Of a stretch of 64,000 bases of DNA, positions 1 to 64,000 are shown piece after piece. The translations under genes and the position numbers were made by a program. Under the pieces are notes generated by a model. The model saw nothing but the letters and a program-made list of their open reading frames with translations, was not told the DNA's origin and did not search any database. Where the stretch lies: NCBI RefSeq assembly GCF_007994225.1, contig NZ_VLLL01000007.1, forward strand, positions 189,191 through 253,190, in the 5' to 3' direction. Position 1 is the stretch's first letter; every line of letters starts with the position of its first letter. Source of the stretch: Stackebrandtia albiflava (GTDB taxonomy: Bacteria; Actinomycetota; Actinomycetes; Mycobacteriales; Micromonosporaceae).

Positions 1-105
1 CCCGACATTCGGCCACACCACCGGCCGGGATCGCACACTCACCCCGCAGCCGACTCCATGCCCCTCCGTGTCGCCGGGGGTGTCACGTCCGGCGCCCGGT
101 CGGGG

Positions 106-1656
106 TCACTCCCATTCGATGGTGCCCGGCGGCTTGCTCGTGATGTCGAGCACCACCCTGTTGACCTCGGCGACCTCGTTGGTGATGCGGGTGGAGATCC
201 TGGCGAGCAGTTCGTACGGCAGGCGCGACCAGTCGGCCGTCATGGCGTCCTCGCTCGACACCGGGCGCAACACGATCGGGTATCCGTAGGTGCGGCCGTC
301 TCCCGCCACGCCCACCGACCGGACGTCGGCCAACAGCACCACCGGGAACTGCCACACCGAGCGGTCGAGGCCGGACGCGGTGAGTTCGGCGCGGGCTATC
401 GCGTCGGCGGCGCGCAGGATCTCCAGCCGTTCCGACGTCACCTCCCCGATGACCCGGATCGCGAGCCCCGGACCGGGGAACGGGTGCCGCCACACCATCG
501 CCTCGGGCAGGCCCAGCTCCGTACCGATGCGGCGCACCTCGTCCTTGAACAGGGTCCGCAGCGGCTCCACGAGGGTGAACTTCATGTCCTCGGGCAGGCC
601 ACCCACGTTGTGGTGGGACTTGATGTTGGCGGTGCCGGTGCCGCCGCCGGACTCCACGACGTCCGGGTACAGCGTCCCCTGCACCAGGAACTCGATGTGC
701 CCCTCGGCGTCGACCTCGCGGGCCGCCGCCTCGAACACCCGGATGAACTCGCGGCCGATGATCTTGCGTTTGGTCTCTGGGTCGGTGTGGCCCCGCAGCG
801 CCGTCATGAACCGCTCGGTGGCGTCGACGACCTTCAGGTTGATACCGGTGGCGGCAACGTAGTCCTTCTCGACCTGCTCCGCCTCCCCCGCCCGCAACAG
901 ACCGTGGTCGACGAAGACGCAGGTCAACTGGTCCCCGACCGCGCGGTGCACGAGTGCCGCCGCCACCGAGGAGTCCACGCCGCCCGACAGGGCGCACAAC
1001 ACCCGCCGGTCACCGACCTGCTCACGGATGACCGCCACCTGCTCCTCGATGACGTTGTTCATCGTCCAGGTGGGTTCCAGCTTCGCGATGTCGTAGAGGA
1101 AGTGCCGCAGCACCGCCTGACCGTGCGGGGTGTGCGCCACCTCGGGGTGGAACTGCACGCCCGCGTGCCGGCGCACCAGGTCCTCGAACGCCGCGACCGG
1201 CGCGCCCGCCGTACGGGCCACCGCGGTGAAACCCTCCGGTGCCCGCGACACGCAGTCGGTGTGGCTCATCCACACCGACTGGCCGACGGGCAGCCCCTCG
1301 AACAGGCGCGACTCCCCCGACACCTCCAACGCGGTGCCGCCGAACTCCCGCATGCCGGTGGCCTCCACGGTGCCGCCCAGGGCGACCGCCATCGCCTGGA
1401 AGCCGTAACAGATGCCGAACACCGGGACGTCCGCGTCGAACAGGTCGGCGGTCGGCACCGGCGTGTCGTCGGCGTTGACGCTCGCCGGCCCCCCGGACAG
1501 GATGATCGCGGCCGGATCCTTCGCCAGCAGCTCCTCCGTGGACAGTGTCGACGGCACGATCTCGGAGTAGACGTTCAGGTCGCGGACCCGCCGCGCGATC
1601 AGCTGTGCGTACTGGGCGCCGTAGTCGACCACCAGCACCGGACGAGGCAGACTCAT
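106..1656 (-). CDS. guaA: GMP synthase (glutamine-hydrolysing)
   Basis: This cytosolic enzyme converts XMP, ATP and glutamine to GMP, the last step of guanine nucleotide synthesis. The 516 residues match the usual two-part enzyme. The N-terminal class I amidotransferase has nucleophile Cys83 in GICYGFQAM and His170/Glu172 in GVQFHPEV. The ATP-pyrophosphatase P-loop SGGVDSS lies at about 224-230, and the C-terminal dimerisation domain ends in PPGTIEWE. The ATG start is supported by a TAGAGT hexamer at 1663-1668 followed by 6 nt and the start codon, the leaderless layout seen repeatedly here. It is divergent from the FUSC gene. guaB and guaB3 lie 4-7 kb away on the same strand. Confidence 0.97.
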
Positions 1657-1783
1657 GCCCCAACTCTATGTCGCCGCATGTCAGCGGCCCCCGCCAGGCC
1701 GCCACCCCGTGCGTCGCCCGGGGCCGCGTCCGGCAGTTGCGGACGCGGGCACCGATCTGAGACGCAACGGGGCCGCCAGGATC

Positions 1784-1798
1784 TAAGCTGACGCGGTG
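1784..1798 (+). promoter_or_regulatory. leaderless promoter -10 box of the FUSC gene
   Basis: TAAGCT at 1784-1789 is followed by 6 nt and the GTG start at 1796, with no Shine-Dalgarno sequence. Transcription would therefore begin at or next to the start codon. The same spacing appears before guaA, the isochorismatase, DUF5319, the O-methyltransferase, asparaginase, the AraC regulator and the ArsR regulator. Confidence 0.55.
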
Positions 1799-3886
1799 AA
1801 CTTCACTGGCCCCGCCCGACACGTCGGCCGGTCGCTGTTCGCATGGCACGCCGAACGCGTCCAGCCGGCCATGGCGATGCGGGCCGCGACCGGCTTCGGC
1901 GTCGTGCTCCTCGCGACGATCGTGTTCGCGCCCCTCATCCCGGCCGCGCCCGCCATGCTGGGCGCCTGGTGCGCGGGTATCACCCTGCTCGTACCGGGGG
2001 TGCGGCCCCGCCCGACACTGCCGATCCTGGTCGGCGCCGCCATCGGGGTGGCCGTGCTGTTGGGCAACCTGGCGGGCACCGGCCCGATACTGCTGCTGGT
2101 GTTGAGCGCGGCCTGGGCCCTGGCGATGGCGTTCATCGGTTCACTGGGGTCGGCCATCGGCTCCGCCACCACCGTGTGCGGTGTGACCTTCGTACTCGCC
2201 GCCTCGATCAGCGAGGGCAACTCCTGGCTCCTCGCCGCGGGCGCGGCGGTGTTCGGCGGTGTCGTACAGGGCGCGGCGACCCTGCTGCCGCCGTGGTCCC
2301 GGTTCCGGCCCGAACGGCTGGGCGTCGCACATGCGTTCCGGGAACTCGCCGAATACAGCCGGGGCATCACCGAATCGCTCAACGCGTCCCTGCCCACCAA
2401 GTCGCTGTTGGACGCCTCGACCGTCATCGGGGAACGCCGCCGGGTGCCGCACGTGCTCAGGGAGGTCACCGGGCAGCTCTACGAACTGCGGGCCGCCCTC
2501 ATCGCGGTCGGTGTCGCCCGGGCCAGGCTGCTCGACGAGGACCCGATGGCGGCCCGCCAGACCGGCCGGGTCCTGCGGGAGTCCGCGACGGCCCTCGACC
2601 GGCTGGCGGAGTACATCGTCGACCAGAAGGGCCTACCCCGGGACTGGGAGGAGGACCTGGCCGCCTCCATCGACGCCGCCCCCTCCGACGAGTCCGGGGT
2701 CATGTCCACCCGGCACACCGTGGCGGGACAGGAGGTTCGGCGGCTGCAACGCGCCCTCCAACACACCGCCCGGCTCATCGAACGCGTCGTGCGGGGCGAA
2801 CCCGCCACCACCGTCGTCTCCCGCCGCATCCGTGTCCGCAGCCGCTTCAGCGAGGAGTTCCAGACCATCCGGGCGAACCTCAGTCCCCGGTCGCCCGCGT
2901 TCCAGCACGCCATCCGCGCGGCCATGGTCATCGCCGCCGCCACCGGGGCGGGCCTGTTGTGGCCGGGGGACCACGGGTTCTGGTTGCCGTTGACGGCGTG
3001 GATCGTGCTGCGACCCGACTTCGCGGCCACGGTCGGGCGCGGCATCGAACGGACCCTCGGCACCACCGCGGGCGTGGTGGTGGCCACCGCGCTGGCGTTC
3101 GTGGTGGAGAACAGGTCACTGTGGGCGGCGGCGACGATCCTGGTGTTCGCGATGCTGGCGTACCTGGTGCTGCCGGTGTCGTTCTTCGTGTTCAGTGCCG
3201 CCGTCGCCGGGTTCGCGGTGTTCCAACTCGACTTCGCCGCCGAGGCGAACATGTCGGTCGCGTTGGAACGCGGCCTGGCGACACTGCTCGGCGGGCTCGT
3301 CGCCATCGGGCTGTACTGGCTGCTGCCGACCTGGCAGACCCGGCGACTGCCCGAACTCATGGCGGACCTCATCGAGGCGTACCGCGACTACGCCAACCTG
3401 GTGCTGCAGTTCCAGGCGCGACCCCTAGAACGTGACGAGAAGGTACTCCGCGACGCGGTGGACGAGGTACGGCTACGCCGGTCGGAACTCAACGCCGCGA
3501 CCGAACAGGCGACCATCGAACCGATCGGCGGTCCCCGGCCGTACAGCGAGGACATCCGGGACCTGGAGGCCGTCCTCGAACGGGCGGCCCGGTCGCTGAT
3601 CGTGATGGAGGGAGGGGTGCGTCGCGGCGACGCCGCGCAACTCCCGGGCATCGACGAGTTCGAGGACGCGATCGACGCCGCCTACCATCGGCTGGCCGAA
3701 TGGGTCAGGACCGGCCGTGCCGGACCCGAGATCGACCTCGACGGCGCCGTCGAGGAACTGGACGTCGCGTTGGGAGCCGGCAGTCCCGCCACCCGCAGGC
3801 GCCGCCGCGTCCTCGACTGGGAGAGCGACGTCCTGGTCGACAGCCTCAAGGACGCCGGCCTCATCGTCGCCGAGTGGCAACGCTGA
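1796..3886 (+). CDS. FUSC-family membrane transporter (aromatic acid exporter-like)
   Basis: A 696-residue inner-membrane protein with the FUSC layout: a first block of about six hydrophobic helices (residues 25-165), a charged cytoplasmic stretch, a second block (about 370-515) and a long acidic C-terminal cytoplasmic region. The second block carries the FUSC_2-type sequence WLPLTAWIVLRPDFAATVGR. Family members export aromatic acids or related amphiphiles; the substrate here cannot be inferred. The GTG start is set by a leaderless TAAGCT box. The gene is followed 28 nt later by an isochorismatase-like hydrolase that has its own -10 box, so the two need not form an operon. Confidence 0.85.
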   Translation: MNFTGPARHVGRSLFAWHAERVQPAMAMRAATGFGVVLLATIVFAPLIPAAPAMLGAWCAGITLLVPGVRPRPTLPILVGAAIGVAVLLGNLAGTGPILLLVLSAAWALAMAFIGSLGSAIGSATTVCGVTFVLAASISEGNSWLLAAGAAVFGGVVQGAATLLPPWSRFRPERLGVAHAFRELAEYSRGITESLNASLPTKSLLDASTVIGERRRVPHVLREVTGQLYELRAALIAVGVARARLLDEDPMAARQTGRVLRESATALDRLAEYIVDQKGLPRDWEEDLAASIDAAPSDESGVMSTRHTVAGQEVRRLQRALQHTARLIERVVRGEPATTVVSRRIRVRSRFSEEFQTIRANLSPRSPAFQHAIRAAMVIAAATGAGLLWPGDHGFWLPLTAWIVLRPDFAATVGRGIERTLGTTAGVVVATALAFVVENRSLWAAATILVFAMLAYLVLPVSFFVFSAAVAGFAVFQLDFAAEANMSVALERGLATLLGGLVAIGLYWLLPTWQTRRLPELMADLIEAYRDYANLVLQFQARPLERDEKVLRDAVDEVRLRRSELNAATEQATIEPIGGPRPYSEDIRDLEAVLERAARSLIVMEGGVRRGDAAQLPGIDEFEDAIDAAYHRLAEWVRTGRAGPEIDLDGAVEELDVALGAGSPATRRRRRVLDWESDVLVDSLKDAGLIVAEWQR

Positions 3887-3914
3887 CCCGCCGACGGTCT
3901 CGTACCCTCGCTCC

Positions 3915-4457
3915 GTGACACATCGCAGCGCCCTCCTGGTGATCGACATGCAGAACGCCCTCATGGACATCGCCCACCGCGCCCGGGACACCATCGCCGC
4001 CGTCGCGGCCCTGCGGGAACGCGCCACGGCGGCGGGCGCCCTCGTCGTCACCGTCCAGCACCGCGGCCCCGGCCTGGAACCGGGGACCGACGGCTGGCGG
4101 GTCACCGACGCGCTCACCCCCGCGCCCGGTGAACCGGTCGTCCACAAGACCGCCGCCGACTCGTTCCTGGACACCGACCTCGACGAGGTACTGCGCGCCG
4201 CCGGGGTCACCGAGGTCGTCGTGACCGGTTTCGCGACCGAGCAGTGCGTCGAATCGACCGCCCGTCAGGCGTTGAGCCGCCGCTACGACCTGGTGTGGGT
4301 CACCGGCGGGCACACCACGTCGCTGCGGTCACCCGGGGACGGTTTCGCGCCCGCCGCGCAGGCGTTGGCGCACCACGACGCGATCTACCGGGGCATCGAG
4401 TTCCCGGGACGGCGTATCCGGGTCCTGTCCGTCGACGAGGTCGACTTCACCGGCTGA
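3915..4457 (+). CDS. isochorismatase-family cysteine hydrolase
   Basis: A 180-residue cytosolic hydrolase of the isochorismatase/nicotinamidase superfamily. The catalytic triad is visible: Asp11 in VIDMQN, Lys78 in VVHKTAAD and Cys111 in ATEQCVEST, preceded by the family's cis-peptide region VVVTGF. The length fits the single-domain family. The GTG start lies 6 nt after TACCCT (3903-3908), so the mRNA is probably leaderless. The substrate is unknown; small amides such as nicotinamide, or isochorismate-like compounds, are typical. No siderophore or NAD-salvage partner is adjacent. Confidence 0.88.
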   Translation: MTHRSALLVIDMQNALMDIAHRARDTIAAVAALRERATAAGALVVTVQHRGPGLEPGTDGWRVTDALTPAPGEPVVHKTAADSFLDTDLDEVLRAAGVTEVVVTGFATEQCVESTARQALSRRYDLVWVTGGHTTSLRSPGDGFAPAAQALAHHDAIYRGIEFPGRRIRVLSVDEVDFTG

Positions 4458-4629
4458 GGACCACCGGCACGCGCAATGCCACTGCGCCGACGCGGGACGC
4501 ACCGGCCACGATTACAGTGTTGTTCGCCCGGCGGCCGACGGCCGGCCGGGCGCGGCACTGGAAGCAGGGGTCGGCCGGTGTCTCCGTCCCACCGGGCGTC
4601 GTCCGGTATGCCGTTGTGTCGAGGATGAG

Positions 4630-5031
4630 ATGTACACGCTGACTCACCATGCCCGTTCCCATGCCGGAGCCGACCGGTTGTGGCGGTCGTTCACCGATCC
4701 GAACGCGCTCGCGGCCTGGCTGTGGCCCGACCCGGCCGCCACCGCCGAGATCGCGTTGCGGGCGGGCGGCGGGTGGCGGATATCGGCGCCGACGTTGGGA
4801 ATCGGCGCGTCCGGGGTGTACCGGTCGGTGTCGGCGCCGCAGCGGTTGGAGACCACGTGGCGGTGGGACGGCGAATCCGTCGAGACCGAGGTCGTGGTGC
4901 GGTTCTCCGGGGTGGGCCTGATCCTCACCCACTCCGGGTTCGGTTCGGCCGCCGAACGCGACGCGCACATCCAGGGTTGGCGGGACTGCCTGGCCCGGTT
5001 GCCGGACTGGCTGGACCGCACCCCCGTCTGA
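4630..5031 (+). CDS. SRPBCC / AHSA1-type small-molecule-binding protein
   Basis: A 133-residue START-like protein. The N-terminus has the family pattern of a first strand (YTLTHHARSHAGADRLWRSF) followed by DPNALAAWLWP, and the C-terminal helix carries GWRDCLARLPDWLDR, as in AHSA1-like ligand-binding proteins. There is no signal peptide, so it is cytosolic. Activity is unknown. The ATG has an upstream GAGGATGAG that can act as a ribosome binding site. Nearby gene content gives no clue to its ligand. The preceding 170 nt (4458-4629) hold no gene that I can see. Confidence 0.8.
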   Translation: MYTLTHHARSHAGADRLWRSFTDPNALAAWLWPDPAATAEIALRAGGGWRISAPTLGIGASGVYRSVSAPQRLETTWRWDGESVETEVVVRFSGVGLILTHSGFGSAAERDAHIQGWRDCLARLPDWLDRTPV

Positions 5032-5047
5032 CCCGTGTCCCTCGGCT

Positions 5048-5122
5048 CGGCCGGCCATACGACGGGCGACGTGCCTCGAATCCCACCGGAGGTCCGTTTC
5101 TCCGGGGTCGTATGGCCGACCG
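5048..5122. terminator. long inverted repeat between convergent genes, probable bidirectional terminator
   Basis: A 16-nt arm at 5048-5063 pairs with 5107-5122 with one mismatch (core GGCCATACGAC / GTCGTATGGCC). A second stem, CCGGAG/CTCCGG, is nested inside. It lies between the SRPBCC gene (+) and the O-methyltransferase (-). No T-run is evident, so it could instead be an mRNA-stabilising structure or a degenerate mobile remnant. Confidence 0.5.
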
Positions 5123-5170
5123 CGCGGGCGGTATGACCCACCGAGCCGTTTCGAGACGGGGAGTGAGGGG

Positions 5171-5830
5171 TCAGAGCCGGCGGGCCAGGGTGAGACCGTC
5201 ACCGATGGGCAGCATGACCTGTTCCACGCGGTCGTCCGCGACCACCTGCGTGTTGAACCTGCGGATGATCTCCGTCTGGTCCTCGACGATCGCCGGGTCG
5301 GCCACCCGGCCGCTCCACAACACGTTGTCGACGGCGATCAGGCCGCCGGGCCGCACCCGGGGAACCAACTGCTCCCAGTACTCGGCGTAGCCGGGCTTGT
5401 CGGCGTCGATGAACGCCAGGTCCAGGTGTGGTTCCTCCGGCAACGACCGCAGTTCCTTACGGGCGTCACCGATCCGCAGTTCGATCTTCCCCGCCTGGCC
5501 GTCCCGTTCCCAGTACCGGCGGGCGATCGAGGTGAACTCGTCGGAGATGTCGAAACAGGTCAGCCGTCCGTCGTCGGGCAGTCCCCTCGCGATGGCCAGG
5601 GACGACATGCCGGTGAACGTGCCGACCTCGACGGCGCGGCGGGCACCGATCAACCGGGTGAGCAGCGTCGTGAAGGCCGCCTGCTCGGGTCCGATCTGCA
5701 TACCGGCCCGCTCCGGAAGCGCCTTGCGGGTCTCCTCGATCAGCTCCCGCAGCAGCGGGTCGGGCGGGGTGCCGTGGGTGACCAGGTACTCGTGCAACCT
5801 GGCGTCGATTGACAGTGAAGCGCGACTCAT
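5171..5830 (-). CDS. class I SAM-dependent O-methyltransferase (CCoAOMT/COMT-like)
   Basis: A 219-residue cytosolic methyltransferase of the small O-methyltransferase family. The SAM-binding motif VEVGTFTGMSSLAIA lies near residues 67-81, the acidic CFDIS follows, and the family signature FIDADKPGYAEYW with PGGLIAVDNVLW is present; its Asp and Asn residues bind the divalent metal. The family methylates catechol-like hydroxyls, but the acceptor here is unknown. The ATG lies 6 nt after TAGTGT (5837-5842), which suggests a leaderless message. The gene stands alone next to guaB3, with about 115 nt between them. Confidence 0.9.
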   Translation of the reverse strand: MSRASLSIDARLHEYLVTHGTPPDPLLRELIEETRKALPERAGMQIGPEQAAFTTLLTRLIGARRAVEVGTFTGMSSLAIARGLPDDGRLTCFDISDEFTSIARRYWERDGQAGKIELRIGDARKELRSLPEEPHLDLAFIDADKPGYAEYWEQLVPRVRPGGLIAVDNVLWSGRVADPAIVEDQTEIIRRFNTQVVADDRVEQVMLPIGDGLTLARRL

Positions 5831-5946
5831 GACGTGACACTAGCCGACGTGTGGCCGCGGCCACGGCACCGCAGGCCGGGGGATGCGCCGGAGCGGGGGC
5901 GTCGATGCCCGGTGACTCCGGAACATCGACTCCCCCGACGGTGCGG

Positions 5947-7065
5947 TCAGGAGACGGTCAGCTCGACCTTCTGGAACTCCTTCAGGTTCGAGTACCCGCA
6001 CTTGGCCATCGACCGGCGCAGCCCGCCGAACAGGTTGTGGTTGCCGTACGGCTCGTGGGAGGGGCCGTGAAGCAGCGTCTCCATCGACACCGCGTCGCGG
6101 TCCTCCTCGGCCGGGCGGTACATGCCGCGGGGGAGTTTCGGGTGGCTGGCGGCCGAGTGCCACCACGCGCCGCCGGCGGGCGCCTCGGCGGCTTCGGCCA
6201 GAACTCCACCGAGCATGACGGCGTCCGCGCCGCACGCCACGGCCTTGGCGATGTCCCCCGAGCTCTCGATGTCACCGTCGGCGATGAGGTGGACGTACCG
6301 CCCGCCGGTCTCGTCGAGGTAGTCGCGGCGGGCCGCCGCCGCGTCGGCGATCGCCGACGCCATCGGCACCGAGATACCCAGGACGTCACCGGTGGTGGAC
6401 CACAGGTCCGCGCCGACACCGACGATGACGCCCGCCGCGCCGGTCCGCATCAGGTGCAGCGCGGTGGTGTAGTTCGTGCAGCCGCCCACCACCACCGGCA
6501 GGTCCAGGTCGGCGATGAACTCCTTGAGGTTCAGGGGCTCGTCCCCGGTGGACACGTGCTCGGCCGACACCAGAGTGCCCTGGATGACGAGTACGTCCAC
6601 TCCCGCGTCCAACACCACCGGCGACAACGCGATGGTGTGCTGCGGCGACACCCGCACCGACACGGTCGCGCCGGCGTCACGCATCTGCTTGACGCGCTCG
6701 GTGATCAGCGACGGCTTGATCGGCTCGGCGTACACCTCCTGGAGGCGCGCGGTCGCCGCGTCGTCGGACAGGCCCGCCAGCTCCGCCAGCACCGGGGTCG
6801 GGTCCTCGTAACGGCACCAAAGGCCCTCCGCGTTGAGGACACCGAGACCACCCTGCCGGCTCAGCTCGATCGCCGACTCCGGGCTCATGGTGGCGTCGGA
6901 CGGATGTGCGACACACGGGATCCCGAACTGGTAGGCGTCCAGTTGCCAGGCGGTGGAGACGTCGTCGACGTCCCGGGTGCGGCGGCTGGGCACCAGCGAC
7001 ACCTCGGACAGTTCGAAACCGCGCCGGGCGGACTTGCCTTTTCCGATCTCCACCACGTCACGCAC
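5947..7065 (-). CDS. guaB3: GuaB3 family IMP dehydrogenase/GMP reductase-related protein
   Basis: A 372-residue TIM-barrel protein of the IMPDH/GMP reductase superfamily without CBS domains. It begins VEIGKGKSARRGFELSEV and contains VVVGGCTNYTTALHLMRTG, DETGGRYVHLIADGDIESSG and ACGADAVMLGG, all typical of the actinobacterial GuaB3 group. The loop that holds the catalytic cysteine in true IMPDH (GPGAICTT in the neighbouring guaB) reads GVGADLWSTTGDVLG here and has no cysteine. This is common in the group and means it is probably not an ordinary IMP dehydrogenase. It follows guaB by 11 nt on the same strand, so the two are co-transcribed. Confidence 0.88.
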   Translation of the reverse strand: MRDVVEIGKGKSARRGFELSEVSLVPSRRTRDVDDVSTAWQLDAYQFGIPCVAHPSDATMSPESAIELSRQGGLGVLNAEGLWCRYEDPTPVLAELAGLSDDAATARLQEVYAEPIKPSLITERVKQMRDAGATVSVRVSPQHTIALSPVVLDAGVDVLVIQGTLVSAEHVSTGDEPLNLKEFIADLDLPVVVGGCTNYTTALHLMRTGAAGVIVGVGADLWSTTGDVLGISVPMASAIADAAAARRDYLDETGGRYVHLIADGDIESSGDIAKAVACGADAVMLGGVLAEAAEAPAGGAWWHSAASHPKLPRGMYRPAEEDRDAVSMETLLHGPSHEPYGNHNLFGGLRRSMAKCGYSNLKEFQKVELTVS

Positions 7066-7076
7066 GGGTGATGCTC

Positions 7077-8624
<1,548 letters not shown>

Positions 8625-8792
8625 CTAAAGGTCCCCTCGTCACGGGCCGGTTCGGCCGCGATGACGCCCGCCACGCGGCGCGGCGCCGGACTCCCCGGCG
8701 CGCCCGGGACGACGGGGCCGCGGTCGGCGAGTGCCCGCGCCCACCGTCGGATGGCCCTGCGGACGGGCGTCGCCACGGGCTAGGCTTGACGG

Positions 8793-9200
8793 GTGCAGGA
8801 CGAGCCGCAGGATCCATTTCCGCAAGACCCGGACGATGACTGGCCCGGCCTGGAACCGCACGACCCGTTGACCGAGACCGAGCGGGCCGAGCTGATCGAC
8901 GACCTGTCGAGTCTTGAGATCTTTCAGCAGGTTCTGGAGCCGACCGGTATCCGGGGCCTGGTGGTGGAGTGCCCCGACTGCCGGGAACCCCACTACTTCG
9001 AATGGGGCCTGCTCAAGAACAACCTCACCCACGTCCTGGGCGACAACTCACCGCGGATCCACGAACCCGCCTTCGACCCCAACCCCGACGACTACGTGAG
9101 CTGGGACTACGCCCGCGGCTACGTCGACTGCTGGCAGGACGTCTACCACGAGTTCGGCGACGACGGGCAGGCCGGCGAGGAACCCCCGCCCGGCGGCTGA
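8793..9200 (+). CDS. DUF5319 family protein
   Basis: A 135-residue acidic cytosolic protein of unknown function that resembles the actinobacterial DUF5319 family, which I recall as commonly lying next to guaB. It contains a CPDC motif (VECPDCREPHYFEWGLLKNN) that could hold a metal or zinc-ribbon-like fold, and a conserved DYVSWDYARGYVDCWQD segment. The N-terminus is rich in Asp and Pro. The GTG start lies 6 nt after TAGGCT (8781-8786), with no Shine-Dalgarno sequence, so it is probably leaderless. It is divergent from guaB. Confidence 0.85.
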   Translation: MQDEPQDPFPQDPDDDWPGLEPHDPLTETERAELIDDLSSLEIFQQVLEPTGIRGLVVECPDCREPHYFEWGLLKNNLTHVLGDNSPRIHEPAFDPNPDDYVSWDYARGYVDCWQDVYHEFGDDGQAGEEPPPGG

Positions 9201-9294
9201 ACCGCGTCCGCCGATCCGGCGACCGGTCGCGTCACCGGCCGCCGCACCCATCGTCCCGTCGCCCTCCCGGAGGGTGTGGAACCGCCCCGCCGGG

Positions 9295-9897
9295 TCAGTG
9301 CACCAACCCACCCCGGAACGCCTCCGCCACCGCGTGCGCCCGGTCCCGCGCGCCCAGTTTCCGGAACAACCTGCGGGCATGGGTCTTGACGGTGTCCTCC
9401 GAGACGAACAGGTCCCTGCCGATCTCGGCGTTGCTCTTGCCCTGGCTCATCCCGCGCAACACCTGCATCTCACGCTCGGTGAGGCCACGCGGCGCGATCC
9501 GCTGCCGGGGCAGGTCACCGGACCGGCTCGGGCAGATCAGCATGACGGCCTGGGTGAGCGCCACGACCAGGTCCTCGCCCTCCCAGCCGACCCGGATGAC
9601 GCCTCGGGCGCCGGCGGCCACCACCGCCGCCGCCAGACGTGGATCGGCCGGGCCGACCATGACCACGTCGGTCTGGGGGGACCGTGCCAGGACGCCCCTC
9701 GTGAACTGCACCGGGTCGGGGCGGGCCATGCCGACGTCGACCAGGACGACGTCGACGGGCTGTGCCGTCAGCCGGGCGGGGATCTCTTCAGCGGTCAGCA
9801 CGGTACGCACCGCCGGGGCCATACCCACGCGGGCGGCGCAGGACGATATCCGCTGCGCGGCTTCCGGGGTCCTGACGCAGACCAGAACGGTTTTCAC
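9295..9897 (-). CDS. LuxR/BldM-type response regulator with degenerate receiver domain
   Basis: A 200-residue DNA-binding protein. The C-terminal NarL/LuxR helix-turn-helix (LTEREMQVLRGMSQGKSNAE, EDTVKTHARRLFRKLGARDR) closely matches BldM-type regulators, which occupy the groEL-guaB interval in Streptomyces and control development there. The receiver domain is atypical. Asp54 is present in VLVDVG, but the acidic pair expected near residues 8-9 is Val-Arg, and the conserved Lys region reads GPADPR. Phosphorylation is therefore unlikely, as is known for several BldM/WhiI-class proteins. No histidine kinase is adjacent. The name bldM is an inference from context and similarity. Confidence 0.85.
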   Translation of the reverse strand: MKTVLVCVRTPEAAQRISSCAARVGMAPAVRTVLTAEEIPARLTAQPVDVVLVDVGMARPDPVQFTRGVLARSPQTDVVMVGPADPRLAAAVVAAGARGVIRVGWEGEDLVVALTQAVMLICPSRSGDLPRQRIAPRGLTEREMQVLRGMSQGKSNAEIGRDLFVSEDTVKTHARRLFRKLGARDRAHAVAEAFRGGLVH

Positions 9898-10174
9898 GTG
9901 AAGTCACCTTTCGCCTTCGGTTGAGGAGGTTCCTCTCAGTCGGGACCACGTCTCGCCGCAGGTATGACGGAGCGTGAGGGGATTCTTTTCCCGGAGCCCC
10001 GCACGACGCCCCCCGCGCCGGGGCGACACACCCGGGGCACCGGGCGTGACCCGGTGTTTCTCCACCGTGTCGGCGACCGCCCACGGACCGTCACCGCACA
10101 CCTCCCCACCGAACGTGACGTGAAACACTCCGTCTCCTCCCACCAGTCCCACCAAACCGGCGCCGTCGACACGA
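9898..10174. other. gene-free upstream region of the BldM-like regulator
   Basis: About 280 nt between the regulator start and the groEL1 terminator hold no convincing gene. It presumably contains the regulator's promoter and 5' leader. A purine-poor stretch with several CACGT/ACGTG half-palindromes is visible, but no specific operator can be assigned. Confidence 0.4.
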
Positions 10175-10213
10175 GAAGCGGGGCGCCACACCACAATGGT
10201 GGCACCCCGCTTC
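10175..10213 (-). terminator. groEL1 transcription terminator
   Basis: A long hairpin about 50 nt after the groEL1 stop. Nine pairs (GAAGCGGGG/CCCCGCTTC), a one-base mismatch, five further pairs (GCCAC/GTGGC) and a short loop make it one of the strongest stems in the window. Confidence 0.8.
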
Positions 10214-10264
10214 CGATGGCGCACGCGCAGTCGCGATCCCGTCGGCGCTCCCGCCGACCCGCGA

Positions 10265-11905
<1,641 letters not shown>

Positions 11906-11991
11906 TCAGAACGCCCCGGCCCGGCGAACCGTCGCGGAGCGCACGAGGCGCGGCGCGACCGGCAGGCGGACCGGGGCGGAAGCGAAGATCG

Positions 11992-12300
11992 TTACTTCTC
12001 GATGACAGCGAGAACGTCGCGCGCCGACAGGACCAGGTAGTCCTCACCGGCGTACTTGACCTCGGTGCCGCCGTACTTGGAGTACAGAACGGTGTCGCCG
12101 ACCTTGACGTCGATCGGGACGCGGTTGCCCTTGTCGTCAACCCGGCCCGGACCCACGGCCAGCACGGTGCCCTCCTGGGGCTTCTCCTTGGCGGTGTCCG
12201 GAATGACGATGCCGGAGGCGGTGGTGGTCTCCGCCTCGTTGGCCTGGACGACGATGCGGTCTTCCAGCGGCTTGATCGCAACCTTGGTCGCAGTGCCCAT
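11992..12300 (-). CDS. groES: co-chaperonin GroES
   Basis: This small lid protein of the chaperonin has 102 residues from the chosen start. It shows [12 protein letters not shown] at the N-terminus, [22 protein letters not shown], and [21 protein letters not shown] at the C-terminus. Three in-frame ATGs lie within 18 nt (12318, 12309, 12300). I chose the third because it gives the standard family length; AAGGG lies about 11 nt before it. It is the first gene of groES-groEL1, with HrcA/CIRCE heat-shock control visible upstream. Confidence 0.95.
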
Positions 12301-12397
12301 GTGGCTCATACCCTTCATACGCTGCTAGTTCGAGCGGGCAGTCGGATCGGCCTCGGTCGTCGCGGGTGACCGGGGCCGTCGGCGCCCGAGGACCAAA

Positions 12398-12424
12398 TTA
12401 GCACCCGCCGCCTGAGAGTGCCAG
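12398..12424 (-). promoter_or_regulatory. CIRCE operator 1 upstream of groES
   Basis: TTAGCACCC, nine nucleotides, then GAGTGCCAG: the HrcA-binding inverted repeat with two deviations from the TTAGCACTC-N9-GAGTGCTAA consensus. TAATTT on the minus strand at 12395-12400 may be the groES -10 box, so HrcA would block the promoter directly. Confidence 0.85.
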
Positions 12425-12438
12425 CCCGGCACACCCGA

Positions 12439-12465
12439 TTGGCACTCCTTCCGGTCGAGTGCCAG
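12439..12465 (-). promoter_or_regulatory. CIRCE operator 2 upstream of groES
   Basis: TTGGCACTC, nine nucleotides, then GAGTGCCAG: a near-perfect HrcA operator 14 nt from the first. Two operators in tandem match the arrangement before groEL2 in this window. Confidence 0.88.
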
Positions 12466-12569
12466 TTCAGCAGGTGGGGCACGGCTTTGAGGCTCGGGAA
12501 CGACCGTAACGCGCGGCCGCGGACGCGAAACCCGCAACGCCGGTGTGGACCGCCACCGCTACCGCGACA

Positions 12570-13751
12570 ATGACTCACGTGAACGCGACGCGGCTCGACA
12601 ACCCCGAAGGACACGCACTCGTGGCGACCGCCACCCGGCTGCTCACTGAACGACCCGACCGGGCGGCGGTGGCACTGCGGCGGCACACCGACGACCCCGA
12701 ACTCGCGCAGGCCGCCATGAACCAGGCGACGCTCCGCGCCGCCGCGTACCCCAAGTTCGGCCCCGACACCGCCCGGATGTTCTTCACCCGCGACGGACTC
12801 GAACAGGCCAGCCGCGCCGTCGTCGCGGAACGCCGCGCCGACCGGCTCGCCGCCGCCGGTGCCGACCGGGTCGCCGACCTGTGTTGCGGCATCGGAGCGG
12901 ACGCGTTCGCCATGGCCAGGCACGGGCTCACCGTCGTCGCCGTCGACAGCGACGCCGAGACCGCCGACATCGCGCGCGCCAACGCCGCCGCCCTCGGCCT
13001 GTCCGGCCAGGTCGAGGTACGGCACGAACGCGCCCAGGACACCGACCTCACCGGCGTCGACGCCGCCTTCGCCGACCCCGCCCGCCGCCACGCCGGACGA
13101 CGCATATTCGACCCCCGGATGTACTCGCCGCCGCTGCCCGAACTGTGGCGGCTCACCGAGGACGTCGACCACCGGGTCTGCAAGGTCGGCCCCGGCATCG
13201 ACCACTCCATCATCCCGCCCGACGCCGAGGCCGAATGGGTCTCCGTCGACGGCGACGTCGTCGAGGCCGCCCTGTGGCGCGGCGGAGTCGCGACGGCGCC
13301 CCGCCGCGCCAGTGTCATCACCGGCCGCCGGGTCACCGAACTGACCGGCCCCGGCGACCGGCAGGCCACTGTCGGCGAGATCGGTGGGTTCCTGTACGAA
13401 CCCGACGGTGCGGTCATCCGGGCGCACCTGGTCGCCGAACTCGCCGAACTGGTCGCCGGGAGGCTCGCCCACCCCAAGATCGCCTACCTGTACACCGACG
13501 CGATACATCCCACGCCGCTCGCCACCGGCTACCGCATCGACGAGGTCCTGCCGTTCCACGTCAAGAAACTCCGGCAGCTCGTCGCCGCCCGGCGGATCGG
13601 CAGGCTCACCGTCAAGAAACGCGGCGCCGACGTCGAACCCGACCGGTTGCGGCGGGAACTGAAACCCGCCGGCGACAACGAGGCAACCCTCATCGTCACC
13701 CGGATCGGGGAGAGGCACACGGCGCTGTTGTGCGAGCGGCTGCCGAGCTGA
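12570..13751 (+). CDS. THUMP-like class I SAM methyltransferase
   Basis: A 393-residue cytosolic protein. The Rossmann-type SAM site is VADLCCGIGADAFAMA, about 100 residues from the start, followed by VVAVDSDAETADIARANA. The acidic FADPARR motif and the C-terminal region HVKKLRQLVAARRIGRLTVKKRG match the actinobacterial THUMP-like methyltransferase group, which is thought to act on RNA; the target base is unknown. I chose ATG 12570, which gives MTHVNATRLDNPEG; an in-frame GTG 9 nt later is an alternative. It is divergent from groES and convergent with a broken DUF1963 gene. Confidence 0.82.
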   Translation: MTHVNATRLDNPEGHALVATATRLLTERPDRAAVALRRHTDDPELAQAAMNQATLRAAAYPKFGPDTARMFFTRDGLEQASRAVVAERRADRLAAAGADRVADLCCGIGADAFAMARHGLTVVAVDSDAETADIARANAAALGLSGQVEVRHERAQDTDLTGVDAAFADPARRHAGRRIFDPRMYSPPLPELWRLTEDVDHRVCKVGPGIDHSIIPPDAEAEWVSVDGDVVEAALWRGGVATAPRRASVITGRRVTELTGPGDRQATVGEIGGFLYEPDGAVIRAHLVAELAELVAGRLAHPKIAYLYTDAIHPTPLATGYRIDEVLPFHVKKLRQLVAARRIGRLTVKKRGADVEPDRLRRELKPAGDNEATLIVTRIGERHTALLCERLPS

Positions 13752-13769
13752 CGTCGGGCCGGTGTCGGG

Positions 13770-14284
13770 TCAGAACATCACGACGCGGTTGGCGTGCAGT
13801 TCCGATTCGGGGCAGTAGTAGAGCTGGAGGGTGTAACCGCGGCCGATCGTGACGCCGACCGGGTTCGAGTCCATCCGCGCGTTCCCGGCCTCCTCCAGCG
13901 GGCACCAGGATTCGCCGTCGTACTCCCCGTAGTCCGCCGTGAACAGCGGCGACTGCTCCCGTCCGCAGTCGCACATCACCGGTTCCGGGTCGACGATGCC
14001 CCAACGGCCACCGTGCCGTCCTCCACAGGCGGCCAGTCGCCCTTCAGGGCCGCCCGCTCGGCCAGGACGTAGTCGAAGGGCTCGTCGTCGCAGTCCTCGT
14101 GTTCGAGGTCGCACATCGGCCAGGGCTCGGCGGCGGGCCACAGCAACGGGCCGCCCACCGAACTGTCGTGGACGCCCGGGTCACCCTGCCGGGGATGGAG
14201 CCGCACGGCGGGCCGGGCGTACTCGGCGAGCTCCGGGATGTCCGCGAGCAGGTCGTATCGGCGCGGCGGGGTGGTGAGGGCCAT
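13770..14284 (-). pseudogene. DUF1963-family remnant, frameshifted and internally deleted
   Basis: The first part (MALTTPPRRYDLLADIPEL, then SSVGGPLLWPAAEPWPMC) matches the N-terminus of DUF1963 proteins and ends in a stop at 13976. The C-terminal part (CDCGREQSPLFTADYGEYDG, then VTIGRGYTLQLYYC) continues in another frame to the stop at 13770. The switch lies near 14000-14020. About 100 central residues usual for the family are also missing, so this is a decayed copy rather than a single sequencing slip. An upstream GAAGAGG and ATG start at 14284 remain intact. Confidence 0.7.
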
Positions 14285-14385
14285 GGGCGGAGACCTCTTC
14301 TCGGTGGGCGGCGGACCAGCGAAAAATACCGCCGAGCGGTGACACTCCCGGCCACGACGGCGGATCGCCGGCCGGTACCATTGTG

Positions 14386-14578
14386 TCCACAAGCGCTTTT
14401 CCACAACCGGTGCGTCGTCCACAGGCCGGGCGGTCCGCAGTGGACGCGCCGACGACGGCGGCTCTAGGCTGAAGCCATGGGGTGGAGGAGTGGCGGCCCC
14501 CGAGGACGTCACCGGATCGGTGGGGGTGCCCGGACCGATCCGGCCGCCGGGCCGTCGTCAAAGACAGCCCGGCGGTGA
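14386..14578 (+). repeat. dispersed TCCACA/TAGGCT/micro-ORF element, copy 1
   Basis: TCCACA occurs at 14386, 14400 and 14418; the last two have an 18-nt period. After the last site come exactly 41 nt, then TAGGCT (14465-14470), 6 nt, and ATG at 14477. The micro-ORF encodes 33 residues starting MGWRSGGPR and stops at 14578. There is no Shine-Dalgarno sequence, so translation would be leaderless. It lies between the DUF1963 remnant and the DUF885 gene and points against the 3' end of the latter. It shares spacing and start sequence with the copies at 27.4, 37.0 and 62.7 kb. Confidence 0.75.
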
Positions 14579-14598
14579 GGTGCCCCGAAGGCTCCGTC

Positions 14599-16242
14599 TC
14601 ACAGTTCTCGTAGGAACCCGGCGAGGGTGTCGAGTCCGACCGGTCCGAGGTCGAGCGCGGCCGTGTGCCACGCCTTCAGATCGAAGTCGGCGCCCAGGCG
14701 GGCCTTCGCCTCGTCCCGCGCGGCCAGCCAGGCGCGTTCACCCAGCTTGTACGTGATCGCCTGCCCCGGCCATCCGCAGTACCGGACGACCTCCGGAAGC
14801 AGCCGGTGTTCCGCGATGCGGCCCCGGTCGCGCAGTACCTCCACGGCGACGTCGAAGTTCCACCGTCGCCCGTGCCGGGCGGTCTCCTCCGCCGGGATCG
14901 GCAGGTCCAGGTGGAGACCGATGTCGATGACGACACGCGCGGCCCGCAACGCGGAACCCTTCAACATGCCCAACCGTCGACCCGGCTCGGTGTGCCAGCC
15001 GAGTTCGTCGGCCAACCGCTCCGCGTACAGCGCCCAGCCCTCGGAGTGGCCGCTGACGCCCGCCGACCGGTTGAACCGGGACAACCGGTCACCGGCGAGT
15101 TTCATCTGTCCGATCTGGAGGTGGTGCCCGGGCACCCCCTCGTGGAACACCGTGGTGGCCTCGGACCAGGTGGCGAACCTGTCGCGGCCGGCGACCGGCC
15201 ACCAGGTCCGGGCGGGGCGGCTGAGGTCCTCACTGGGTCCCGTGTAGTACGCCGACCCGGCGCCCTGGGCGTGCACGAGCACGACCTCCAGGTCCTTCAA
15301 TCGCGCGTCGATGTCGAAGTGGGAGCCGTCGAGCTGTTCCAGCGCCCACACGTGCAGGTCCTTCAACCAGGCGAGGTACGCGTCGGCTCCGTCGACGAAC
15401 TCGGTGGCGTTGAGGTGCGCGATCGCGGACTCGATGGTCCCGCCCGGCTGCACCCGCTGCACCTCCGCGGTCATCTGGGTCTCCAGGTCACGCAGCTCGG
15501 CCCAGCCCCAGTGGTACGCGTCGACCAGGTCGATGTCGGCGCCCAGACCGAGCCGTGCCGCGACCGCGTACCGCTCCGGCCCGACACCGTCCGCCTCGGT
15601 GGCGCGCGGCGCGTACTCCTCGCGCAGGAACCTCACCAGGTCGTCGTACGCCTCGTGCGCCGCCGCCGCGCCCCGGGCGAGCCGGTCACGAAGCGGCCCC
15701 TCGCCGTACTCGGACACGATGGAGTCGAACGAGCCGATACGGACGTAGTTCTCGGCCTGGTTGGCGGCCTCCAGGGCCTGCCGCCGCGCGGCGACGGTCC
15801 CGTCGTCGAGCCCGACCTGGAGGCACTGCCGCCATCCGGCCAGCAGCCCCGGCATGCCGTCGAGCCGCATCGCGACGGTCTCCCACTGTTCCGGTGTCGT
15901 GTGCGGCCCCATGTCCACGTAGTTGCGGAGCGACTGGACCATGCCGTAGGGGGCGCGGAGTGCGCGTTTCCACTCGCCGGTGTCGTAGGCGGCCAGTTCC
16001 GCGGTGAGCCGTTCCCGCATGTGGGTGGCGGCGACCCGGTCCGCGTCGCCGGTCTCCGGGAGGGTGTCGAGTCGTGCCAGGGTGTCACGGGCGAGTGCCG
16101 CCTCGGCGGCCTGCCCGTCGGGGCCGAAGTCGCCGGTGCCGTCGAAGCCCTCGGTGATTCCGAGGTAGGTGGCCCTTACCGGGTTGCCGGCGGCGGTCCG
16201 GCGGATGAACTCGTCGCCGAGGGCGAATATGGGGGTCGTCAT
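14599..16242 (-). CDS. DUF885 family metallohydrolase-like protein
   Basis: A 547-residue protein of the DUF885 family, distantly related to zinc peptidases. A zinc-site-like motif TVFHEGVPGHHLQIGQ lies at about 370-385, followed by GWALYAERLADELGW, which supplies the downstream acidic ligand of the family. There is no signal peptide. Substrates are unknown; some members cleave peptides or esters. The ATG at 16242 lies 8 nt after TAGAGT on the minus strand, a probable leaderless start, although the EamA gene ends only 11 nt upstream. The frame stays open far upstream because of GC content; that extension is out of frame with the EamA gene and not real. Confidence 0.85.
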   Translation of the reverse strand: MTTPIFALGDEFIRRTAAGNPVRATYLGITEGFDGTGDFGPDGQAAEAALARDTLARLDTLPETGDADRVAATHMRERLTAELAAYDTGEWKRALRAPYGMVQSLRNYVDMGPHTTPEQWETVAMRLDGMPGLLAGWRQCLQVGLDDGTVAARRQALEAANQAENYVRIGSFDSIVSEYGEGPLRDRLARGAAAAHEAYDDLVRFLREEYAPRATEADGVGPERYAVAARLGLGADIDLVDAYHWGWAELRDLETQMTAEVQRVQPGGTIESAIAHLNATEFVDGADAYLAWLKDLHVWALEQLDGSHFDIDARLKDLEVVLVHAQGAGSAYYTGPSEDLSRPARTWWPVAGRDRFATWSEATTVFHEGVPGHHLQIGQMKLAGDRLSRFNRSAGVSGHSEGWALYAERLADELGWHTEPGRRLGMLKGSALRAARVVIDIGLHLDLPIPAEETARHGRRWNFDVAVEVLRDRGRIAEHRLLPEVVRYCGWPGQAITYKLGERAWLAARDEAKARLGADFDLKAWHTAALDLGPVGLDTLAGFLREL

Positions 16243-16253
16243 GCCGCCACACT

Positions 16254-17180
16254 CTAGCGCCGGACGGCGGCCTCGGCCGTGTGCGTGATCACAACACCGG
16301 TGTCCCCGGTCCGGGACCGGCGGGGCGCCAGACCGGCCAGGATTCCCGCCACGACCAGCGCCGCACCGGCGAGTTCCGGCGTCGTCGGGATCCCCAGGCC
16401 CAGTACCGCCTGGGTGGCGACCGCCCCCACCGGCATGAGTCCGGCGAGGAGGCCCGCGCGGCTCGGTCCCAGCATCGGCAGGGCCGTGTACCAGAGCAGG
16501 AACGCGCCCGCGGTGACCACCACGCCCAGGTACCCGATCGCGGCCCACTCGGCGGGAGTGGGGAACACGGCGGGCACGCCGATGTCCATCCAGGACAGTG
16601 CCAGTAGCATCGGCACCGCCAGCGCCGCCGTGTACGCCGACACCCGTAGAGCGCCCAGTCCGGGAAGCAGTGGCAGGGCCAGCAGCGAGAAGGCCACCTC
16701 GCCGCACAACGCGCCGGCGGCCCACAGGACACCGGCCGCCTCGACACCTCCGCCACCGGCGGCGACCGCGGTCCCACCGGCGACGACGACGGCGCCGAGC
16801 AGGACGCGCGCCGCGGGTCTTCCGGTCCGGGCGACGACGGGTCCGAGCAGCGCCATGACGACCGGGGACGCGCCGATCACGGTGGCGACGACGGCCGGTG
16901 ACACGTACCGGTTCGCGGTCACGATGCACACGTTGAAGGCGACCAGCCCCGTCGCGGCCAGCGCCACCAGCAGGACCCATTCCCGTCCGGTCGGCCGGAC
17001 CGGTCGGGTGCGGGTGACGATCAGGGCGACGCCCAGGGCCGCCGCACCCGCCAGGTACCGCCACATCTGTCCGCTGTAGACGGGGTGGCCGGCCGTGGTC
17101 GCCGACACGGCCACCAGCGTTCCCACCAGCAGCATCCCGCCGCCGCCCATCATGCCGCCACGCCACGTCGTCCCGTCCAC
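16254..17180 (-). CDS. EamA-family (DMT) transporter
   Basis: A 308-residue membrane protein with about ten hydrophobic helices in two EamA repeats (roughly 15-150 and 155-290). Motifs include NRYVSPAVVATVIGASPVVM in the first half and YTALPMLGPSRAGLLAGLMP in the second. Members move metabolites such as amino acids or nucleosides; the substrate is unknown. It is divergent from a MocR-type regulator 69 nt away, so it is the likely target of that regulator, which would suggest an amino-acid or vitamin B6-related cargo (inference). Confidence 0.88.
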   Translation of the reverse strand: MDGTTWRGGMMGGGGMLLVGTLVAVSATTAGHPVYSGQMWRYLAGAAALGVALIVTRTRPVRPTGREWVLLVALAATGLVAFNVCIVTANRYVSPAVVATVIGASPVVMALLGPVVARTGRPAARVLLGAVVVAGGTAVAAGGGGVEAAGVLWAAGALCGEVAFSLLALPLLPGLGALRVSAYTAALAVPMLLALSWMDIGVPAVFPTPAEWAAIGYLGVVVTAGAFLLWYTALPMLGPSRAGLLAGLMPVGAVATQAVLGLGIPTTPELAGAALVVAGILAGLAPRRSRTGDTGVVITHTAEAAVRR

Positions 17181-17194
17181 ACCGCGACGCTATG

Positions 17195-17249
17195 CCCGAA
17201 CGGACCGGTAATCTGGACCGCTTCCCCTTCGAGAATCCGGACCGATTCG
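17195..17249. promoter_or_regulatory. EamA/MocR intergenic operator region
   Basis: The short divergent spacer contains repeated CTGGACCG/CCGGACCG units (GGACCGGTAATCTGGACCG, then ATCCGGACCGATTCG). MocR/PdxR proteins are known to bind direct repeats of similar sequence, so autoregulation and control of the EamA gene are likely. Confidence 0.45.
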
Positions 17250-18842
17250 ATGACCGATCTACCCATCCGGTTGACACCCGGCGGCAAGGACAGCGCCCGG
17301 CGGCTGGGCGACCAACTGCGGGAGGCCGTCCGGTCGGGGCGGTTGGCGGTCGGCTTCCGGCTGCCGGCGAGCCGCGTCCTGGCCGCCGACCTGGGTGTGG
17401 CGCGCGGCGTCGTGGTGTCCGCCTACCAGCAGTTGACCGCCGAGGGCGTGTTCGCGGCCCGTTCCGGTGCGGGCACCTGGGTCGCGCACCGCGCCGTCGC
17501 CGCCCCGGCGACCCCGCCGGCACGTGTCCGGGCCGCCGACGCCCGGTTCGATCTGCGGGTGGGCACGCCGGACCTGTCGGCGTTCCCCCGGCGGCAGTGG
17601 CTGGCGGCGGTGCGACGGGTCGTGTCGGCGCTGCCGCACTCCCGTCTCGGCTACCCCGATCCGCAGGGTCTCCCGGATCTGCGTGACGCGCTGGCGGCCC
17701 AGTTGCGGCGGGTGAGGTTCGCCGACACCGATCCGTCACGGGTCAGCGTGGTCGGCGGTGTGGCGCACGGTCTGCACCTGGTGGTGCGGGCGCTGCACGG
17801 GCCGCGCCTGGCGGTGGAGGACCCGACCAGCCCCGGTCAGCTCCCGTTGCTGCGGGAGGCGGGCGCCACCGTGATCCCGATTCCGGTCGACGCCGAGGGC
17901 ATGGACGTCGCGGCGTTGGAACGCAGCGACGCGACCGCGGTGCTGTTGACGCCGGCCCACCAGTACCCGACCGGCGCGGTGCTGTCGCCCCGGCGGCGGG
18001 CGGCGTTGCGGGCGTGGCTGGACCGGCCCGGCAGGTTCGCCGTCGAGGACGACTACGACGCCGAGTTCCGGTACGACCGGGAACCGGTCGGGTGTCTCCA
18101 AGGGCTGCTACCGGACCGCACGGCGTTGCTGGGGTCGGTCAGCAAGTCACTGGCGCCGGGTCTGCGGCTCGGATGGGTGGTGGCGCCCGGGCACGTGACC
18201 GCCGAGGTGGTGCGGATCCGGCGGCGCACCGACCTCGGCGACTCGGTGTTCGACCAGGCGGTGCTGGCGGAGCTGTTGCGGCACGGCGACTACGACCGGC
18301 ACGTCCGTTGGGCGCGGCGGCGGTACCGGGAACGGCGTGACCGGCTGGTCGCGGCCCTCACGGAGCGACTGCCGGAGGCGGAGGTGACCGGGGTGGCGGC
18401 GGGACTGCATCTACAGGTGGAGATCCCGGGAGTCGACGAGGCCGCGCTGGTGGCCGCCGCGGCGGCCCGTTCGGTGGCGGTGCGGGGCAGTGCGGACTTC
18501 CGGATCGCGGGTTCCGGCCCGTCCGGTCTGGTCCTGGGGTTCGGTGGGATCGCGGAGCGGCACGTCGAGGCCGCCGTCGCGGCGCTCGCGGCGGCGGTCG
18601 CCGACGTCGGCGGTCCGGTGGCGGCGCGCCGACCGGTTCCCACCGAACCCGTGAGGGGACCGGGGTCAGCAGCCCTCGCCGGTGTCGACACAGCCGACAC
18701 CACTGCGGCAGTGCATCCAACGGCCGTTGTCGCAGATCCAGTAGTCGACGCCGGCGGTGGCGGAGCGCTTGGGAACCAGGCGGTTCAGTACCCGGTCGGC
18801 GAACCTGTTCACAGTCGACATGATGGTCTCCCGTCGTGGTAG
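17250..18842 (+). CDS. MocR/PdxR-type GntR regulator with aminotransferase domain
   Basis: The first 75 residues form a GntR winged helix (GFRLPASRVLAADLGVARGV), and the rest is a fold-type I aminotransferase-like domain with YPDPQGLPDLRDALA, VEDDYDAEFRYDREP and the PLP lysine in GSVSKSLAPG. Such proteins sense PLP or amino acids. The family-like sequence ends near residue 453 (AAVAALAAAVADVG, about 18610). The frame then stays open about 75 more residues to 18842 and runs antisense through the Cys-rich peptide gene. This tail has no family similarity and suggests the native stop was lost where the ABC/peptide cassette joined. Confidence 0.87.
   Translation: MTDLPIRLTPGGKDSARRLGDQLREAVRSGRLAVGFRLPASRVLAADLGVARGVVVSAYQQLTAEGVFAARSGAGTWVAHRAVAAPATPPARVRAADARFDLRVGTPDLSAFPRRQWLAAVRRVVSALPHSRLGYPDPQGLPDLRDALAAQLRRVRFADTDPSRVSVVGGVAHGLHLVVRALHGPRLAVEDPTSPGQLPLLREAGATVIPIPVDAEGMDVAALERSDATAVLLTPAHQYPTGAVLSPRRRAALRAWLDRPGRFAVEDDYDAEFRYDREPVGCLQGLLPDRTALLGSVSKSLAPGLRLGWVVAPGHVTAEVVRIRRRTDLGDSVFDQAVLAELLRHGDYDRHVRWARRRYRERRDRLVAALTERLPEAEVTGVAAGLHLQVEIPGVDEAALVAAAAARSVAVRGSADFRIAGSGPSGLVLGFGGIAERHVEAAVAALAAAVADVGGPVAARRPVPTEPVRGPGSAALAGVDTADTTAAVHPTAVVADPVVDAGGGGALGNQAVQYPVGEPVHSRHDGLPSW
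18666..18821 (-). CDS. 51-residue Cys-rich peptide of the ABC exporter operon (bacteriocin/RiPP-like precursor candidate)
   Basis: The peptide has a basic amphipathic first half (MSTVNRFADRVLNRLVPKRS), an ATAG joint at about 21-24 and a second half with Cys at 30, 38, 44 and 51, three of them in short Gly/Ser/Asp-rich spacers and the last at the very C-terminus. This resembles leader plus core of an exported peptide, with the core possibly disulfide- or thioether-linked. A GGGAGA ribosome binding site lies about 7 nt before the ATG. It follows the ATPase stop by 43 nt and is the last gene of the operon. No lanthipeptide synthase, radical SAM enzyme, YcaO protein or peptidase lies nearby. Function is unknown. 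Confidence 0.7.
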   Translation of the reverse strand: MSTVNRFADRVLNRLVPKRSATAGVDYWICDNGRWMHCRSGVGCVDTGEGC

Positions 18843-18864
18843 GGGAACGGTGACGGGTCGGACG

Positions 18865-19593
18865 CTACCAAGTGGGCGCGTGATCGGGTGGTTTTGGCAC
18901 CATCGCGCCACGCCCCGTCCGGTGGACGACGTCGACGACCGTGCCGTCCTCCATGGTGACGACGGTGTCGGCGGCATTGATCACCGCCGGGTCGTGACTG
19001 GTGATGATCACGGCGGCGCCGCCGGCGGCGTAGTCCCGCAACACGTCGGTGACGAGGTCCACCCGGCTCGGGTCGAGCTGCCCGGTGGGTTCGTCGGCGA
19101 ACAGTACGCGGGGTCGTAGCCGAAGCGCCCGGGCGAGTGCGGCGCGCTGCTGTTCCCCACCGGAGGTCTGCGACGGGTACCGGTCCGCCAGGTGGTCGAT
19201 GTCGAGGGCTCGCAGCCACGCGGTGGTGTGTGAGGGATCGGCGAGGTCGCCGGGTGGTGGAGTGGGTGCCAGGTTCACCGGCAACTGCACGTTCTGTGCG
19301 ACGGTCAGTTCGTCCAGCAGCACCAACGCCTGCGGCAGGTATCCGGCGTCGCTCCAGGCGAGTCCGGCGGGAGCCGTGCCGCTCGGCAGCGGTTCGCGGA
19401 ACCGGATCTCACCGGAGTCGGGGACGTCGAACCCGCCCATGATGGACAGAAGCGTCGTCTTGCCGGAGCCGGAGGGCCCGGCGAGCACCGTCAGGCGTCC
19501 GGGGTAGAACCGGGCGTCGACCCGGTGCAGTGCCGGACGTTCCGACATCCCGGGGTGCCGTTTGGTGACACCGATGACGTCGATCAGGGTCAT
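18865..19593 (-). CDS. ABC transporter ATP-binding protein 1
   Basis: A 242-residue MacB/LolD-type ATPase. Walker A is GPSGSGKTTLLSI (about 40-52), the Q-loop region is GYLPQALVLL, the signature is TSGGEQQRAALARAL, and Walker B with the catalytic Glu is VLFADEPTGQLD, followed by switch His in ITSHDP. Its start overlaps the stop of the second ATPase by 4 nt (ATGA), so the two are translationally coupled. With that ATPase and the FtsX-like permease it would form one heteromeric transporter that probably exports or detoxifies the Cys-rich peptide encoded just downstream. Confidence 0.92.
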   Translation of the reverse strand: MTLIDVIGVTKRHPGMSERPALHRVDARFYPGRLTVLAGPSGSGKTTLLSIMGGFDVPDSGEIRFREPLPSGTAPAGLAWSDAGYLPQALVLLDELTVAQNVQLPVNLAPTPPPGDLADPSHTTAWLRALDIDHLADRYPSQTSGGEQQRAALARALRLRPRVLFADEPTGQLDPSRVDLVTDVLRDYAAGGAAVIITSHDPAVINAADTVVTMEDGTVVDVVHRTGRGAMVPKPPDHAPTW

Positions 19594-20261
19594 GCCGCGA
19601 CCTTCCCGTCGATGAGTCGGCAGGTCCGGTCCGCCCGCCGCGCGGTCTTGGGGTCGTGGGTGGCCACGACGATCGTCAAACCGGTGTCGCGCAGCAGGTC
19701 CAGCGTGTCGAGCACCTGTTCGCCGATCGCGTGGTCGAGCTGCCCGGTCGGTTCGTCGAGCAGCAGCAGGTCGCTGCGGCCGAGCGCGGCGAAACCTATG
19801 GCGACCCGCTGTTGTTCACCGCCGGACAGTTCACGGGGACGCCGGTGCCACTTCCCGGCCACGCCGAGGCGTTCGGCCAGCTCCGCGGGCCCGGTGGACG
19901 TACGGCCGCCCATCCCCGTCGCCAGCATGAAGTGCTGCCGGACGGTGAGGTGATCGATCAGGTTGTCGGCCGGGTTCTGCCGGACGTAGCCGATCCGGTC
20001 GCGGCGCAGCCGCCGCCGGCGGCGGGCCGAGGCCGTGGTGGTGTCCACACCACCGACGGCGATCGTCCCGGCGTGCGCCCGGTCGAGACATCCCAGAAGA
20101 CGCAGCAATGTGGACTTGCCGGAGCCCGACGGCCCCGTCAGCGCCACGATCTCACCGGCCGCTATGGACAGTTCCAGGTCGTCCAGGACCAGGGATTCGC
20201 CGGAATCGGCGACATAACCGTGTCGCACCCCGCGACACGAGACCAACTCATCCGGTTTCAC
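19590..20261 (-). CDS. ABC transporter ATP-binding protein 2
   Basis: A 223-residue MacB/LolD-type ATPase with Walker A GPSGSGKSTLLRLL, Q-loop YVRQNPADNLIDH, signature LSGGEQQRVAIGFAAL, Walker B LLLLDEPTGQLD and switch ATHDP. The GTG start at 20261 (VKPDELVSCRGV) overlaps the permease 3' end by 14 nt. A longer upstream frame exists but has no similarity to the family. Two different ATPases beside one long permease suggest an asymmetric complex. Confidence 0.9.
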   Translation of the reverse strand: MKPDELVSCRGVRHGYVADSGESLVLDDLELSIAAGEIVALTGPSGSGKSTLLRLLGCLDRAHAGTIAVGGVDTTTASARRRRRLRRDRIGYVRQNPADNLIDHLTVRQHFMLATGMGGRTSTGPAELAERLGVAGKWHRRPRELSGGEQQRVAIGFAALGRSDLLLLDEPTGQLDHAIGEQVLDTLDLLRDTGLTIVVATHDPKTARRADRTCRLIDGKVAA

Positions 20262-23043
20262 GGAGCACCTCCGAGGGACGGGCGGCGGCGATCCGGGCGT
20301 GCCCGAACCACGCCGCGGCGACGGTGACCACGACGGTGACGGCGGCCAGGTACCCGACCGACTCGACCGGTACGTCCAGCACCACACCGGGATTGCGGAA
20401 CGTGTCGACGTCGAAGTCGGGACGCATCACCGCGACCAACAGGCCCGCGATGACGAGACCCGAGACCACACCGGCCACCAACAGGCCCCCGATCTCACGC
20501 AACAACGCCATCCGGTGCACACCCGAACGCAGACCCATCCGACGCATCATCACGAACGCCCGCCGATTCGCCGCCGACCTCGACTCCAACTGCAACAACA
20601 TCCCGACGACCACGACCACCGCCGTCAACACCGACACCCACAACAGGTACTCCACCGCCTTCGTCACCGAATGCTTCGGCGTCCCCTGGTAGCGCTCGAA
20701 CGCCGTCAGCATCCGGTACTCCACGTCGGAGAACTCGGTGGTGATCAGGTCCTTGACCGCCTCGGGCCGGTCGGTGCGCACCCAGAACTGGTATCCGCTG
20801 ATCCGGCTCAGCTCGTCGGGCATGTGTTCCCGGTCGATGAGGACGACCGGCATGCCGCCGCGTTTCGCGGGCAGGTCCGGCACCGCCGACACGGTCAGGT
20901 CCAGTTCCGCGCCGGGGAGCGTGATACGGCCGTCACCGTCCTGAAGCCGGTCGCTGCCGCCCGCGACCGCCGGGACACTCCCGGTGTCGCCGTCGAGGGC
21001 GGCGGTCACGTCGGTGTCGGCGAGCAGATCCGCGGTGTCGGCGGTGCGCGCGAACGTCTCCGAGTCGACGAACAGGGCGCTCACCCGGGTGCCCTGCAGG
21101 GTGAGGCCGTCGATCCTGGTCACCTCGGTCACCCGGCCCAGCTCCGCCAGTTCCGGCGGGACCGTCTGCGGTTCGTCGAACGAGACCACGACGTCGGAGC
21201 CGATCTCGGATCGCGCCTGGGCGTCGATGGTGGCTCCCGCCGACGCCGAGGCCGTGATCGCGTAACCCGCCAACGCCGTCGGCACCGCCACCGCCGCCAA
21301 CATCACGGCGCTCGCCCACCGGTCACGCCGGATGCGCCGCGACGCCAGGAACCCGCTGAACCGTCGCGGATCACGGCGTCTCGGCCGGTTCCAGTACCAG
21401 CGGGCGGCCCTGGCGACCAGCATCGCGACCGCGATCGCCGCCAACAGCGGCACCACGAACACCCGCGACGGCAACTGGGACACCACTCCGACCCGGTCGG
21501 AGGCCTCACCGGCGGTCACCTCGGTGACGGGTTCCATCAACGTCCACGCGGCCACGGCCGCGCCCGCGGGTACGAGTTCCCACGGCAGCCACGACAGGTT
21601 GCGGTGCGCCCGCGCCGGTTCGGTCAACCGGCGGCAGGCGCGGGCGGCGACGACCGCCACCGTCAGCAGGGCCGCGGCGGTCACCCCGGCCGCCATGTAC
21701 GCGGCGTCGCGGGGCGCGGTGACGGCGATCAGGTCGGACGGCGCCCACACCGGCATCGAGTACCGGCACAACAGGTATCCGGCGACGCCGCCCAGGAGCA
21801 GCGCGGGCATCGCCTCCAGGGCGGCCTTGCCGCCCAACGCGGCCGGGGACACGCCGCGCCCGGCGAGCACCGTCAACTCGATACGGCGGCGACGCGTCCA
21901 CAGCAGCGCTGCGCCACCCACGATGGACAGTCCGACGAGGACGGCGGCCGCGCCGACCGCCGCGACCGGCAGTCGCAGCGACTCCCCCACCAGGTCGGCA
22001 CGCGCCACGAACCGGGGAAGGTCGGTGGTGACCTCGGTGTCACCCGTCTCCAGGGCGGACTCCATTGCGGCGAACCCGGCCGCGGCCTCGCGGGCGTCGT
22101 CCACCGTCGGCGTGGCCGCGAGCTCGTAGGTCAGGATCACACCGACCCGCTGTTCGACCTGTCCGCCCAGTCTCCAGAACGTCTCCTCGTCGACCAGCAC
22201 GGTCGGCACCCATTCGCCCTCCGGCATGGCGTCGAACTGGAGCATGTCCTGCAGGTGGCACCAGTGCGAGGTGCCGAGGTCGGAGTCGTTGAGGGTGCGG
22301 TACTCACCGGTGACCGGGATGGTAACGCCGGTCGGGGCGTCGCCGTCCTCGTACTCGGTGTACAGGGTGACCGGGCCGTCCTCACCGGGGATCGTCTCTC
22401 CCTGGCCGGGTGGGACGAGCATGTCCTCCAGCGGCGATCCCTCGAAGATGGGGGCGAGCTCCAGTTCGTCTCCGACGCCGGCCTCGCTGAGGCTGCCGAG
22501 GTCGTCGGGAATCCACGCGCCGGGGCCGAAATCGCCGTCGATCTGTGTGACCATGCCGGGGGCGCCGTCCCGGTACGCGACGAACACCTTCGCGAGGTCA
22601 CCGGAGTCGGTCCGCAGCCCCATGGCGATCTCCGGGATGCCGTACCCGGAGTCGGTCGTCACCGAATGGCCGATCACATAGGTGCGCTCCACAGGAGACA
22701 GACCCGGGATCTCCGCCGCCTCCGCGTCGATCTCGGCGACCCGTTCCCGCAGTTCCTCCATCGAGGGACCGGAGGCCACCCGGGTGACGGTGTCGCCCTC
22801 GACGGTCTCCTGCCAGCTCCCCTCCAGTGGGAACCGGACGTCGGATCCACTGGGGACCACGCACTGGTCGTCGATCTGCTGGGCGATGGAATCGCTCTGC
22901 GACGCCGAAAGCAGCAACGGAGTCCCGGCGGCCGGAACCACGGCGACCATCGCTGCGGCCGCCAGGGCCAACGCCACGCCTGGACGCCGGAACAACAACA
23001 CCGGGGCCTTCGACCACGGCAGACTACGGTCGAGCAAAGCCAC
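20248..23043 (-). CDS. FtsX-like ABC transporter permease
   Basis: A 931-residue membrane protein. A first helix (about 22-46) is followed by a large external domain (about 50-350), three helices (358-383, 403-427, 447-470), three more (about 490-593), a second external domain (about 595-790) and three C-terminal helices (793-813, 840-862, 890-912). This is the duplicated FtsX/MacB layout. The cytoplasmic motif AFVMMRRMGLRSGVHRMALL before the C-terminal helices is the coupling region for the ATPases. The GTG start at 23043 lies inside an open frame that continues from rimI in another register. It is the first gene of permease-ATPase-ATPase-peptide. Confidence 0.87.
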   Translation of the reverse strand: MALLDRSLPWSKAPVLLFRRPGVALALAAAAMVAVVPAAGTPLLLSASQSDSIAQQIDDQCVVPSGSDVRFPLEGSWQETVEGDTVTRVASGPSMEELRERVAEIDAEAAEIPGLSPVERTYVIGHSVTTDSGYGIPEIAMGLRTDSGDLAKVFVAYRDGAPGMVTQIDGDFGPGAWIPDDLGSLSEAGVGDELELAPIFEGSPLEDMLVPPGQGETIPGEDGPVTLYTEYEDGDAPTGVTIPVTGEYRTLNDSDLGTSHWCHLQDMLQFDAMPEGEWVPTVLVDEETFWRLGGQVEQRVGVILTYELAATPTVDDAREAAAGFAAMESALETGDTEVTTDLPRFVARADLVGESLRLPVAAVGAAAVLVGLSIVGGAALLWTRRRRIELTVLAGRGVSPAALGGKAALEAMPALLLGGVAGYLLCRYSMPVWAPSDLIAVTAPRDAAYMAAGVTAAALLTVAVVAARACRRLTEPARAHRNLSWLPWELVPAGAAVAAWTLMEPVTEVTAGEASDRVGVVSQLPSRVFVVPLLAAIAVAMLVARAARWYWNRPRRRDPRRFSGFLASRRIRRDRWASAVMLAAVAVPTALAGYAITASASAGATIDAQARSEIGSDVVVSFDEPQTVPPELAELGRVTEVTRIDGLTLQGTRVSALFVDSETFARTADTADLLADTDVTAALDGDTGSVPAVAGGSDRLQDGDGRITLPGAELDLTVSAVPDLPAKRGGMPVVLIDREHMPDELSRISGYQFWVRTDRPEAVKDLITTEFSDVEYRMLTAFERYQGTPKHSVTKAVEYLLWVSVLTAVVVVVGMLLQLESRSAANRRAFVMMRRMGLRSGVHRMALLREIGGLLVAGVVSGLVIAGLLVAVMRPDFDVDTFRNPGVVLDVPVESVGYLAAVTVVVTVAAAWFGHARIAAARPSEVLRETG

Positions 23044-23753
23044 CCACTCTCATCGGTGGGCCGAACGTCCCGACCGGCGGTGTCGCCCCCTCGCAGGCAC
23101 GAGACGGCACACGGTGACACCGACGGCCTCCATCCCAGGCACATCGACCCGATGGTCCGGGGAAGCCTAACCGAGTCCTCGCCCTGATCCGATATCGGCG
23201 ACATCACGATCCGGTCGCGCGAAGACACCGGATTCGCCTCCCACCAGGCGAAAGCGGACATCACCGGACGAAGTGGAACGTCCTTGGGAGGTAAGTCGGC
23301 GGTGTCGCGCTCGCCGACCTCCCTGACCATCACCAGGGCGTCGCCGCCGCCGGGTTGGTAGTAGCCGCGCCGGATCGCCACGCCCACGAAACCGAACCGG
23401 TCGTACATGGCCTGGGCGGGCGCGTTGTCGGTCGCGACCTCCAGCGCGATCCGGTCGGCCCCGCGACGTCGCGCCTCCGACAACAGGTCACGAAGCAACG
23501 CGGCACCGACTCCACGGCGGCGCGCCCGCTCCCGGACCGCGATGTTGTTCACCCACGCCTCGCCGTCGGCCACCGCCAGGCCGGCGTAACCGAGGATCCG
23601 GTCGCCGTCGAGGGCCGCCCGGTAGTGGTGGCCGGCCGCCAGTTCGGACCAGAACATGCCGGCGCTCCACGCCTCGGCACCGAACGTCTCCCGTTCGATG
23701 TCCACCAGTTCCTCGATGTGCCACCAACGGAGCGGCTTCAGCTCCACCGGCAT
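22674..23753 (-). CDS. rimI: ribosomal-protein-alanine N-acetyltransferase with aberrant C-terminal extension
   Basis: Residues 1-150 are a normal RimI GNAT domain: MPVELKPLRWWHIEELVDIE, VNNIAVRERARRRGVGAALL for acetyl-CoA binding, and GFVGVAIRRGYYQPGGGDAL near the usual end (about 23300). It would acetylate N-terminal alanine of a ribosomal protein. The frame then has no stop for about 205 more codons, overlapping the permease gene by 370 nt in another register. That tail is Cys/Arg-rich, without family similarity. Its ATG overlaps the tsaB stop (TGATG). The expected next gene of this cluster, tsaD, is missing. Confidence 0.8.
   Translation of the reverse strand: MPVELKPLRWWHIEELVDIERETFGAEAWSAGMFWSELAAGHHYRAALDGDRILGYAGLAVADGEAWVNNIAVRERARRRGVGAALLRDLLSEARRRGADRIALEVATDNAPAQAMYDRFGFVGVAIRRGYYQPGGGDALVMVREVGERDTADLPPKDVPLRPVMSAFAWWEANPVSSRDRIVMSPISDQGEDSVRLPRTIGSMCLGWRPSVSPCAVSCLRGGDTAGRDVRPTDESGWLCSTVVCRGRRPRCCCSGVQAWRWPWRPQRWSPWFRPPGLRCCFRRRRAIPSPSRSTTSAWSPVDPTSGSHWRGAGRRPSRATPSPGWPPVPRWRNCGNGSPRSTRRRRRSRVCLLWSAPM
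23164..23169 (-). promoter_or_regulatory. candidate -10 box of the ABC/peptide operon
   Basis: TAGGCT on the minus strand lies about 120 nt before the permease GTG, inside the anomalous 3' extension of rimI. No clear -35 hexamer is visible. If active, the cassette carries its own promoter and does not depend on the housekeeping operon. Confidence 0.35.
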
Positions 23754-24424
23754 CAGGTCATCCGCTGCTGCCTGCCGGCGACGTGCACGTCCGGGCGGCG
23801 CAGGTACAGCGGCGTCAACACCTCGCCGGGCGCCTTGGCGGCGATCCGGCCGGAGGCCAGGAACGCCAGCACCTGCGGCGGCGGGTACCGCCATTCGTCC
23901 TTCGCGTCGGGGAACACCTCGGGGTACAGCAGTGCGCCGTCACCCACCACCCGGGTGGCGGCACGTGCCGCCTCGGGCAGTTCGGCCGGACGGGCCACCT
24001 CGGGACCGGCCAGGCGCTCACCGTCCGAATCGTACAGTCCCCAGTAGATCTCCTTGCGGCGGGCGTCGGTCGCTACCAGAACCGGACCGCCCCCGCCCGC
24101 CGCGGCGAACCCCACCGCGTCCAGCGAACACACCCCGTACGCCGGGACACCCAACGCGTGCGACATCGACGCCGCCGTCACCAGGCCCACCCGCAGACCC
24201 GTGAACGGGCCGGGCCCCAACCCCGCCACCACCGCGGCGAGGTCACGCGGCGCCACCCGCGCCTCGGCGAGCGCGCCGTCGATCAACGGCGCCAAGTGCT
24301 CGCCGTGCCCACGCGCGTCCACCACCGCACCGTCGGCGAGGCGTTCCACCGCGCCCGGACCGGAGACCTCGTACACACCCGCGGTCACCGCCGGGGTGGA
24401 CGTGTCGATCACCAACGTCAACAT
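23753..24424 (-). CDS. tsaB: tRNA t6A biosynthesis protein TsaB
   Basis: A 223-residue ASKHA-fold scaffold that activates TsaD in making N6-threonylcarbamoyladenosine at tRNA position 37. The N-terminus LTLVIDTSTPAVTAGVYE and the motif GLGPGPFTGLRVGLVTAASM are diagnostic. The ATG at 24424 places the first strand at the N-terminus as in the family. It is coupled to rimI by a one-base overlap, and tsaE lies 61 nt upstream. Its partner tsaD is not found in this window. Confidence 0.94.
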   Translation of the reverse strand: MLTLVIDTSTPAVTAGVYEVSGPGAVERLADGAVVDARGHGEHLAPLIDGALAEARVAPRDLAAVVAGLGPGPFTGLRVGLVTAASMSHALGVPAYGVCSLDAVGFAAAGGGGPVLVATDARRKEIYWGLYDSDGERLAGPEVARPAELPEAARAATRVVGDGALLYPEVFPDAKDEWRYPPPQVLAFLASGRIAAKAPGEVLTPLYLRRPDVHVAGRQQRMT

Positions 24425-24485
24425 GTCACACCTGTGAATCCCTCGCACCGATAGACGAAACGGCCACCACGGCCGGCGACGGCGA

Positions 24486-24947
24486 TCACGTCGCCGCCAG
24501 AGTGGCCAGGCGCTCCACCCAGTCCCCGCCGTGACCGGTCAACGTCACATCACGCACGTCGTCGTCGCGGCGGTCGATCTCCACCAGCAGGTACGCGTCC
24601 GACAACTGCTCCGCCAGGCCCCCACCCCACTCCACGACGGTCACCGACTCCTCCAGCGACGCGTCAAGGTCGAGGTCGTCCAACTCGTCGACACCCGACA
24701 ACCGGTACGCGTCCACATGCACCAGCGGCACCTTCCCGCCGTCGGGGCGGTGCACCCGCGCGATCACGAAGGTGGGGCTCGTGATCGCACCCGACACCCG
24801 CATCCCGGCACCGATGCCCTGCGTCAACGCGGTCTTCCCCGCGCCCAGCGGCCCCGACAGGACCAGCAGGTCCCCGGGTCGCAGCACTCCCGCCAACCGG
24901 ATCCCGAACTCCCGGGTATCGGTGGGCGTGGCAAGTGAAAGCCTCAC
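24486..24947 (-). CDS. tsaE: tRNA t6A biosynthesis ATPase TsaE
   Basis: A 153-residue P-loop ATPase that completes the TsaB-TsaD-TsaE complex for t6A synthesis. The Walker A is SGPLGAGKTALTQGIG (about 31-46), followed by the family motifs SPTFVIARVH and VDAYRLSGVDELDDLDLD, and VVEWGGG. The length is normal. The GTG start overlaps the stop of the upstream alpha/beta hydrolase by 4 nt, so the genes are translationally coupled. Confidence 0.95.
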   Translation of the reverse strand: MRLSLATPTDTREFGIRLAGVLRPGDLLVLSGPLGAGKTALTQGIGAGMRVSGAITSPTFVIARVHRPDGGKVPLVHVDAYRLSGVDELDDLDLDASLEESVTVVEWGGGLAEQLSDAYLLVEIDRRDDDVRDVTLTGHGGDWVERLATLAAT

Positions 24948-26152
24948 TCTTCCGTTCCGTTCTCGTCGCGCGACTTCTTCTTACGCCGCCACCCGGCGGG
25001 TTCCTCGGCGGGGGTCTCCTCCAACACCCGTTCCGGCCGGCCCGCCGCGCCCGGAGCGACACACGCGTCCAGGAACTCCAGCAGCGGCCCCGACACCTGG
25101 TGTGGCCGCTCCAGCAGCGCCACGTGACCGGCCTGCGGGATCATCAACAGCTTCGCGTGCGGCATCGCCTCGGCCAGCGCCACCGAGTGGGCAGCCGGGG
25201 TGAACTGGTCCTCCTCGCCACTGGATATCAACACCGGAACGTCCCGGAACGCCGCGAGCGACTCGTGTTCGTCGTGCTCCAGCAACGTCTTCGTGAACCC
25301 GACCACCGTCTTGATCGGGGTCTCGGTGTTCATCTTCTCCACGTAGGACACCAACGCGGGCGACGGGTCCGGGATCGCGAAACCGTACCGGCGGGTCAGC
25401 AGCCACGCCAGGTCACCGGCGATACGGCGGACCCGGTCGATGGCGCCGGGTGTCATCGCCACGGCGCGACTGAACACCGGCAGCAGCAGTCGCCGCGCCC
25501 GCGCCAGAGCCCGCGGCGCCCCGAACGACACCTGATCCAGCTTCCCCGCCGACGTCGACAGCAACGCGACCCCCGCCACCCGCGCCGCGAACTCCTCCGG
25601 GTGACGCCGCGAGTACGCCATGATCGTCATCGCGCCCATCGAGTGCCCCACCAGGACCAGCGGCCCGCGCGGCGCGACCGCCCGGATCACCGAGGCCAGC
25701 GCCTCCGACAACGAGTCCATGTCGTACTCGTTCACCGGGAGCGCGCCCGAACCGCCGTGGCCCGGCTGGTCGTAGAACACGCCCCTCACCGGCAGGTGTG
25801 ACTCCGTCAGGGCGCGACGCTGGAAGTGGAAGGTCCCCTGGTCGAGGCAGTAGCCGTGCACGAACACGACGGTCGCCTTCGCCGCGGACGGGTCACCGGC
25901 GGTCGCCTCCGTCGCGACGGTCTCCACCCGCAGGGTCACGTCGTCGGGCGTGGTCACCATGCGCACCGAGTCCGCCGGCAGCCGCCCGAACGGTTCGTCC
26001 GCGTACGGGTCGTCCGGATCACGTCGGGCCTTGTTCACCAGGTAACGCTCCGTCGCCACACCCGCGGCCACCCCGGCCGCCGCCAACCCCGCTATCGCGC
26101 CGATGATCCCGACGCGACGCACCCGGCGCCGGGACAGGTCACCCGCCACCAC
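24944..26152 (-). CDS. membrane-anchored alpha/beta hydrolase
   Basis: A 402-residue protein. An N-terminal hydrophobic segment (RVGIIGAIAGLAAAGVAAGV) probably anchors it, with the hydrolase domain outside or at the membrane. The oxyanion region is VVFVHGYCLDQGTF, the nucleophile elbow is VGHSMGAM (Ser), the acid is probably Asp in SSGEEDQFTPA, and the His lies in QAGHVALLERP. Its physiological substrate is unknown; this gene is the usual neighbour between alr and tsaE in actinobacteria. The GTG start overlaps the alr stop (TAGTG); a second GTG follows directly and is equally possible. Confidence 0.88.
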   Translation of the reverse strand: MVAGDLSRRRVRRVGIIGAIAGLAAAGVAAGVATERYLVNKARRDPDDPYADEPFGRLPADSVRMVTTPDDVTLRVETVATEATAGDPSAAKATVVFVHGYCLDQGTFHFQRRALTESHLPVRGVFYDQPGHGGSGALPVNEYDMDSLSEALASVIRAVAPRGPLVLVGHSMGAMTIMAYSRRHPEEFAARVAGVALLSTSAGKLDQVSFGAPRALARARRLLLPVFSRAVAMTPGAIDRVRRIAGDLAWLLTRRYGFAIPDPSPALVSYVEKMNTETPIKTVVGFTKTLLEHDEHESLAAFRDVPVLISSGEEDQFTPAAHSVALAEAMPHAKLLMIPQAGHVALLERPHQVSGPLLEFLDACVAPGAAGRPERVLEETPAEEPAGWRRKKKSRDENGTEE

Positions 26153-27255
26153 TACGCCGCCGCCCCGACATGACGGCGGGACACCCGGGCACCGACCGAC
26201 GTGAGTATCTCGTAACTGATCGTGCCGTGCCACTCGGCCCAGTCGTCCGCCGTGACGGCTCCCGGCCCGAAGAACTCCACGATCTCGCCAGGGCGCGTCG
26301 GGATGTCGCCGCAGTCGATGACCACCTGATCCATGCACACCCGCCCCAGTATCGGCGCTCGACGGCCCGATAGCAACACCTCCGCCCGGTTGGAGGTGGA
26401 ACGGGGGATGCCGTCCGCGTAACCGGCGGGCACCACCGCCACGGTCGTGGGCCGCCGGGTCGTGAACGTGTGCCCGTAGGAGACGCCGCTGCCCGCCGGG
26501 AGCCGTTTGACCTGCGTCACCCTCGCCCTGACCGACATGGCCGGGCGGAGACCGAAGTCACGGCCGGGGATCGGCGAGTAGCCGTAGACGGCGATGCCGG
26601 GCCGCACCATGTCGAAATGCCGGTCGGGGGCGGTCAACAGGGCCGCCGAGTTCGCCAGGTGCCGCCATCGGGGCGTCAGGCCCACCGCGTCGACGGCGTC
26701 GAGGAACCGCAGGAACGCGGCGTGCTGGGCGGCGTTGGCGGGATGCCCGGGCTCGTCGGCGCAGGCGAGGTGACTCCAGGCGCCGACCACCTCCACGCGA
26801 CCGGCGGCCTGCTCCTTGGCGGCGGTCTCCACGAACCGCGCCCAGTCGGCCTCCGGGACGCCACCGCGCCCCATCCCGGTGTCGGCCTCCAGGTGTATCC
26901 GGGCGGGCCGGGTCGCGCGGGCGGCGGCGATCTCCGTCAACTGCTCGTGTGACGACGCGGACAACTCGACCTCGGCGTCCACGGCGGCCGCCAGGTCCAG
27001 CCCGGGGGAGATCAGCCACGCCAGCACCGGCGCGGTCACTCCGGCGGCACGCAGCCGCCACGCCTCCCACAGTGTCGCGACACCCAGACCCACGGCGCCG
27101 CCTTCGAGGCAGGCGCGGGCTGTCGGTACGAGTCCGTGCCCGTAGGCGTCGGCCTTGACCGCGGGCAGTATCGCCGCGTCGGTGCGCGAGGCGAGTACCG
27201 CCACGTTCGCGCTGATCGCGTCCAGGTCGACCAGTGCCTCCGCCTGAAAGGACAT
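26152..27255 (-). CDS. alr: alanine racemase
   Basis: A PLP enzyme of 367 residues that makes D-alanine for peptidoglycan. The Schiff-base lysine lies in ILPAVKADAYGHGLVPTA near the N-terminus, and the second catalytic base, Tyr, lies in GVSYGHTFTTRRPTTVAVVP. GYADGIPRS and GRVCMDQVVIDC are also typical. The ATG at 27255 has a TAACCT box 7 nt upstream, which points to a leaderless message. It opens the alr-hydrolase-tsaE-tsaB-rimI series. Confidence 0.96.
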   Translation of the reverse strand: MSFQAEALVDLDAISANVAVLASRTDAAILPAVKADAYGHGLVPTARACLEGGAVGLGVATLWEAWRLRAAGVTAPVLAWLISPGLDLAAAVDAEVELSASSHEQLTEIAAARATRPARIHLEADTGMGRGGVPEADWARFVETAAKEQAAGRVEVVGAWSHLACADEPGHPANAAQHAAFLRFLDAVDAVGLTPRWRHLANSAALLTAPDRHFDMVRPGIAVYGYSPIPGRDFGLRPAMSVRARVTQVKRLPAGSGVSYGHTFTTRRPTTVAVVPAGYADGIPRSTSNRAEVLLSGRRAPILGRVCMDQVVIDCGDIPTRPGEIVEFFGPGAVTADDWAEWHGTISYEILTSVGARVSRRHVGAAA

Positions 27256-27386
27256 GCCCACCAGGTTACGTCCCGCCCGGCCCGGTCCCGGCGGCGGCGC
27301 GACCGGCCGGGTGGTGGGTTGCGGGTGACGGTCTGTGCCCGGGCGGGGGCAGGCGGTAACGGTCGGTGCCCGGGCGGGGGCCGTCG

Positions 27387-27707
27387 TCCACAACCGGTGG
27401 GTTTTCCACAGCCCCGGACCGGCGGGCTCGACGAGCCCCCGGGACGGGACCTAGGCTCGACGCCATGGGGAGGAGGAGTGGCGGCCCCCGAGACGGTTCA
27501 GGGGCGGGGCTTTCGCGCCACCCCGCCGCCGTGACCGCCGGCGCCGGGTCGGGCCGCCTCCCCCGGTCTCACACCTGCGGGGCCTCCCCGATCGCCCGCA
27601 CCTCCACCGCCAGGTTGAGCGGTTCTCCGTCCGGGCCGGGCGCGGTGGACGCCTCCGCCGCGATGGCGATCGCCCGGGCGACGTCCTCGACCTCGACGAT
27701 CCAGTAA
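27387..27707 (+). repeat. dispersed TCCACA/TAGGCT/micro-ORF element, copy 2
   Basis: TCCACA at 27387 and 27405 (18-nt period), exactly 41 nt, TAGGCT at 27452-27457, 7 nt, then ATG at 27465. The reading frame begins MGRRSGGPRDGSG and stays open to 27707, running antisense into the 3' end of the YCII gene; how far it is really translated is unclear. It lies in the alr-YCII gap. The second site reads TTTTCCACA and the first TCGTCCACA, close to the Streptomyces DnaA box TTGTCCACA. Confidence 0.75.
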
Positions 27708-27958
27708 CCGGCGAGGAACTCCTTGCTCTCGGGGAACGGCCCGTCCGTCACGACGGGTGTCCCGTCCGGCCCCGCCTTGACGATCCTGGCCTCCCACGGC
27801 ATGGCGAGCCCCTGGGCGTCGACCAGTTCCCCGTCGGCGGAGAGTTTCGCGTTGAGGTCGATCATGAACCGGATGTGGTCCCGCACCGCCTCCGGCGGCC
27901 AGGTCCCCATCCGGCGGCTGTCGCTCTCGGTGCCCTGCATCATCAGCATGTACTTCAC
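27569..27958 (-). CDS. YCII-related (DGPF) domain protein
   Basis: A 129-residue protein of the YCII/DGPF family, with a dimeric ferredoxin-like fold. It begins KYMLMMQG and contains the hallmark VVTDGPFPESKEFLAGYWIV, followed by an acidic helix VEDVARAIAIAAEAS. In many actinobacteria such genes sit next to an ECF sigma factor, but none is here. Enzymatic role is unknown. It stands alone, with no gene in the 110 nt on its upstream side before nnrD. Confidence 0.88.
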   Translation of the reverse strand: MKYMLMMQGTESDSRRMGTWPPEAVRDHIRFMIDLNAKLSADGELVDAQGLAMPWEARIVKAGPDGTPVVTDGPFPESKEFLAGYWIVEVEDVARAIAIAAEASTAPGPDGEPLNLAVEVRAIGEAPQV

Positions 27959-28067
27959 GGGTACCGCCCTTCACGGCTCACACGGCGCCGTCCTTCGGCG
28001 CCCTCACCCGGTACGTCGGTGCCGCGCCGCCGGATTCGACGTACCCGCACCGCGCCCGGCTTGCCCC

Positions 28068-29489
28068 TCAGTCGAGCAGCTCCGCGATCACCCTCGGGAG
28101 GGTCTCCGCGATGCCCGTCGCCGTCACCGGGCCGTGCCTGCCCGCCTCCCTGCCCGCCAGTCCGTGGACGAACGCCGCCGCCACCGCCGCCCGGTCGGGC
28201 CGCACCCCGGCGGCCAGCAACGCGCCCAGCAGTCCGGCGAGGACGTCTCCGGAGCCCGCGGTGGCGAGCGCCGGGTCACCGGTCGGGTTGAGGTGCACCT
28301 GGCCGTGCGGGTCGGCGATGACGGTGCGGAAGCCCTTCAGCAGCACGACGCAGTCGAGGGCGCGGGCCAGTGCCAGCGCGTCGCCGATCCGGTCGGGGCC
28401 GGTGGCGCGGCCCGCCATCCGCGCGAACTCCCGGTCGTGCGGGGTCAGGACCGTCGGCGCGCCGCGTCCGTCCAGGAGCGCGGGGTCCCGGCCCAGCAGG
28501 GTGAGGCCGTCGGCGTCGACGCACATCGGCACGCCCTCCTCCAGCGCGGAACGCAGCTGCGACTCCGCGACCGAGTCGGTGCCCAGGCCCGGCCCGACCG
28601 TCCACGCCTGTACCCGGCCGGAGTCGGCGACCCGGTCCTTCGTGACGACCTCGGGGTATCGGTACCGGACGTGCCGGGCGGCGGTGCCGGCGTACCTGAT
28701 GTAACCGGCGGGGCCAGCGAGGGCGCCCGCGACGGCGAGTTCCCCCGCCCCGGGGTACCGGAAGGAACCGGCGCACACGCCGACGACCCCGCGGGTGTAC
28801 TTGTCGTCGTACGGGCGTACCCGCGGCCACCATCTCGCGACGTCCTCGGCGGTCGGTATGACCGCGTATGGTTCGGGAAGGAACGGCCGGAGTCCTATGT
28901 CGACGCATTCGACCAGCCCGGAGTGGGCGGCGGCGGCACCCACCGCGACGGCCGGTTTCCTCGCCCCGAAGGTGACCGTCACGTCGGCCTCGACGGCGGG
29001 ACCCGTGACCGCGCCGGTGTCGACGTCGACTCCACTGGGGACGTCGACGGCGACCATGGTGACGCCCGCGAGACCCGCGAGCAGCCCGACCGCCGCCTCC
29101 GGCAGGCCGGGACGGCCACCGATGCCGAGGATCCCGTCCACCGCCAGGTCGGTGCGGGCGGGCAACCGGTCGGCGAAGCGGCCTCCGACGGCCACCAGTT
29201 CCTCCCCCGCCGCGCGGTGGTGCCGCCCGGGGAACACCTCGATCGCGGTGACCCTCGCCCCGCGTCGCGCCAGGTCGGCCCCCGCGTACAGCGCGTCGCC
29301 GCCGTTGTCGCCCGCGCCGACCAACAGGGTGACGTGGGCGCCGTAGACGCCCCCGGTCGCCGACAGGATCCGGGCGACACGGGCGGCCAACGCGGCGGCG
29401 GCCCGCCGCATGAGGGTCCCGTGCGGCAGCCGGGCCATCAGGGCACGTTCGGCGTCGCGGACCTGCGCGACCCTCCACACCCCGGGCAT
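28068..29489 (-). CDS. nnrD: bifunctional NAD(P)H-hydrate epimerase / ADP-dependent dehydratase
   Basis: A 473-residue repair enzyme that restores damaged NAD(P)H hydrates. The N-terminal epimerase (about 1-205) has LLVGAGDNGGDALYAGADL and VDVPSGVDVDTG. The C-terminal ribokinase-like dehydratase has YTRGVVGVCAGSFRYPGAGE, VGPGLGTD, LTPHDREFARMAG and NPTGDPALATAGSGDVLAG. The ATG at 29489 overlaps the acpS stop by one base. The cluster glmS-acpS-nnrD is standard in actinobacteria. Confidence 0.93.
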   Translation of the reverse strand: MPGVWRVAQVRDAERALMARLPHGTLMRRAAAALAARVARILSATGGVYGAHVTLLVGAGDNGGDALYAGADLARRGARVTAIEVFPGRHHRAAGEELVAVGGRFADRLPARTDLAVDGILGIGGRPGLPEAAVGLLAGLAGVTMVAVDVPSGVDVDTGAVTGPAVEADVTVTFGARKPAVAVGAAAAHSGLVECVDIGLRPFLPEPYAVIPTAEDVARWWPRVRPYDDKYTRGVVGVCAGSFRYPGAGELAVAGALAGPAGYIRYAGTAARHVRYRYPEVVTKDRVADSGRVQAWTVGPGLGTDSVAESQLRSALEEGVPMCVDADGLTLLGRDPALLDGRGAPTVLTPHDREFARMAGRATGPDRIGDALALARALDCVVLLKGFRTVIADPHGQVHLNPTGDPALATAGSGDVLAGLLGALLAAGVRPDRAAVAAAFVHGLAGREAGRHGPVTATGIAETLPRVIAELLD

Positions 29490-29857
29490 CAGCGTTCCGC
29501 CACCACGATCGCGGAGGCGATGCCCCCGTCGTGCGACAGCGACAGGTGCCATCTGCCGACACCACGTTCGGCGGCGACCGCCGCGACCGTGCCGGAGGTG
29601 GTGAGCCAGGGACGACCGTCGGGGTCGCTGACCACCTCGCAGTCGTGCCAGTGCAGTCCGCCGGGGGCACCGAGGGCCTTGGCGACGGCCTCCTTGGCGG
29701 CGAACCGGGCCGCCAGCGACTCCCGGGACCGGGGGTTGCCGCTCGCGGTGACGCGTTCCTCCGGGGTGAACAACCGGTCGGCCAGTGGCGGTGTCCGGTC
29801 GAGCGCCTTGGCGAAACGTTCCACTAGCACCACGTCGATGCCGACTGCCACAATCAC
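29489..29857 (-). CDS. acpS: holo-ACP synthase
   Basis: This enzyme transfers 4'-phosphopantetheine from CoA to acyl carrier protein. The 122 residues show the metal- and CoA-binding motifs: [17 protein letters not shown] with the Asp, and [14 protein letters not shown] with the Glu/Lys pair, then [20 protein letters not shown] chose GTG 29857, which gives the usual V-I-V-A-V-G-I-D start; a GTG two codons later is possible. It is coupled to nnrD by a one-base overlap. Confidence 0.94.
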
Positions 29858-29942
29858 ACCAGCCACTCTGACATATCGCGCGCCGTCGATCACGTTCGGC
29901 GGCGCGCGCCCGTGTCGTCACCCGGGTACGGCCCGGGACGGT

Positions 29943-31793
<1,851 letters not shown>

Positions 31794-31806
31794 GTCGGCC
31801 AGCGTA

Positions 31807-32173
31807 CCCCAGTTTCGCTCACGGCCTGTGCGCAATATCCGGTATTTCGATCACGACTTCTGCGTGTAGGCGTTGAGCTGGCCTTAGAGGCCGCCTTCGG
31901 GCCTCGTTCGTGGCGAGCGGCGGTCCCGTCGAGTGCATTCGCAAGGCCGAGGAGGCGGTGCTTTGGAAGGTCCGTGCGTACCGGTGTGGGTACGCACCGC
32001 TTCTGCGGCACCGCCTTCGCCAACGCCGCGAGGCGCCGACCGGTCGTCGCTCGGCAGCACAGCAGGTGCGAAGACAGCCTCTTACAGCCCGCCGGTTCAC
32101 GATGCGAGGGCACGCGGACACGCCGCACCCCGGTGGAGACCTTCGGGAGACGCGCCGCGCACGCGGCGGGGAC
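31807..32173. other. gene-free, strongly structured spacer between ispE and glmS (ncRNA candidate)
   Basis: About 370 nt without a convincing gene. It holds a perfect 9-bp hairpin (GTGCGTACC, loop GGTGTG, GGTACGCAC at 31974-31997) and a 6-bp hairpin with a 7-nt loop (GAGGCC/GGCCTC at 31887-31905). Its base and word usage look unlike the neighbouring genes. Because glmS appears leaderless, this stretch is not its 5' leader. It may be an independent small RNA, or a remnant at the junction of two gene clusters that are usually separate. Direction unknown. Confidence 0.35.
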
Positions 32174-33106
32174 TCAGAGCACGGTGACGCCGGGCACCGG
32201 GCCGGTGACGTGATGCACCTGCCGGGCCACGCCCCGCAGACGCAGTCGCGCCGCCAACGCCTGCGCGTGATGGCCGTCCCGGGCCAGGAACAGCACGGTC
32301 GGGCCGGACCCGGAGACCAGGGACCGCACCGCCCCGTCGGCGTCACCGGCGGCCAACACCTCACCCAACTGGGGACGCAACGAGATCGCCGCGTCCGTCA
32401 TGTCGTTGTGCAGCAGCCCGCCCAGCCGTTCGGCGTCGGCGCCCTCCGCCAAGGCCGCCAACAGTGCCGACACGTCGTCGTGGCAGCGCCCGACCCCGGT
32501 CTCCCGCAGCCGGTCCACCTCCGCGTACACCGCGGGCGTCGACAGTTCCCCCTCCGACACCGCGACCACCCAGTGACGGGTACCCGCCGCCGCCACCGGC
32601 GACACCCGTTCACCGTGACCGGTGCCCAGGGCGACCCCGCCCAGCAGGCAGAACGGCACGTCACTGCCCAATCCGGCGGCGACCTCGACGAGTGCGTCCC
32701 GGCCCACCGGCAGCCGCCACAACCGGGCGCACGCCTCCAGTGCCGCCGCCGCGTCCGCGCTGCCACCGGCCAGGCCGCCCGCCAACGGGATCCGCTTCAG
32801 GAGCCGCAACCGGACACCCGACGCGACGCCGTACCGTTCGGCGAGGGACCGGGCCGCCCGCACCGCGAGGTTCCGTTCGTCGCCCGGCAGGATCCCCGCG
32901 CCCTCACCGACGACCTCGGCCGTCACCTCCTGCGACGGCACCGCCACCACCTCGTCGTACAGCGACACCGCCTCGTAGACCGTCGTCAGGTCGTGGAACC
33001 CGTCCGGGCGCAGATCCCCCACGCCAAGGTGCAGGTTGATCTTCGCCGGGACCCTCACCCTCACCCAGTCGCGGGCGTCGTCCCGTTGGAGCACCGCCTC
33101 CGTCAC
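32174..33106 (-). CDS. ispE: 4-diphosphocytidyl-2-C-methyl-D-erythritol kinase
   Basis: A 310-residue GHMP kinase of the non-mevalonate isoprenoid pathway. The N-terminal substrate motif is [20 protein letters not shown], the ATP-binding loop is [20 protein letters not shown], followed by [11 protein letters not shown], and the C-terminal GHMP motif is [13 protein letters not shown]. The GTG start at 33106 overlaps the rsmA stop by 4 nt (GTGA). rsmA-ispE is a standard actinobacterial pair. Confidence 0.95.
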
Positions 33107-33960
33107 CGGGCCTCCCGGTGCGCGGCGATCCTCGCGAAGTCGTGGACGTCCAACGCCTCGCCGCGCAGCCTCGGATCGATCCCGGCGGCGGTGAGGACCC
33201 GCTCGGCGGCCGGCATGCCGCCCGCCCAACCCGACAACGCGCCCCGCAGCACCTTCCGCCGCTGCGCGAACGCCGCGTCCACCACCTCGAACACCGCCTT
33301 GCGGTCGCCCTCCGGCGGGTCCCGCCGCTCGAACGCCACCAGCCCGGAGTCGACGTTGGGAACCGGCCAGAACACGCCACGGGGCACCGAACCGGCGCGG
33401 CGCGCCGCCGCGTACCAGGCGAGCTTCACACTCGGCACCCCGTAGATCTTCGAGCCCGGCCCGGCGGTCATCCGCTCCGCGACCTCCGACTGCACCATGA
33501 CCAGTCCGCGGCGGATGCTCGGCAGCACCGCGAGCAGGTGCAGCACCACCGGCACCGCCACGTTGTACGGCAGGTTCGCCACCAACGCGGTCGGCGGGGT
33601 GTCGAAGTCGCTCGCCGTTACCGTCATCGCGTCGGTGTGGTGCACCTGGAGCTTGTCGAGCTGTTCGGGTGCGCGCGCCGCGACGGTGGGCCGCAAGGCG
33701 CCCGCCAACCGGCCGTCGATCTCCACGGCGTGCAACCGGGCGCTCGACGGCAGCAGCGCCAACGTCAACGACCCGAGTCCGGGACCGACCTCGATCACGA
33801 TGTCGTCGGGTTGCAGCCGTGCCGCGTCGGCGATCCGGCGCACCGTGTTCGCGTCGATGACGAAGTTCTGACCGAGTGTCTTCGTCGGACGCACCGACAA
33901 GGCCTCGGCTATCCGCCTGATGTCTCTCGCCCCGAGAAGGTCAACCACGCGCTCAATCAT
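33103..33960 (-). CDS. rsmA: 16S rRNA (adenine1518/1519-N6)-dimethyltransferase
   Basis: A 285-residue KsgA family enzyme that dimethylates two adenines in the 3' hairpin of 16S rRNA. It shows [20 protein letters not shown], the SAM motif [16 protein letters not shown], the catalytic [12 protein letters not shown], and the C-terminal [16 protein letters not shown]. The ATG at 33960 fits the family start, and frames further upstream lack similarity. It is translationally coupled to ispE. An rpf gene is often found next to rsmA, but here the next gene is a divergent glycosyltransferase. Confidence 0.95.
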
Positions 33961-34079
33961 CGCGTACCGGCCGCGACGGCACGGCGGCATCTCCCGTGCC
34001 GGGGCCACGGGACCGCCCCGGCGACTACCCTGACCGGGGTGGACGGGCGGGGAGGCACGTCGGCTGGGGGGAGACCGGC

Positions 34080-35984
34080 ATGAAGATCACGTTCCTGACG
34101 CACTCGGTGGACGGTGTCGGCGGCACGATCCGTGCCATCCTCAACACCGCCACCGCGTTGACCGATCTGGGACACGACGTCGAGATCGCGGCCGTGTTCC
34201 GCCGGCACGCCGAGACCCGGTTCCCGCTGGACCCGCGGGTGCCCGTGTACCCGCTCGTCGACCACACGCCGCAGGCGTGCCCGGCGGCGGCCGCCGACAC
34301 CTGGCGGGCACGGCGCGCGGCCCGCGCGCCCAGCGACCACCATCCCAGCGGGGACACCCGCAGCCACCTGTTCCACCGGCTCGCGGACCGGCGGTTGACC
34401 CGGTTCCTGCGGGGCTGTGACGCCGACGTGATCGTGGGGACCCGGCCGGGCCTCAACGTGTACATCGCCCGGCTCGCCCCGACGTCGATGATCCGCGTCG
34501 CGCAGGAGCACCTGTACCTGGGTCACCACTCGCCCCAGTTGCGTCGCGCCATCGCGGCCGAGTACCCGGGGCTGGACGCCGTGGTCACGGTCAGCGCCGC
34601 CGACGCCGAGGAGTACCGGGCGGCGTTCCCGCGCCTCGCCGACCGGGTCCGGTTCATCCCGAACTCGATCCAGCCGCCGCCGACACCGGTGTCGGCAGGT
34701 GACTCGCGGCTCATCGTGGCCGCCGGGCGGTTGGAGAGCGGGAAGCGGTTCGACCTGCTGCTGCGGGCGTTCGCGGAGGTCCACCGGCGCCACCCGGACT
34801 GGCGGTTGCGGATCTACGGGCACGGCCGCCGCGCGGACCGGCTGCGGGCGCTCACCGACCGGCTCCGGCTCGGCGACGCGGTCTCGTTCATGGGTGTGCG
34901 CGCGCCGCTGGACACCGAATGGGCGAAGGCCGCCATCGCGGTGTCCACGTCACGGCGGGAGTCGTTCGGCCTGACGTTGGTGGAGGCGATGGACCGGGGC
35001 GTGCCGGTGGTCTCCACCGACTGCCCGCACGGTCCGCCCGAGATCGTGACCGACGAACTGAACGGCCTGCTCACCCCGGTGGACGACGAGGCGGGAGTGG
35101 TCAAGGCGCTGTGCCGTCTCATCGAGGAGCCCGAACTGCGGGAGAAACTGGCGCGGGCGGCGATCGGCACCGCGGCCCGTTACCACCCGCGGCCGATCGC
35201 GGAACGCCACGTCGAGTTGTTCTCGCGGCTGCGTGCCCGCGGCCCGGGCCGCCGCCCGCGCCCGCACCGCTTCGCGCCGCACGCCGGTGACTCGGCGCGC
35301 CCGGTGGTGGAGGTCGACTGCGTCGACTTCGGACGGCTGTCGTTCTCGCTGCCCGGGCTGGCCCTGCACCGGCCGTGCTCGCCCGCGGTCACCGTCGCCG
35401 GGACGGTGCTGGACGCCGCCGCCCACACCGCACTGGTCGAGGGCGAGTGGACGGTCCACGACGGCGACCGGCCGGTGCGGGCTGGCCGCATCGACGACCG
35501 TGTCCTGTTCACCGGCGAGGCCGGTCCGGTCCCGGTCGTGGTCGTGCCGTTCGCCGACGACGACCGGTTGTGCCTGCGGGTGTGGCGACGCACCGGGTAC
35601 GCCGAGGTCGCCGCGGTCAACTGGGACGGTCCCCGGCTGTCGCTGTCCGGGCGGCTCTTGGGCGCACCCGGTGGCGGCGACCTGGAGCTGACGTCCCAGG
35701 ACGCGACCGACACCCGGACGGTGCCGGTGGAGTGGGACGGGGACGGTTTCCGCGTCGACGTCCCGGGAAGGGAACTCGCCAAGGCGTTCACCGGTGAGCC
35801 CCGGGACTGGGACCTGTCGCTGACGACGTCGGAGGGCCGGATCCGGCTCGGCCGGTTCTTCGGGGACATCGCCAGGCGCGCGGACGCGCAGCGTTTCCCG
35901 GCGACCGGGATGGGAGACGCCTCGGTCCGTCCCTACTTCACCGCAGACAACGAACTGTCCATCCGGGTCACCGCGCGGCCGTGA
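34080..35984 (+). CDS. family 4 glycosyltransferase with C-terminal accessory domain
   Basis: A 634-residue cytoplasmic protein. Residues 1-390 form a GT-B glycosyltransferase of family 4: [40 protein letters not shown] for the donor site, and [20 protein letters not shown] with the conserved Glu pair. Residues about 415-634 form a beta-rich extension ([17 protein letters not shown], later [20 protein letters not shown]) seen in some cell-surface polymer transferases. Donor and acceptor are unknown. The ATG has a GGGGGAGA ribosome binding site. It stands between rsmA and tatD, interrupting a cluster that is usually continuous. Confidence 0.85.
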
Positions 35985-35985
35985 C

Positions 35986-36879
35986 TCACCAGCCGCCGAA
36001 GGCGCGTTCGGTGTTGGCGGACAGGTCCGCGCACAGCTCGTCGACGTCGCGGCCCAGCCACTCCGCGAGGAACCGCACCGTCAACGGGATCAGGTACGGG
36101 CCGTTCTGCCTGCCTCGGAACGGCATCGGCGTCATGAAGGGCGCGTCGGTCTCCACGAGCATCAGCTCCGCGGGGCAGACCCGGGCGGCGTCCCGCAGGT
36201 TCGGCGCGTTCTTGAACGTGACGTTGCCGGCGAAGCTCATGTAGAAGCCGCGTTCGGCGCAGCGGTGCGCGAATCCCTCGTCACCGCTGAAGCAGTGCAG
36301 CACGACCCGGTCGGGTGCGCCCTCCTCGTCCAGGACCCGCAGCACGTCGTCGTGCGCGTCGCGGTCGTGGATCACCAGGGCCCTGTCGTAGGTCTTCGCC
36401 AACGCGATGTGCGCCCGGAACGACTCCTCCTGCTGGGCGCGGCCGTCGGCGTCGGTGCGGAAGAAGTCCATGCCGGTCTCCCCCAGCGCCGCCACGCGGG
36501 GGCGCTGCACCAGCTTCTCGATCTCGGTCAGCGCCGACGACAGGTCGGCCAGTTTCGGGGCGTCGTTGGGATGCAGCGCGACCGCGGCCAGCACCCGCGG
36601 GTCGGCCTCGGCGAGGTCGGCCGCCCACTGGGAGGACGCGACGTCGATGCCGACCTGCACGACGCGGTCGACGCCGACCGCCTGGGCGGCGTCGAGCTCC
36701 TCGGCGACCGCCGGATCGTCGGGGGCGACGGTCTCGGTGCGGTCGCCCTCCCACGTCCAGCCCGCCACGATGTCGAGGTGACTGTGGCTGTCCGGCACGG
36801 GCACGGTCAACGGCTCGGGCGGTTCGGGCCGACGGCCCCGCTCTGCGCGCTCCCGGGCGCGCTCCTCACGTTTGGACAT
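35986..36879 (-). CDS. tatD: TatD family metal-dependent hydrolase
   Basis: A 297-residue TIM-barrel DNase-like hydrolase. Metal ligands include DSHSHLDI near residue 30, Glu in ALGETGMDFF, His in ALVIHDRDAHDDVL and HCFSGDE, and Asp in LVETDAPFMTP. The ATG at 36879 gives a charged start (MSKREERARERAERGRR) and is favoured. A GTG at 36966 would add 29 unconserved residues; it overlaps the stop of the copy-3 micro-ORF, so that element may provide the promoter. The gene is convergent with the glycosyltransferase with a one-base gap. Confidence 0.9.
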   Translation of the reverse strand: MSKREERARERAERGRRPEPPEPLTVPVPDSHSHLDIVAGWTWEGDRTETVAPDDPAVAEELDAAQAVGVDRVVQVGIDVASSQWAADLAEADPRVLAAVALHPNDAPKLADLSSALTEIEKLVQRPRVAALGETGMDFFRTDADGRAQQEESFRAHIALAKTYDRALVIHDRDAHDDVLRVLDEEGAPDRVVLHCFSGDEGFAHRCAERGFYMSFAGNVTFKNAPNLRDAARVCPAELMLVETDAPFMTPMPFRGRQNGPYLIPLTVRFLAEWLGRDVDELCADLSANTERAFGGW

Positions 36880-36962
36880 CGGCACCAGCCTGCCACACGG
36901 CACCGCGACGGTCGCGCCGGTTTCCGCCGCGCGTGGCGGTGGCGCCGGCGGTGTCTGTCCGG

Positions 36963-37080
36963 TCACATCGCTTGACGGGGGCCGCCACTCCTCCTCCCCA
37001 TGGCGTCGAGCCTAGGTGCGGCGCGCGCGGTGTGTCCAACAGGGACGCGGCCGCCTGTGGATAACCGGGCCGCCTGTGGA
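36963..37080 (-). repeat. dispersed TCCACA/TAGGCT/micro-ORF element, copy 3
   Basis: This copy is on the minus strand. Two perfect TTATCCACA boxes (TCCACA at 37075-37080 and 37056-37061, 19-nt period) are followed by exactly 41 nt, TAGGCT (37009-37014), 7 nt, and ATG at 37001. The micro-ORF is only 12 residues, MGRRSGGPRQAM, and ends in a TGA that overlaps a possible tatD GTG start. The boxes also lie within the C-terminal codons of the SDR gene, so that protein ends inside the element. Confidence 0.8.
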
Positions 37081-37920
37081 TAACCGGGACAACAGGTCGG
37101 CCGTCATCGCCGCCAGGCGGCGGGCGTCGGCGGGGTCGAGGGTCTTCAGGGTGGACGGCAGCCGCCTGCCCCGGTCGATCGCGGTCAGCGCGTCACGTGG
37201 CGGCGCGTCGACCCAGTCCACGACGGGAGCCGCCGACCGGGCCACCGGGCGGGCCGCCACCGCGCCGAGCACCCGGATCACCCACCGCGCCGGAGCCGGC
37301 AGAGTCGACAGGTCACCGCTCCTGGTGAATCCGGGGTGGTACATGACGTACGGGACCACACCCCCGTACCGCTCCGCGTAGGAGACCCCGAGCAGGTCGT
37401 TGGCGCGACCCGCCTGCAGTTGCGCCTTCACCGGGCCGTATCCGCGCGTCAACTGCGGGTCGTCCCAGTGGATCGCGCCGGCGGTGACGCCCACACCCGC
37501 GACACTCACGATCACCGGCCGGTGGGCGGCCTCCAGCAGCGGCCGCAGTTCCTCACCGAGCAGGTGACGGCTCAGGTAGTACAGTGCGAACGTGTACTCG
37601 AACCCGTCGGTGGTCTCGACCCGGTGGGGGCGGGGACGGTTCGCGAACAACAGGAGCGCGTCCACCACGGGAGTCGTGTCGGCCACCAGCGCCGCCACCC
37701 GCCGGTTCTCCGCGACGACACTGAGATCGGCCCGGACGAAACGCAACCGCCCCGGCGACTCCCGCCGCCGCGCCTCCGCCTCCAACGCCCGGCCCTTGGC
37801 CTCGTTGCTGCCGATCACCGTCACGTGGTCGCCGTGAGCGAGCCGCGCCAGGGCGGTGGCCCGGCCCATCCCGTCCGTGCCGCCACTGACCACCACGACC
37901 TTCGATTCATCGTCTGACAT
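37012..37920 (-). CDS. short-chain dehydrogenase/reductase-like protein
   Basis: A 302-residue Rossmann-fold protein. The NAD(P)-binding motif is VVSGGTDGMGRATALARLA, followed by FVRADLS and LLLFANRP, which matches the retinol-dehydrogenase-like group. The active-site region is less canonical: VIVSVAGVGV replaces the usual Ser strand, and the YxxxK position reads YGPVKAQLQ. The substrate is unknown. The last residues (RLSTGGPVIHRRPRPCW) are encoded by the copy-3 DnaA-box-like repeats. It is divergent from an HxlR regulator 49 nt away, which probably controls it. Confidence 0.82.
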   Translation of the reverse strand: MSDDESKVVVVSGGTDGMGRATALARLAHGDHVTVIGSNEAKGRALEAEARRRESPGRLRFVRADLSVVAENRRVAALVADTTPVVDALLLFANRPRPHRVETTDGFEYTFALYYLSRHLLGEELRPLLEAAHRPVIVSVAGVGVTAGAIHWDDPQLTRGYGPVKAQLQAGRANDLLGVSYAERYGGVVPYVMYHPGFTRSGDLSTLPAPARWVIRVLGAVAARPVARSAAPVVDWVDAPPRDALTAIDRGRRLPSTLKTLDPADARRLAAMTADLLSRLSTGGPVIHRRPRPCWTHRARRT

Positions 37921-37955
37921 GGGCACCATCGTCGGTACCGGGTCGGGATTCCCAC

Positions 37956-37972
37956 AAGGAGGCAGTTCGTTG
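37956..37972 (+). promoter_or_regulatory. ribosome binding site selecting a TTG start
   Basis: AAGGAGG at 37956-37962 lies 7 nt before TTG 37970, the optimal distance. No ATG or GTG of the same frame is as well placed, so this site decides the start of the HxlR gene. Confidence 0.6.
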
Positions 37973-38353
37973 TCAGGTACGCACACGGGTGTTCCCTCTC
38001 AGGCCACGCCCCACGCCGACCGGATCACCGGAGACGTGTATCACTCCGCACCGGTCACCGGGCTGCTCCGGCGGCTCGGGGAGCGGTGGACGCCCGCGGT
38101 GCTGTGCCTGCTCGCCCGGCGGGCGCGGCGGTTCAACGCCCTGCACCGTGAGATCGACGGGATCAGCCAACGCATGTTGACCCGGACGCTGCGCGGTCTG
38201 GAAGAGGACGGCCTGGTCGTCCGTACGGTCTTCCCGACGGTTCCTCCGAGTGTGGAGTACTCGTTGAGCGGGCACGGCCGGTCGCTGCTTCCGGCGTTGT
38301 CGGCGCTCATGCAGCGGCCCGACGCCCGTCGCGCCGAGACGCACACCCCGTAA
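37970..38353 (+). CDS. HxlR-family winged-helix regulator
   Basis: A 127-residue DNA-binding protein. The HxlR signature is visible: VTGLLRRLGERWTPAVLCLL, RRFNALHREIDGISQRMLTR, TLRGLEEDGLVVRTVFPTVP and VEYSLSGHGRSLLPAL. Members respond to electrophiles, quinones or redox changes. The typical N-terminal Cys (HxlR/YodB type) is absent here. Start TTG 37970 is chosen because of its strong AAGGAGG; an in-frame ATG at 37922 would lengthen it by 16 residues. It is divergent from the SDR gene. Confidence 0.88.
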   Translation: MSGTHTGVPSQATPHADRITGDVYHSAPVTGLLRRLGERWTPAVLCLLARRARRFNALHREIDGISQRMLTRTLRGLEEDGLVVRTVFPTVPPSVEYSLSGHGRSLLPALSALMQRPDARRAETHTP

Positions 38354-38430
38354 CGGCCTCGGCCGCAGGGGTCGCCCGGTTGGCGGTGATCGGGTACGCT
38401 CGCCGCTTCGACGCGTCGAAGGATCCCCCA

Positions 38431-39144
38431 GTGGAGACAATCAGCACCCTGTTCGATCACCTGTTCCGTCTGCAGGCGGCTCCCCCGACGCCGATCGTGG
38501 TCGCGACCGCGGTGGTGGCGTTGCTGGCGGTGGCCGTGGACGTGGTGTGGCGGCGGGTCCGTCACGCGGTGACCATCGCCCACGAGGGCGGCCACGCCCT
38601 GGTCGCGCTGCTGACGGGCCGTCGGCTGCACGGCATCCGGTTGCACTCCGACACCTCCGGTGTCACCTTCACCCGGGGCCGGGAGCGCGGACTCAGCGCC
38701 GTACTGACGTTGTTGGCCGGTTATCTCGCCCCCGCCGTGCTCGGTCTGCTGCTGGCGTGGCTCGTCGGATCGGGACGGGTCGTCCTGTCACTGTGGCTGT
38801 GCCTGCTGCTCCTGGTGGCGATGGCGGTGTTCATCCGGAACCTGTACGGCGTCCTGGCGATGCTCGTGACCGGCGCGGTGGTGTTCGCCGTCGCGTGGTG
38901 GGCGCCGGCGGACGTGCAGGCGACCCTCGCCTACCTGGGTGTGTGGCTGATGTCGTTCGGCGCGATCCGGCCGGTGTGGGAGGTCCACCGGCAGCGACGC
39001 GGCAGGCGCGACGGTCACTCCGACCCCGACCAGCTCGCCGGGATCACCCCGGTGCCGGCGCTCGTGTGGTTGCTGTTCTTCGCGTTGGCGAACCTGGCGA
39101 TGCTGGCGGTCGTGGCGCGGATGCTCATTCCGGGCCTGTGGTGA
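38431..39144 (+). CDS. M50B-like membrane metalloprotease
   Basis: A 237-residue protein with about five to six membrane segments. The zinc motif HEGGHALVALLTGRRLHGI (HExGH type) lies inside or next to an early segment, followed by FTRGRERGLSAVLTLLAGYLAPA, which is characteristic of the bacterial M50B-like group. The second metal-binding site common in site-2 proteases (NxxPxxxLDG) is not obvious, so activity is uncertain. The GTG start follows AAGGA by 8 nt. Its 3' end overlaps the AraC gene on the other strand by 20 nt. Confidence 0.82.
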   Translation: METISTLFDHLFRLQAAPPTPIVVATAVVALLAVAVDVVWRRVRHAVTIAHEGGHALVALLTGRRLHGIRLHSDTSGVTFTRGRERGLSAVLTLLAGYLAPAVLGLLLAWLVGSGRVVLSLWLCLLLLVAMAVFIRNLYGVLAMLVTGAVVFAVAWWAPADVQATLAYLGVWLMSFGAIRPVWEVHRQRRGRRDGHSDPDQLAGITPVPALVWLLFFALANLAMLAVVARMLIPGLW

Positions 39145-40093
39145 CCTCCGCGCGGTAACGCCCGGGGCTGACACCGTGCCGCCGCTTGAACGCGGCGCTG
39201 AGCGCGTACGGGCCGCCGTACCCGACCTGCCGTGCCACCGCGCTCAGGGTGGCGTCGGTGCCGCGCAACAGGTCCGCGGCCACGGCGAGCCGCCACCCGG
39301 TGAGGTACGTCAACGGGGGCTCTCCGACCCGGGCGGTGAAGCGGCGCGCGAACCCGGCGCGGGACACCCCGGCCGCGGCCGCCAGCGACGCGACCGTCCA
39401 GGACGTGGCGGGTGATTCGTGGATCAGCCGCAGCGCCTTCCCGACCACCGGGTCGGACATGGCCCGGTACCAGCGCGGCGCGTCCGAGTCCGGGCGGGCG
39501 AACCAGGCGCGCAGGACGGCGATCAGCACCAGGTCGAGCAGTCTGTCCAGCATCGCCTGCTGGCCGGGGGCCTCCCGTCCGATCTCGGTGTGGAGCAGCG
39601 CGAGTAGCGGCGAGTCCCAGTCGGTGGCGGACATCTTCAGGATGGGTGGCAGGGCGTCGAGCAGGGCGCGGCCGAGTTGGCCGTCCACCGGGTACGTGCC
39701 GACGAGGAGGCTGGTGGGACCGGAGGTGTTGCCCCAGGTCCGGACGCCGCCGAAGCCCCATTCGCCGGCCTCGCCGGTGACCGGGCCGAGGAGTTCCCGG
39801 CCGTCCACCGACGTGCAGCGTTGCCCCGGGTGGATGATCGCCTGCACGGGCGTGGCCGGGTCGTCGGCGCAGCGGTACGGTGCCGGGCCGCGCACCAGGG
39901 CGACGTCGCCGACGGCGAGGCCGACGGGCGGCCCGGTCTCCGGCAGCAGCCACGCCTCGTCCGACACGACCGCGACGAGGCTCAACGGTGCGCGGTCGCG
40001 GATGTCCACACACCACGGTGGCCGCAGCGACGCCCGCAACAGGAAGGCGTCGCGGGCGCGCGGCCCGTCGAGGAAACCGGTCAACACGTCCAC
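39125..40093 (-). CDS. AraC-family regulator with cupin_6 domain
   Basis: A 322-residue regulator. The N-terminal cupin (DVLTGFLDGPRARDAFLLRA, then PPWCVDIRDRAPL) is the ligand-sensing part. The C-terminal AraC helix-turn-helix pair shows WTVASLAAAAGVSRAGFARR and VARQVGYGGPYALSAAFKRR with HGVSPGRYR. I chose GTG 40093 because TACGCT lies exactly 6 nt upstream, the leaderless layout, and MDVLTGFLDG fits related proteins; the frame is open to 40114. It is divergent from an NmrA-like oxidoreductase gene, its probable target. Confidence 0.88.
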   Translation of the reverse strand: MDVLTGFLDGPRARDAFLLRASLRPPWCVDIRDRAPLSLVAVVSDEAWLLPETGPPVGLAVGDVALVRGPAPYRCADDPATPVQAIIHPGQRCTSVDGRELLGPVTGEAGEWGFGGVRTWGNTSGPTSLLVGTYPVDGQLGRALLDALPPILKMSATDWDSPLLALLHTEIGREAPGQQAMLDRLLDLVLIAVLRAWFARPDSDAPRWYRAMSDPVVGKALRLIHESPATSWTVASLAAAAGVSRAGFARRFTARVGEPPLTYLTGWRLAVAADLLRGTDATLSAVARQVGYGGPYALSAAFKRRHGVSPGRYRAEVTTGPE

Positions 40094-40173
40094 ACCCACA
40101 GCGTAGACGTTCACGTATGAACCTTGGATCGTGGACCATTGTGAGTCTCATCGGTCCGGGGTTTGATCGTCAC

Positions 40174-40992
40174 ATGAACACACTTCACCTCGTCATCGGC
40201 GGCACCGGTAAGACCGGCCGCCGCGTCGCCGAACGCCTCGCCGCGCACGGGGACCGGGTCCGTCCGGTCTCCCGGTCGACGGAGGTCCCGTTCGACTGGA
40301 ACGTCCCGGCGACCTGGCCGGGCGCCGTCGAGGACGCCACGACCGCGTACCTGAGTTACCACCCCGACCTGGCGTTCCCGGGCGCCGCCGCGCAGATCGC
40401 CGAGTTCGCGGAGCTGGCCGCCGGGGCCGGGGTGCGGCGGCTGGTGTTGCTGTCGGGTCGCGGTGAACCGGCCGCCGCCGAGGCGGAACGCGGCCTGCAC
40501 CGCAGCGGCGCCGAGTGGACGGTGCTGCGGGCCGCCTGGTTCGCGCAGAACTTCAGCGAACACTTCCTGGTCGATCCGGTGCGTGAGGGCGTCATCGCGT
40601 TGCCCGCGGGCGACGTCACCGAACCCTTCGTCGACGTGGACGACCTCGCCGACGTCGCCGTGGCGGCGATGACCGCACCGGGCCACCACGGCAGGACGTA
40701 CGAGCTGACCGGCCCGAGACTGCTCGGGTTCGCCGACGTCGCCGACATACTCACGCGCGTCCTCGCCCGCCCGGTCCGGTATCTGCCGGTGAGCCCGCAG
40801 GAGTACCTGCGCGCCGCTGTGGACGCGGGGGTGCCCGCCGAACAGGCGGAGCCGTTGACGGCGCTGTTCACCACCGTCCTCGACGGACGCAACTCGCACA
40901 CCACGGACACGGTCGCCGAACTGCTCGGCCGGCCCGCCCGCGACTTCGACGACTACGCCCGCCGCACCGCCGCCACCGGCGTGTGGGGCTGA
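40174..40992 (+). CDS. NAD(P)-binding NmrA-like atypical SDR
   Basis: A 272-residue protein. The N-terminal dinucleotide-binding motif is LVIGGTGKTGRRVAERLAAH. VRRLVLLSGRGEPAAA and WTVLRAAWFAQNFSEHFLVD are typical of the NmrA/quinone-reductase-2-like group; DVTEPFVDVDDLADVAVAAM follows. The catalytic Tyr-Lys pair of classical SDRs is absent. The pairing with an AraC cupin regulator and a DUF1772 gene is frequent in actinobacteria. It stands 16 nt before the DUF1772 gene, so the two are probably one operon. Confidence 0.88.
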   Translation: MNTLHLVIGGTGKTGRRVAERLAAHGDRVRPVSRSTEVPFDWNVPATWPGAVEDATTAYLSYHPDLAFPGAAAQIAEFAELAAGAGVRRLVLLSGRGEPAAAEAERGLHRSGAEWTVLRAAWFAQNFSEHFLVDPVREGVIALPAGDVTEPFVDVDDLADVAVAAMTAPGHHGRTYELTGPRLLGFADVADILTRVLARPVRYLPVSPQEYLRAAVDAGVPAEQAEPLTALFTTVLDGRNSHTTDTVAELLGRPARDFDDYARRTAATGVWG

Positions 40993-41008
40993 GGGGAGGA
41001 TGACGACC

Positions 41009-41488
41009 ATGACGACCATGCAGCACGTCGCGCTCATCGCCGCGACCGTCACCGCCAGCCTCACCGCGGGGGTGTTCTTCGCGTTCGCGGTCGCGGTGAT
41101 GCCCGGTCTGGCCCGGCTCGACGACTCCGGTTTCACCATGGCCATGCGACACGTCAACGAGGCCATCCTCAACCGGTGGTTTCTGGGCTGCTTCACCGGC
41201 GCGGTACCGCTGGGCCTGCTCGCGGTCGTCCTCACCTGGGTGACCGGTCCGGGGGCCGTCACCTGGTGGTCCCTGGCGGCCCTGGCGCTGTACCTGGTGT
41301 GTTTCGGGATCACCGCCGGCGTCAACGTCCCGCTCAACAACGCGTTGCGCGACGCCGGGGACGAGGATCCGGCGGGCGTGCGGGCGGCCTTCGAGCCCGC
41401 CTGGAACCGTTGGCACCTGATCCGCACGGTCGCGGTGGTCGCGTCGCTCGTCGCCTGGTGCGTCGCGTTGACGGTTCACGGCGGGTGA
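41009..41488 (+). CDS. DUF1772 membrane protein
   Basis: A 159-residue protein with four membrane segments, matching the DUF1772 (anthrone oxygenase-like) family: VALIAATVTASLTAGVFFAF, NRWFLGCFTGAVPLGLLAVV, LAALALYLVCFGITAGVNVP with NNALRD, and AAFEPAWNRWHLIRTVAVVA. The second in-frame ATG is chosen because GGGGAGG abuts the first ATG (41000) and lies 9 nt before this one. Probably co-transcribed with the NmrA-like gene. Confidence 0.85.
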   Translation: MTTMQHVALIAATVTASLTAGVFFAFAVAVMPGLARLDDSGFTMAMRHVNEAILNRWFLGCFTGAVPLGLLAVVLTWVTGPGAVTWWSLAALALYLVCFGITAGVNVPLNNALRDAGDEDPAGVRAAFEPAWNRWHLIRTVAVVASLVAWCVALTVHGG

Positions 41489-41534
41489 CGTCGTACCCGA
41501 CGGGTAGCGTCACGTTTCGACGTGAGGAGACGAC

Positions 41535-41981
41535 ATGTCCGAGGTGACGGAGTTCTTCGACGGCGCGGCCGGTGACTGGGAAGGCGTTCACCGGCTGCGC
41601 ATGACCCCCGACGAGCCCTACCGGGAGTCGCGGCTGACCGCGACGGCGACGCCGGTCGCCGGGCACGGTCACACGCTGCGTTACCACTGGCACGAGGACG
41701 GTCGGCCGCAGGACGGCCTGCTCCTGATCGCCCCCGCCGAGACCGGTGGCGGGATCGCGGCGGACTGGATCGACTCGTGGGCGCAGCAGCCGCACTGGAT
41801 GCGGCTCACCGGTTCCGTCGAGGGGGGTCAGCTGCGGCTGGCGGGCCGATACGCCGACGGGTCGTGGGGTTGGCGGATCCACTGCGACCCCGCGACCGGC
41901 GACTCGCTCCGGTTCACCATGCTGAACGTGCCGCCCGGGGAGTCGCCGCAGGAGGTCGTGGAGTTCGTGTTGCACCGGTGA
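41535..41981 (+). CDS. DUF1579-like conserved protein
   Basis: A 148-residue cytosolic protein. The pattern SEVTEFFDGAAGDWEGVHRL, the central TPVAGHGHTLRYHWHEDG and the later DGSWGWRIHCDP suggest the DUF1579-like beta-barrel lipocalin-type fold. No catalytic residues can be named. A GAGGAGA ribosome binding site precedes the ATG. Its role is unknown; it is followed 73 nt later by the BKACE gene. Confidence 0.7.
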   Translation: MSEVTEFFDGAAGDWEGVHRLRMTPDEPYRESRLTATATPVAGHGHTLRYHWHEDGRPQDGLLLIAPAETGGGIAADWIDSWAQQPHWMRLTGSVEGGQLRLAGRYADGSWGWRIHCDPATGDSLRFTMLNVPPGESPQEVVEFVLHR

Positions 41982-42054
41982 CCGGCGTGCGGCGGCGGAA
42001 CCCGACGGCGACCTGGCACGCGGCGCCCGGCGGCGCCTGGCAAGATCGGACGCT

Positions 42055-42891
42055 ATGACCGCCTCCACGTTGATCACGGTCGCCCCGACCGGCGCCGAAT
42101 CCGCCAAGTCCGACGTGCCCGCTCTGCCGGTGACCCTCGACGAGCTGGTCGCCACCGCCGTCGACTGCCAGGCCGCCGGGGCCGCCGTCGTCCACGTCCA
42201 CATCCGCGACGACGCGGGCGCGCCGACGCTCGACCAGGCGCGGTTGCGGGACACGGTGGCGGCGCTGCGGGAGTCCACCGACCTGATCGTGCAGTTGTCG
42301 ACCGGCGGCGCGGTGTCCGACGGGGAGGCGCCCCGCCTGGCGGTCCTCGACGCCGCCCCCGACATGGCGTCCTGCACGATGGGCACCGTCAACTTCGGTG
42401 ACGACGTGTTCATGAACCGGTGGGGTTTCATCGTCGACCTGCACGAGAAGATGCGCGACCTCCGGGTGGTGCCGGAGTACGAGATCTTCGACCTGGGTCA
42501 TCTCGCGAACCTGGAACGGCTCCTGGACCGGCACGGCCCGCCGTTCGGCGGCCACGTCCACGTCGACTTCGTCCTGGGCGTCCCGGGCGGCGGCGCCGGG
42601 GACGCGCAGACCGTCGTCGCGATGGCGGAGGCGGCCCGCCGTCACCTCCCCGAGGGATCCACGTTCTCGGCGACCGGGATCGGCCGCGCCACCCTGCCGG
42701 TGATGTTCGCGTCGCTCGCCGCGGGCGGCCACCTGCGGGTCGGCATGGAGGACACCGTCTCGTTCGCGCGGCGGCAGCCGGTGGAGAGCAACGCGCAACT
42801 GGTGACCCGGGCGGCGGCCGTCGCGGAACTCGCGCAGCGACCCGCGATGGACATTCCCGCAGCCCGGGAATTGTTGCGGATCCGCGGTTAA
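42055..42891 (+). CDS. beta-keto acid cleavage enzyme (BKACE, DUF849 family)
   Basis: A 278-residue TIM-barrel enzyme. Family members condense a beta-keto acid with acetyl-CoA and split it; the best known acts on 3-keto-5-aminohexanoate in lysine fermentation. The zinc ligands are in AAVVHVHIRDDAG and VHVDFVLGVPGG, and VPEYEIFDLGHL carries the catalytic Glu-Asp region. VGMEDTVSFARRQPVESN near the C-terminus is also diagnostic. The specific substrate cannot be inferred; no lysine or carnitine catabolic gene is nearby. Confidence 0.9.
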   Translation: MTASTLITVAPTGAESAKSDVPALPVTLDELVATAVDCQAAGAAVVHVHIRDDAGAPTLDQARLRDTVAALRESTDLIVQLSTGGAVSDGEAPRLAVLDAAPDMASCTMGTVNFGDDVFMNRWGFIVDLHEKMRDLRVVPEYEIFDLGHLANLERLLDRHGPPFGGHVHVDFVLGVPGGGAGDAQTVVAMAEAARRHLPEGSTFSATGIGRATLPVMFASLAAGGHLRVGMEDTVSFARRQPVESNAQLVTRAAAVAELAQRPAMDIPAARELLRIRG

Positions 42892-42941
42892 AGTGCGCAC
42901 ATTCACTCGACTGCCACCACGGCGCCGGTTAGGTTCATACC

Positions 42942-43925
42942 GTGAGTGAGGTTTACCAGGGCGGCGACCTGCTGGCCGAAGTGGTCCGGTCCGGTTTCGT
43001 CGAGGGAGTCCACCGCGGCAGCGTCGTGGTGCTGCGCGGTGACGGTTCGGTGCACTCCACCGCCGGCGACTTCGAGGCGCCGGTGTTCCCCCGCTCGGCG
43101 AACAAGCCGATGCAGTCGGTGGGGGCGTTGCGGTGCGGGCTCGACCTCACCGACGACGCCGATCTCGCGGTCGCGTCGGCGAGTCACCGCGGCGAGCCGT
43201 TCCACATCGCGCGCATCCGCCGGATCCTGTTGCGCGCCGGGCTCACTCCCGACGACCTGGCGTGTCCCCCGGACCTCCCGATCGACCCGGACGCGCGGGA
43301 CGCGGTCCTGTCGGCGGGCGGCGGACCGACCCGGCTGCTCATGAACTGCTCGGGCAAGCACGCGGCGATGCTCGCGACGTGCCGTTCCGCGGGCTGGTCC
43401 ATCCACGACTACCTGGAACCGGACCATCCGCTGCAGAAGGCGAACCGGCAGGCCGTCACCGACCTGACCGGGTACGACGTCGCGGCGACCGGTGTGGACG
43501 GTTGCGGCGCGCCGTTGTACGCGTTCCCGCTGCTGGGTCTGGCCAAGGCGTTCCTGTCGCTCGTCACGGCGGAACCGGGCGGCCTGGAGCGCCGGGTGGC
43601 CGACGCGATGCGAGCGCATCCGGAACTGGTGTCGGGTACCCGCGGCGCGGACACCCTGCTGATGCGGGCAGTGCCCTCCGCCCTGGTGAAGGGCGGCGCC
43701 GAGGGGGTCGCCGCCATCGGCATCCCCGGTGTGGGCGCGGTGGCGGTGAAGATCGACGACGGCGCCCACCGCGCGGCGGTCCCGGTGGCGGTGGCGGCGT
43801 TGCGCACGCTGGACCTGTCGGGCCTGGAACTGGACGAGACGATACTGGCGCAGCTGGACCGCACGGTCCTGTACGGCGGCGGTGAGCCGGTCGGCGAGGT
43901 CCGGCCACTGTGGCCGGAGGGCTGA
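42942..43925 (+). CDS. asparaginase (Asparaginase_II / rhizobial type)
   Basis: A 327-residue hydrolase that releases ammonia from L-asparagine. It belongs to the serine-lysine type family rather than the E. coli type: PVFPRSANKPMQSVGAL with the Ser-x-x-Lys, ASHRGEPFHI, and NCSGKHAAMLATC are diagnostic. VDGCGAPLYAFPLLGLA is also conserved. There is no signal peptide, so it is cytosolic. The GTG start lies 6 nt after TAGGTT (42930-42935), so it is probably leaderless. Confidence 0.92.
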   Translation: MSEVYQGGDLLAEVVRSGFVEGVHRGSVVVLRGDGSVHSTAGDFEAPVFPRSANKPMQSVGALRCGLDLTDDADLAVASASHRGEPFHIARIRRILLRAGLTPDDLACPPDLPIDPDARDAVLSAGGGPTRLLMNCSGKHAAMLATCRSAGWSIHDYLEPDHPLQKANRQAVTDLTGYDVAATGVDGCGAPLYAFPLLGLAKAFLSLVTAEPGGLERRVADAMRAHPELVSGTRGADTLLMRAVPSALVKGGAEGVAAIGIPGVGAVAVKIDDGAHRAAVPVAVAALRTLDLSGLELDETILAQLDRTVLYGGGEPVGEVRPLWPEG

Positions 43926-43949
43926 CGGCGCTCCGGCGGCGCGGGTGAC

Positions 43950-43984
43950 CGTGTGGCGGCCCGGGTGACCGGGACCGCCACACG
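43950..43984. terminator. bidirectional terminator between asparaginase and RIO kinase genes
   Basis: A perfect 10-bp stem CGTGTGGCGG/CCGCCACACG at 43950-43959 and 43975-43984, with CCCGG/CCGGG inside the loop, placed between two convergent stops. Confidence 0.7.
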
Positions 43985-43998
43985 TCTCGTGACGCGAC

Positions 43999-44931
43999 CT
44001 AGTGGATTCGTGCGTCGCGGCACAGTTCCTCGGCCAGCTCCTCCACCTGTTCTTCGGGCAGGCCCCGCGCCTTGAACCAGTTGCCGATGTTGCGGACGTC
44101 GCGGCGCAGGAACTCCGCGCCACGCGGGTTGGCGATCACGTCGATGATCTGCGGAACGTCGATGATCACCAGCCGCCCGTCCTGGACGATCACGTTGTAC
44201 GCGGACAGGTCGCCGTGCGCGAATCCGTCCCTGGCCATGATCGACAGGCTGTCGGACAGTTGCCGCCACAGGTCGGCCAGTTCGGTCGCGTCCGGCCGCA
44301 ACTGGGCGAGCCGGGGCGCGGCCGTACCGTCCGGTTCCCCGATGAACTCCATCAGGATCTCGGTGCCGAAGATCTGCACCGGGTACGGGACGGCGACACC
44401 GGCCTCGAACATCCGGCGAAGCGCGTCGAACTCGGCGTTCGCCCAGCGTCCGGCGATCGCCTCCTTGCCGAACTGGGTGCGGTTCGCCATCGCGCGGCTC
44501 TCACGGGAGTCGCGGACGCTGCGGCCCTCCAGGTATCCGTCGTTGCGGCGGAACATGGAGTGCTCCGAACTGCGGTACCGCTTGGCGGCGAGCAGGCAGC
44601 TGCGGTCGGTGCCGGGGACGGCGCGTTCCAGTAGGAAGACGTCGGCCTCCTTGCCGGTCTTGAGGATGCCGAGTTCGTGGTCGACGGCGGCGGCCTCGGT
44701 GACCAGCCACTCCGGGTACGGTTTCGGGCCGCGTTCCAACGGTTCGGACTGGTCCCAGATGGACCAGCGGTCACCCTCGGGTGGGCCGTCCCCGCCCGGG
44801 GCGTCCTCGTCCTCCTCGTCGAAGAAGGACCGGTAGTAGTCGTGGTCCTCAGCCTCGTACGCCAGGTCGTCGGCGTCGAGACGGCGGTGGGACTTCTTGC
44901 GGGTACGCATGAACGTGTCGTGCTGTGACAC
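43999..44931 (-). CDS. RIO1-like serine protein kinase
   Basis: A 310-residue kinase of the RIO family. The ATP site is GILKTGKEADVFLLER with the conserved Lys in LLAAKRYRSSEHSMF. The catalytic loop is FAHGDLSAYNVIVQDG, and the metal-binding segment is LVIIDVPQIID. An acidic N-terminus (DYYRSFFDEEDEDAPGGDG) precedes the domain. Bacterial RIO kinases are poorly understood; the eukaryotic relatives act in ribosome maturation. The GTG at 44931 is chosen because AAGGAGA lies 7 nt upstream. It is monocistronic. Confidence 0.9.
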   Translation of the reverse strand: MSQHDTFMRTRKKSHRRLDADDLAYEAEDHDYYRSFFDEEDEDAPGGDGPPEGDRWSIWDQSEPLERGPKPYPEWLVTEAAAVDHELGILKTGKEADVFLLERAVPGTDRSCLLAAKRYRSSEHSMFRRNDGYLEGRSVRDSRESRAMANRTQFGKEAIAGRWANAEFDALRRMFEAGVAVPYPVQIFGTEILMEFIGEPDGTAAPRLAQLRPDATELADLWRQLSDSLSIMARDGFAHGDLSAYNVIVQDGRLVIIDVPQIIDVIANPRGAEFLRRDVRNIGNWFKARGLPEEQVEELAEELCRDARIH

Positions 44932-44946
44932 TTCGGGGTCTCCTTG

Positions 44947-45270
44947 ACCAGAGCCCACCGGTGGATGAGACGCCGGGCGGACGGCCCTCGATGCGGGCCG
45001 TGCGGTGGTTCAGGCGTTCACCGGTGGAGGCGAAACGGGGAACGATGGGTGCGCGCTGTGAAGTGCACGCAGCACGGAAACGGCAACCATCACGGTCATC
45101 GCCTCCTCTCGTTCGACCCGTCCGCGGTCGCGGAGGGTGGATGTCGCGCACCGGTGCCGGCCGACGCGATCGGACATCGCACCACAGCATTCCAGGCCGG
45201 CGCCGCGCGCGCAAGCCGTTTTCCGGTGACTCCGCGCGCGGCGCCTCGCGGGGCACCGGCGTCACCGATC
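44947..45270. other. gene-free spacer upstream of the RHH operon
   Basis: About 320 nt with no convincing gene on either strand. It separates the RIO kinase start from the RHH regulator and is rich in short palindromes (GCGCGCGC, CCGGCGCC). No recognised RNA or binding site is evident before the TGGTGCCA cluster at 45271. Confidence 0.35.
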
Positions 45271-45320
45271 TGGTGCCACTCCACTTGTCATGGCACCGAT
45301 GTTGTGCCACCATGGCACCA
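45271..45320 (+). promoter_or_regulatory. operator array of TGGCACC/GGTGCCA half-sites
   Basis: Four half-sites lie within 50 nt directly before the RHH start codon: TGGTGCCA 45271-45278, TGGCACC 45291-45297, TGTGCCA 45303-45309 and TGGCACCA 45313-45320. They form dyads with centres 10-20 nt apart. Ribbon-helix-helix proteins bind such closely spaced half-sites cooperatively, so autoregulation is likely. Confidence 0.55.
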
Positions 45321-45826
45321 TGGACTTGGAACCATTTGTGGAGCGGGCGCGACGCGAACTCGCGCTCGCCGCCGACCCCGACGGCCGGCACCGTGCGGTC
45401 GCCGAGCGGATGGCCTCGGCACTGGCCCCGACCATCAGGTTGACACTGCTGGACGCACTCTCGGCGGCGGCCGACGACATCACACGGGAGCTCTCCCCGG
45501 GGGCGGTGGAGGTGCGGCTGCGGGGCGGAGAACCGTCCTTCGCGGTCACGCCGCCGCCCGGGGCCGCCGCCCCCGACGCCGAGACCACCGAGCCCGGTGG
45601 CACCACAGTGGTGCCGCCGGATGCCGACGACGGCCCGATGACGCGGATAAACCTGCGGTTGTCCGAAGGGCTGAAGGCGCGCATCGAATCCGCCGCCGAC
45701 ACGGAGGGCCGGTCGATCAACGCCTGGCTGGTACGCGCGGCGTCGGCCGTACTGGAAGCGCGCGGTCCCGGTACCGCTCGGGTCGTCTCCGGCGGCAGGC
45801 AGCGCCTCACCGGCTGGGTGCGTTGA
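45320..45826 (+). CDS. ribbon-helix-helix regulator (HicB/Arc-like)
   Basis: A 168-residue protein. Residues 1-75 are mostly helical and acidic. A Pro/Ala-rich linker (TPPPGAAAPDAETTEPGG) leads to a C-terminal ribbon-helix-helix segment: MTRINLRLSEGLKARIESAA, then DTEGRSINAWLVRAA. Actinobacterial relatives are usually called toxin-antitoxin HicB-family proteins and pair with a DUF4097 gene, as here (33 nt downstream). The ATG overlaps the last operator half-site. No HicA toxin is present, so a toxin-antitoxin role is doubtful. Confidence 0.82.
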   Translation: MDLEPFVERARRELALAADPDGRHRAVAERMASALAPTIRLTLLDALSAAADDITRELSPGAVEVRLRGGEPSFAVTPPPGAAAPDAETTEPGGTTVVPPDADDGPMTRINLRLSEGLKARIESAADTEGRSINAWLVRAASAVLEARGPGTARVVSGGRQRLTGWVR

Positions 45827-45859
45827 GCACCGCCACCTCACACTCGAAAGGGACATGAC

Positions 45860-46549
45860 ATGCCCACATTCCACACGCCCCGGCCGGTCCGCGTCGAGAT
45901 CGGCGTCATGCTCGGCAACCTGTCCGTCACCGCGGAGGACCGGACCGACACCGTCGTCACCGTGACACCCACCGACCCCGACGACGAGGCCGACGTGACG
46001 GCGGCGGCGGAGACCCGCGCGGAGTCGTCCGGCGGCACCGTCAGCGTCAAGGGGCCGACGTTCCGCAAGTACATCGGGCCGACCGGCAGGAGCCTGTCGG
46101 TCGACGTCGCGATCACCCTGCCGACCGGGTCGAGCCTGTTCGCCAAGGGGTACGGCAGCATCCTCAACCTGACGACGACCGGCCGGCTCGACACGTGCGA
46201 GTTCAGGACCGGGGCCGGCCGTCTCGTCGTGGACGAGGCCGGATCGATCCGGCTGCGCACCGACGGCGACATCGTGGTCGCCCGCGCCGGCGGCGACGTC
46301 GTCGCAACCACCTCCACGGGGAACATCACGATCGACGAGGTCAGCGCGGGCACCGTGGAGCTCAAGACCTCGATGGGCCGCATAGAGGTCGGCGTCCCGG
46401 AGGGGACCGCCGCGCTGCTCGACGTGCAGACCGGGTTCGGGTCCATCCGGAACCACCTCGACGAGACGGGCGAACCGGATCCGGGCGACTCCACCGTCAA
46501 GGTGAAGGCCCGCACCTCCGGCGGCGACATCGAGATCCGCCGCACCTGA
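45860..46549 (+). CDS. DUF4097 family beta-helix-like protein
   Basis: A 229-residue protein composed of repeating beta strands typical of DUF4097 adhesin-like domains: VRVEIGVMLGNLSVTAEDRT, GSLFAKG-type turns, and C-terminal repeats (SAGTVELKTSMGRIEVGVPE, VKVKARTSGGDIEIRRT). There is no signal peptide or membrane segment, so despite the adhesin-like label it is probably cytosolic. It forms an operon with the RHH regulator and is the likely controlled product. Function unknown. Confidence 0.85.
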   Translation: MPTFHTPRPVRVEIGVMLGNLSVTAEDRTDTVVTVTPTDPDDEADVTAAAETRAESSGGTVSVKGPTFRKYIGPTGRSLSVDVAITLPTGSSLFAKGYGSILNLTTTGRLDTCEFRTGAGRLVVDEAGSIRLRTDGDIVVARAGGDVVATTSTGNITIDEVSAGTVELKTSMGRIEVGVPEGTAALLDVQTGFGSIRNHLDETGEPDPGDSTVKVKARTSGGDIEIRRT

Positions 46550-46572
46550 CCGGCGTCCCGCCCACGCGGTGG

Positions 46573-46604
46573 ACGGGACGGGTCACCATCGGCGTCCGTC
46601 CCGT
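46573..46604. terminator. probable bidirectional terminator between DUF4097 and murQ
   Basis: A 9-bp stem ACGGGACGG/CCGTCCCGT at 46573-46581 and 46596-46604 between convergent stops; an overlapping stem GTCCCG/CGGGAC upstream could compete. Confidence 0.5.
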
Positions 46605-46621
46605 TCCACTCCGGAAAGCGG

Positions 46622-47545
46622 TCAGCCCGCCTGCGCGATGGCGGCGGCGAGCCGTCCGCCGGCGGCCGCCAGCAACGACCGCGCGGTGTCGGCGTCCACC
46701 TCGGCCTCCAGCATGAGGATCGCCGTCTTGGCGTGGTTGTCGGCGGCCGCCAGCGTCTCGGCGGCGCGCGCGACGTCCACACCGGTGATGTCGGCGACCA
46801 TCTTCGCGGCGCGGGCGGCCAGCTTCTCGTTGAGCACCCGCATGTCGACCATGTAGTTGCCGTAGGTGTGGCCGAGCCGGACCATCGTGATGGTCGAGAT
46901 CATGTTGAGCACGAGCTTCTGCGCGGTGCCGGACTTCAACCGGGTGGATCCGGCGACGACCTCGTTGCCGACCACCACCTCGATGCCGTGTTCGGCGACG
47001 GCGGACAGTTCGGCACCGGCGTTGCACGACAGGCCCACAGTCAACGCGCCGCGACGCCGGGCCTCGGCGACGGCCGCCAGCACGAACGGGGTCCGGCCGC
47101 TGGCGGTGACGCCGACGACGACGTCGCCGGGCGCGATCCGGTGTTCGGCGATGGCGGCGACACCCGCGTCACGGTCGTCCTCGGCGCCCTCGGTGGCGTT
47201 GGTCATCGCGTCGGGTCCGCCGGCGAGGATGGCCTGGATCAGCTCGGGGGGCGTGGAGAAGGTCGGGGGGCATTCGGAGGCGTCCACGACGGCCATGCGG
47301 CCGGCGGTTCCGGCGCCGACGTAACGCAGCCGTCCGCCGTCGGCCATCCGGGCGACGATCGCCTCGATCGCCGTGGCGATCACCGGCAGGCGCGGCCGGA
47401 TCGCGGCGGGCACCTCGGCGTCCGCGTCGTTCATGACGGTCGCCAGTTCCAGCGGGGTCAGCTTGTCGATGTCGGCGAACCGCGGGTCGGCGCCCTCGGT
47501 GGCCAGTCCCCGCAAACTCGCCGCCACCGTGTTGGTGTCGCCCAC
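46622..47545 (-). CDS. murQ: N-acetylmuramic acid 6-phosphate etherase
   Basis: A 307-residue SIS-domain lyase that splits MurNAc-6-phosphate into GlcNAc-6-phosphate and lactate during cell-wall recycling. Diagnostic segments are RLRYVGAGTAGRMAVVDASE, CPPTFSTPPELIQAILAGG, EGAEDD, GVTASGRTPFVLAAV and STRLKSGTAQKLVLNMISTI. GTG 47545 is chosen because GGAGG lies 6 nt upstream. The usual partners (MurNAc kinase, MurR or a phosphotransferase system) are not adjacent. Confidence 0.95.
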   Translation of the reverse strand: MGDTNTVAASLRGLATEGADPRFADIDKLTPLELATVMNDADAEVPAAIRPRLPVIATAIEAIVARMADGGRLRYVGAGTAGRMAVVDASECPPTFSTPPELIQAILAGGPDAMTNATEGAEDDRDAGVAAIAEHRIAPGDVVVGVTASGRTPFVLAAVAEARRRGALTVGLSCNAGAELSAVAEHGIEVVVGNEVVAGSTRLKSGTAQKLVLNMISTITMVRLGHTYGNYMVDMRVLNEKLAARAAKMVADITGVDVARAAETLAAADNHAKTAILMLEAEVDADTARSLLAAAGGRLAAAIAQAG

Positions 47546-47701
47546 ATCCGCCTCCGTTGGTTTCCTACACGCCTTCACCTGACCAATGAAGGTTAACAAC
47601 ATTTCGAGCCGGTGGACACCCGCGCCGAGCAGCGAAAACTGTCATACCCTGGGGATAGATTCGCTGTACCGACCGGTTACTCCCATTCGTCTGGAGGCCC
47701 G

Positions 47702-48319
47702 ATGTCAGCGATCGAACTCCCCCTCAACGGCTTCGTGGACTACCTTCGCACCCGGGGCGCCGCCCGGGTCGACGTCGCCAACCGTCACATCTCCCAAGCC
47801 CTCGAACCATACAGTCCCGCCCGCGACTTCTACCGCCGCATCCTGTCCGCGATCCTGGCGGGCCGGCGCAGCGGCGACGACCTCGCGGTGCTCCGTCACG
47901 CCCTCGCGGAGGCCCCTCCGTCGCGGCGCGGCAACTACCAGGCCGTCGTGGACGGCTGGCGGAAACTGCTCCCGCAGCTGGCCGGCACCGAGCACGTCAA
48001 GGTGCAGACCGGCCGGTGGCACGACCACGGCCTCACCGTGAAGGTCACGCCGCACCTCGCGTACCGGCTGCCGGACGGCCGCACCGAGGCGATGTTCCTC
48101 TACCTGAAGGCCGACCCGCTCCCGGCCGCCGACGCCGCCGCGATGCTGTGGATCGCGGCGGCGGCGATGCCGCAGGCGTGCCCGGGCGCCACCCCGGTGA
48201 TCGCCGACGTCAGGCGGGGCAAGGCGTTCCGCAAGGTGCCGTCCGGTTCGGACTATCCGGCGTGGCTGGCCGCCGAGGCCGGCGGTTACCGGCAGTTGCG
48301 CGACCGGTTGACCACCTGA
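47702..48319 (+). CDS. conserved hypothetical protein
   Basis: A 205-residue cytosolic protein that I do not recognise. An N-terminal helical region (LNGFVDYLRTRGAARVDVAN, SPARDFYRRILSAILAGRRS) is followed by a beta-rich half: VKVTPHLAYRLPDGRTEAMF with YLKADPL, then TPVIADVRRGKAFRKVP. The acidic strand and later Asp-Val-Arg could suggest a nuclease-like core, but this is speculative. The ATG has a CTGGAGG ribosome binding site. It is divergent from murQ with about 155 nt between them. Confidence 0.65.
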   Translation: MSAIELPLNGFVDYLRTRGAARVDVANRHISQALEPYSPARDFYRRILSAILAGRRSGDDLAVLRHALAEAPPSRRGNYQAVVDGWRKLLPQLAGTEHVKVQTGRWHDHGLTVKVTPHLAYRLPDGRTEAMFLYLKADPLPAADAAAMLWIAAAAMPQACPGATPVIADVRRGKAFRKVPSGSDYPAWLAAEAGGYRQLRDRLTT

Positions 48320-48339
48320 CCGAGGACGCCGGTCGCGTC

Positions 48340-49572
48340 TCAGCGGCCGGCGTCCCCACCCGCAGGGCCGTCCAGTGCGTCGATCGTGGCGTGGGACGGC
48401 CCGGTCTCCGTGGCGAGCCGGGCGGCGACCTGTTCGGTGCGCCGCAGTACCCGCAGCACGTTCCCGTAGGTCAGTTTCGCGAGTTCCGCGTCGCTCCAGC
48501 CGCGCCGGGCCAGTTCCTCCAGCAGTCGCGGATAGGCGGCGACGTCGGTGAGGTCGGTCGGCGTGGTGGCGATGCCGTCGAGGTCTCCTCCGATACCGAC
48601 CGCGTCGACGCCCGCCCGGTCCCGGATGTACTCGACGTGATCGGCCACGTCGGCGGAGGACACCGGCGGGCAGGGGTTCTCCGCCAGCCACTCCTCACGC
48701 CGCCGGCGCCGTTCCCGGTACGCCTCCTCGCTGGCGTTGTCGTCCTCCCACTGCGCGGGGGTGCGGCCCTCGGCGGCCTCCAGGGCGTCCATCCACTCCC
48801 GCCCCGCCTCGGTGAGGAAGCCGGGCACGAAGGTGGCCATGACGATGCCGTCGGTCTGCCGGACCAGGTCGAGGACGTCGTCGGGGACGTTGCGGGGGTG
48901 GGAACACAGCGCGAGCGCGTTGGAGTGGGAGAAGAACGCGGGTGCCCGGCTGGTCGCCAACGCGGCCCGCATCGTGTCGGGGCTGACGTGCGAGAGGTCG
49001 ACGAGCATCCCGAGCCGGTTCATCTCACGCACCACCTCGTGCCCGAACGGGCTCAGCCCGCCGGAGGCGGGTTCGTCGGTGCCGCTGTCGGCCCAGGCGG
49101 TGTTGCTGGTGTGGGTGAGCGTCATGTACCGCACACCCAGGCGGTACATCATGCGCAGCGTCCCCAGCGAGTCCCCTATGGAGTGGCCACCCTCCATTCC
49201 CAGCAGGGAAGCGATCCGGCCGTCCCGCACCGCCGCCTCGACGTCGTCGGCGCTCCCGGCGAACCGCAGCGCGTCGTAGCGTTCGATCATCTGGTGAGCG
49301 GCATCGATCTGTTCGAGGGTCGCGGTGACGGCCGACTCCCCGGCCAGGGTCACCGGCACGAACACCGACCAGAACTGGCCCCCGACGCCACCGGCCCGCA
49401 GCCGGGGCAGGTCGGTGTGCAGCCCGAGGGGGGACTGGTCCAGGGTGAGGTCGGTGGCGTCGAAGTCGTAGCGGTTCAGGCCGCGAAGCCGGATCAGCAG
49501 GTCGTTGTGGCCGTCGACGACGGGAGATTTCTCCACGACGGCGTACACCCGGTTGGCGAGGTCTTCAGACAT
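48340..49572 (-). CDS. membrane dipeptidase family (M19) zinc dipeptidase
   Basis: A 410-residue TIM-barrel dipeptidase. Zinc ligands are in VVDGHNDLLIRL (His-x-Asp), the bridging Glu in LGMEGGHSIG, His in LVDLSHVSPDTM, and His in FFSHSNALALCSHPRNV; Asp in GIGGDLDGI completes the site. There is no signal peptide, so it acts in the cytosol, probably on dipeptides. The ATG has TAGGCT 7 nt upstream, a leaderless start. Confidence 0.93.
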   Translation of the reverse strand: MSEDLANRVYAVVEKSPVVDGHNDLLIRLRGLNRYDFDATDLTLDQSPLGLHTDLPRLRAGGVGGQFWSVFVPVTLAGESAVTATLEQIDAAHQMIERYDALRFAGSADDVEAAVRDGRIASLLGMEGGHSIGDSLGTLRMMYRLGVRYMTLTHTSNTAWADSGTDEPASGGLSPFGHEVVREMNRLGMLVDLSHVSPDTMRAALATSRAPAFFSHSNALALCSHPRNVPDDVLDLVRQTDGIVMATFVPGFLTEAGREWMDALEAAEGRTPAQWEDDNASEEAYRERRRRREEWLAENPCPPVSSADVADHVEYIRDRAGVDAVGIGGDLDGIATTPTDLTDVAAYPRLLEELARRGWSDAELAKLTYGNVLRVLRRTEQVAARLATETGPSHATIDALDGPAGGDAGR

Positions 49573-49672
49573 GCCGGACAGCCTAGAGGTTGCCCCGTCG
49601 CCGCGGGTCTTCCACGACGCGGGAGACGGCGGGGCGGCACCGTGACCGTCTCAGGAGGACCGACCGGGACGG

Positions 49673-50347
49673 TCAGCGGTCGAGGAGGGCGCGCCATCCG
49701 GCGACCCGGGCGGGGTCCACGGGCGAGTCCCAGTCGTCGCGGGCGGCCGAACCGATGTGGAACGCGGTGACGCCGGCGGCGAGCAGGCCGGGCACGTGGT
49801 GTTCGGTGAGTCCGCCTCCCGCCATGACGGGCGCGGCGGCCGCGCACTCGGCGACCCGCGCGGCGCCCTCGGCGAGTCCGGCGGGGGATCCGGCGGTGAG
49901 GATCTGGTCGACGCCGGGCAGGGCGGCGGCGCGGGCCACGGCGGCGCGGTGGTCGGCGGCGTGGTCGACCGCCCGGTGGCAGGTCCACGGGACTCCGCCG
50001 GCGGCGGCGACCTGCGTCATCGCGTCGACGTCCAGGCCGCCGTCGCGGGTCAGGAAGCCGATGACCAGTCCGTCGGCTCCGGCGTCGGCCAACGCGGCGG
50101 CCCGGTCGCGCAACCGGGGTACGTCGGCGGCCAGGAAGTCGGGACTCACCCGCACCATCGCCCGCACCGGCAGGTCGCAGGCGGCCTTGATCGCCGAGAC
50201 CGTCGAAGGGGAGGGCGACAACCCGTCGGCGGCCATGTCGGTGACCAGTTCCAGCCGGTCGGCACCGCCCCGCTGGGCCGCCTCGGCGTCGACGGCGTCC
50301 AGGGCGATCACTTCCAGCAGGCGACGGGCTGATGCGGGTTGCGGCAT
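49673..50347 (-). CDS. cutC: CutC family protein
   Basis: A 224-residue TIM barrel of the CutC family. Typical sequences are LEVIALDAVDAEAAQRGGAD, RLELVTDMAADGLSPS, VRAMVRVSPDF, FTRDGGLD-like GFLTRDGGLDVDAM, and TCHRAVDHAADHRA. It was named for copper homeostasis in E. coli, but the direct role is doubtful; in actinobacteria relatives often lie near amino-sugar genes. AAGGA precedes the ATG by about 8 nt. It lies about 100 nt upstream of the M19 gene on the same strand. Confidence 0.9.
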   Translation of the reverse strand: MPQPASARRLLEVIALDAVDAEAAQRGGADRLELVTDMAADGLSPSPSTVSAIKAACDLPVRAMVRVSPDFLAADVPRLRDRAAALADAGADGLVIGFLTRDGGLDVDAMTQVAAAGGVPWTCHRAVDHAADHRAAVARAAALPGVDQILTAGSPAGLAEGAARVAECAAAAPVMAGGGLTEHHVPGLLAAGVTAFHIGSAARDDWDSPVDPARVAGWRALLDR

Positions 50348-50421
50348 GGGGAGGTCCTTCGTCCGGCCGACAGGGGTACGCGCCGGGTGGAGAGTACACC
50401 CGGCGCGCCCTTATAGTACGG

Positions 50422-50434
50422 AAACTTATCGTTT
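50422..50434 (-). promoter_or_regulatory. candidate operator in the cutC promoter
   Basis: AAAC-TTATC-GTTT lies in a small AT-rich island about 75-85 nt before the cutC ATG, with TATAAG/TACTAT -10-like sequences alongside. A palindrome of this kind would suit a LacI/GntR/ROK-type regulator. No regulator gene is adjacent. Confidence 0.35.
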
Positions 50435-50545
50435 AGTGGGTGCCAGACGGGAACCCGGGTATTCGCCGGCGCACCGGGATCTCACGACACGCGAGTCGGC
50501 GTGATCGACCGGCCGGCGGCGGGGCCGCCGGAATCGCGGACGGAC

Positions 50546-50585
50546 GTCACCGGCCGCCCCGCTCTCACACGGGGCGGCCGGTGAC
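50546..50585 (-). terminator. terminator of the secreted propeptide-like protein gene
   Basis: A perfect 16-bp stem (GTCACCGGCCGCCCCG and its complement) around an 8-nt loop, starting 3 nt beyond the stop codon. Confidence 0.8.
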
Positions 50586-50588
50586 GGG

Positions 50589-52604
50589 TCAGCGCAGCCG
50601 GTAGGAGTCGACCACGGTCTGAGTCACGGAGTTGCCCGCGTCATCGGTGGCCGTGATCCGCGTGGACACGTTGTCCGCGCCGCGCGGCGGCCAGATCGCG
50701 GCCAGACCGGTCTCACCGAGCCGGACGACCGGCACCCGCTGCCACGTGGCGCCGTCGTCGTAGGAGACCTCGAAGCCCAGGGACCGGGTGCGGGCCTGGT
50801 CGCCCTGCCGTTCCACGTTCAGCGTCACCAGTTGGGGGACGCCCGCCCTGGCCTCGCCGTTGCGGACCCCGGTCGCGTCGAGACGCACCACCGACAGGTC
50901 GAGCGGCACGTAGTCCGAGGTGGTCGCGGACTCGAAGGTCCACTCCGCCTGGGACCGGCACTCCAGGCCGGCCCACGGCTGCTGCTTGTGGACGGACACC
51001 GACAGCGTGTACCCGCCCTCGCGGTGGCCCTCCGGGATGGCGATCGACACCGCCTCCGGTCGCCAGGTGTCCCGGGCGATCTCCTGTCCGTCCTGGTAGA
51101 GCACGGCCTCGCCCACGGCGGTCGCGTGCCCGTACTCGAAGCCCTCGGGGCTGGAGCACAACGGCGCCACCCCGAGGATGCGGTCCTCGTTGCGGCTCAG
51201 CGCGTACTGGTAGACCGTCGGGACGAGCGCCGGACCGAGCGGTCCGCCGCCCCAGGTCTCGGTGCCGCGACCCGGCCGCAGACTGCCGGTGTACCGCGAC
51301 GTCCGGTCCGGATCGGAGGTTCCGTACACCTGGGCGCCACGGTGCCACTCGACCGCCGGGTCGGCGGTGAAGAACTCCGTCCGGGTGGACGGCAACGCCA
51401 CCGGCACCTGCGGCACCACGTAGGCGGAGTTGTTGGTGGGGGTCAGCCGGGCGTAGTCCTCGCGCAGCACCAGACCGGGGACACCCGTGTGGGCGTACTC
51501 GACGGTGCGCCTGGCCAACTGCGAGTCCTTCGTGACGAAGTCGAGGTCCTCGGGGATGCCCGACTCCTGCCAGAACGCCAGGTTGTACTGCACGTCGGTC
51601 AGGCCCTCGGCGTCGAACGCGTCGGTGAGCAGCGGCCGGGCGGCGAAGTCCACGACCTTCTCGTCGGTCGGGGTCGTGTAGTACCGGTGCGGTCCGGACT
51701 GGATCACCGTGAAACTCATCGAGGAACCGGACACGGCGTAGTTCATCTGGAGCCGCAGTTCCATGGCCCGCAGTTCGACGCCGCGCCGCCCGGTGTCGAA
51801 GGTGAGCTGCTGGAGCCGGTCGCCACCGACGTCGACGGTGACGGGTTCGGCGCCCACCTTGAGACGCTGGAACACCAGCGCGAAGCCGGTGCCGCCGCCG
51901 TCGAGCACGGACTCGATGAGGGCGATGCCGTAGTACTCGCCCTGCGGGAGGGCGCCGGTGCCGACGCCCTCGGTCCCGCCGCGGATGTACCAGGTCTCGC
52001 CGGTCTCGACGTGCTGGAGGTTGATCTGGGCGGAGTCGAAGGGCTGTCCCTCCGGCGGAGCGAAGTGGACGGTCACCTCGGTGCCCTCGTCCTCGGTGGC
52101 CGACAGCGGTTCCACCTCGGCGACCGCGTCGTCGAGGAGCAGGCGGGCGTCCGGTGAGGCGTCGGCCGTCTCGGTCCAGTCGTTCCAGAACTCCTCGGCG
52201 TCGTCCACCGGCACGTCCTCCCGCCGGGTACCCGAGGCGTCCTCGATCCGGAGCGGGAGTTCGGTGGCACCGGCGTATCCGTGCCCGGCCAGCCAGGCGG
52301 GGTCGAACAGCCGGTGGTCGAGGCGTCCGACGGCGACGTCCTCGGCGGCCTCGGCGGGCACCAGAAGCGGTGCGCCGTCGGGCCCGGAGTAGGAGAGGTA
52401 CCCACCGGGCCGGGCGCCGTCGGCGGCGATGACGGTGTATCCGCCCTCCGGCCGGGGTGCGAGCCGGTCACCGGTGACCAGGGGGATCGTGTCGGTCGGG
52501 GAACCGTTGTCGGGGGGCGGCTGGCCGTCCGGATCGTGTGCGGCGGTGGTCCCGGTGGCCAACAGGGCCATGACCACGCCGACACCGACTGCGGTGCGTC
52601 GCAT
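50589..52604 (-). CDS. secreted protein with subtilisin-propeptide-like N-terminus, no protease domain
   Basis: A 671-residue secreted protein. A signal peptide (MRRTAVGVGVVMALLATGTT) precedes DTIPLVTGDRLAPRPEG and LDHRLFDPAWLAGHGY, which strongly resemble the N-terminal region of actinobacterial S8 serine proteases. The Asp-His-Ser catalytic blocks (DTG, HGT, GTSMA) that should follow are absent. The rest is beta-rich, with SYDDGATWQRVP near the end, as in S8 accessory domains. ATG 52604 has GGAG 6 nt upstream. Candidate roles are a structural surface protein or a protease inhibitor; both are inference. Confidence 0.78.
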   Translation of the reverse strand: MRRTAVGVGVVMALLATGTTAAHDPDGQPPPDNGSPTDTIPLVTGDRLAPRPEGGYTVIAADGARPGGYLSYSGPDGAPLLVPAEAAEDVAVGRLDHRLFDPAWLAGHGYAGATELPLRIEDASGTRREDVPVDDAEEFWNDWTETADASPDARLLLDDAVAEVEPLSATEDEGTEVTVHFAPPEGQPFDSAQINLQHVETGETWYIRGGTEGVGTGALPQGEYYGIALIESVLDGGGTGFALVFQRLKVGAEPVTVDVGGDRLQQLTFDTGRRGVELRAMELRLQMNYAVSGSSMSFTVIQSGPHRYYTTPTDEKVVDFAARPLLTDAFDAEGLTDVQYNLAFWQESGIPEDLDFVTKDSQLARRTVEYAHTGVPGLVLREDYARLTPTNNSAYVVPQVPVALPSTRTEFFTADPAVEWHRGAQVYGTSDPDRTSRYTGSLRPGRGTETWGGGPLGPALVPTVYQYALSRNEDRILGVAPLCSSPEGFEYGHATAVGEAVLYQDGQEIARDTWRPEAVSIAIPEGHREGGYTLSVSVHKQQPWAGLECRSQAEWTFESATTSDYVPLDLSVVRLDATGVRNGEARAGVPQLVTLNVERQGDQARTRSLGFEVSYDDGATWQRVPVVRLGETGLAAIWPPRGADNVSTRITATDDAGNSVTQTVVDSYRLR

Positions 52605-52928
52605 GTCGCGCTCCATTCGATTGATGCATGGGGGCATTTCGATAGAGCACGAGCCGGGATGGCAATCGGTTGCCGTACTGGTGGGTATGTGCGACAACTC
52701 ACCGTCCTCCGGTCACCGCGAAACGGACACCGGGGCCGTCGCCGGGAGCCACCACCGCGAACCGGCCCCCACCCGGGGAGAAACGGGTGAGGGACCGGTT
52801 GCCGTGCAGTGGCCCGCCACACCGCCGACCGGCTGCCGAACGGGGACGTGCCGTGACCGGGAGAGGCCGTCCAGCCTAAATGCCGCCTCCGCCGCGACCA
52901 CGCCGGGTCGTCCCCACCCCCGGACACG
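52605..52928. other. promoter region and gene-free spacer before groEL2
   Basis: About 320 nt without a convincing gene. On the minus strand TATCGA about 40 nt before the secreted-protein start could be its -10 box. GGCAA-TCGG-TTGCC at 52661-52674 is a candidate operator. Nothing else is recognisable up to the groEL2 terminator. Confidence 0.4.
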
Positions 52929-52963
52929 CCGGAGGGCCGGGTCTTCACGACCCGGCCCTCCGG
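52929..52963 (-). terminator. groEL2 transcription terminator
   Basis: A perfect 15-bp stem CCGGAGGGCCGGGTC and its complement around a 5-nt loop, 35 nt beyond the groEL2 stop. Confidence 0.85.
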
Positions 52964-52997
52964 TGATGAACCTGGTGACGCCTGAACGGCGAACGGC

Positions 52998-54659
<1,662 letters not shown>

Positions 54660-54759
54660 TCACGTCTGGTTGCCGGGCGCAGCGGGCCCGCGACGACCTG
54701 ACCGGCACGTCCCCCACGCGACGACGTCACGCGGGCACGGACCGGCCCCGCCATCCCGG

Positions 54760-54786
54760 CTGGCACTCGACGGTCACGAGTGCCAA
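54760..54786 (-). promoter_or_regulatory. CIRCE operator 1 upstream of groEL2
   Basis: CTGGCACTC, nine nucleotides, GAGTGCCAA: an HrcA operator, differing from the consensus mainly in the outer bases of the left arm. Confidence 0.85.
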
Positions 54787-54794
54787 ACACAGGT

Positions 54795-54821
54795 ATAGCA
54801 CTCTCAGGGCTAGAGTGCCAA
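54795..54821 (-). promoter_or_regulatory. CIRCE operator 2 upstream of groEL2
   Basis: ATAGCACTC, nine nucleotides, GAGTGCCAA: a second HrcA operator 8 nt from the first, nearly identical to the standard TTAGCACTC-N9-GAGTGCTAA. Confidence 0.87.
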
Positions 54822-54837
54822 ACGCGGGGTGTGGAAA

Positions 54838-54867
54838 CGGCCCGTCACCACAGTAGATGACGGGCCG
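54838..54867 (-). terminator. terminator of the Pro/Gly-rich membrane protein gene
   Basis: A 10-bp stem CGGCCCGTCA/TGACGGGCCG with a 10-nt loop, starting 14 nt beyond the stop codon at 54881 and ending upstream of the CIRCE operators. Confidence 0.7.
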
Positions 54868-54880
54868 GGTAACCGCCGGA

Positions 54881-55987
54881 TCACCGATCCGCCTCCATCG
54901 ACAACGACGCCGCCGACACCGGTTCGGTCCGGCCCCGCGCCCACACGTACGTGCACAGGATCATCCCCACCAGCCACACCGACGGGATGATCAGGACCAG
55001 CGACATGACCGCCTGCACCAGGATCAGCACGATCACCTCCGCCGCGCCGGACAAGGCGACCGCTGCCGCCGCGGACACCGCGCCCCCGATGAGACCCACG
55101 ACGCACCCGAACAACACGATGACCAGCCACGCCAGCACGAGCCTGCCGAGCGCGCCGCCGAAGTTCCGGTGCGTCAACTTGATCGACCGCACGTACGGGC
55201 TGCCCGCCTCAAAGGTCGCGGCCGGCGCGATCAGGCTCAGCGCGAACAACGCCCACAGGCCGGGCAGGACACACAGCACCAAGCCGATCACCACGGTCAG
55301 GTACGCCAGGATGCCCCAACCCCACAGCCGCAGCCCCCGCCGCAGCCCGTAGGCCAGGGACTCCCCCACGCTCACCGACTCGCCGACCGACTCCTTGACG
55401 GCCGCGCGCAGTGCCGCCGTCCACGCCAGCGCGGTGAGATACCCCACGATGAGGGCCGCGATCAGCGACGGCAGCGAGCGTCCGATCATCTCGGTGTCGT
55501 ACTCGTCCATCGAGGCGCCGTAGAGGTCCACCCCGCTGAGCGAGTTCGTCGAACCCAGGATGACCGAGGGGATGAACACGCCGATCAGCATGAGGACGGC
55601 GATCGTGCGCCAACTCCGGTGGAAGACCTCCATGCCGCGTTGCCACCACCCGCCGACGTCGTCGGACCACAGCGGGTCTCCGGAACGACCGCCGCCGGGT
55701 GGCTGACCGGGTGGCACGCCGCCGGGCGGTGTCCCACCCGATCCGTAACCACCCCAGCCGCCCTGCGCGGGTTGCCCGTATCCGCCCGGCGGGGGTCCGT
55801 AGCCTCCGCCGGGTGGTTGCCCGTACCCGCCGGGCGGCTGACCGTACCCGCCGGGCGGGGTCGGCGGGTCGCCGTATCCCCCCGGCTGCGGGGTCGGCCC
55901 CCGACCGCTCTGCGGCGCCCCCGGATCACCCCGATACGGATCTTCGGGGGGTTCGTGGCCCGGTGGCGGCGGTGGCGTGACAGTCAT
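54881..55987 (-). CDS. membrane protein with Pro/Gly/Tyr-rich N-terminal repeats
   Basis: A 368-residue protein. Residues 1-105 are disordered and built from GGYGQPP-like repeats (at least five). About six membrane helices follow, including WRTIAVLMLIGVFIPSVILG, LPSLIAALIVGYLTALAWTA, LAYLTVVIGLVLCVLPGLW and VSAAAAVALSGAAEVIVLIL. The segment RRGLRLWGWGILAYL with CVLPGLWALFALSLIAPAA is shared with the next gene (56063-56932), so the two are paralogues. Relatives are annotated as glycerophosphoryl-diester-type membrane-domain or DUF7847 proteins. Function is unknown. Confidence 0.82.
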   Translation of the reverse strand: MTVTPPPPPGHEPPEDPYRGDPGAPQSGRGPTPQPGGYGDPPTPPGGYGQPPGGYGQPPGGGYGPPPGGYGQPAQGGWGGYGSGGTPPGGVPPGQPPGGGRSGDPLWSDDVGGWWQRGMEVFHRSWRTIAVLMLIGVFIPSVILGSTNSLSGVDLYGASMDEYDTEMIGRSLPSLIAALIVGYLTALAWTAALRAAVKESVGESVSVGESLAYGLRRGLRLWGWGILAYLTVVIGLVLCVLPGLWALFALSLIAPAATFEAGSPYVRSIKLTHRNFGGALGRLVLAWLVIVLFGCVVGLIGGAVSAAAAVALSGAAEVIVLILVQAVMSLVLIIPSVWLVGMILCTYVWARGRTEPVSAASLSMEADR

Positions 55988-56062
55988 GCCCGCAACCTAC
56001 CAACCGGAATGGACCGATTCGCCCGTTTCGGCCCGAGAGGTCGCCGACGACGGCGGCCCGGC

Positions 56063-56932
56063 TCAGATCAACTGCTCGGAGGTCACCAGGTCACGGTCAC
56101 CGGCGCGCGTCTCCGCGTAGGTGACCAGCAGGCCCGCGGCGAGCACCATCCCGGTCGCGACACCCACGACCCAGGTGACCACGGCCTCCGCGCCGACCGA
56201 CACGACCGTGACGTCCTGCGGCGACATCACCGCCAGGCCGGTCATCGCCAACAGTTGCGCGCCGAGAAGCGACACCGCGACGCACACCGCCCCCACCAGC
56301 AGGATGCGCCCGAGCATCGCGCCGAACGACCGGTGGACCAGCCGCAGGGAACGCGCCAGGACCTGGCCGCCGCCCTCGAACACGGCGACCGGCACGAACA
56401 ACGCGAACACGACCGCCAGGTACATGCCCGGCAGCACGCACAGGCACAGGCCGACCATGACGCACAGCGAGACCAGCAGATACCAGCCCCACATGCGGAG
56501 TCCCCGGCGGGCGCCGAAACGCAGCGCGTCGGTGAGGGCGAGGTCACGGCCGTGGGCGTCGTACACCGCGATCCGCATCGCCGAGGCGATCCCCGCGAGC
56601 GTGAAGTAGCCCAGCAGCAGGGAGACGCCGACGAGGGCGGCGAACACGCCGGCGAAGGTGCCCAACGCCGACAGGACCAGCTCGAGGTCGGCGGCCGAGG
56701 CGCGGCCGGTGGGGTTCTCCGGCAGTGTCCGTTCCACCTCCGCCAGCACGCCGGTGGTGAGGTACGTCGAGTAGGCGCCGCCGATGGTCGGCACGACACC
56801 CCACAGCGCCGTCACCGCCGCCATCCGGCGGCCACTGCGGCGCAACGTCTCGGTGATCGCGGTGAACCAGCCGGCGAAGTCGGTGGGGATCAGCGGGTCG
56901 TGCCCTGCGGGCACGTCGGCCGGAACGGTCAT
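56063..56932 (-). CDS. membrane protein, paralogue of the downstream gene
   Basis: A 289-residue protein with about six membrane helices. It contains RRGLRMWGWYLLVSLCVMVG and CVLPGMYLAVVFALFVPVAV, followed by SLRLVHRSFGAMLGRILLVG, aligning with the matching helices of the neighbouring protein. It lacks the Pro/Gly-rich N-terminus. ATG 56932 is preferred because GGATGGGA lies about 6 nt upstream; ATG 56944 is also possible. The gap of 75 nt and shared orientation suggest an operon of two related membrane proteins. Confidence 0.8.
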   Translation of the reverse strand: MTVPADVPAGHDPLIPTDFAGWFTAITETLRRSGRRMAAVTALWGVVPTIGGAYSTYLTTGVLAEVERTLPENPTGRASAADLELVLSALGTFAGVFAALVGVSLLLGYFTLAGIASAMRIAVYDAHGRDLALTDALRFGARRGLRMWGWYLLVSLCVMVGLCLCVLPGMYLAVVFALFVPVAVFEGGGQVLARSLRLVHRSFGAMLGRILLVGAVCVAVSLLGAQLLAMTGLAVMSPQDVTVVSVGAEAVVTWVVGVATGMVLAAGLLVTYAETRAGDRDLVTSEQLI

Positions 56933-57055
56933 CGGGGGTCCCATCCTGAAGCTCGGCGGTGACGCGGGGTGTCGCCGCCCACCTTAACGAGGGCGTCCCC
57001 GCCGGGTGGCCGCGCGGCGACGCGGGGGAACCCGTCACGGGTTCCGGGCACGAAA

Positions 57056-57088
57056 ACGGCCCGCCCGGCGGAATGCCGGACGGGCCGT
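57056..57088 (-). terminator. cspA transcription terminator
   Basis: ACGGCCCG-CCCGGC, loop, GCCGGA-CGGGCCGT: a long stem about 20 nt beyond the cspA stop. A second 8-bp hairpin GGAACCCG/CGGGTTCC follows at 57028-57046. Confidence 0.75.
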
Positions 57089-57108
57089 AGCGCTTGTCAC
57101 GCCCCGCC

Positions 57109-57309
57109 TTATGCGATGCGCACGTTCTCAGCCTGCGGGCCCTTGTTGCCCTGACCGATCTCGAACTCGACGCGCTGACCGTCATCCAGCGAACGGTAGC
57201 CGTCCGTCTGGATTGCCGAGAAGTGGACGAAGACGTCAGCTCCGCCGTCCACGGCGATGAAGCCGTAGCCCTTCTCCGCGTTGAACCATTTGACGGTGCC
57301 CTGTGCCAT
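57109..57309 (-). CDS. cspA: cold-shock domain protein CspA-like
   Basis: A 66-residue single-strand nucleic acid-binding OB-fold protein. RNP1 KGYGFIAV and RNP2 VFVHFSAI are intact, and the start [13 protein letters not shown] and the end QAENVRIA are typical. Such proteins act as RNA chaperones. AAGAAGG precedes the ATG. The long AT-richer leader upstream (57310-57420) may fold into a temperature-sensitive structure, as in other cspA genes (inference). Confidence 0.96.
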
Positions 57310-57491
57310 GTATTTCCTTCTTACTGTGCCTTGACCCGGCAGCGCGGACGCGTAGCCGGTAGATCACCCAACTAACCTGCCATACGATTTGTTCCCACGG
57401 CACTGGTCGCGAACGATGACCGGTTACCGAGGCTACCCGATGGAACGCGGCTACCCCGGCTAGACCCGCAGGTGACGGGCATGACCCACCG
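57310..57491. promoter_or_regulatory. cspA promoter and leader region
   Basis: About 180 nt without a gene. On the minus strand it reads through TATGGCAGG and TTAGTTGGG, either of which could be the -10 region. GGCTACCC direct repeats lie at 57432-57460. A short stem TGACGG/CCGTCA beside the paaN stop (57473-57494) could be a weak terminator. Confidence 0.4.
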
Positions 57492-59153
57492 TCAGGCGTG
57501 CCGCCGCGACTGCACGATCGTGAAGCGTCCGGACACGTAGGCGGGGTCGGTGAGCGAGGCGTTGGCGGCCGGGTTGCCGCCCGAACCGTGGAAGTCGGAG
57601 AACGCCGCGGACTGGTTGACGAACACGCCGCCGGTCAGATTGCACGACAGGTGGACGGCGACCTCCCGGGCGACCTCCTCCGCGGCGGTGAGCACGTCCT
57701 CGTCGGTGGAGTAGACGCCCATGGTGAGGGCGCCGCGCTCGGCGACGACCTCGGTGACCAGGCGAAGGCTCTCCCGGGTGTCGGCGGTGGTGACCAGGAA
57801 CGACACCGGCCCGAAGCACTCGGTGCCGTAGACGTCGCGGGCGTCGGCGGGCAGCCGCACCAGCAGCGGCGTCCGGACCCGCGCGCCGGGGTACGCCGGG
57901 TGCTCCAGGCGTTTCGAGGCGAGCACCACCTCGCCGGTCTCGGCGGCGGCGTCGATGCGGTCGGCGACCTGCGGGGAGACGATCGCGCCGATGATCTCGA
58001 CGGCGCGTTCGGCGTCACCGGTGAGTTTGGCCACCGCGCCCGCGATCCCCGCCACGACGTCGTCTGCCGAGACGTGACCGTCGGGGGTGTCGATGCCGCC
58101 CTCGGGGATGAAGATCGCCTGGCTGGTGGTGCACATCTGCCCGCTGTACAGACTGAGCGTGAAGGCGATGTTGCGGCACATGCCCTTGAAGTCGTCGGTG
58201 GAGTCGACGACGATCGTGTTGACGCCGGCCTTCTCGGTGTAGACCCGCGCCTGCCGGGCGTTGGCCTCCAGCCAGTCGCCGAACTCGGTGGACCCCGTGA
58301 AGTCGACGATCCTGACCCGGGGGTCGAGCGCCAGGGTCGCGGCGATCCGGTCGCTGGGGTCTTCGGCGGCCAGGCCGACCAGATCGGCGTCGAAGCCGGC
58401 CTCGACCAGCACCTCGCGGGCGTACCTGACGGTCAACGCCAGCGGCAGCACCGCCTGCGGGTGCGGTTTCACGATCACGGGGTTGCCGGTCACCAGCGAG
58501 GCGAACAGGCCCGGGTAGGAGTTCCACGTCGGGAACGTGTTGCACCCGATCACCAGCGCGACACCGCGCGGGACGACGTGGTAGCGCTTGTTCATCGCCA
58601 GCGGTTCGCCCTTGGCGGGTTTCTCCCAGTACGCGGTGGCGGGCGTGCGTCGCTGCTCGGCGTACCCGTACGCGACCGCCTCCAGGCCGCGGTCCAGCGC
58701 GTGCGGGCCGCCCGCCTGGAACGCCATGACGAAGGCCTGGCCCGTGGTGGCGTGGACCGCGTTGGCCAGGGTGAACACGTGCCGGTGGATCCGTTCCAGG
58801 ATCTCCACGCACACCGCCGCGCGGGTGTCGGGGTCGGCGTCGCGCCACGTCGGCCAGGCGCGGCGGGCGGCGGTCAGGAGCGCCTCGGCGTCGGCGCGCG
58901 GGTAGTGGACACCGAGTTCGATGCCGAACGGGCTGCTCTCGGTGGCGACGTAGTCGACCACGTCGGGGGTGTCCAGGTCGAACTGCTTGCCGAGCAGTCC
59001 CTCGAACTCCGCCTTGCCGTCGGCCGCCGCGTTCTCGCCGTAGATCCGGGGACTCGGTGATTCGGGGTAGACCGAGTGGTAGCCGCGCGTCGTGATCGCC
59101 GAGACGGCCGCGTCGAGGGTGTCGCGATGCTTCGTGAGCAATGGGTGCGTCAT
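57492..59153 (-). CDS. paaN: PaaN-type aldehyde dehydrogenase (phenylacetate degradation)
   Basis: A 553-residue protein of the PaaN group, related to the aldehyde dehydrogenase part of PaaZ that oxidises the ring-opened intermediate of phenylacetate breakdown. Seen here: GVALVIGCNTFPTWNSYPGL, VTGNPVIVKPHPQAVLPLAL, DFTGSTEFGDWLEANA, and the catalytic Cys in SLYSGQMCTTSQAIFIPEG, then YGTECFGPVSFLV. No paaA-K genes are in the window, so it may act on another aldehyde. The start at 59153 lies 8 nt after the MFS stop, so the two are one operon. Confidence 0.9.
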   Translation of the reverse strand: MTHPLLTKHRDTLDAAVSAITTRGYHSVYPESPSPRIYGENAAADGKAEFEGLLGKQFDLDTPDVVDYVATESSPFGIELGVHYPRADAEALLTAARRAWPTWRDADPDTRAAVCVEILERIHRHVFTLANAVHATTGQAFVMAFQAGGPHALDRGLEAVAYGYAEQRRTPATAYWEKPAKGEPLAMNKRYHVVPRGVALVIGCNTFPTWNSYPGLFASLVTGNPVIVKPHPQAVLPLALTVRYAREVLVEAGFDADLVGLAAEDPSDRIAATLALDPRVRIVDFTGSTEFGDWLEANARQARVYTEKAGVNTIVVDSTDDFKGMCRNIAFTLSLYSGQMCTTSQAIFIPEGGIDTPDGHVSADDVVAGIAGAVAKLTGDAERAVEIIGAIVSPQVADRIDAAAETGEVVLASKRLEHPAYPGARVRTPLLVRLPADARDVYGTECFGPVSFLVTTADTRESLRLVTEVVAERGALTMGVYSTDEDVLTAAEEVAREVAVHLSCNLTGGVFVNQSAAFSDFHGSGGNPAANASLTDPAYVSGRFTIVQSRRHA

Positions 59154-59161
59154 GGGTGACA

Positions 59162-60445
59162 TCATGCCGCAGCCTTGGGGTTCTCGGCCAGGACATCGGA
59201 GTCCCCGCCGGTCGTCGGCAGCTCCCGCATGCGGCGCAGCGGCGACAACACGATCGGCAGGAACGCCAGGCCGGAGCCGACGACACCCACCCACATCGTG
59301 CCCCGGGCGCCGAGGATCTCACCGAGGACGCCGCCGATCAGCCCGCCCAACGGCATGGTCCCCCACACCAGGAAACGCATGGTGGCGTTCATGCGGCCGA
59401 GGAGACGGTCGGGGGTGAGTCCCTGGCGGAAGCTGACCTGCGTGATGTTGTAGACGACCACGCCCATGGACACCACGACGCCGCCCAGCGCGGCCAGCCA
59501 CAGGCTCCACCCCGGTGCGGCCATCGGCATCAGTGCGGCGGCCGGTCCCACTGGCAGCATCGACAGCCACATGGTCGGGCCCTGGCCGAACCGGGCGGTG
59601 AGCCGGCGGGCGACGAACGCGCCCAGCAGGCCGCCGGCGCCCGAGACGGAGAAGATCAGGCCGATGGTTCCGGGGGTCTGGTGGAGTTCCCGCGCCAGGA
59701 ACACCAGTTCCATCGACGCGTACATGGTGTAGAACAGGTTCCCGATGCCGGTGCACAACGCGATCGACCACAGCAGCCGGTTGCCGAACACGAACCGCAG
59801 TCCCTCACCGATCTGGGTCCGCAACCGGGTGCCGGGCGCGACGGGTTCCACGACCTCGCGGCTGCGGATCCGGGCGACCGCCAGGGCCGACGTGGCCAGG
59901 GCGACGGCGTCGAGGAACAGGACGACCGGCGCGGTCAACCACTGGATGAGGAGCCCGGCCAGGCCGGGACCGGACAGTTGCGAGACCGCGCGGACCGCCT
60001 CCAGTTTGGAGTTCCCCTCCATGAGGTGTCGCCGCCCCACCAGATGCGGCAGGTAGCTCTGGTAGGCGACGTCGAAGAACACGGTGAACACGCCGTTGAC
60101 CAGCACGACGACGTAGAGCTGCCAGATGGTGAGCACGTCGCACCACCAGGCGACCGGCACGGTCAGCAGCAGCGCGCCCCGGGCGACGTCGGCGACGATC
60201 AACACGTTGCGGCGGCGCATCCGGTCGACCCAGGCTCCGGCGGGTAGGCCGACCAGCAGGAAGGCGGCGCTGGCGGCGGCGGTGAGCATGCCGACCTGGA
60301 ACTCACCGGCCGACAGCACCGCCACGGCGATGAGCGGGATGGCGAGTGTGGTGAGTTGGTGCCCGAACTGGCTGACGGTGGTGGACACGAAGAGGCCACG
60401 GAAGTCGTGGTCGCGCAGCAGTCCGAGTCGACGGGTGATCGGCAT
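59162..60445 (-). CDS. MFS transporter
   Basis: A 427-residue transporter with 12 predicted helices, of the MFS_3/drug efflux type. The N-terminus MPITRRLGLLRDHDFRGLFV and the cytoplasmic loop GAWVDRMRRRNVLIVADVAR between helices 2 and 3 are characteristic. FDVAYQSYLPHLVGRRHLME is typical of this subgroup. It is the first gene of an operon with paaN and is divergent from an ArsR-type regulator, an arrangement that fits inducible export of an organic compound. Confidence 0.9.
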   Translation of the reverse strand: MPITRRLGLLRDHDFRGLFVSTTVSQFGHQLTTLAIPLIAVAVLSAGEFQVGMLTAAASAAFLLVGLPAGAWVDRMRRRNVLIVADVARGALLLTVPVAWWCDVLTIWQLYVVVLVNGVFTVFFDVAYQSYLPHLVGRRHLMEGNSKLEAVRAVSQLSGPGLAGLLIQWLTAPVVLFLDAVALATSALAVARIRSREVVEPVAPGTRLRTQIGEGLRFVFGNRLLWSIALCTGIGNLFYTMYASMELVFLARELHQTPGTIGLIFSVSGAGGLLGAFVARRLTARFGQGPTMWLSMLPVGPAAALMPMAAPGWSLWLAALGGVVVSMGVVVYNITQVSFRQGLTPDRLLGRMNATMRFLVWGTMPLGGLIGGVLGEILGARGTMWVGVVGSGLAFLPIVLSPLRRMRELPTTGGDSDVLAENPKAAA

Positions 60446-60460
60446 GTAGGGAAGCCTCGG

Positions 60461-60490
60461 CAATCGATTGGGAAAAGTCAATCGGTATTG
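60461..60490. promoter_or_regulatory. candidate operator between MFS and ArsR genes
   Basis: The palindrome CAATCGATTG (60461-60470) and the near-repeat CAATCGGTATTG (60479-60490), 8 nt apart, lie between the divergent starts in an AT-rich patch. ArsR-type repressors bind such dyads. Confidence 0.5.
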
Positions 60491-60542
60491 TGTCGGAAAC
60501 CTGGCCGGTGTCGCGCCGTGACCCCGTTCGTAGACTGAGCCG

Positions 60543-61061
60543 ATGCGCGAAGACAAGCCGGCCGCGACCGAGGCGGAGGCCAAGGCACTGGCCTCGGGCC
60601 TGCGGATGCGCATCCTCCGGCTGTGCCTGGACGAGGCCCTCACCAACAAGGAGATCGCCGACCGGCTGGACATGAACCCGGCGACCGTCCTGCATCACGT
60701 CCGCACCCTGGTGTCGACCGGCTTCCTCGCCGCCCGGCCGGCCCGCACCGGCAGGCGCGGCGCCCGCGAGATCCCGTACCTGGCGACCCGGAAGTCCTGG
60801 CGCGTCGACGTCGGCGCGCACCATTCGGCCGGGTTGAGCTCGGCGATGATCGAGGCGTTCATCGCCGAACTCCCCCACGACCTGACCGGGACCGACGGCG
60901 GCATGTGGCGGCTCGGGCTCAGACTGACCGACGAGGAGCGCGCCGAACTGCACGCGCGCCTGCAACGCCTCTTCGACGAGTACGCCGACCGGCCGAACGT
61001 CGCGGGCGCCCGCCCCTACGCCCTGTTCACGTCACTGCAGCCCGACTCCGGTCGCGACTGA
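60543..61061 (+). CDS. ArsR-like winged-helix regulator
   Basis: A 172-residue DNA-binding protein. The helix-turn-helix is LRMRILRLCLDEALTNKEIA, followed by DRLDMNPATVLHHVRTLVST, with wing GFLAARPARTGRRGAREIPY. The C-terminal half is helical (DEERAELHARLQRLFDEYAD). No metal-binding Cys motif is evident. The ATG lies 6 nt after TAGACT (60531-60536), so the transcript is leaderless. It probably represses the divergent MFS-paaN operon and itself. Confidence 0.87.
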   Translation: MREDKPAATEAEAKALASGLRMRILRLCLDEALTNKEIADRLDMNPATVLHHVRTLVSTGFLAARPARTGRRGAREIPYLATRKSWRVDVGAHHSAGLSSAMIEAFIAELPHDLTGTDGGMWRLGLRLTDEERAELHARLQRLFDEYADRPNVAGARPYALFTSLQPDSGRD

Positions 61062-61065
61062 GCGT

Positions 61066-62073
61066 TCACCACGTCCGCTGGAACGTGTGCAGGGCCCCGT
61101 GCGGGCGGAAACCCAGGCGGTCGTTGATGGCGATCATGTGCCGGTTCACGTCGGCGTTGCCGGTCTCCAGGTACCTGACCGACGGGAACTCCGCGCGCAA
61201 CATCCGGTGCGCCCGGATCTTGCACGCCAGCCCCAGGCGCCGCCCCCGATGTCCCGGGTGGACGATCGTGAGGCCCACCGAGGCGTGCTCGGGCGTCCCC
61301 TTCGGCAACTTGACGGTACTGAGGCCGCCCAGTTCACCGGTCTCGCGATGTACTGCGGCCACCGCCAACCTGCCGAGGCCCTCCGCCGCCATGCGCCGCT
61401 CCTCGGCCCGCCAGCGGGGCACGTCGATGGCGGCGTCCTCGATGTCCATGTCCCCGCTGGGCACCTCGCCGTTGGCGATGGAGAAGATCGCGGCCACGCC
61501 TTCGACGTACCGCTCCGGGACGTCGCCGACCCAGCCGGCGAGCGCGTAGTCGGTCGATCCGGCCACCGCCTCATCCCACGCCGCCGCCTCCGCGGCGGAG
61601 TCGACGCCCCGCAGGTCCAGTCGCCGGATCGTGGAGGTCAGCGCCGGGGTGAAGCCGGTGGCGCTCGCGAAGCCCGCAGCGGCGCCGCCGCCGTCCCGGA
61701 TCGTCGCGATGCCGTTGCCCACCAACCGGGTCAGGCCGTGTGACCGGGCGGCGGCCACGAGAACGTCGAGGAGAGCGCGGCCGACGCCGCGACGGCGGTC
61801 CCCGGGTGAGACTCCGACCTCGATGACGCCGATGTCGCGGTTCTCGATGTGGAACCGGGTCAGCCACGCCGCGCCGACGATCCGGTCGGCGTCGCGGGCG
61901 ATCCACACCTCGACGCTGTGGTCCTCGGTCACCGGTTCGCGCAGCATCGCGGTCAGGCGATGTGGACACACGGGCATGAAGTCGCGGTCGTGTCGCGCGG
62001 TGGCGACGACCATGTCGGCGAGTTCGGCGAGTACCCCGGGAGCGGCCGGCGTTTCAAGAGCGCTGATCTGCAT
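61066..62073 (-). CDS. double-domain GNAT acetyltransferase, copy 1
   Basis: A 335-residue protein made of two GNAT folds. The first has GVIEVGVSPGDRRRGVGRAL for acetyl-CoA binding; the second has VGLTIVHPGHRGRRLGLACK and ends in ETGNADVNRHMIAINDRLGF. The acceptor is unknown; tandem GNAT proteins of this kind acetylate aminoglycoside-like or small amine substrates in some actinomycetes. A dyad-rich TGACGTCATGATGACATCA lies right before the start. It is the first of three related genes in the same orientation. Confidence 0.88.
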   Translation of the reverse strand: MQISALETPAAPGVLAELADMVVATARHDRDFMPVCPHRLTAMLREPVTEDHSVEVWIARDADRIVGAAWLTRFHIENRDIGVIEVGVSPGDRRRGVGRALLDVLVAAARSHGLTRLVGNGIATIRDGGGAAAGFASATGFTPALTSTIRRLDLRGVDSAAEAAAWDEAVAGSTDYALAGWVGDVPERYVEGVAAIFSIANGEVPSGDMDIEDAAIDVPRWRAEERRMAAEGLGRLAVAAVHRETGELGGLSTVKLPKGTPEHASVGLTIVHPGHRGRRLGLACKIRAHRMLRAEFPSVRYLETGNADVNRHMIAINDRLGFRPHGALHTFQRTW

Positions 62074-62330
62074 GACGTCATGATGACATCAGCAATGCGC
62101 CATGGCAAGTGGCCGTGACGGTGGAACGAGGGGCACTGACGGCCGCGAGCCCAGCCGGAACACGGTACGGCAGGGAAGCCGACGAGGGGAAAGTGCCGAT
62201 CCGGCTCACGCCGGCGGACGGTGGGACTGGGCGACATCGTCGCGATGTCACCGTGACGCCCGATTTGTCCACAACGCTCGGTTTGCGAGAACACCGGCGC
62301 CGGGCTCACGCGCATTCCGGAGCCGCCCCC
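62074..62330. other. gene-free spacer upstream of GNAT copy 1
   Basis: About 255 nt without a convincing gene; it presumably carries the GNAT promoter. A TGATGTCATCA-like dyad abuts the start codon. A single TTTGTCCACA at 62264-62273 resembles the DnaA-box-like site but lacks the paired site, the 41-nt spacing and the micro-ORF of the four-copy element. Confidence 0.4.
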
Positions 62331-62363
62331 GTTCGGCCACACCGGCGACGGGTGCGGCCGAAC
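62331..62363 (-). terminator. terminator of the small secreted peptide gene
   Basis: GTTCGGCC-A-CACC, loop, GGGTG-C-GGCCGAAC: a stem of 12-13 pairs with one mismatch, 15 nt beyond the stop codon. Confidence 0.7.
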
Positions 62364-62378
62364 GGGCACGGCACGGCG

Positions 62379-62537
62379 TCAGGGGCAGCTCGGCGGGCCA
62401 CCGGGGGTGGGGTCGCAGTCCCCCGCCGGAGTCACCACGTCGCTCGCGGCGGCCGTACCGGTCACGGCGGCGGTGCTCAACACGAGCCCGAGCATCACCG
62501 CACCGAAGAGCTTCCACATACGAGTGCGTTGGACCAT
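62379..62537 (-). CDS. 52-residue secreted peptide
   Basis: A short gene with a clear Sec signal peptide: basic start MVQRTRMWKL, hydrophobic FGAVMLGLVLSTAAV and a TGTAAAS cleavage region near 30-32. The mature part is only about 20 residues and carries two Cys (SDVVTPAGDCDPTPGG, then PPSCP), perhaps forming a disulfide. GGAG lies 6 nt before the ATG, and a strong terminator follows, so it is a complete transcription unit. I do not recognise the family. Confidence 0.65.
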   Translation of the reverse strand: MVQRTRMWKLFGAVMLGLVLSTAAVTGTAAASDVVTPAGDCDPTPGGPPSCP

Positions 62538-62664
62538 CACAGTCTCCGTTCAGGACCCGACTGGCGCGTCGGCTGAGGGAAGTGTCACCGTGGCCGTCAC
62601 GGTTCGCCCACGAGACGCGCATCGGCCGGGGACGGGGAACAGCGGGGTCCACCCACCGCCGTTG

Positions 62665-62852
62665 TCCACAACCGCCCCGTCGTCCACAGGCCACCTCCGC
62701 TCCACTGGCGCCGGGTGCCGAAACCGTTCTACGATCCACATATGGGGCGGAGGTTGGAGGCCCCCGGGACCCACCGGGCGAGGTGCCACGCCGCCTCCCC
62801 CGGACCACACACCGATCCGCCCGGTACCACGGTTCACCACTCGCGGCGGTAG
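62665..62852 (+). repeat. dispersed TCCACA/TAGGCT/micro-ORF element, copy 4
   Basis: TCCACA at 62665 (TTGTCCACA) and 62683 (TCGTCCACA), 18-nt period, then exactly 41 nt, TACGAT (62730-62735), 6 nt, and ATG at 62742. The micro-ORF starts MGRRLEAPG and runs 36 residues to 62852, overlapping the 3' end of GNAT copy 2 on the other strand. This is the most diverged copy, having lost a few bases after ATGGGGCGGAGG, yet it keeps the spacing. Confidence 0.72.
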
Positions 62853-63853
62853 GTGACGACGCTGCCGTCGCGGACGAACCCGAGCGTCTCGTTGATCGCG
62901 ATCATGTGCCGGTTGGTGTCGTCGTTGCCGGTCTCCAGCCATCGCACCGCCGGGCGCCGTTCCCGCAGCAGGCGATGCGCCTCCAACTTGACGGCGAGGC
63001 CGAGCCGCCTGCCACGGTGTTCCGGGTGCACCAGGGTGATGCCGACCGCCGCGTGCGCGGGGGTGGTCTCCGGCAACCGCACCGTCGTGTACGCCGCCGT
63101 CTCGCCGGTGCGGCGATGCACCGCCACCACGTACAGGACCGCCACCCCCGACGGCGCCCGGCGCCGCTCGTCGGCGCGCAGCCTCGCCACGTCGACGACC
63201 ATGTCCTCCACCTCGAGGTCACCGTGCGGCACCTCACCGTTGACGATGGACACCAGGGCCGCGAAGCCCGCCGCCCGCGCGTCCGGGATCCGGCCCACCC
63301 AGCTCACCAGGTCGTAGTCCGCCGACCGGTCCGACGCGGCCGCCCGCAGCCGGTCCTCCTCCTCCCGATCCACCCCGGCCAGGTCGAGCCGCCACCACAG
63401 TGTCCGGTGCACGTGAAGGAACCCGAGGCTGCGCGCGAACGCCCCGGCGACCCCGCCATCGTCGTCACCGTCCTCCGGTGCCGCCCCGTCCGCCGTCACG
63501 ACGCGGCGCCCGTCTGCGGCGGCGGCCTCCAGGCACCGCGCGACGAGCGCCGTCCCGATCCCCTCGCGCCGCCGGTCGGGTGACACCACCACACCGAGCC
63601 GGGCGAGGTGCCGGTTCTCCTTCGCCGGCCGGATCAACCACGCCACGCCCACCGTCTCGTCACCACTTCGGGCGAGCCAGGTGTCGCGGTGGAACTCCGG
63701 GTTGTCGGTCTCGTTGAGCTCGAACGACAGCAGGGTCGTGCACGGCGGCGCGCCGAAACCGTCGTGGTCGGCGGCGGCGACGATCACGCCGACCGTCTCG
63801 GTGGTGAGCCGGTCGGTGTCCGGTGCGCCGGGGGCGAAGGCGGTGATCTCCAT
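62834..63853 (-). CDS. double-domain GNAT acetyltransferase, copy 2
   Basis: A 339-residue tandem GNAT protein. Acetyl-CoA loops are LGVVVSPDRRREGIGTALVA in the first half and VGITLVHPEHRGRRLGLAVK in the second. It ends ETGNDDTNRHMIAINETLGF, followed by a short strand. It aligns with copy 1 over the whole length (for example NGEVPHGDLEVEDMVVDV against NGEVPSGDMDIEDAAIDV), so the genes arose by tandem duplication. Acceptor unknown. Confidence 0.88.
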   Translation of the reverse strand: MEITAFAPGAPDTDRLTTETVGVIVAAADHDGFGAPPCTTLLSFELNETDNPEFHRDTWLARSGDETVGVAWLIRPAKENRHLARLGVVVSPDRRREGIGTALVARCLEAAAADGRRVVTADGAAPEDGDDDGGVAGAFARSLGFLHVHRTLWWRLDLAGVDREEEDRLRAAASDRSADYDLVSWVGRIPDARAAGFAALVSIVNGEVPHGDLEVEDMVVDVARLRADERRRAPSGVAVLYVVAVHRRTGETAAYTTVRLPETTPAHAAVGITLVHPEHRGRRLGLAVKLEAHRLLRERRPAVRWLETGNDDTNRHMIAINETLGFVRDGSVVTYRREW

Positions 63854-63919
63854 GACCCCATCCTGTCGCCGCCACCGCCTCCGTGACCCGTCGGGTGTCC
63901 CCCTCCCGGCGGACGGGGT

Positions 63920-64000
63920 TCACAGACGCCGCTGGTACACGGTGACCGCGCCGATCGGGCGGAACCCGAGCCGCCGGTTGACCTCGCGCATGTGGTCGTT
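63920..64000 (-). CDS. GNAT acetyltransferase, copy 3 (C-terminal end only)
   Basis: The window ends inside this gene. The visible 26 residues (NDHMREVNRRLGFRPIGAV, then TVYQRRL) match the C-terminus of copies 1 and 2 (NRHMIAINDRLGF). The stop at 63920 lies 66 nt before the copy 2 start. The rest lies beyond position 64000. Confidence 0.8.
   Translation of the reverse strand, partial: NDHMREVNRRLGFRPIGAVTVYQRRL

Follow-up and report, generated by a model that had tools for sequence, protein, structure and literature searches.

The window, a stretch of 64,000 nucleotides of the Stackebrandtia albiflava genome, contains four copies of an element in which two TCCACA boxes separated by 12 nt (13 nt in copy 3) are followed, after exactly 41 nt, by a TANNNT hexamer and, after 6 or 7 nt more, by ATGGGGNGGAGG. 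The four copies and their spacing are as the original prediction had claimed, and shuffling gives an expectation of only 0.03 paired boxes for this stretch, compared with the four that were found. The features of each copy are as follows, the promoters and transcript starts being putative:

14386-14423, plus strand: copy 1, DnaA-like boxes, with an extra TCCACA at 14386-14391 and a pair at 14400-14405 and 14418-14423 (18 nt apart)
14441-14470, plus strand: copy 1, putative promoter, with -35-like TGGACG at 14441-14446, an 18-nt spacer and -10 TAGGCT at 14465-14470
14477-14501, plus strand: copy 1, predicted transcript start and 5' hairpin ATGGGGTGGAGGAGTGGCGGCCCCC, of a class that was folded computationally; motif GGGG..GGCCC at 14479-14499
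27387-27410, plus strand: copy 2, paired boxes at 27387-27392 and 27405-27410
27428-27457, plus strand: copy 2, putative promoter, with -35-like TCGACG at 27428-27433 and -10 TAGGCT at 27452-27457
27465-27489, plus strand: copy 2, predicted start and 5' hairpin of class A, folded computationally; motif at 27467-27487
37056-37080, minus strand: copy 3, paired boxes at 37080-37075 and 37061-37056 (19 nt apart, the sole such pair of 63)
37009-37038, minus strand: copy 3, putative promoter, with -35-like TGGACA at 37038-37033 and -10 TAGGCT at 37014-37009
36977-37001, minus strand: copy 3, predicted start and 5' hairpin of class A; motif at 36999-36979
62665-62688, plus strand: copy 4, paired boxes at 62665-62670 and 62683-62688
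62706-62735, plus strand: copy 4, putative promoter, with -35-like TGGCGC at 62706-62711 and -10 TACGAT at 62730-62735
62742-62765, plus strand: copy 4, predicted start and 5' hairpin of class B, ATGGGGCGGAGGTTGGAGGCCCCC, folded computationally; motif at 62744-62763

The proteins encoded next to these copies match the Pfam families DUF885, alanine racemase, YCII, GNAT acetyltransferase (two proteins), SDR-like and TatD DNase, and one neighbour has no Pfam match. The boxes of copy 3 overlap the called 3' end of the upstream SDR-like gene, and the TAG of its -10 TAGGCT (37009-37014, minus strand) doubles as the stop codon of that gene, called at 37012-37929.

The S. albiflava genome (G000; 5.55 Mb in 13 contigs) was searched with the pattern TCCACA-N35-55-TANNNT-N4-12-ATGGGG, as had been called for, which retrieved 55 matches and none in the reversed control. 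The string ATGGGGNGGAGG occurs 58 times (control 4), and the pattern extended to GGCCCC also gives 58 matches over the whole genome, with a control of 0. Dropping the ATG requirement brings the number of core copies to 67, in agreement with the expectation of many copies per genome, and the -10 sits 7-11 nt ahead of GGGG in every one of them. An alignment of 55 copies shows the conserved blocks to be the two boxes, a CTSGAC-like -35, a 17-18 nt spacer and a -10 reading TAGGCT or TACGCT, with a last block that runs from the -10 to GGCCCCC, where conservation stops. The predicted layout stands, except that conservation passes the 'ATG' and extends through a block of 20-21 nt that ends in GGCCC, the ATG itself not belonging to the conserved part. 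By eye the spacers look unrelated, in contrast to the conserved boxes, -35, -10 and start region, which supports the earlier view of a promoter family rather than a recent transposition. Three main sequence classes are found in this genome, namely ATGGGGAGGAGGAGTGGCGGCCCCC, ATGGGGCGGAGGTTGGAGGCCCCC and ATGGGGTGGAGG(AG or A)TGGCGGCCCCC.

The copies are unevenly distributed over the contigs. Among the 65 retrieved with a -10 required, 5 lie on contig C1 (2.08 Mb; none beyond 0.94 Mb), 30 on C2 and 12 on C3, and contig C8 has 6 copies in 127 kb. The scarcity on C1 has a p value of 5e-8, for a contig picked after the data had been seen, and an enrichment of the element near the origin is possible. 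An orientation by replication strand was considered and dropped, the copies on contig C2 lying on both strands.

Related genomes also carry the motif, as the original prediction had proposed to check: it is present in three other Stackebrandtia species, with 14, 12 and 19 copies in G004, G046 and G066, respectively, against 65 in S. albiflava, 0 in G083 and 0 in the control, all with a -10 required. In a family sample of 121 genomes, these four Stackebrandtia are the only ones with the motif. One genome per species was also scanned with one sub-pattern plus a -10, and 31 stretches matched: among them six belong to Ca. S. excrementipullorum, five to a Rhodothermales MAG and four to a Gaiella genome, and several come from further Actinomycetota and Bacteroidota. 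The matches in Ca. S. excrementipullorum and in G066 agree in their in-contig coordinates. When no promoter is demanded, the counts are 38 in the Rhodothermales MAG, 6 each in Gaiella FR_16 and Thermoleophilia Co-bin15, 4 in MGR_bin365, 3 each in MGR_bin294, a Cryomorphaceae MAG and Bacteroidetes B12T1B10, 2 each in GL140_4 and Robiginitalea, and a single copy in each of four further genomes, Hasllibacter being one. The match in Hasllibacter (L174) was taken as chance, a control match being found there too, and the viral matches were judged by eye to be chance.

Wider samples gave few additions. Only 2 of 395 genomes match in the sample of the Rhodothermales phylum, one being the same MAG, and 12 of 349 in the Gaiella class (control 1), of which eight had been detected before. 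The Actinomycetota sample has 35 matching genomes of 396, which besides S. albiflava show mostly single, chance-like matches in other loop forms, with control matches of similar frequency by eye; the match in G1069 (L312) may be real. The distribution is patchy, across Actinomycetota and Bacteroidota, and the element is rare elsewhere.

Promoter-like sequence in the host's own style lies ahead of nearly all the foreign copies, most of the foreign genomes having been detected by a pattern that required a -10. The -10 is found 5-7 nt before GGGG in 36/36 Rhodothermales copies, and a TANNNT at 4-11 nt is absent from 1/30 copies of the Gaiella group and 2/8 of the other Bacteroidota. The Rhodothermales copies have CC directly before GGGG in 30/36 cases, typically after TTAAGTTGAAA, which argues against actinomycete contamination of this MAG.

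The ATG that precedes the G tract had been read as the start of a leaderless micro-ORF. Such an ATG is present at the predicted start in 58 of the 67 S. albiflava copies, but this reading fails on the loss of the ATG, on the frame shift between classes and on the variable length of the ORFs. The nine copies without ATG keep the motif (at these paired-box sites the starts are ATAGGGG, ATCGGGG, ACGGGG, AAGTGGGG in three, GAGTGGGG, AGAGGGG and ACAGGGG), and the reading frame is not kept, since a one-nucleotide difference within the motif separates classes of 24 nt from those of 25 nt. The ORFs that begin at the ATG range from 8 to at least 502 codons, the longest exceeding the stretch examined, and no similarity was found among their translations past about the eighth residue. 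Moreover, AT stands ahead of GGGG in only 13 of the 102 copies counted in other lineages (10/28 in other Stackebrandtia, 0/36 in Rhodothermales, 0/30 in the Gaiella group and 3/8 in other Bacteroidota). We therefore regard a conserved peptide encoded by such an ORF as extremely improbable. A start codon hidden in the motif (NTG after GGAGG) was also ruled out, as several copies, e.g. GGAGGTCGGCGG, have none.

The invariant part of the element, at the predicted 5' end of the RNA, is GGGG-N-GGAGG-N(2-4)-GG-N-GGCCC, with a middle loop of 2 to 4 nt. We searched 16 genomes with a relaxed pattern that allows any base in the first loop, three G for four and two C for three, with the -10 still required, and obtained 179 matches, nearly the strict number. 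Counts in G000, G004, G046, G066 and G083 (65, 14, 12, 19 and 0) are identical to the strict ones, the Rhodothermales MAG gives 38, the same as without the promoter requirement, and MGR_bin365 gives 5 instead of 4, one extra; controls are 0 in 14 of the 16 genomes and 1 each in G004 and G311. Among the 150 matches listed of the 179, the first loop is A and the GGGG is complete in all, and G occurs in the single-nucleotide loops of none. This loop invariance agrees with a quadruplex in which the G register has to stay fixed. The fixed A of the first loop and the fourth 5' G, which a plain quadruplex does not require, suggest an added contact.

Folding with ViennaRNA is in line with such a structure. 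For all four forms tested, a stem with a two-layer G-quadruplex is preferred, with energies of -13.7 to -18.6 kcal/mol under the quadruplex model versus -6.8 to -9.9 without it, and for forms ending in GGCCCT, GGCCCG or GGCCCA the quadruplex is predicted in a shifted register (fewer 3' C). A quadruplex is predicted for 40/40 distinct motifs versus 115/800 shuffles, a difference that is partly built in, the search pattern itself demanding GG tracts; repeatedly fetched loci are counted more than once in the fold table, and it is the 40 distinct sequences that matter. A duplex stem attached to a quadruplex, with the GG tracts similarly spaced, occurs in RNAs of the sc1/Mango type, which are selected aptamers and not genome families.

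A downstream box is present in 64 of the 67 S. albiflava copies, with its first base 61 or 62 nt upstream of GGGG in 61 of them, and a box pair in 63, with a separation of 18 nt in 52, 17 nt in 10 and 19 nt in 1. The proposed fit to DnaA boxes holds for the most part: TTATCCACA, TTTTCCACA, TCGTCCACA and TTCTCCACA occur in the presumed oriC on contig C2, which was recognised by its box cluster alone, and TTGTCCACA, accounting for 15 of 127 element boxes, is absent from that cluster. The base after box 1 is mostly A, against G, C or T after the oriC boxes. A subset of the S. albiflava copies shows, by eye, a CCACNGTGG-like palindrome just upstream of box 1.

Box pairs are also found outside the element. 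Some paired-box sites, e.g. L003 and L018, carry no G-rich motif, and at L004, L020 and L081 the element's own pair is followed, about 145 nt downstream, by a second paired-box site that fronts an ordinary gene, which in L004 has an ssb-like start by eye. Some box pairs may thus serve normal promoters. Eleven genomes of genus g29 (most of L097-L108) have in common a site TCCACA...(T/C)TARC(T/G)TGKACGGATGGGG, which is probably one conserved leaderless gene start, unrelated to the G-rich element family.

The motif is constant and the upstream boxes vary by lineage. The copies of other Stackebrandtia have 11-bp spaced YYAAG/YTCAG repeats in 18/28 cases and at least one TCCACA in 20/28, and most fetched G046 copies keep the motif with different boxes. 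In Rhodothermales we find CTAG repeats in 27/35 copies (mostly 11-12 bp apart), CTAAT/CTCAT (11 bp) in 6/35 and neither in 2, copies less than 110 nt from a locus end being left out of the box counts, so that 35 of 36 remained. The 11-bp repeats recall OmpR/PhoB-family regulators. The DnaA-like boxes are not kept wherever the element is kept, and the replication-linked activator that had been put forward is at best lineage-specific, quite different boxes being found in other lineages.

The sequence after the motif also differs between lineages. A TTT follows GGCCC by 3-17 nt in 20/36 Rhodothermales copies versus a background of 5.25 from later windows (p ~1e-8), and in 4/8 copies of other Bacteroidota versus 1.75. 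No T-run above background follows the motif in S. albiflava (2/67 versus 1.9) or in the Gaiella group (0/30). A downstream terminator was looked for by folding in Stackebrandtia and not found; the next 90 nt have little structure (mean z -0.45; 6/58 below -2), nothing past the motif is clearly conserved and no RNA 3' end is visible there. Many copies of the Gaiella group show a second block around GGACATGTCC, 15-25 nt beyond the motif, those with a GGACATGTCC-like block being L173, L185, L187, L190, L193, L199 and L211.

Nearly all elements lie between called genes. As called by a simple codon-usage caller rather than a standard annotator, the downstream gene is convergent in 36/57 cases in Stackebrandtia (p 0.06) and 24/35 in Rhodothermales (p 0.04), jointly 60/92 (p 0.005), and it is in sense in 9/12 cases in the Gaiella group. 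The neighbouring genes are varied and ordinary: in sets of 69 and 127 flanking proteins, no Pfam family accounts for more than 4, which is what a trans-acting RNA would lead one to expect. Neither the Pfam counts nor a comparison of flanking ORFs across lineages revealed an evident recurrent family that might be a cognate protein, and no partner protein or target was found.

Some sites are retained between species. In thirteen cross-species pairs among 120 elements, a flanking open frame (the test used open frames, not genes) matches on the same side and in the same orientation, and both flanks match in seven of these, namely Gaiella/MGR_bin294, Gaiella/GL140_4, GL140_4/Co-bin15, Co-bin15/YX2bin12 and three Stackebrandtia pairs. 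In these seven pairs the sequence around the motif has diverged, and the motif is conspicuous by eye. Where only one flank matches and identity is low, e.g. in L015/L194, the pair may not be orthologous. The two-flank pair L015/L127 joins two Stackebrandtia species with different motif classes, suggesting class switching or gene conversion between copies. A likeness of L146 in G046 to the neighbourhood of copy 2 did not hold up as synteny, and synteny of copy 1 with L164 was ruled out, the gene in common being the one at 48340-49572 of the window.

This is a real, large multicopy element, and it is undescribed as far as we searched: we found no paper containing the 15-nt core string and no description of the element family in the open-licence literature searched. 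Reading the sequence, we give about an even chance to a family of very small, regulated non-coding RNAs, patchy in distribution and encoded by paralogous genes. We infer that each locus would combine tandem activator boxes with a housekeeping-type promoter and a transcript beginning a few nucleotides before GGGG. The first ~25 nt of this RNA would form a short G:C stem, whose loop N-GG-A-GG-N(2-4)-GG-N-GG closes, in the computed structure, as a two-layer G-quadruplex. The RNA would end soon after the hairpin, which in Rhodothermales is followed by a U run. The constant 5' hairpin would be the active part, most likely a handle for an RNA-binding protein or a common RNA target, and the remainder of the transcript could vary freely. 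A multiplicity of copies controlled by different regulators would provide dose and several inputs, the putative inputs being DnaA-type boxes and 11-bp OmpR/PhoB-like repeats in Stackebrandtia and two other box types in Rhodothermales.

The main rival, which we think rather unlikely, is an element acting in cis at the DNA level: transcription would open the duplex, the RNA would pair with the C-rich template and the coding strand would form a quadruplex or R-loop serving in recombination, as a roadblock or in nucleoid organisation, the RNA itself being a by-product. The topology recalls the Neisseria pilE G4 and its sRNA promoter, where transcription starts at the non-template G tract, as it is predicted to do here, and the downstream transcript is irrelevant; the pilE G4 is, however, one locus with a role in recombination (PMC3547852). 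By contrast, the present element has dozens of dispersed copies, an added stem and activator arrays. Conservation from about -12 to +25 covers the region opened at initiation and then stops, and the excess of convergent downstream genes (60/92) also favours an action on DNA. Two-layer DNA quadruplexes flanked by GGGG/CCCC are weak, however, and the position and orientation relative to genes are not fixed, as the sense genes of the Gaiella group illustrate. The U-run after the Rhodothermales hairpin makes sense for an RNA, not for DNA.

Two other explanations appear improbable to us. The boxes could bind DnaA to time replication, with transcription secondary, given that most of them match the presumed oriC, that 62/63 pairs are spaced by 17-18 nt and that copies are scarce on C1 (5/65) with 30/65 on the oriC contig C2. 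However, the boxes that accompany the motif are different in most fetched G046 copies and in every other lineage, a titration site has no need of an invariant transcribed hairpin, and the base following box 1 is mostly not that of the oriC boxes. Equally doubtful is a REP- or MITE-like repeat, non-autonomous and mobilised by a transposase: the copies are indeed dispersed, intergenic and patchy over phyla, but only the blocks are alike between copies, with unrelated-looking spacers, sites are retained between genera, and none of the 25 Pfam families most frequent in the neighbours is a transposase family.

Returning to the small RNA family, the comparison with known systems gives no identity. 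At the gathering score Rfam has no match in the window, 13 loci yield only a tRNA, and elsewhere only sub-threshold matches are found, so that the original claim of no identity with a known RNA family is supported as far as Rfam goes. The sole trace of CcsR type is a 19-nt, sub-threshold match to CcsR1 (11.8 bits) on the opposite strand to the L250 element. In the CcsR/cuckoo sRNAs, CCUCCUCCC is placed in a hairpin loop. These sRNAs are named in the Rfam title as carrying CCUCCUCCC, unlike the presumed transcribed strand here, which is G-rich. The sibling sRNAs (PMC4211561) and the CcsR/cuckoo type of anti-SD hairpin sRNA, from Rhizobiales and Rhodobacter, resemble the present family in having several copies with one short hairpin motif. 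Dispersed loci with an own promoter and a common segment, which define sibling sRNAs, are also what we observe in the 67 copies, with promoter-like sequence. The nearest described system is the FopS sRNAs (RbpB, Bacteroides thetaiotaomicron), which have dispersed copies (14), mostly intergenic or antisense, with own promoters, a common 5' part and a variable downstream part; they are described from Bacteroidaceae, are ~65-70 nt long and have a base-pairing seed (PMC11697453). The present motif differs in being a G-rich hairpin, with up to 67 copies and in two phyla.

A nearly invariant RNA start of 20-21 nt, repeated up to 67 times per genome, in two phyla and behind unrelated promoters, implies a strong and specific partner. 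We tentatively suggest, as a possibility with the odds somewhat against it, a new kind of riboregulatory system that has spread horizontally, in which dozens of independently regulated loci per genome would produce a tiny quadruplex-capped hairpin RNA for a dedicated, phylum-crossing partner (protein or RNA), with transcription factors supplied by the host. If the quadruplex is real, it would be an RNA G-quadruplex occurring naturally in bacteria, with dozens of replicates built in for genetic work, and the elements would form a very large family of sibling RNAs in which to ask why bacteria multiply such genes.
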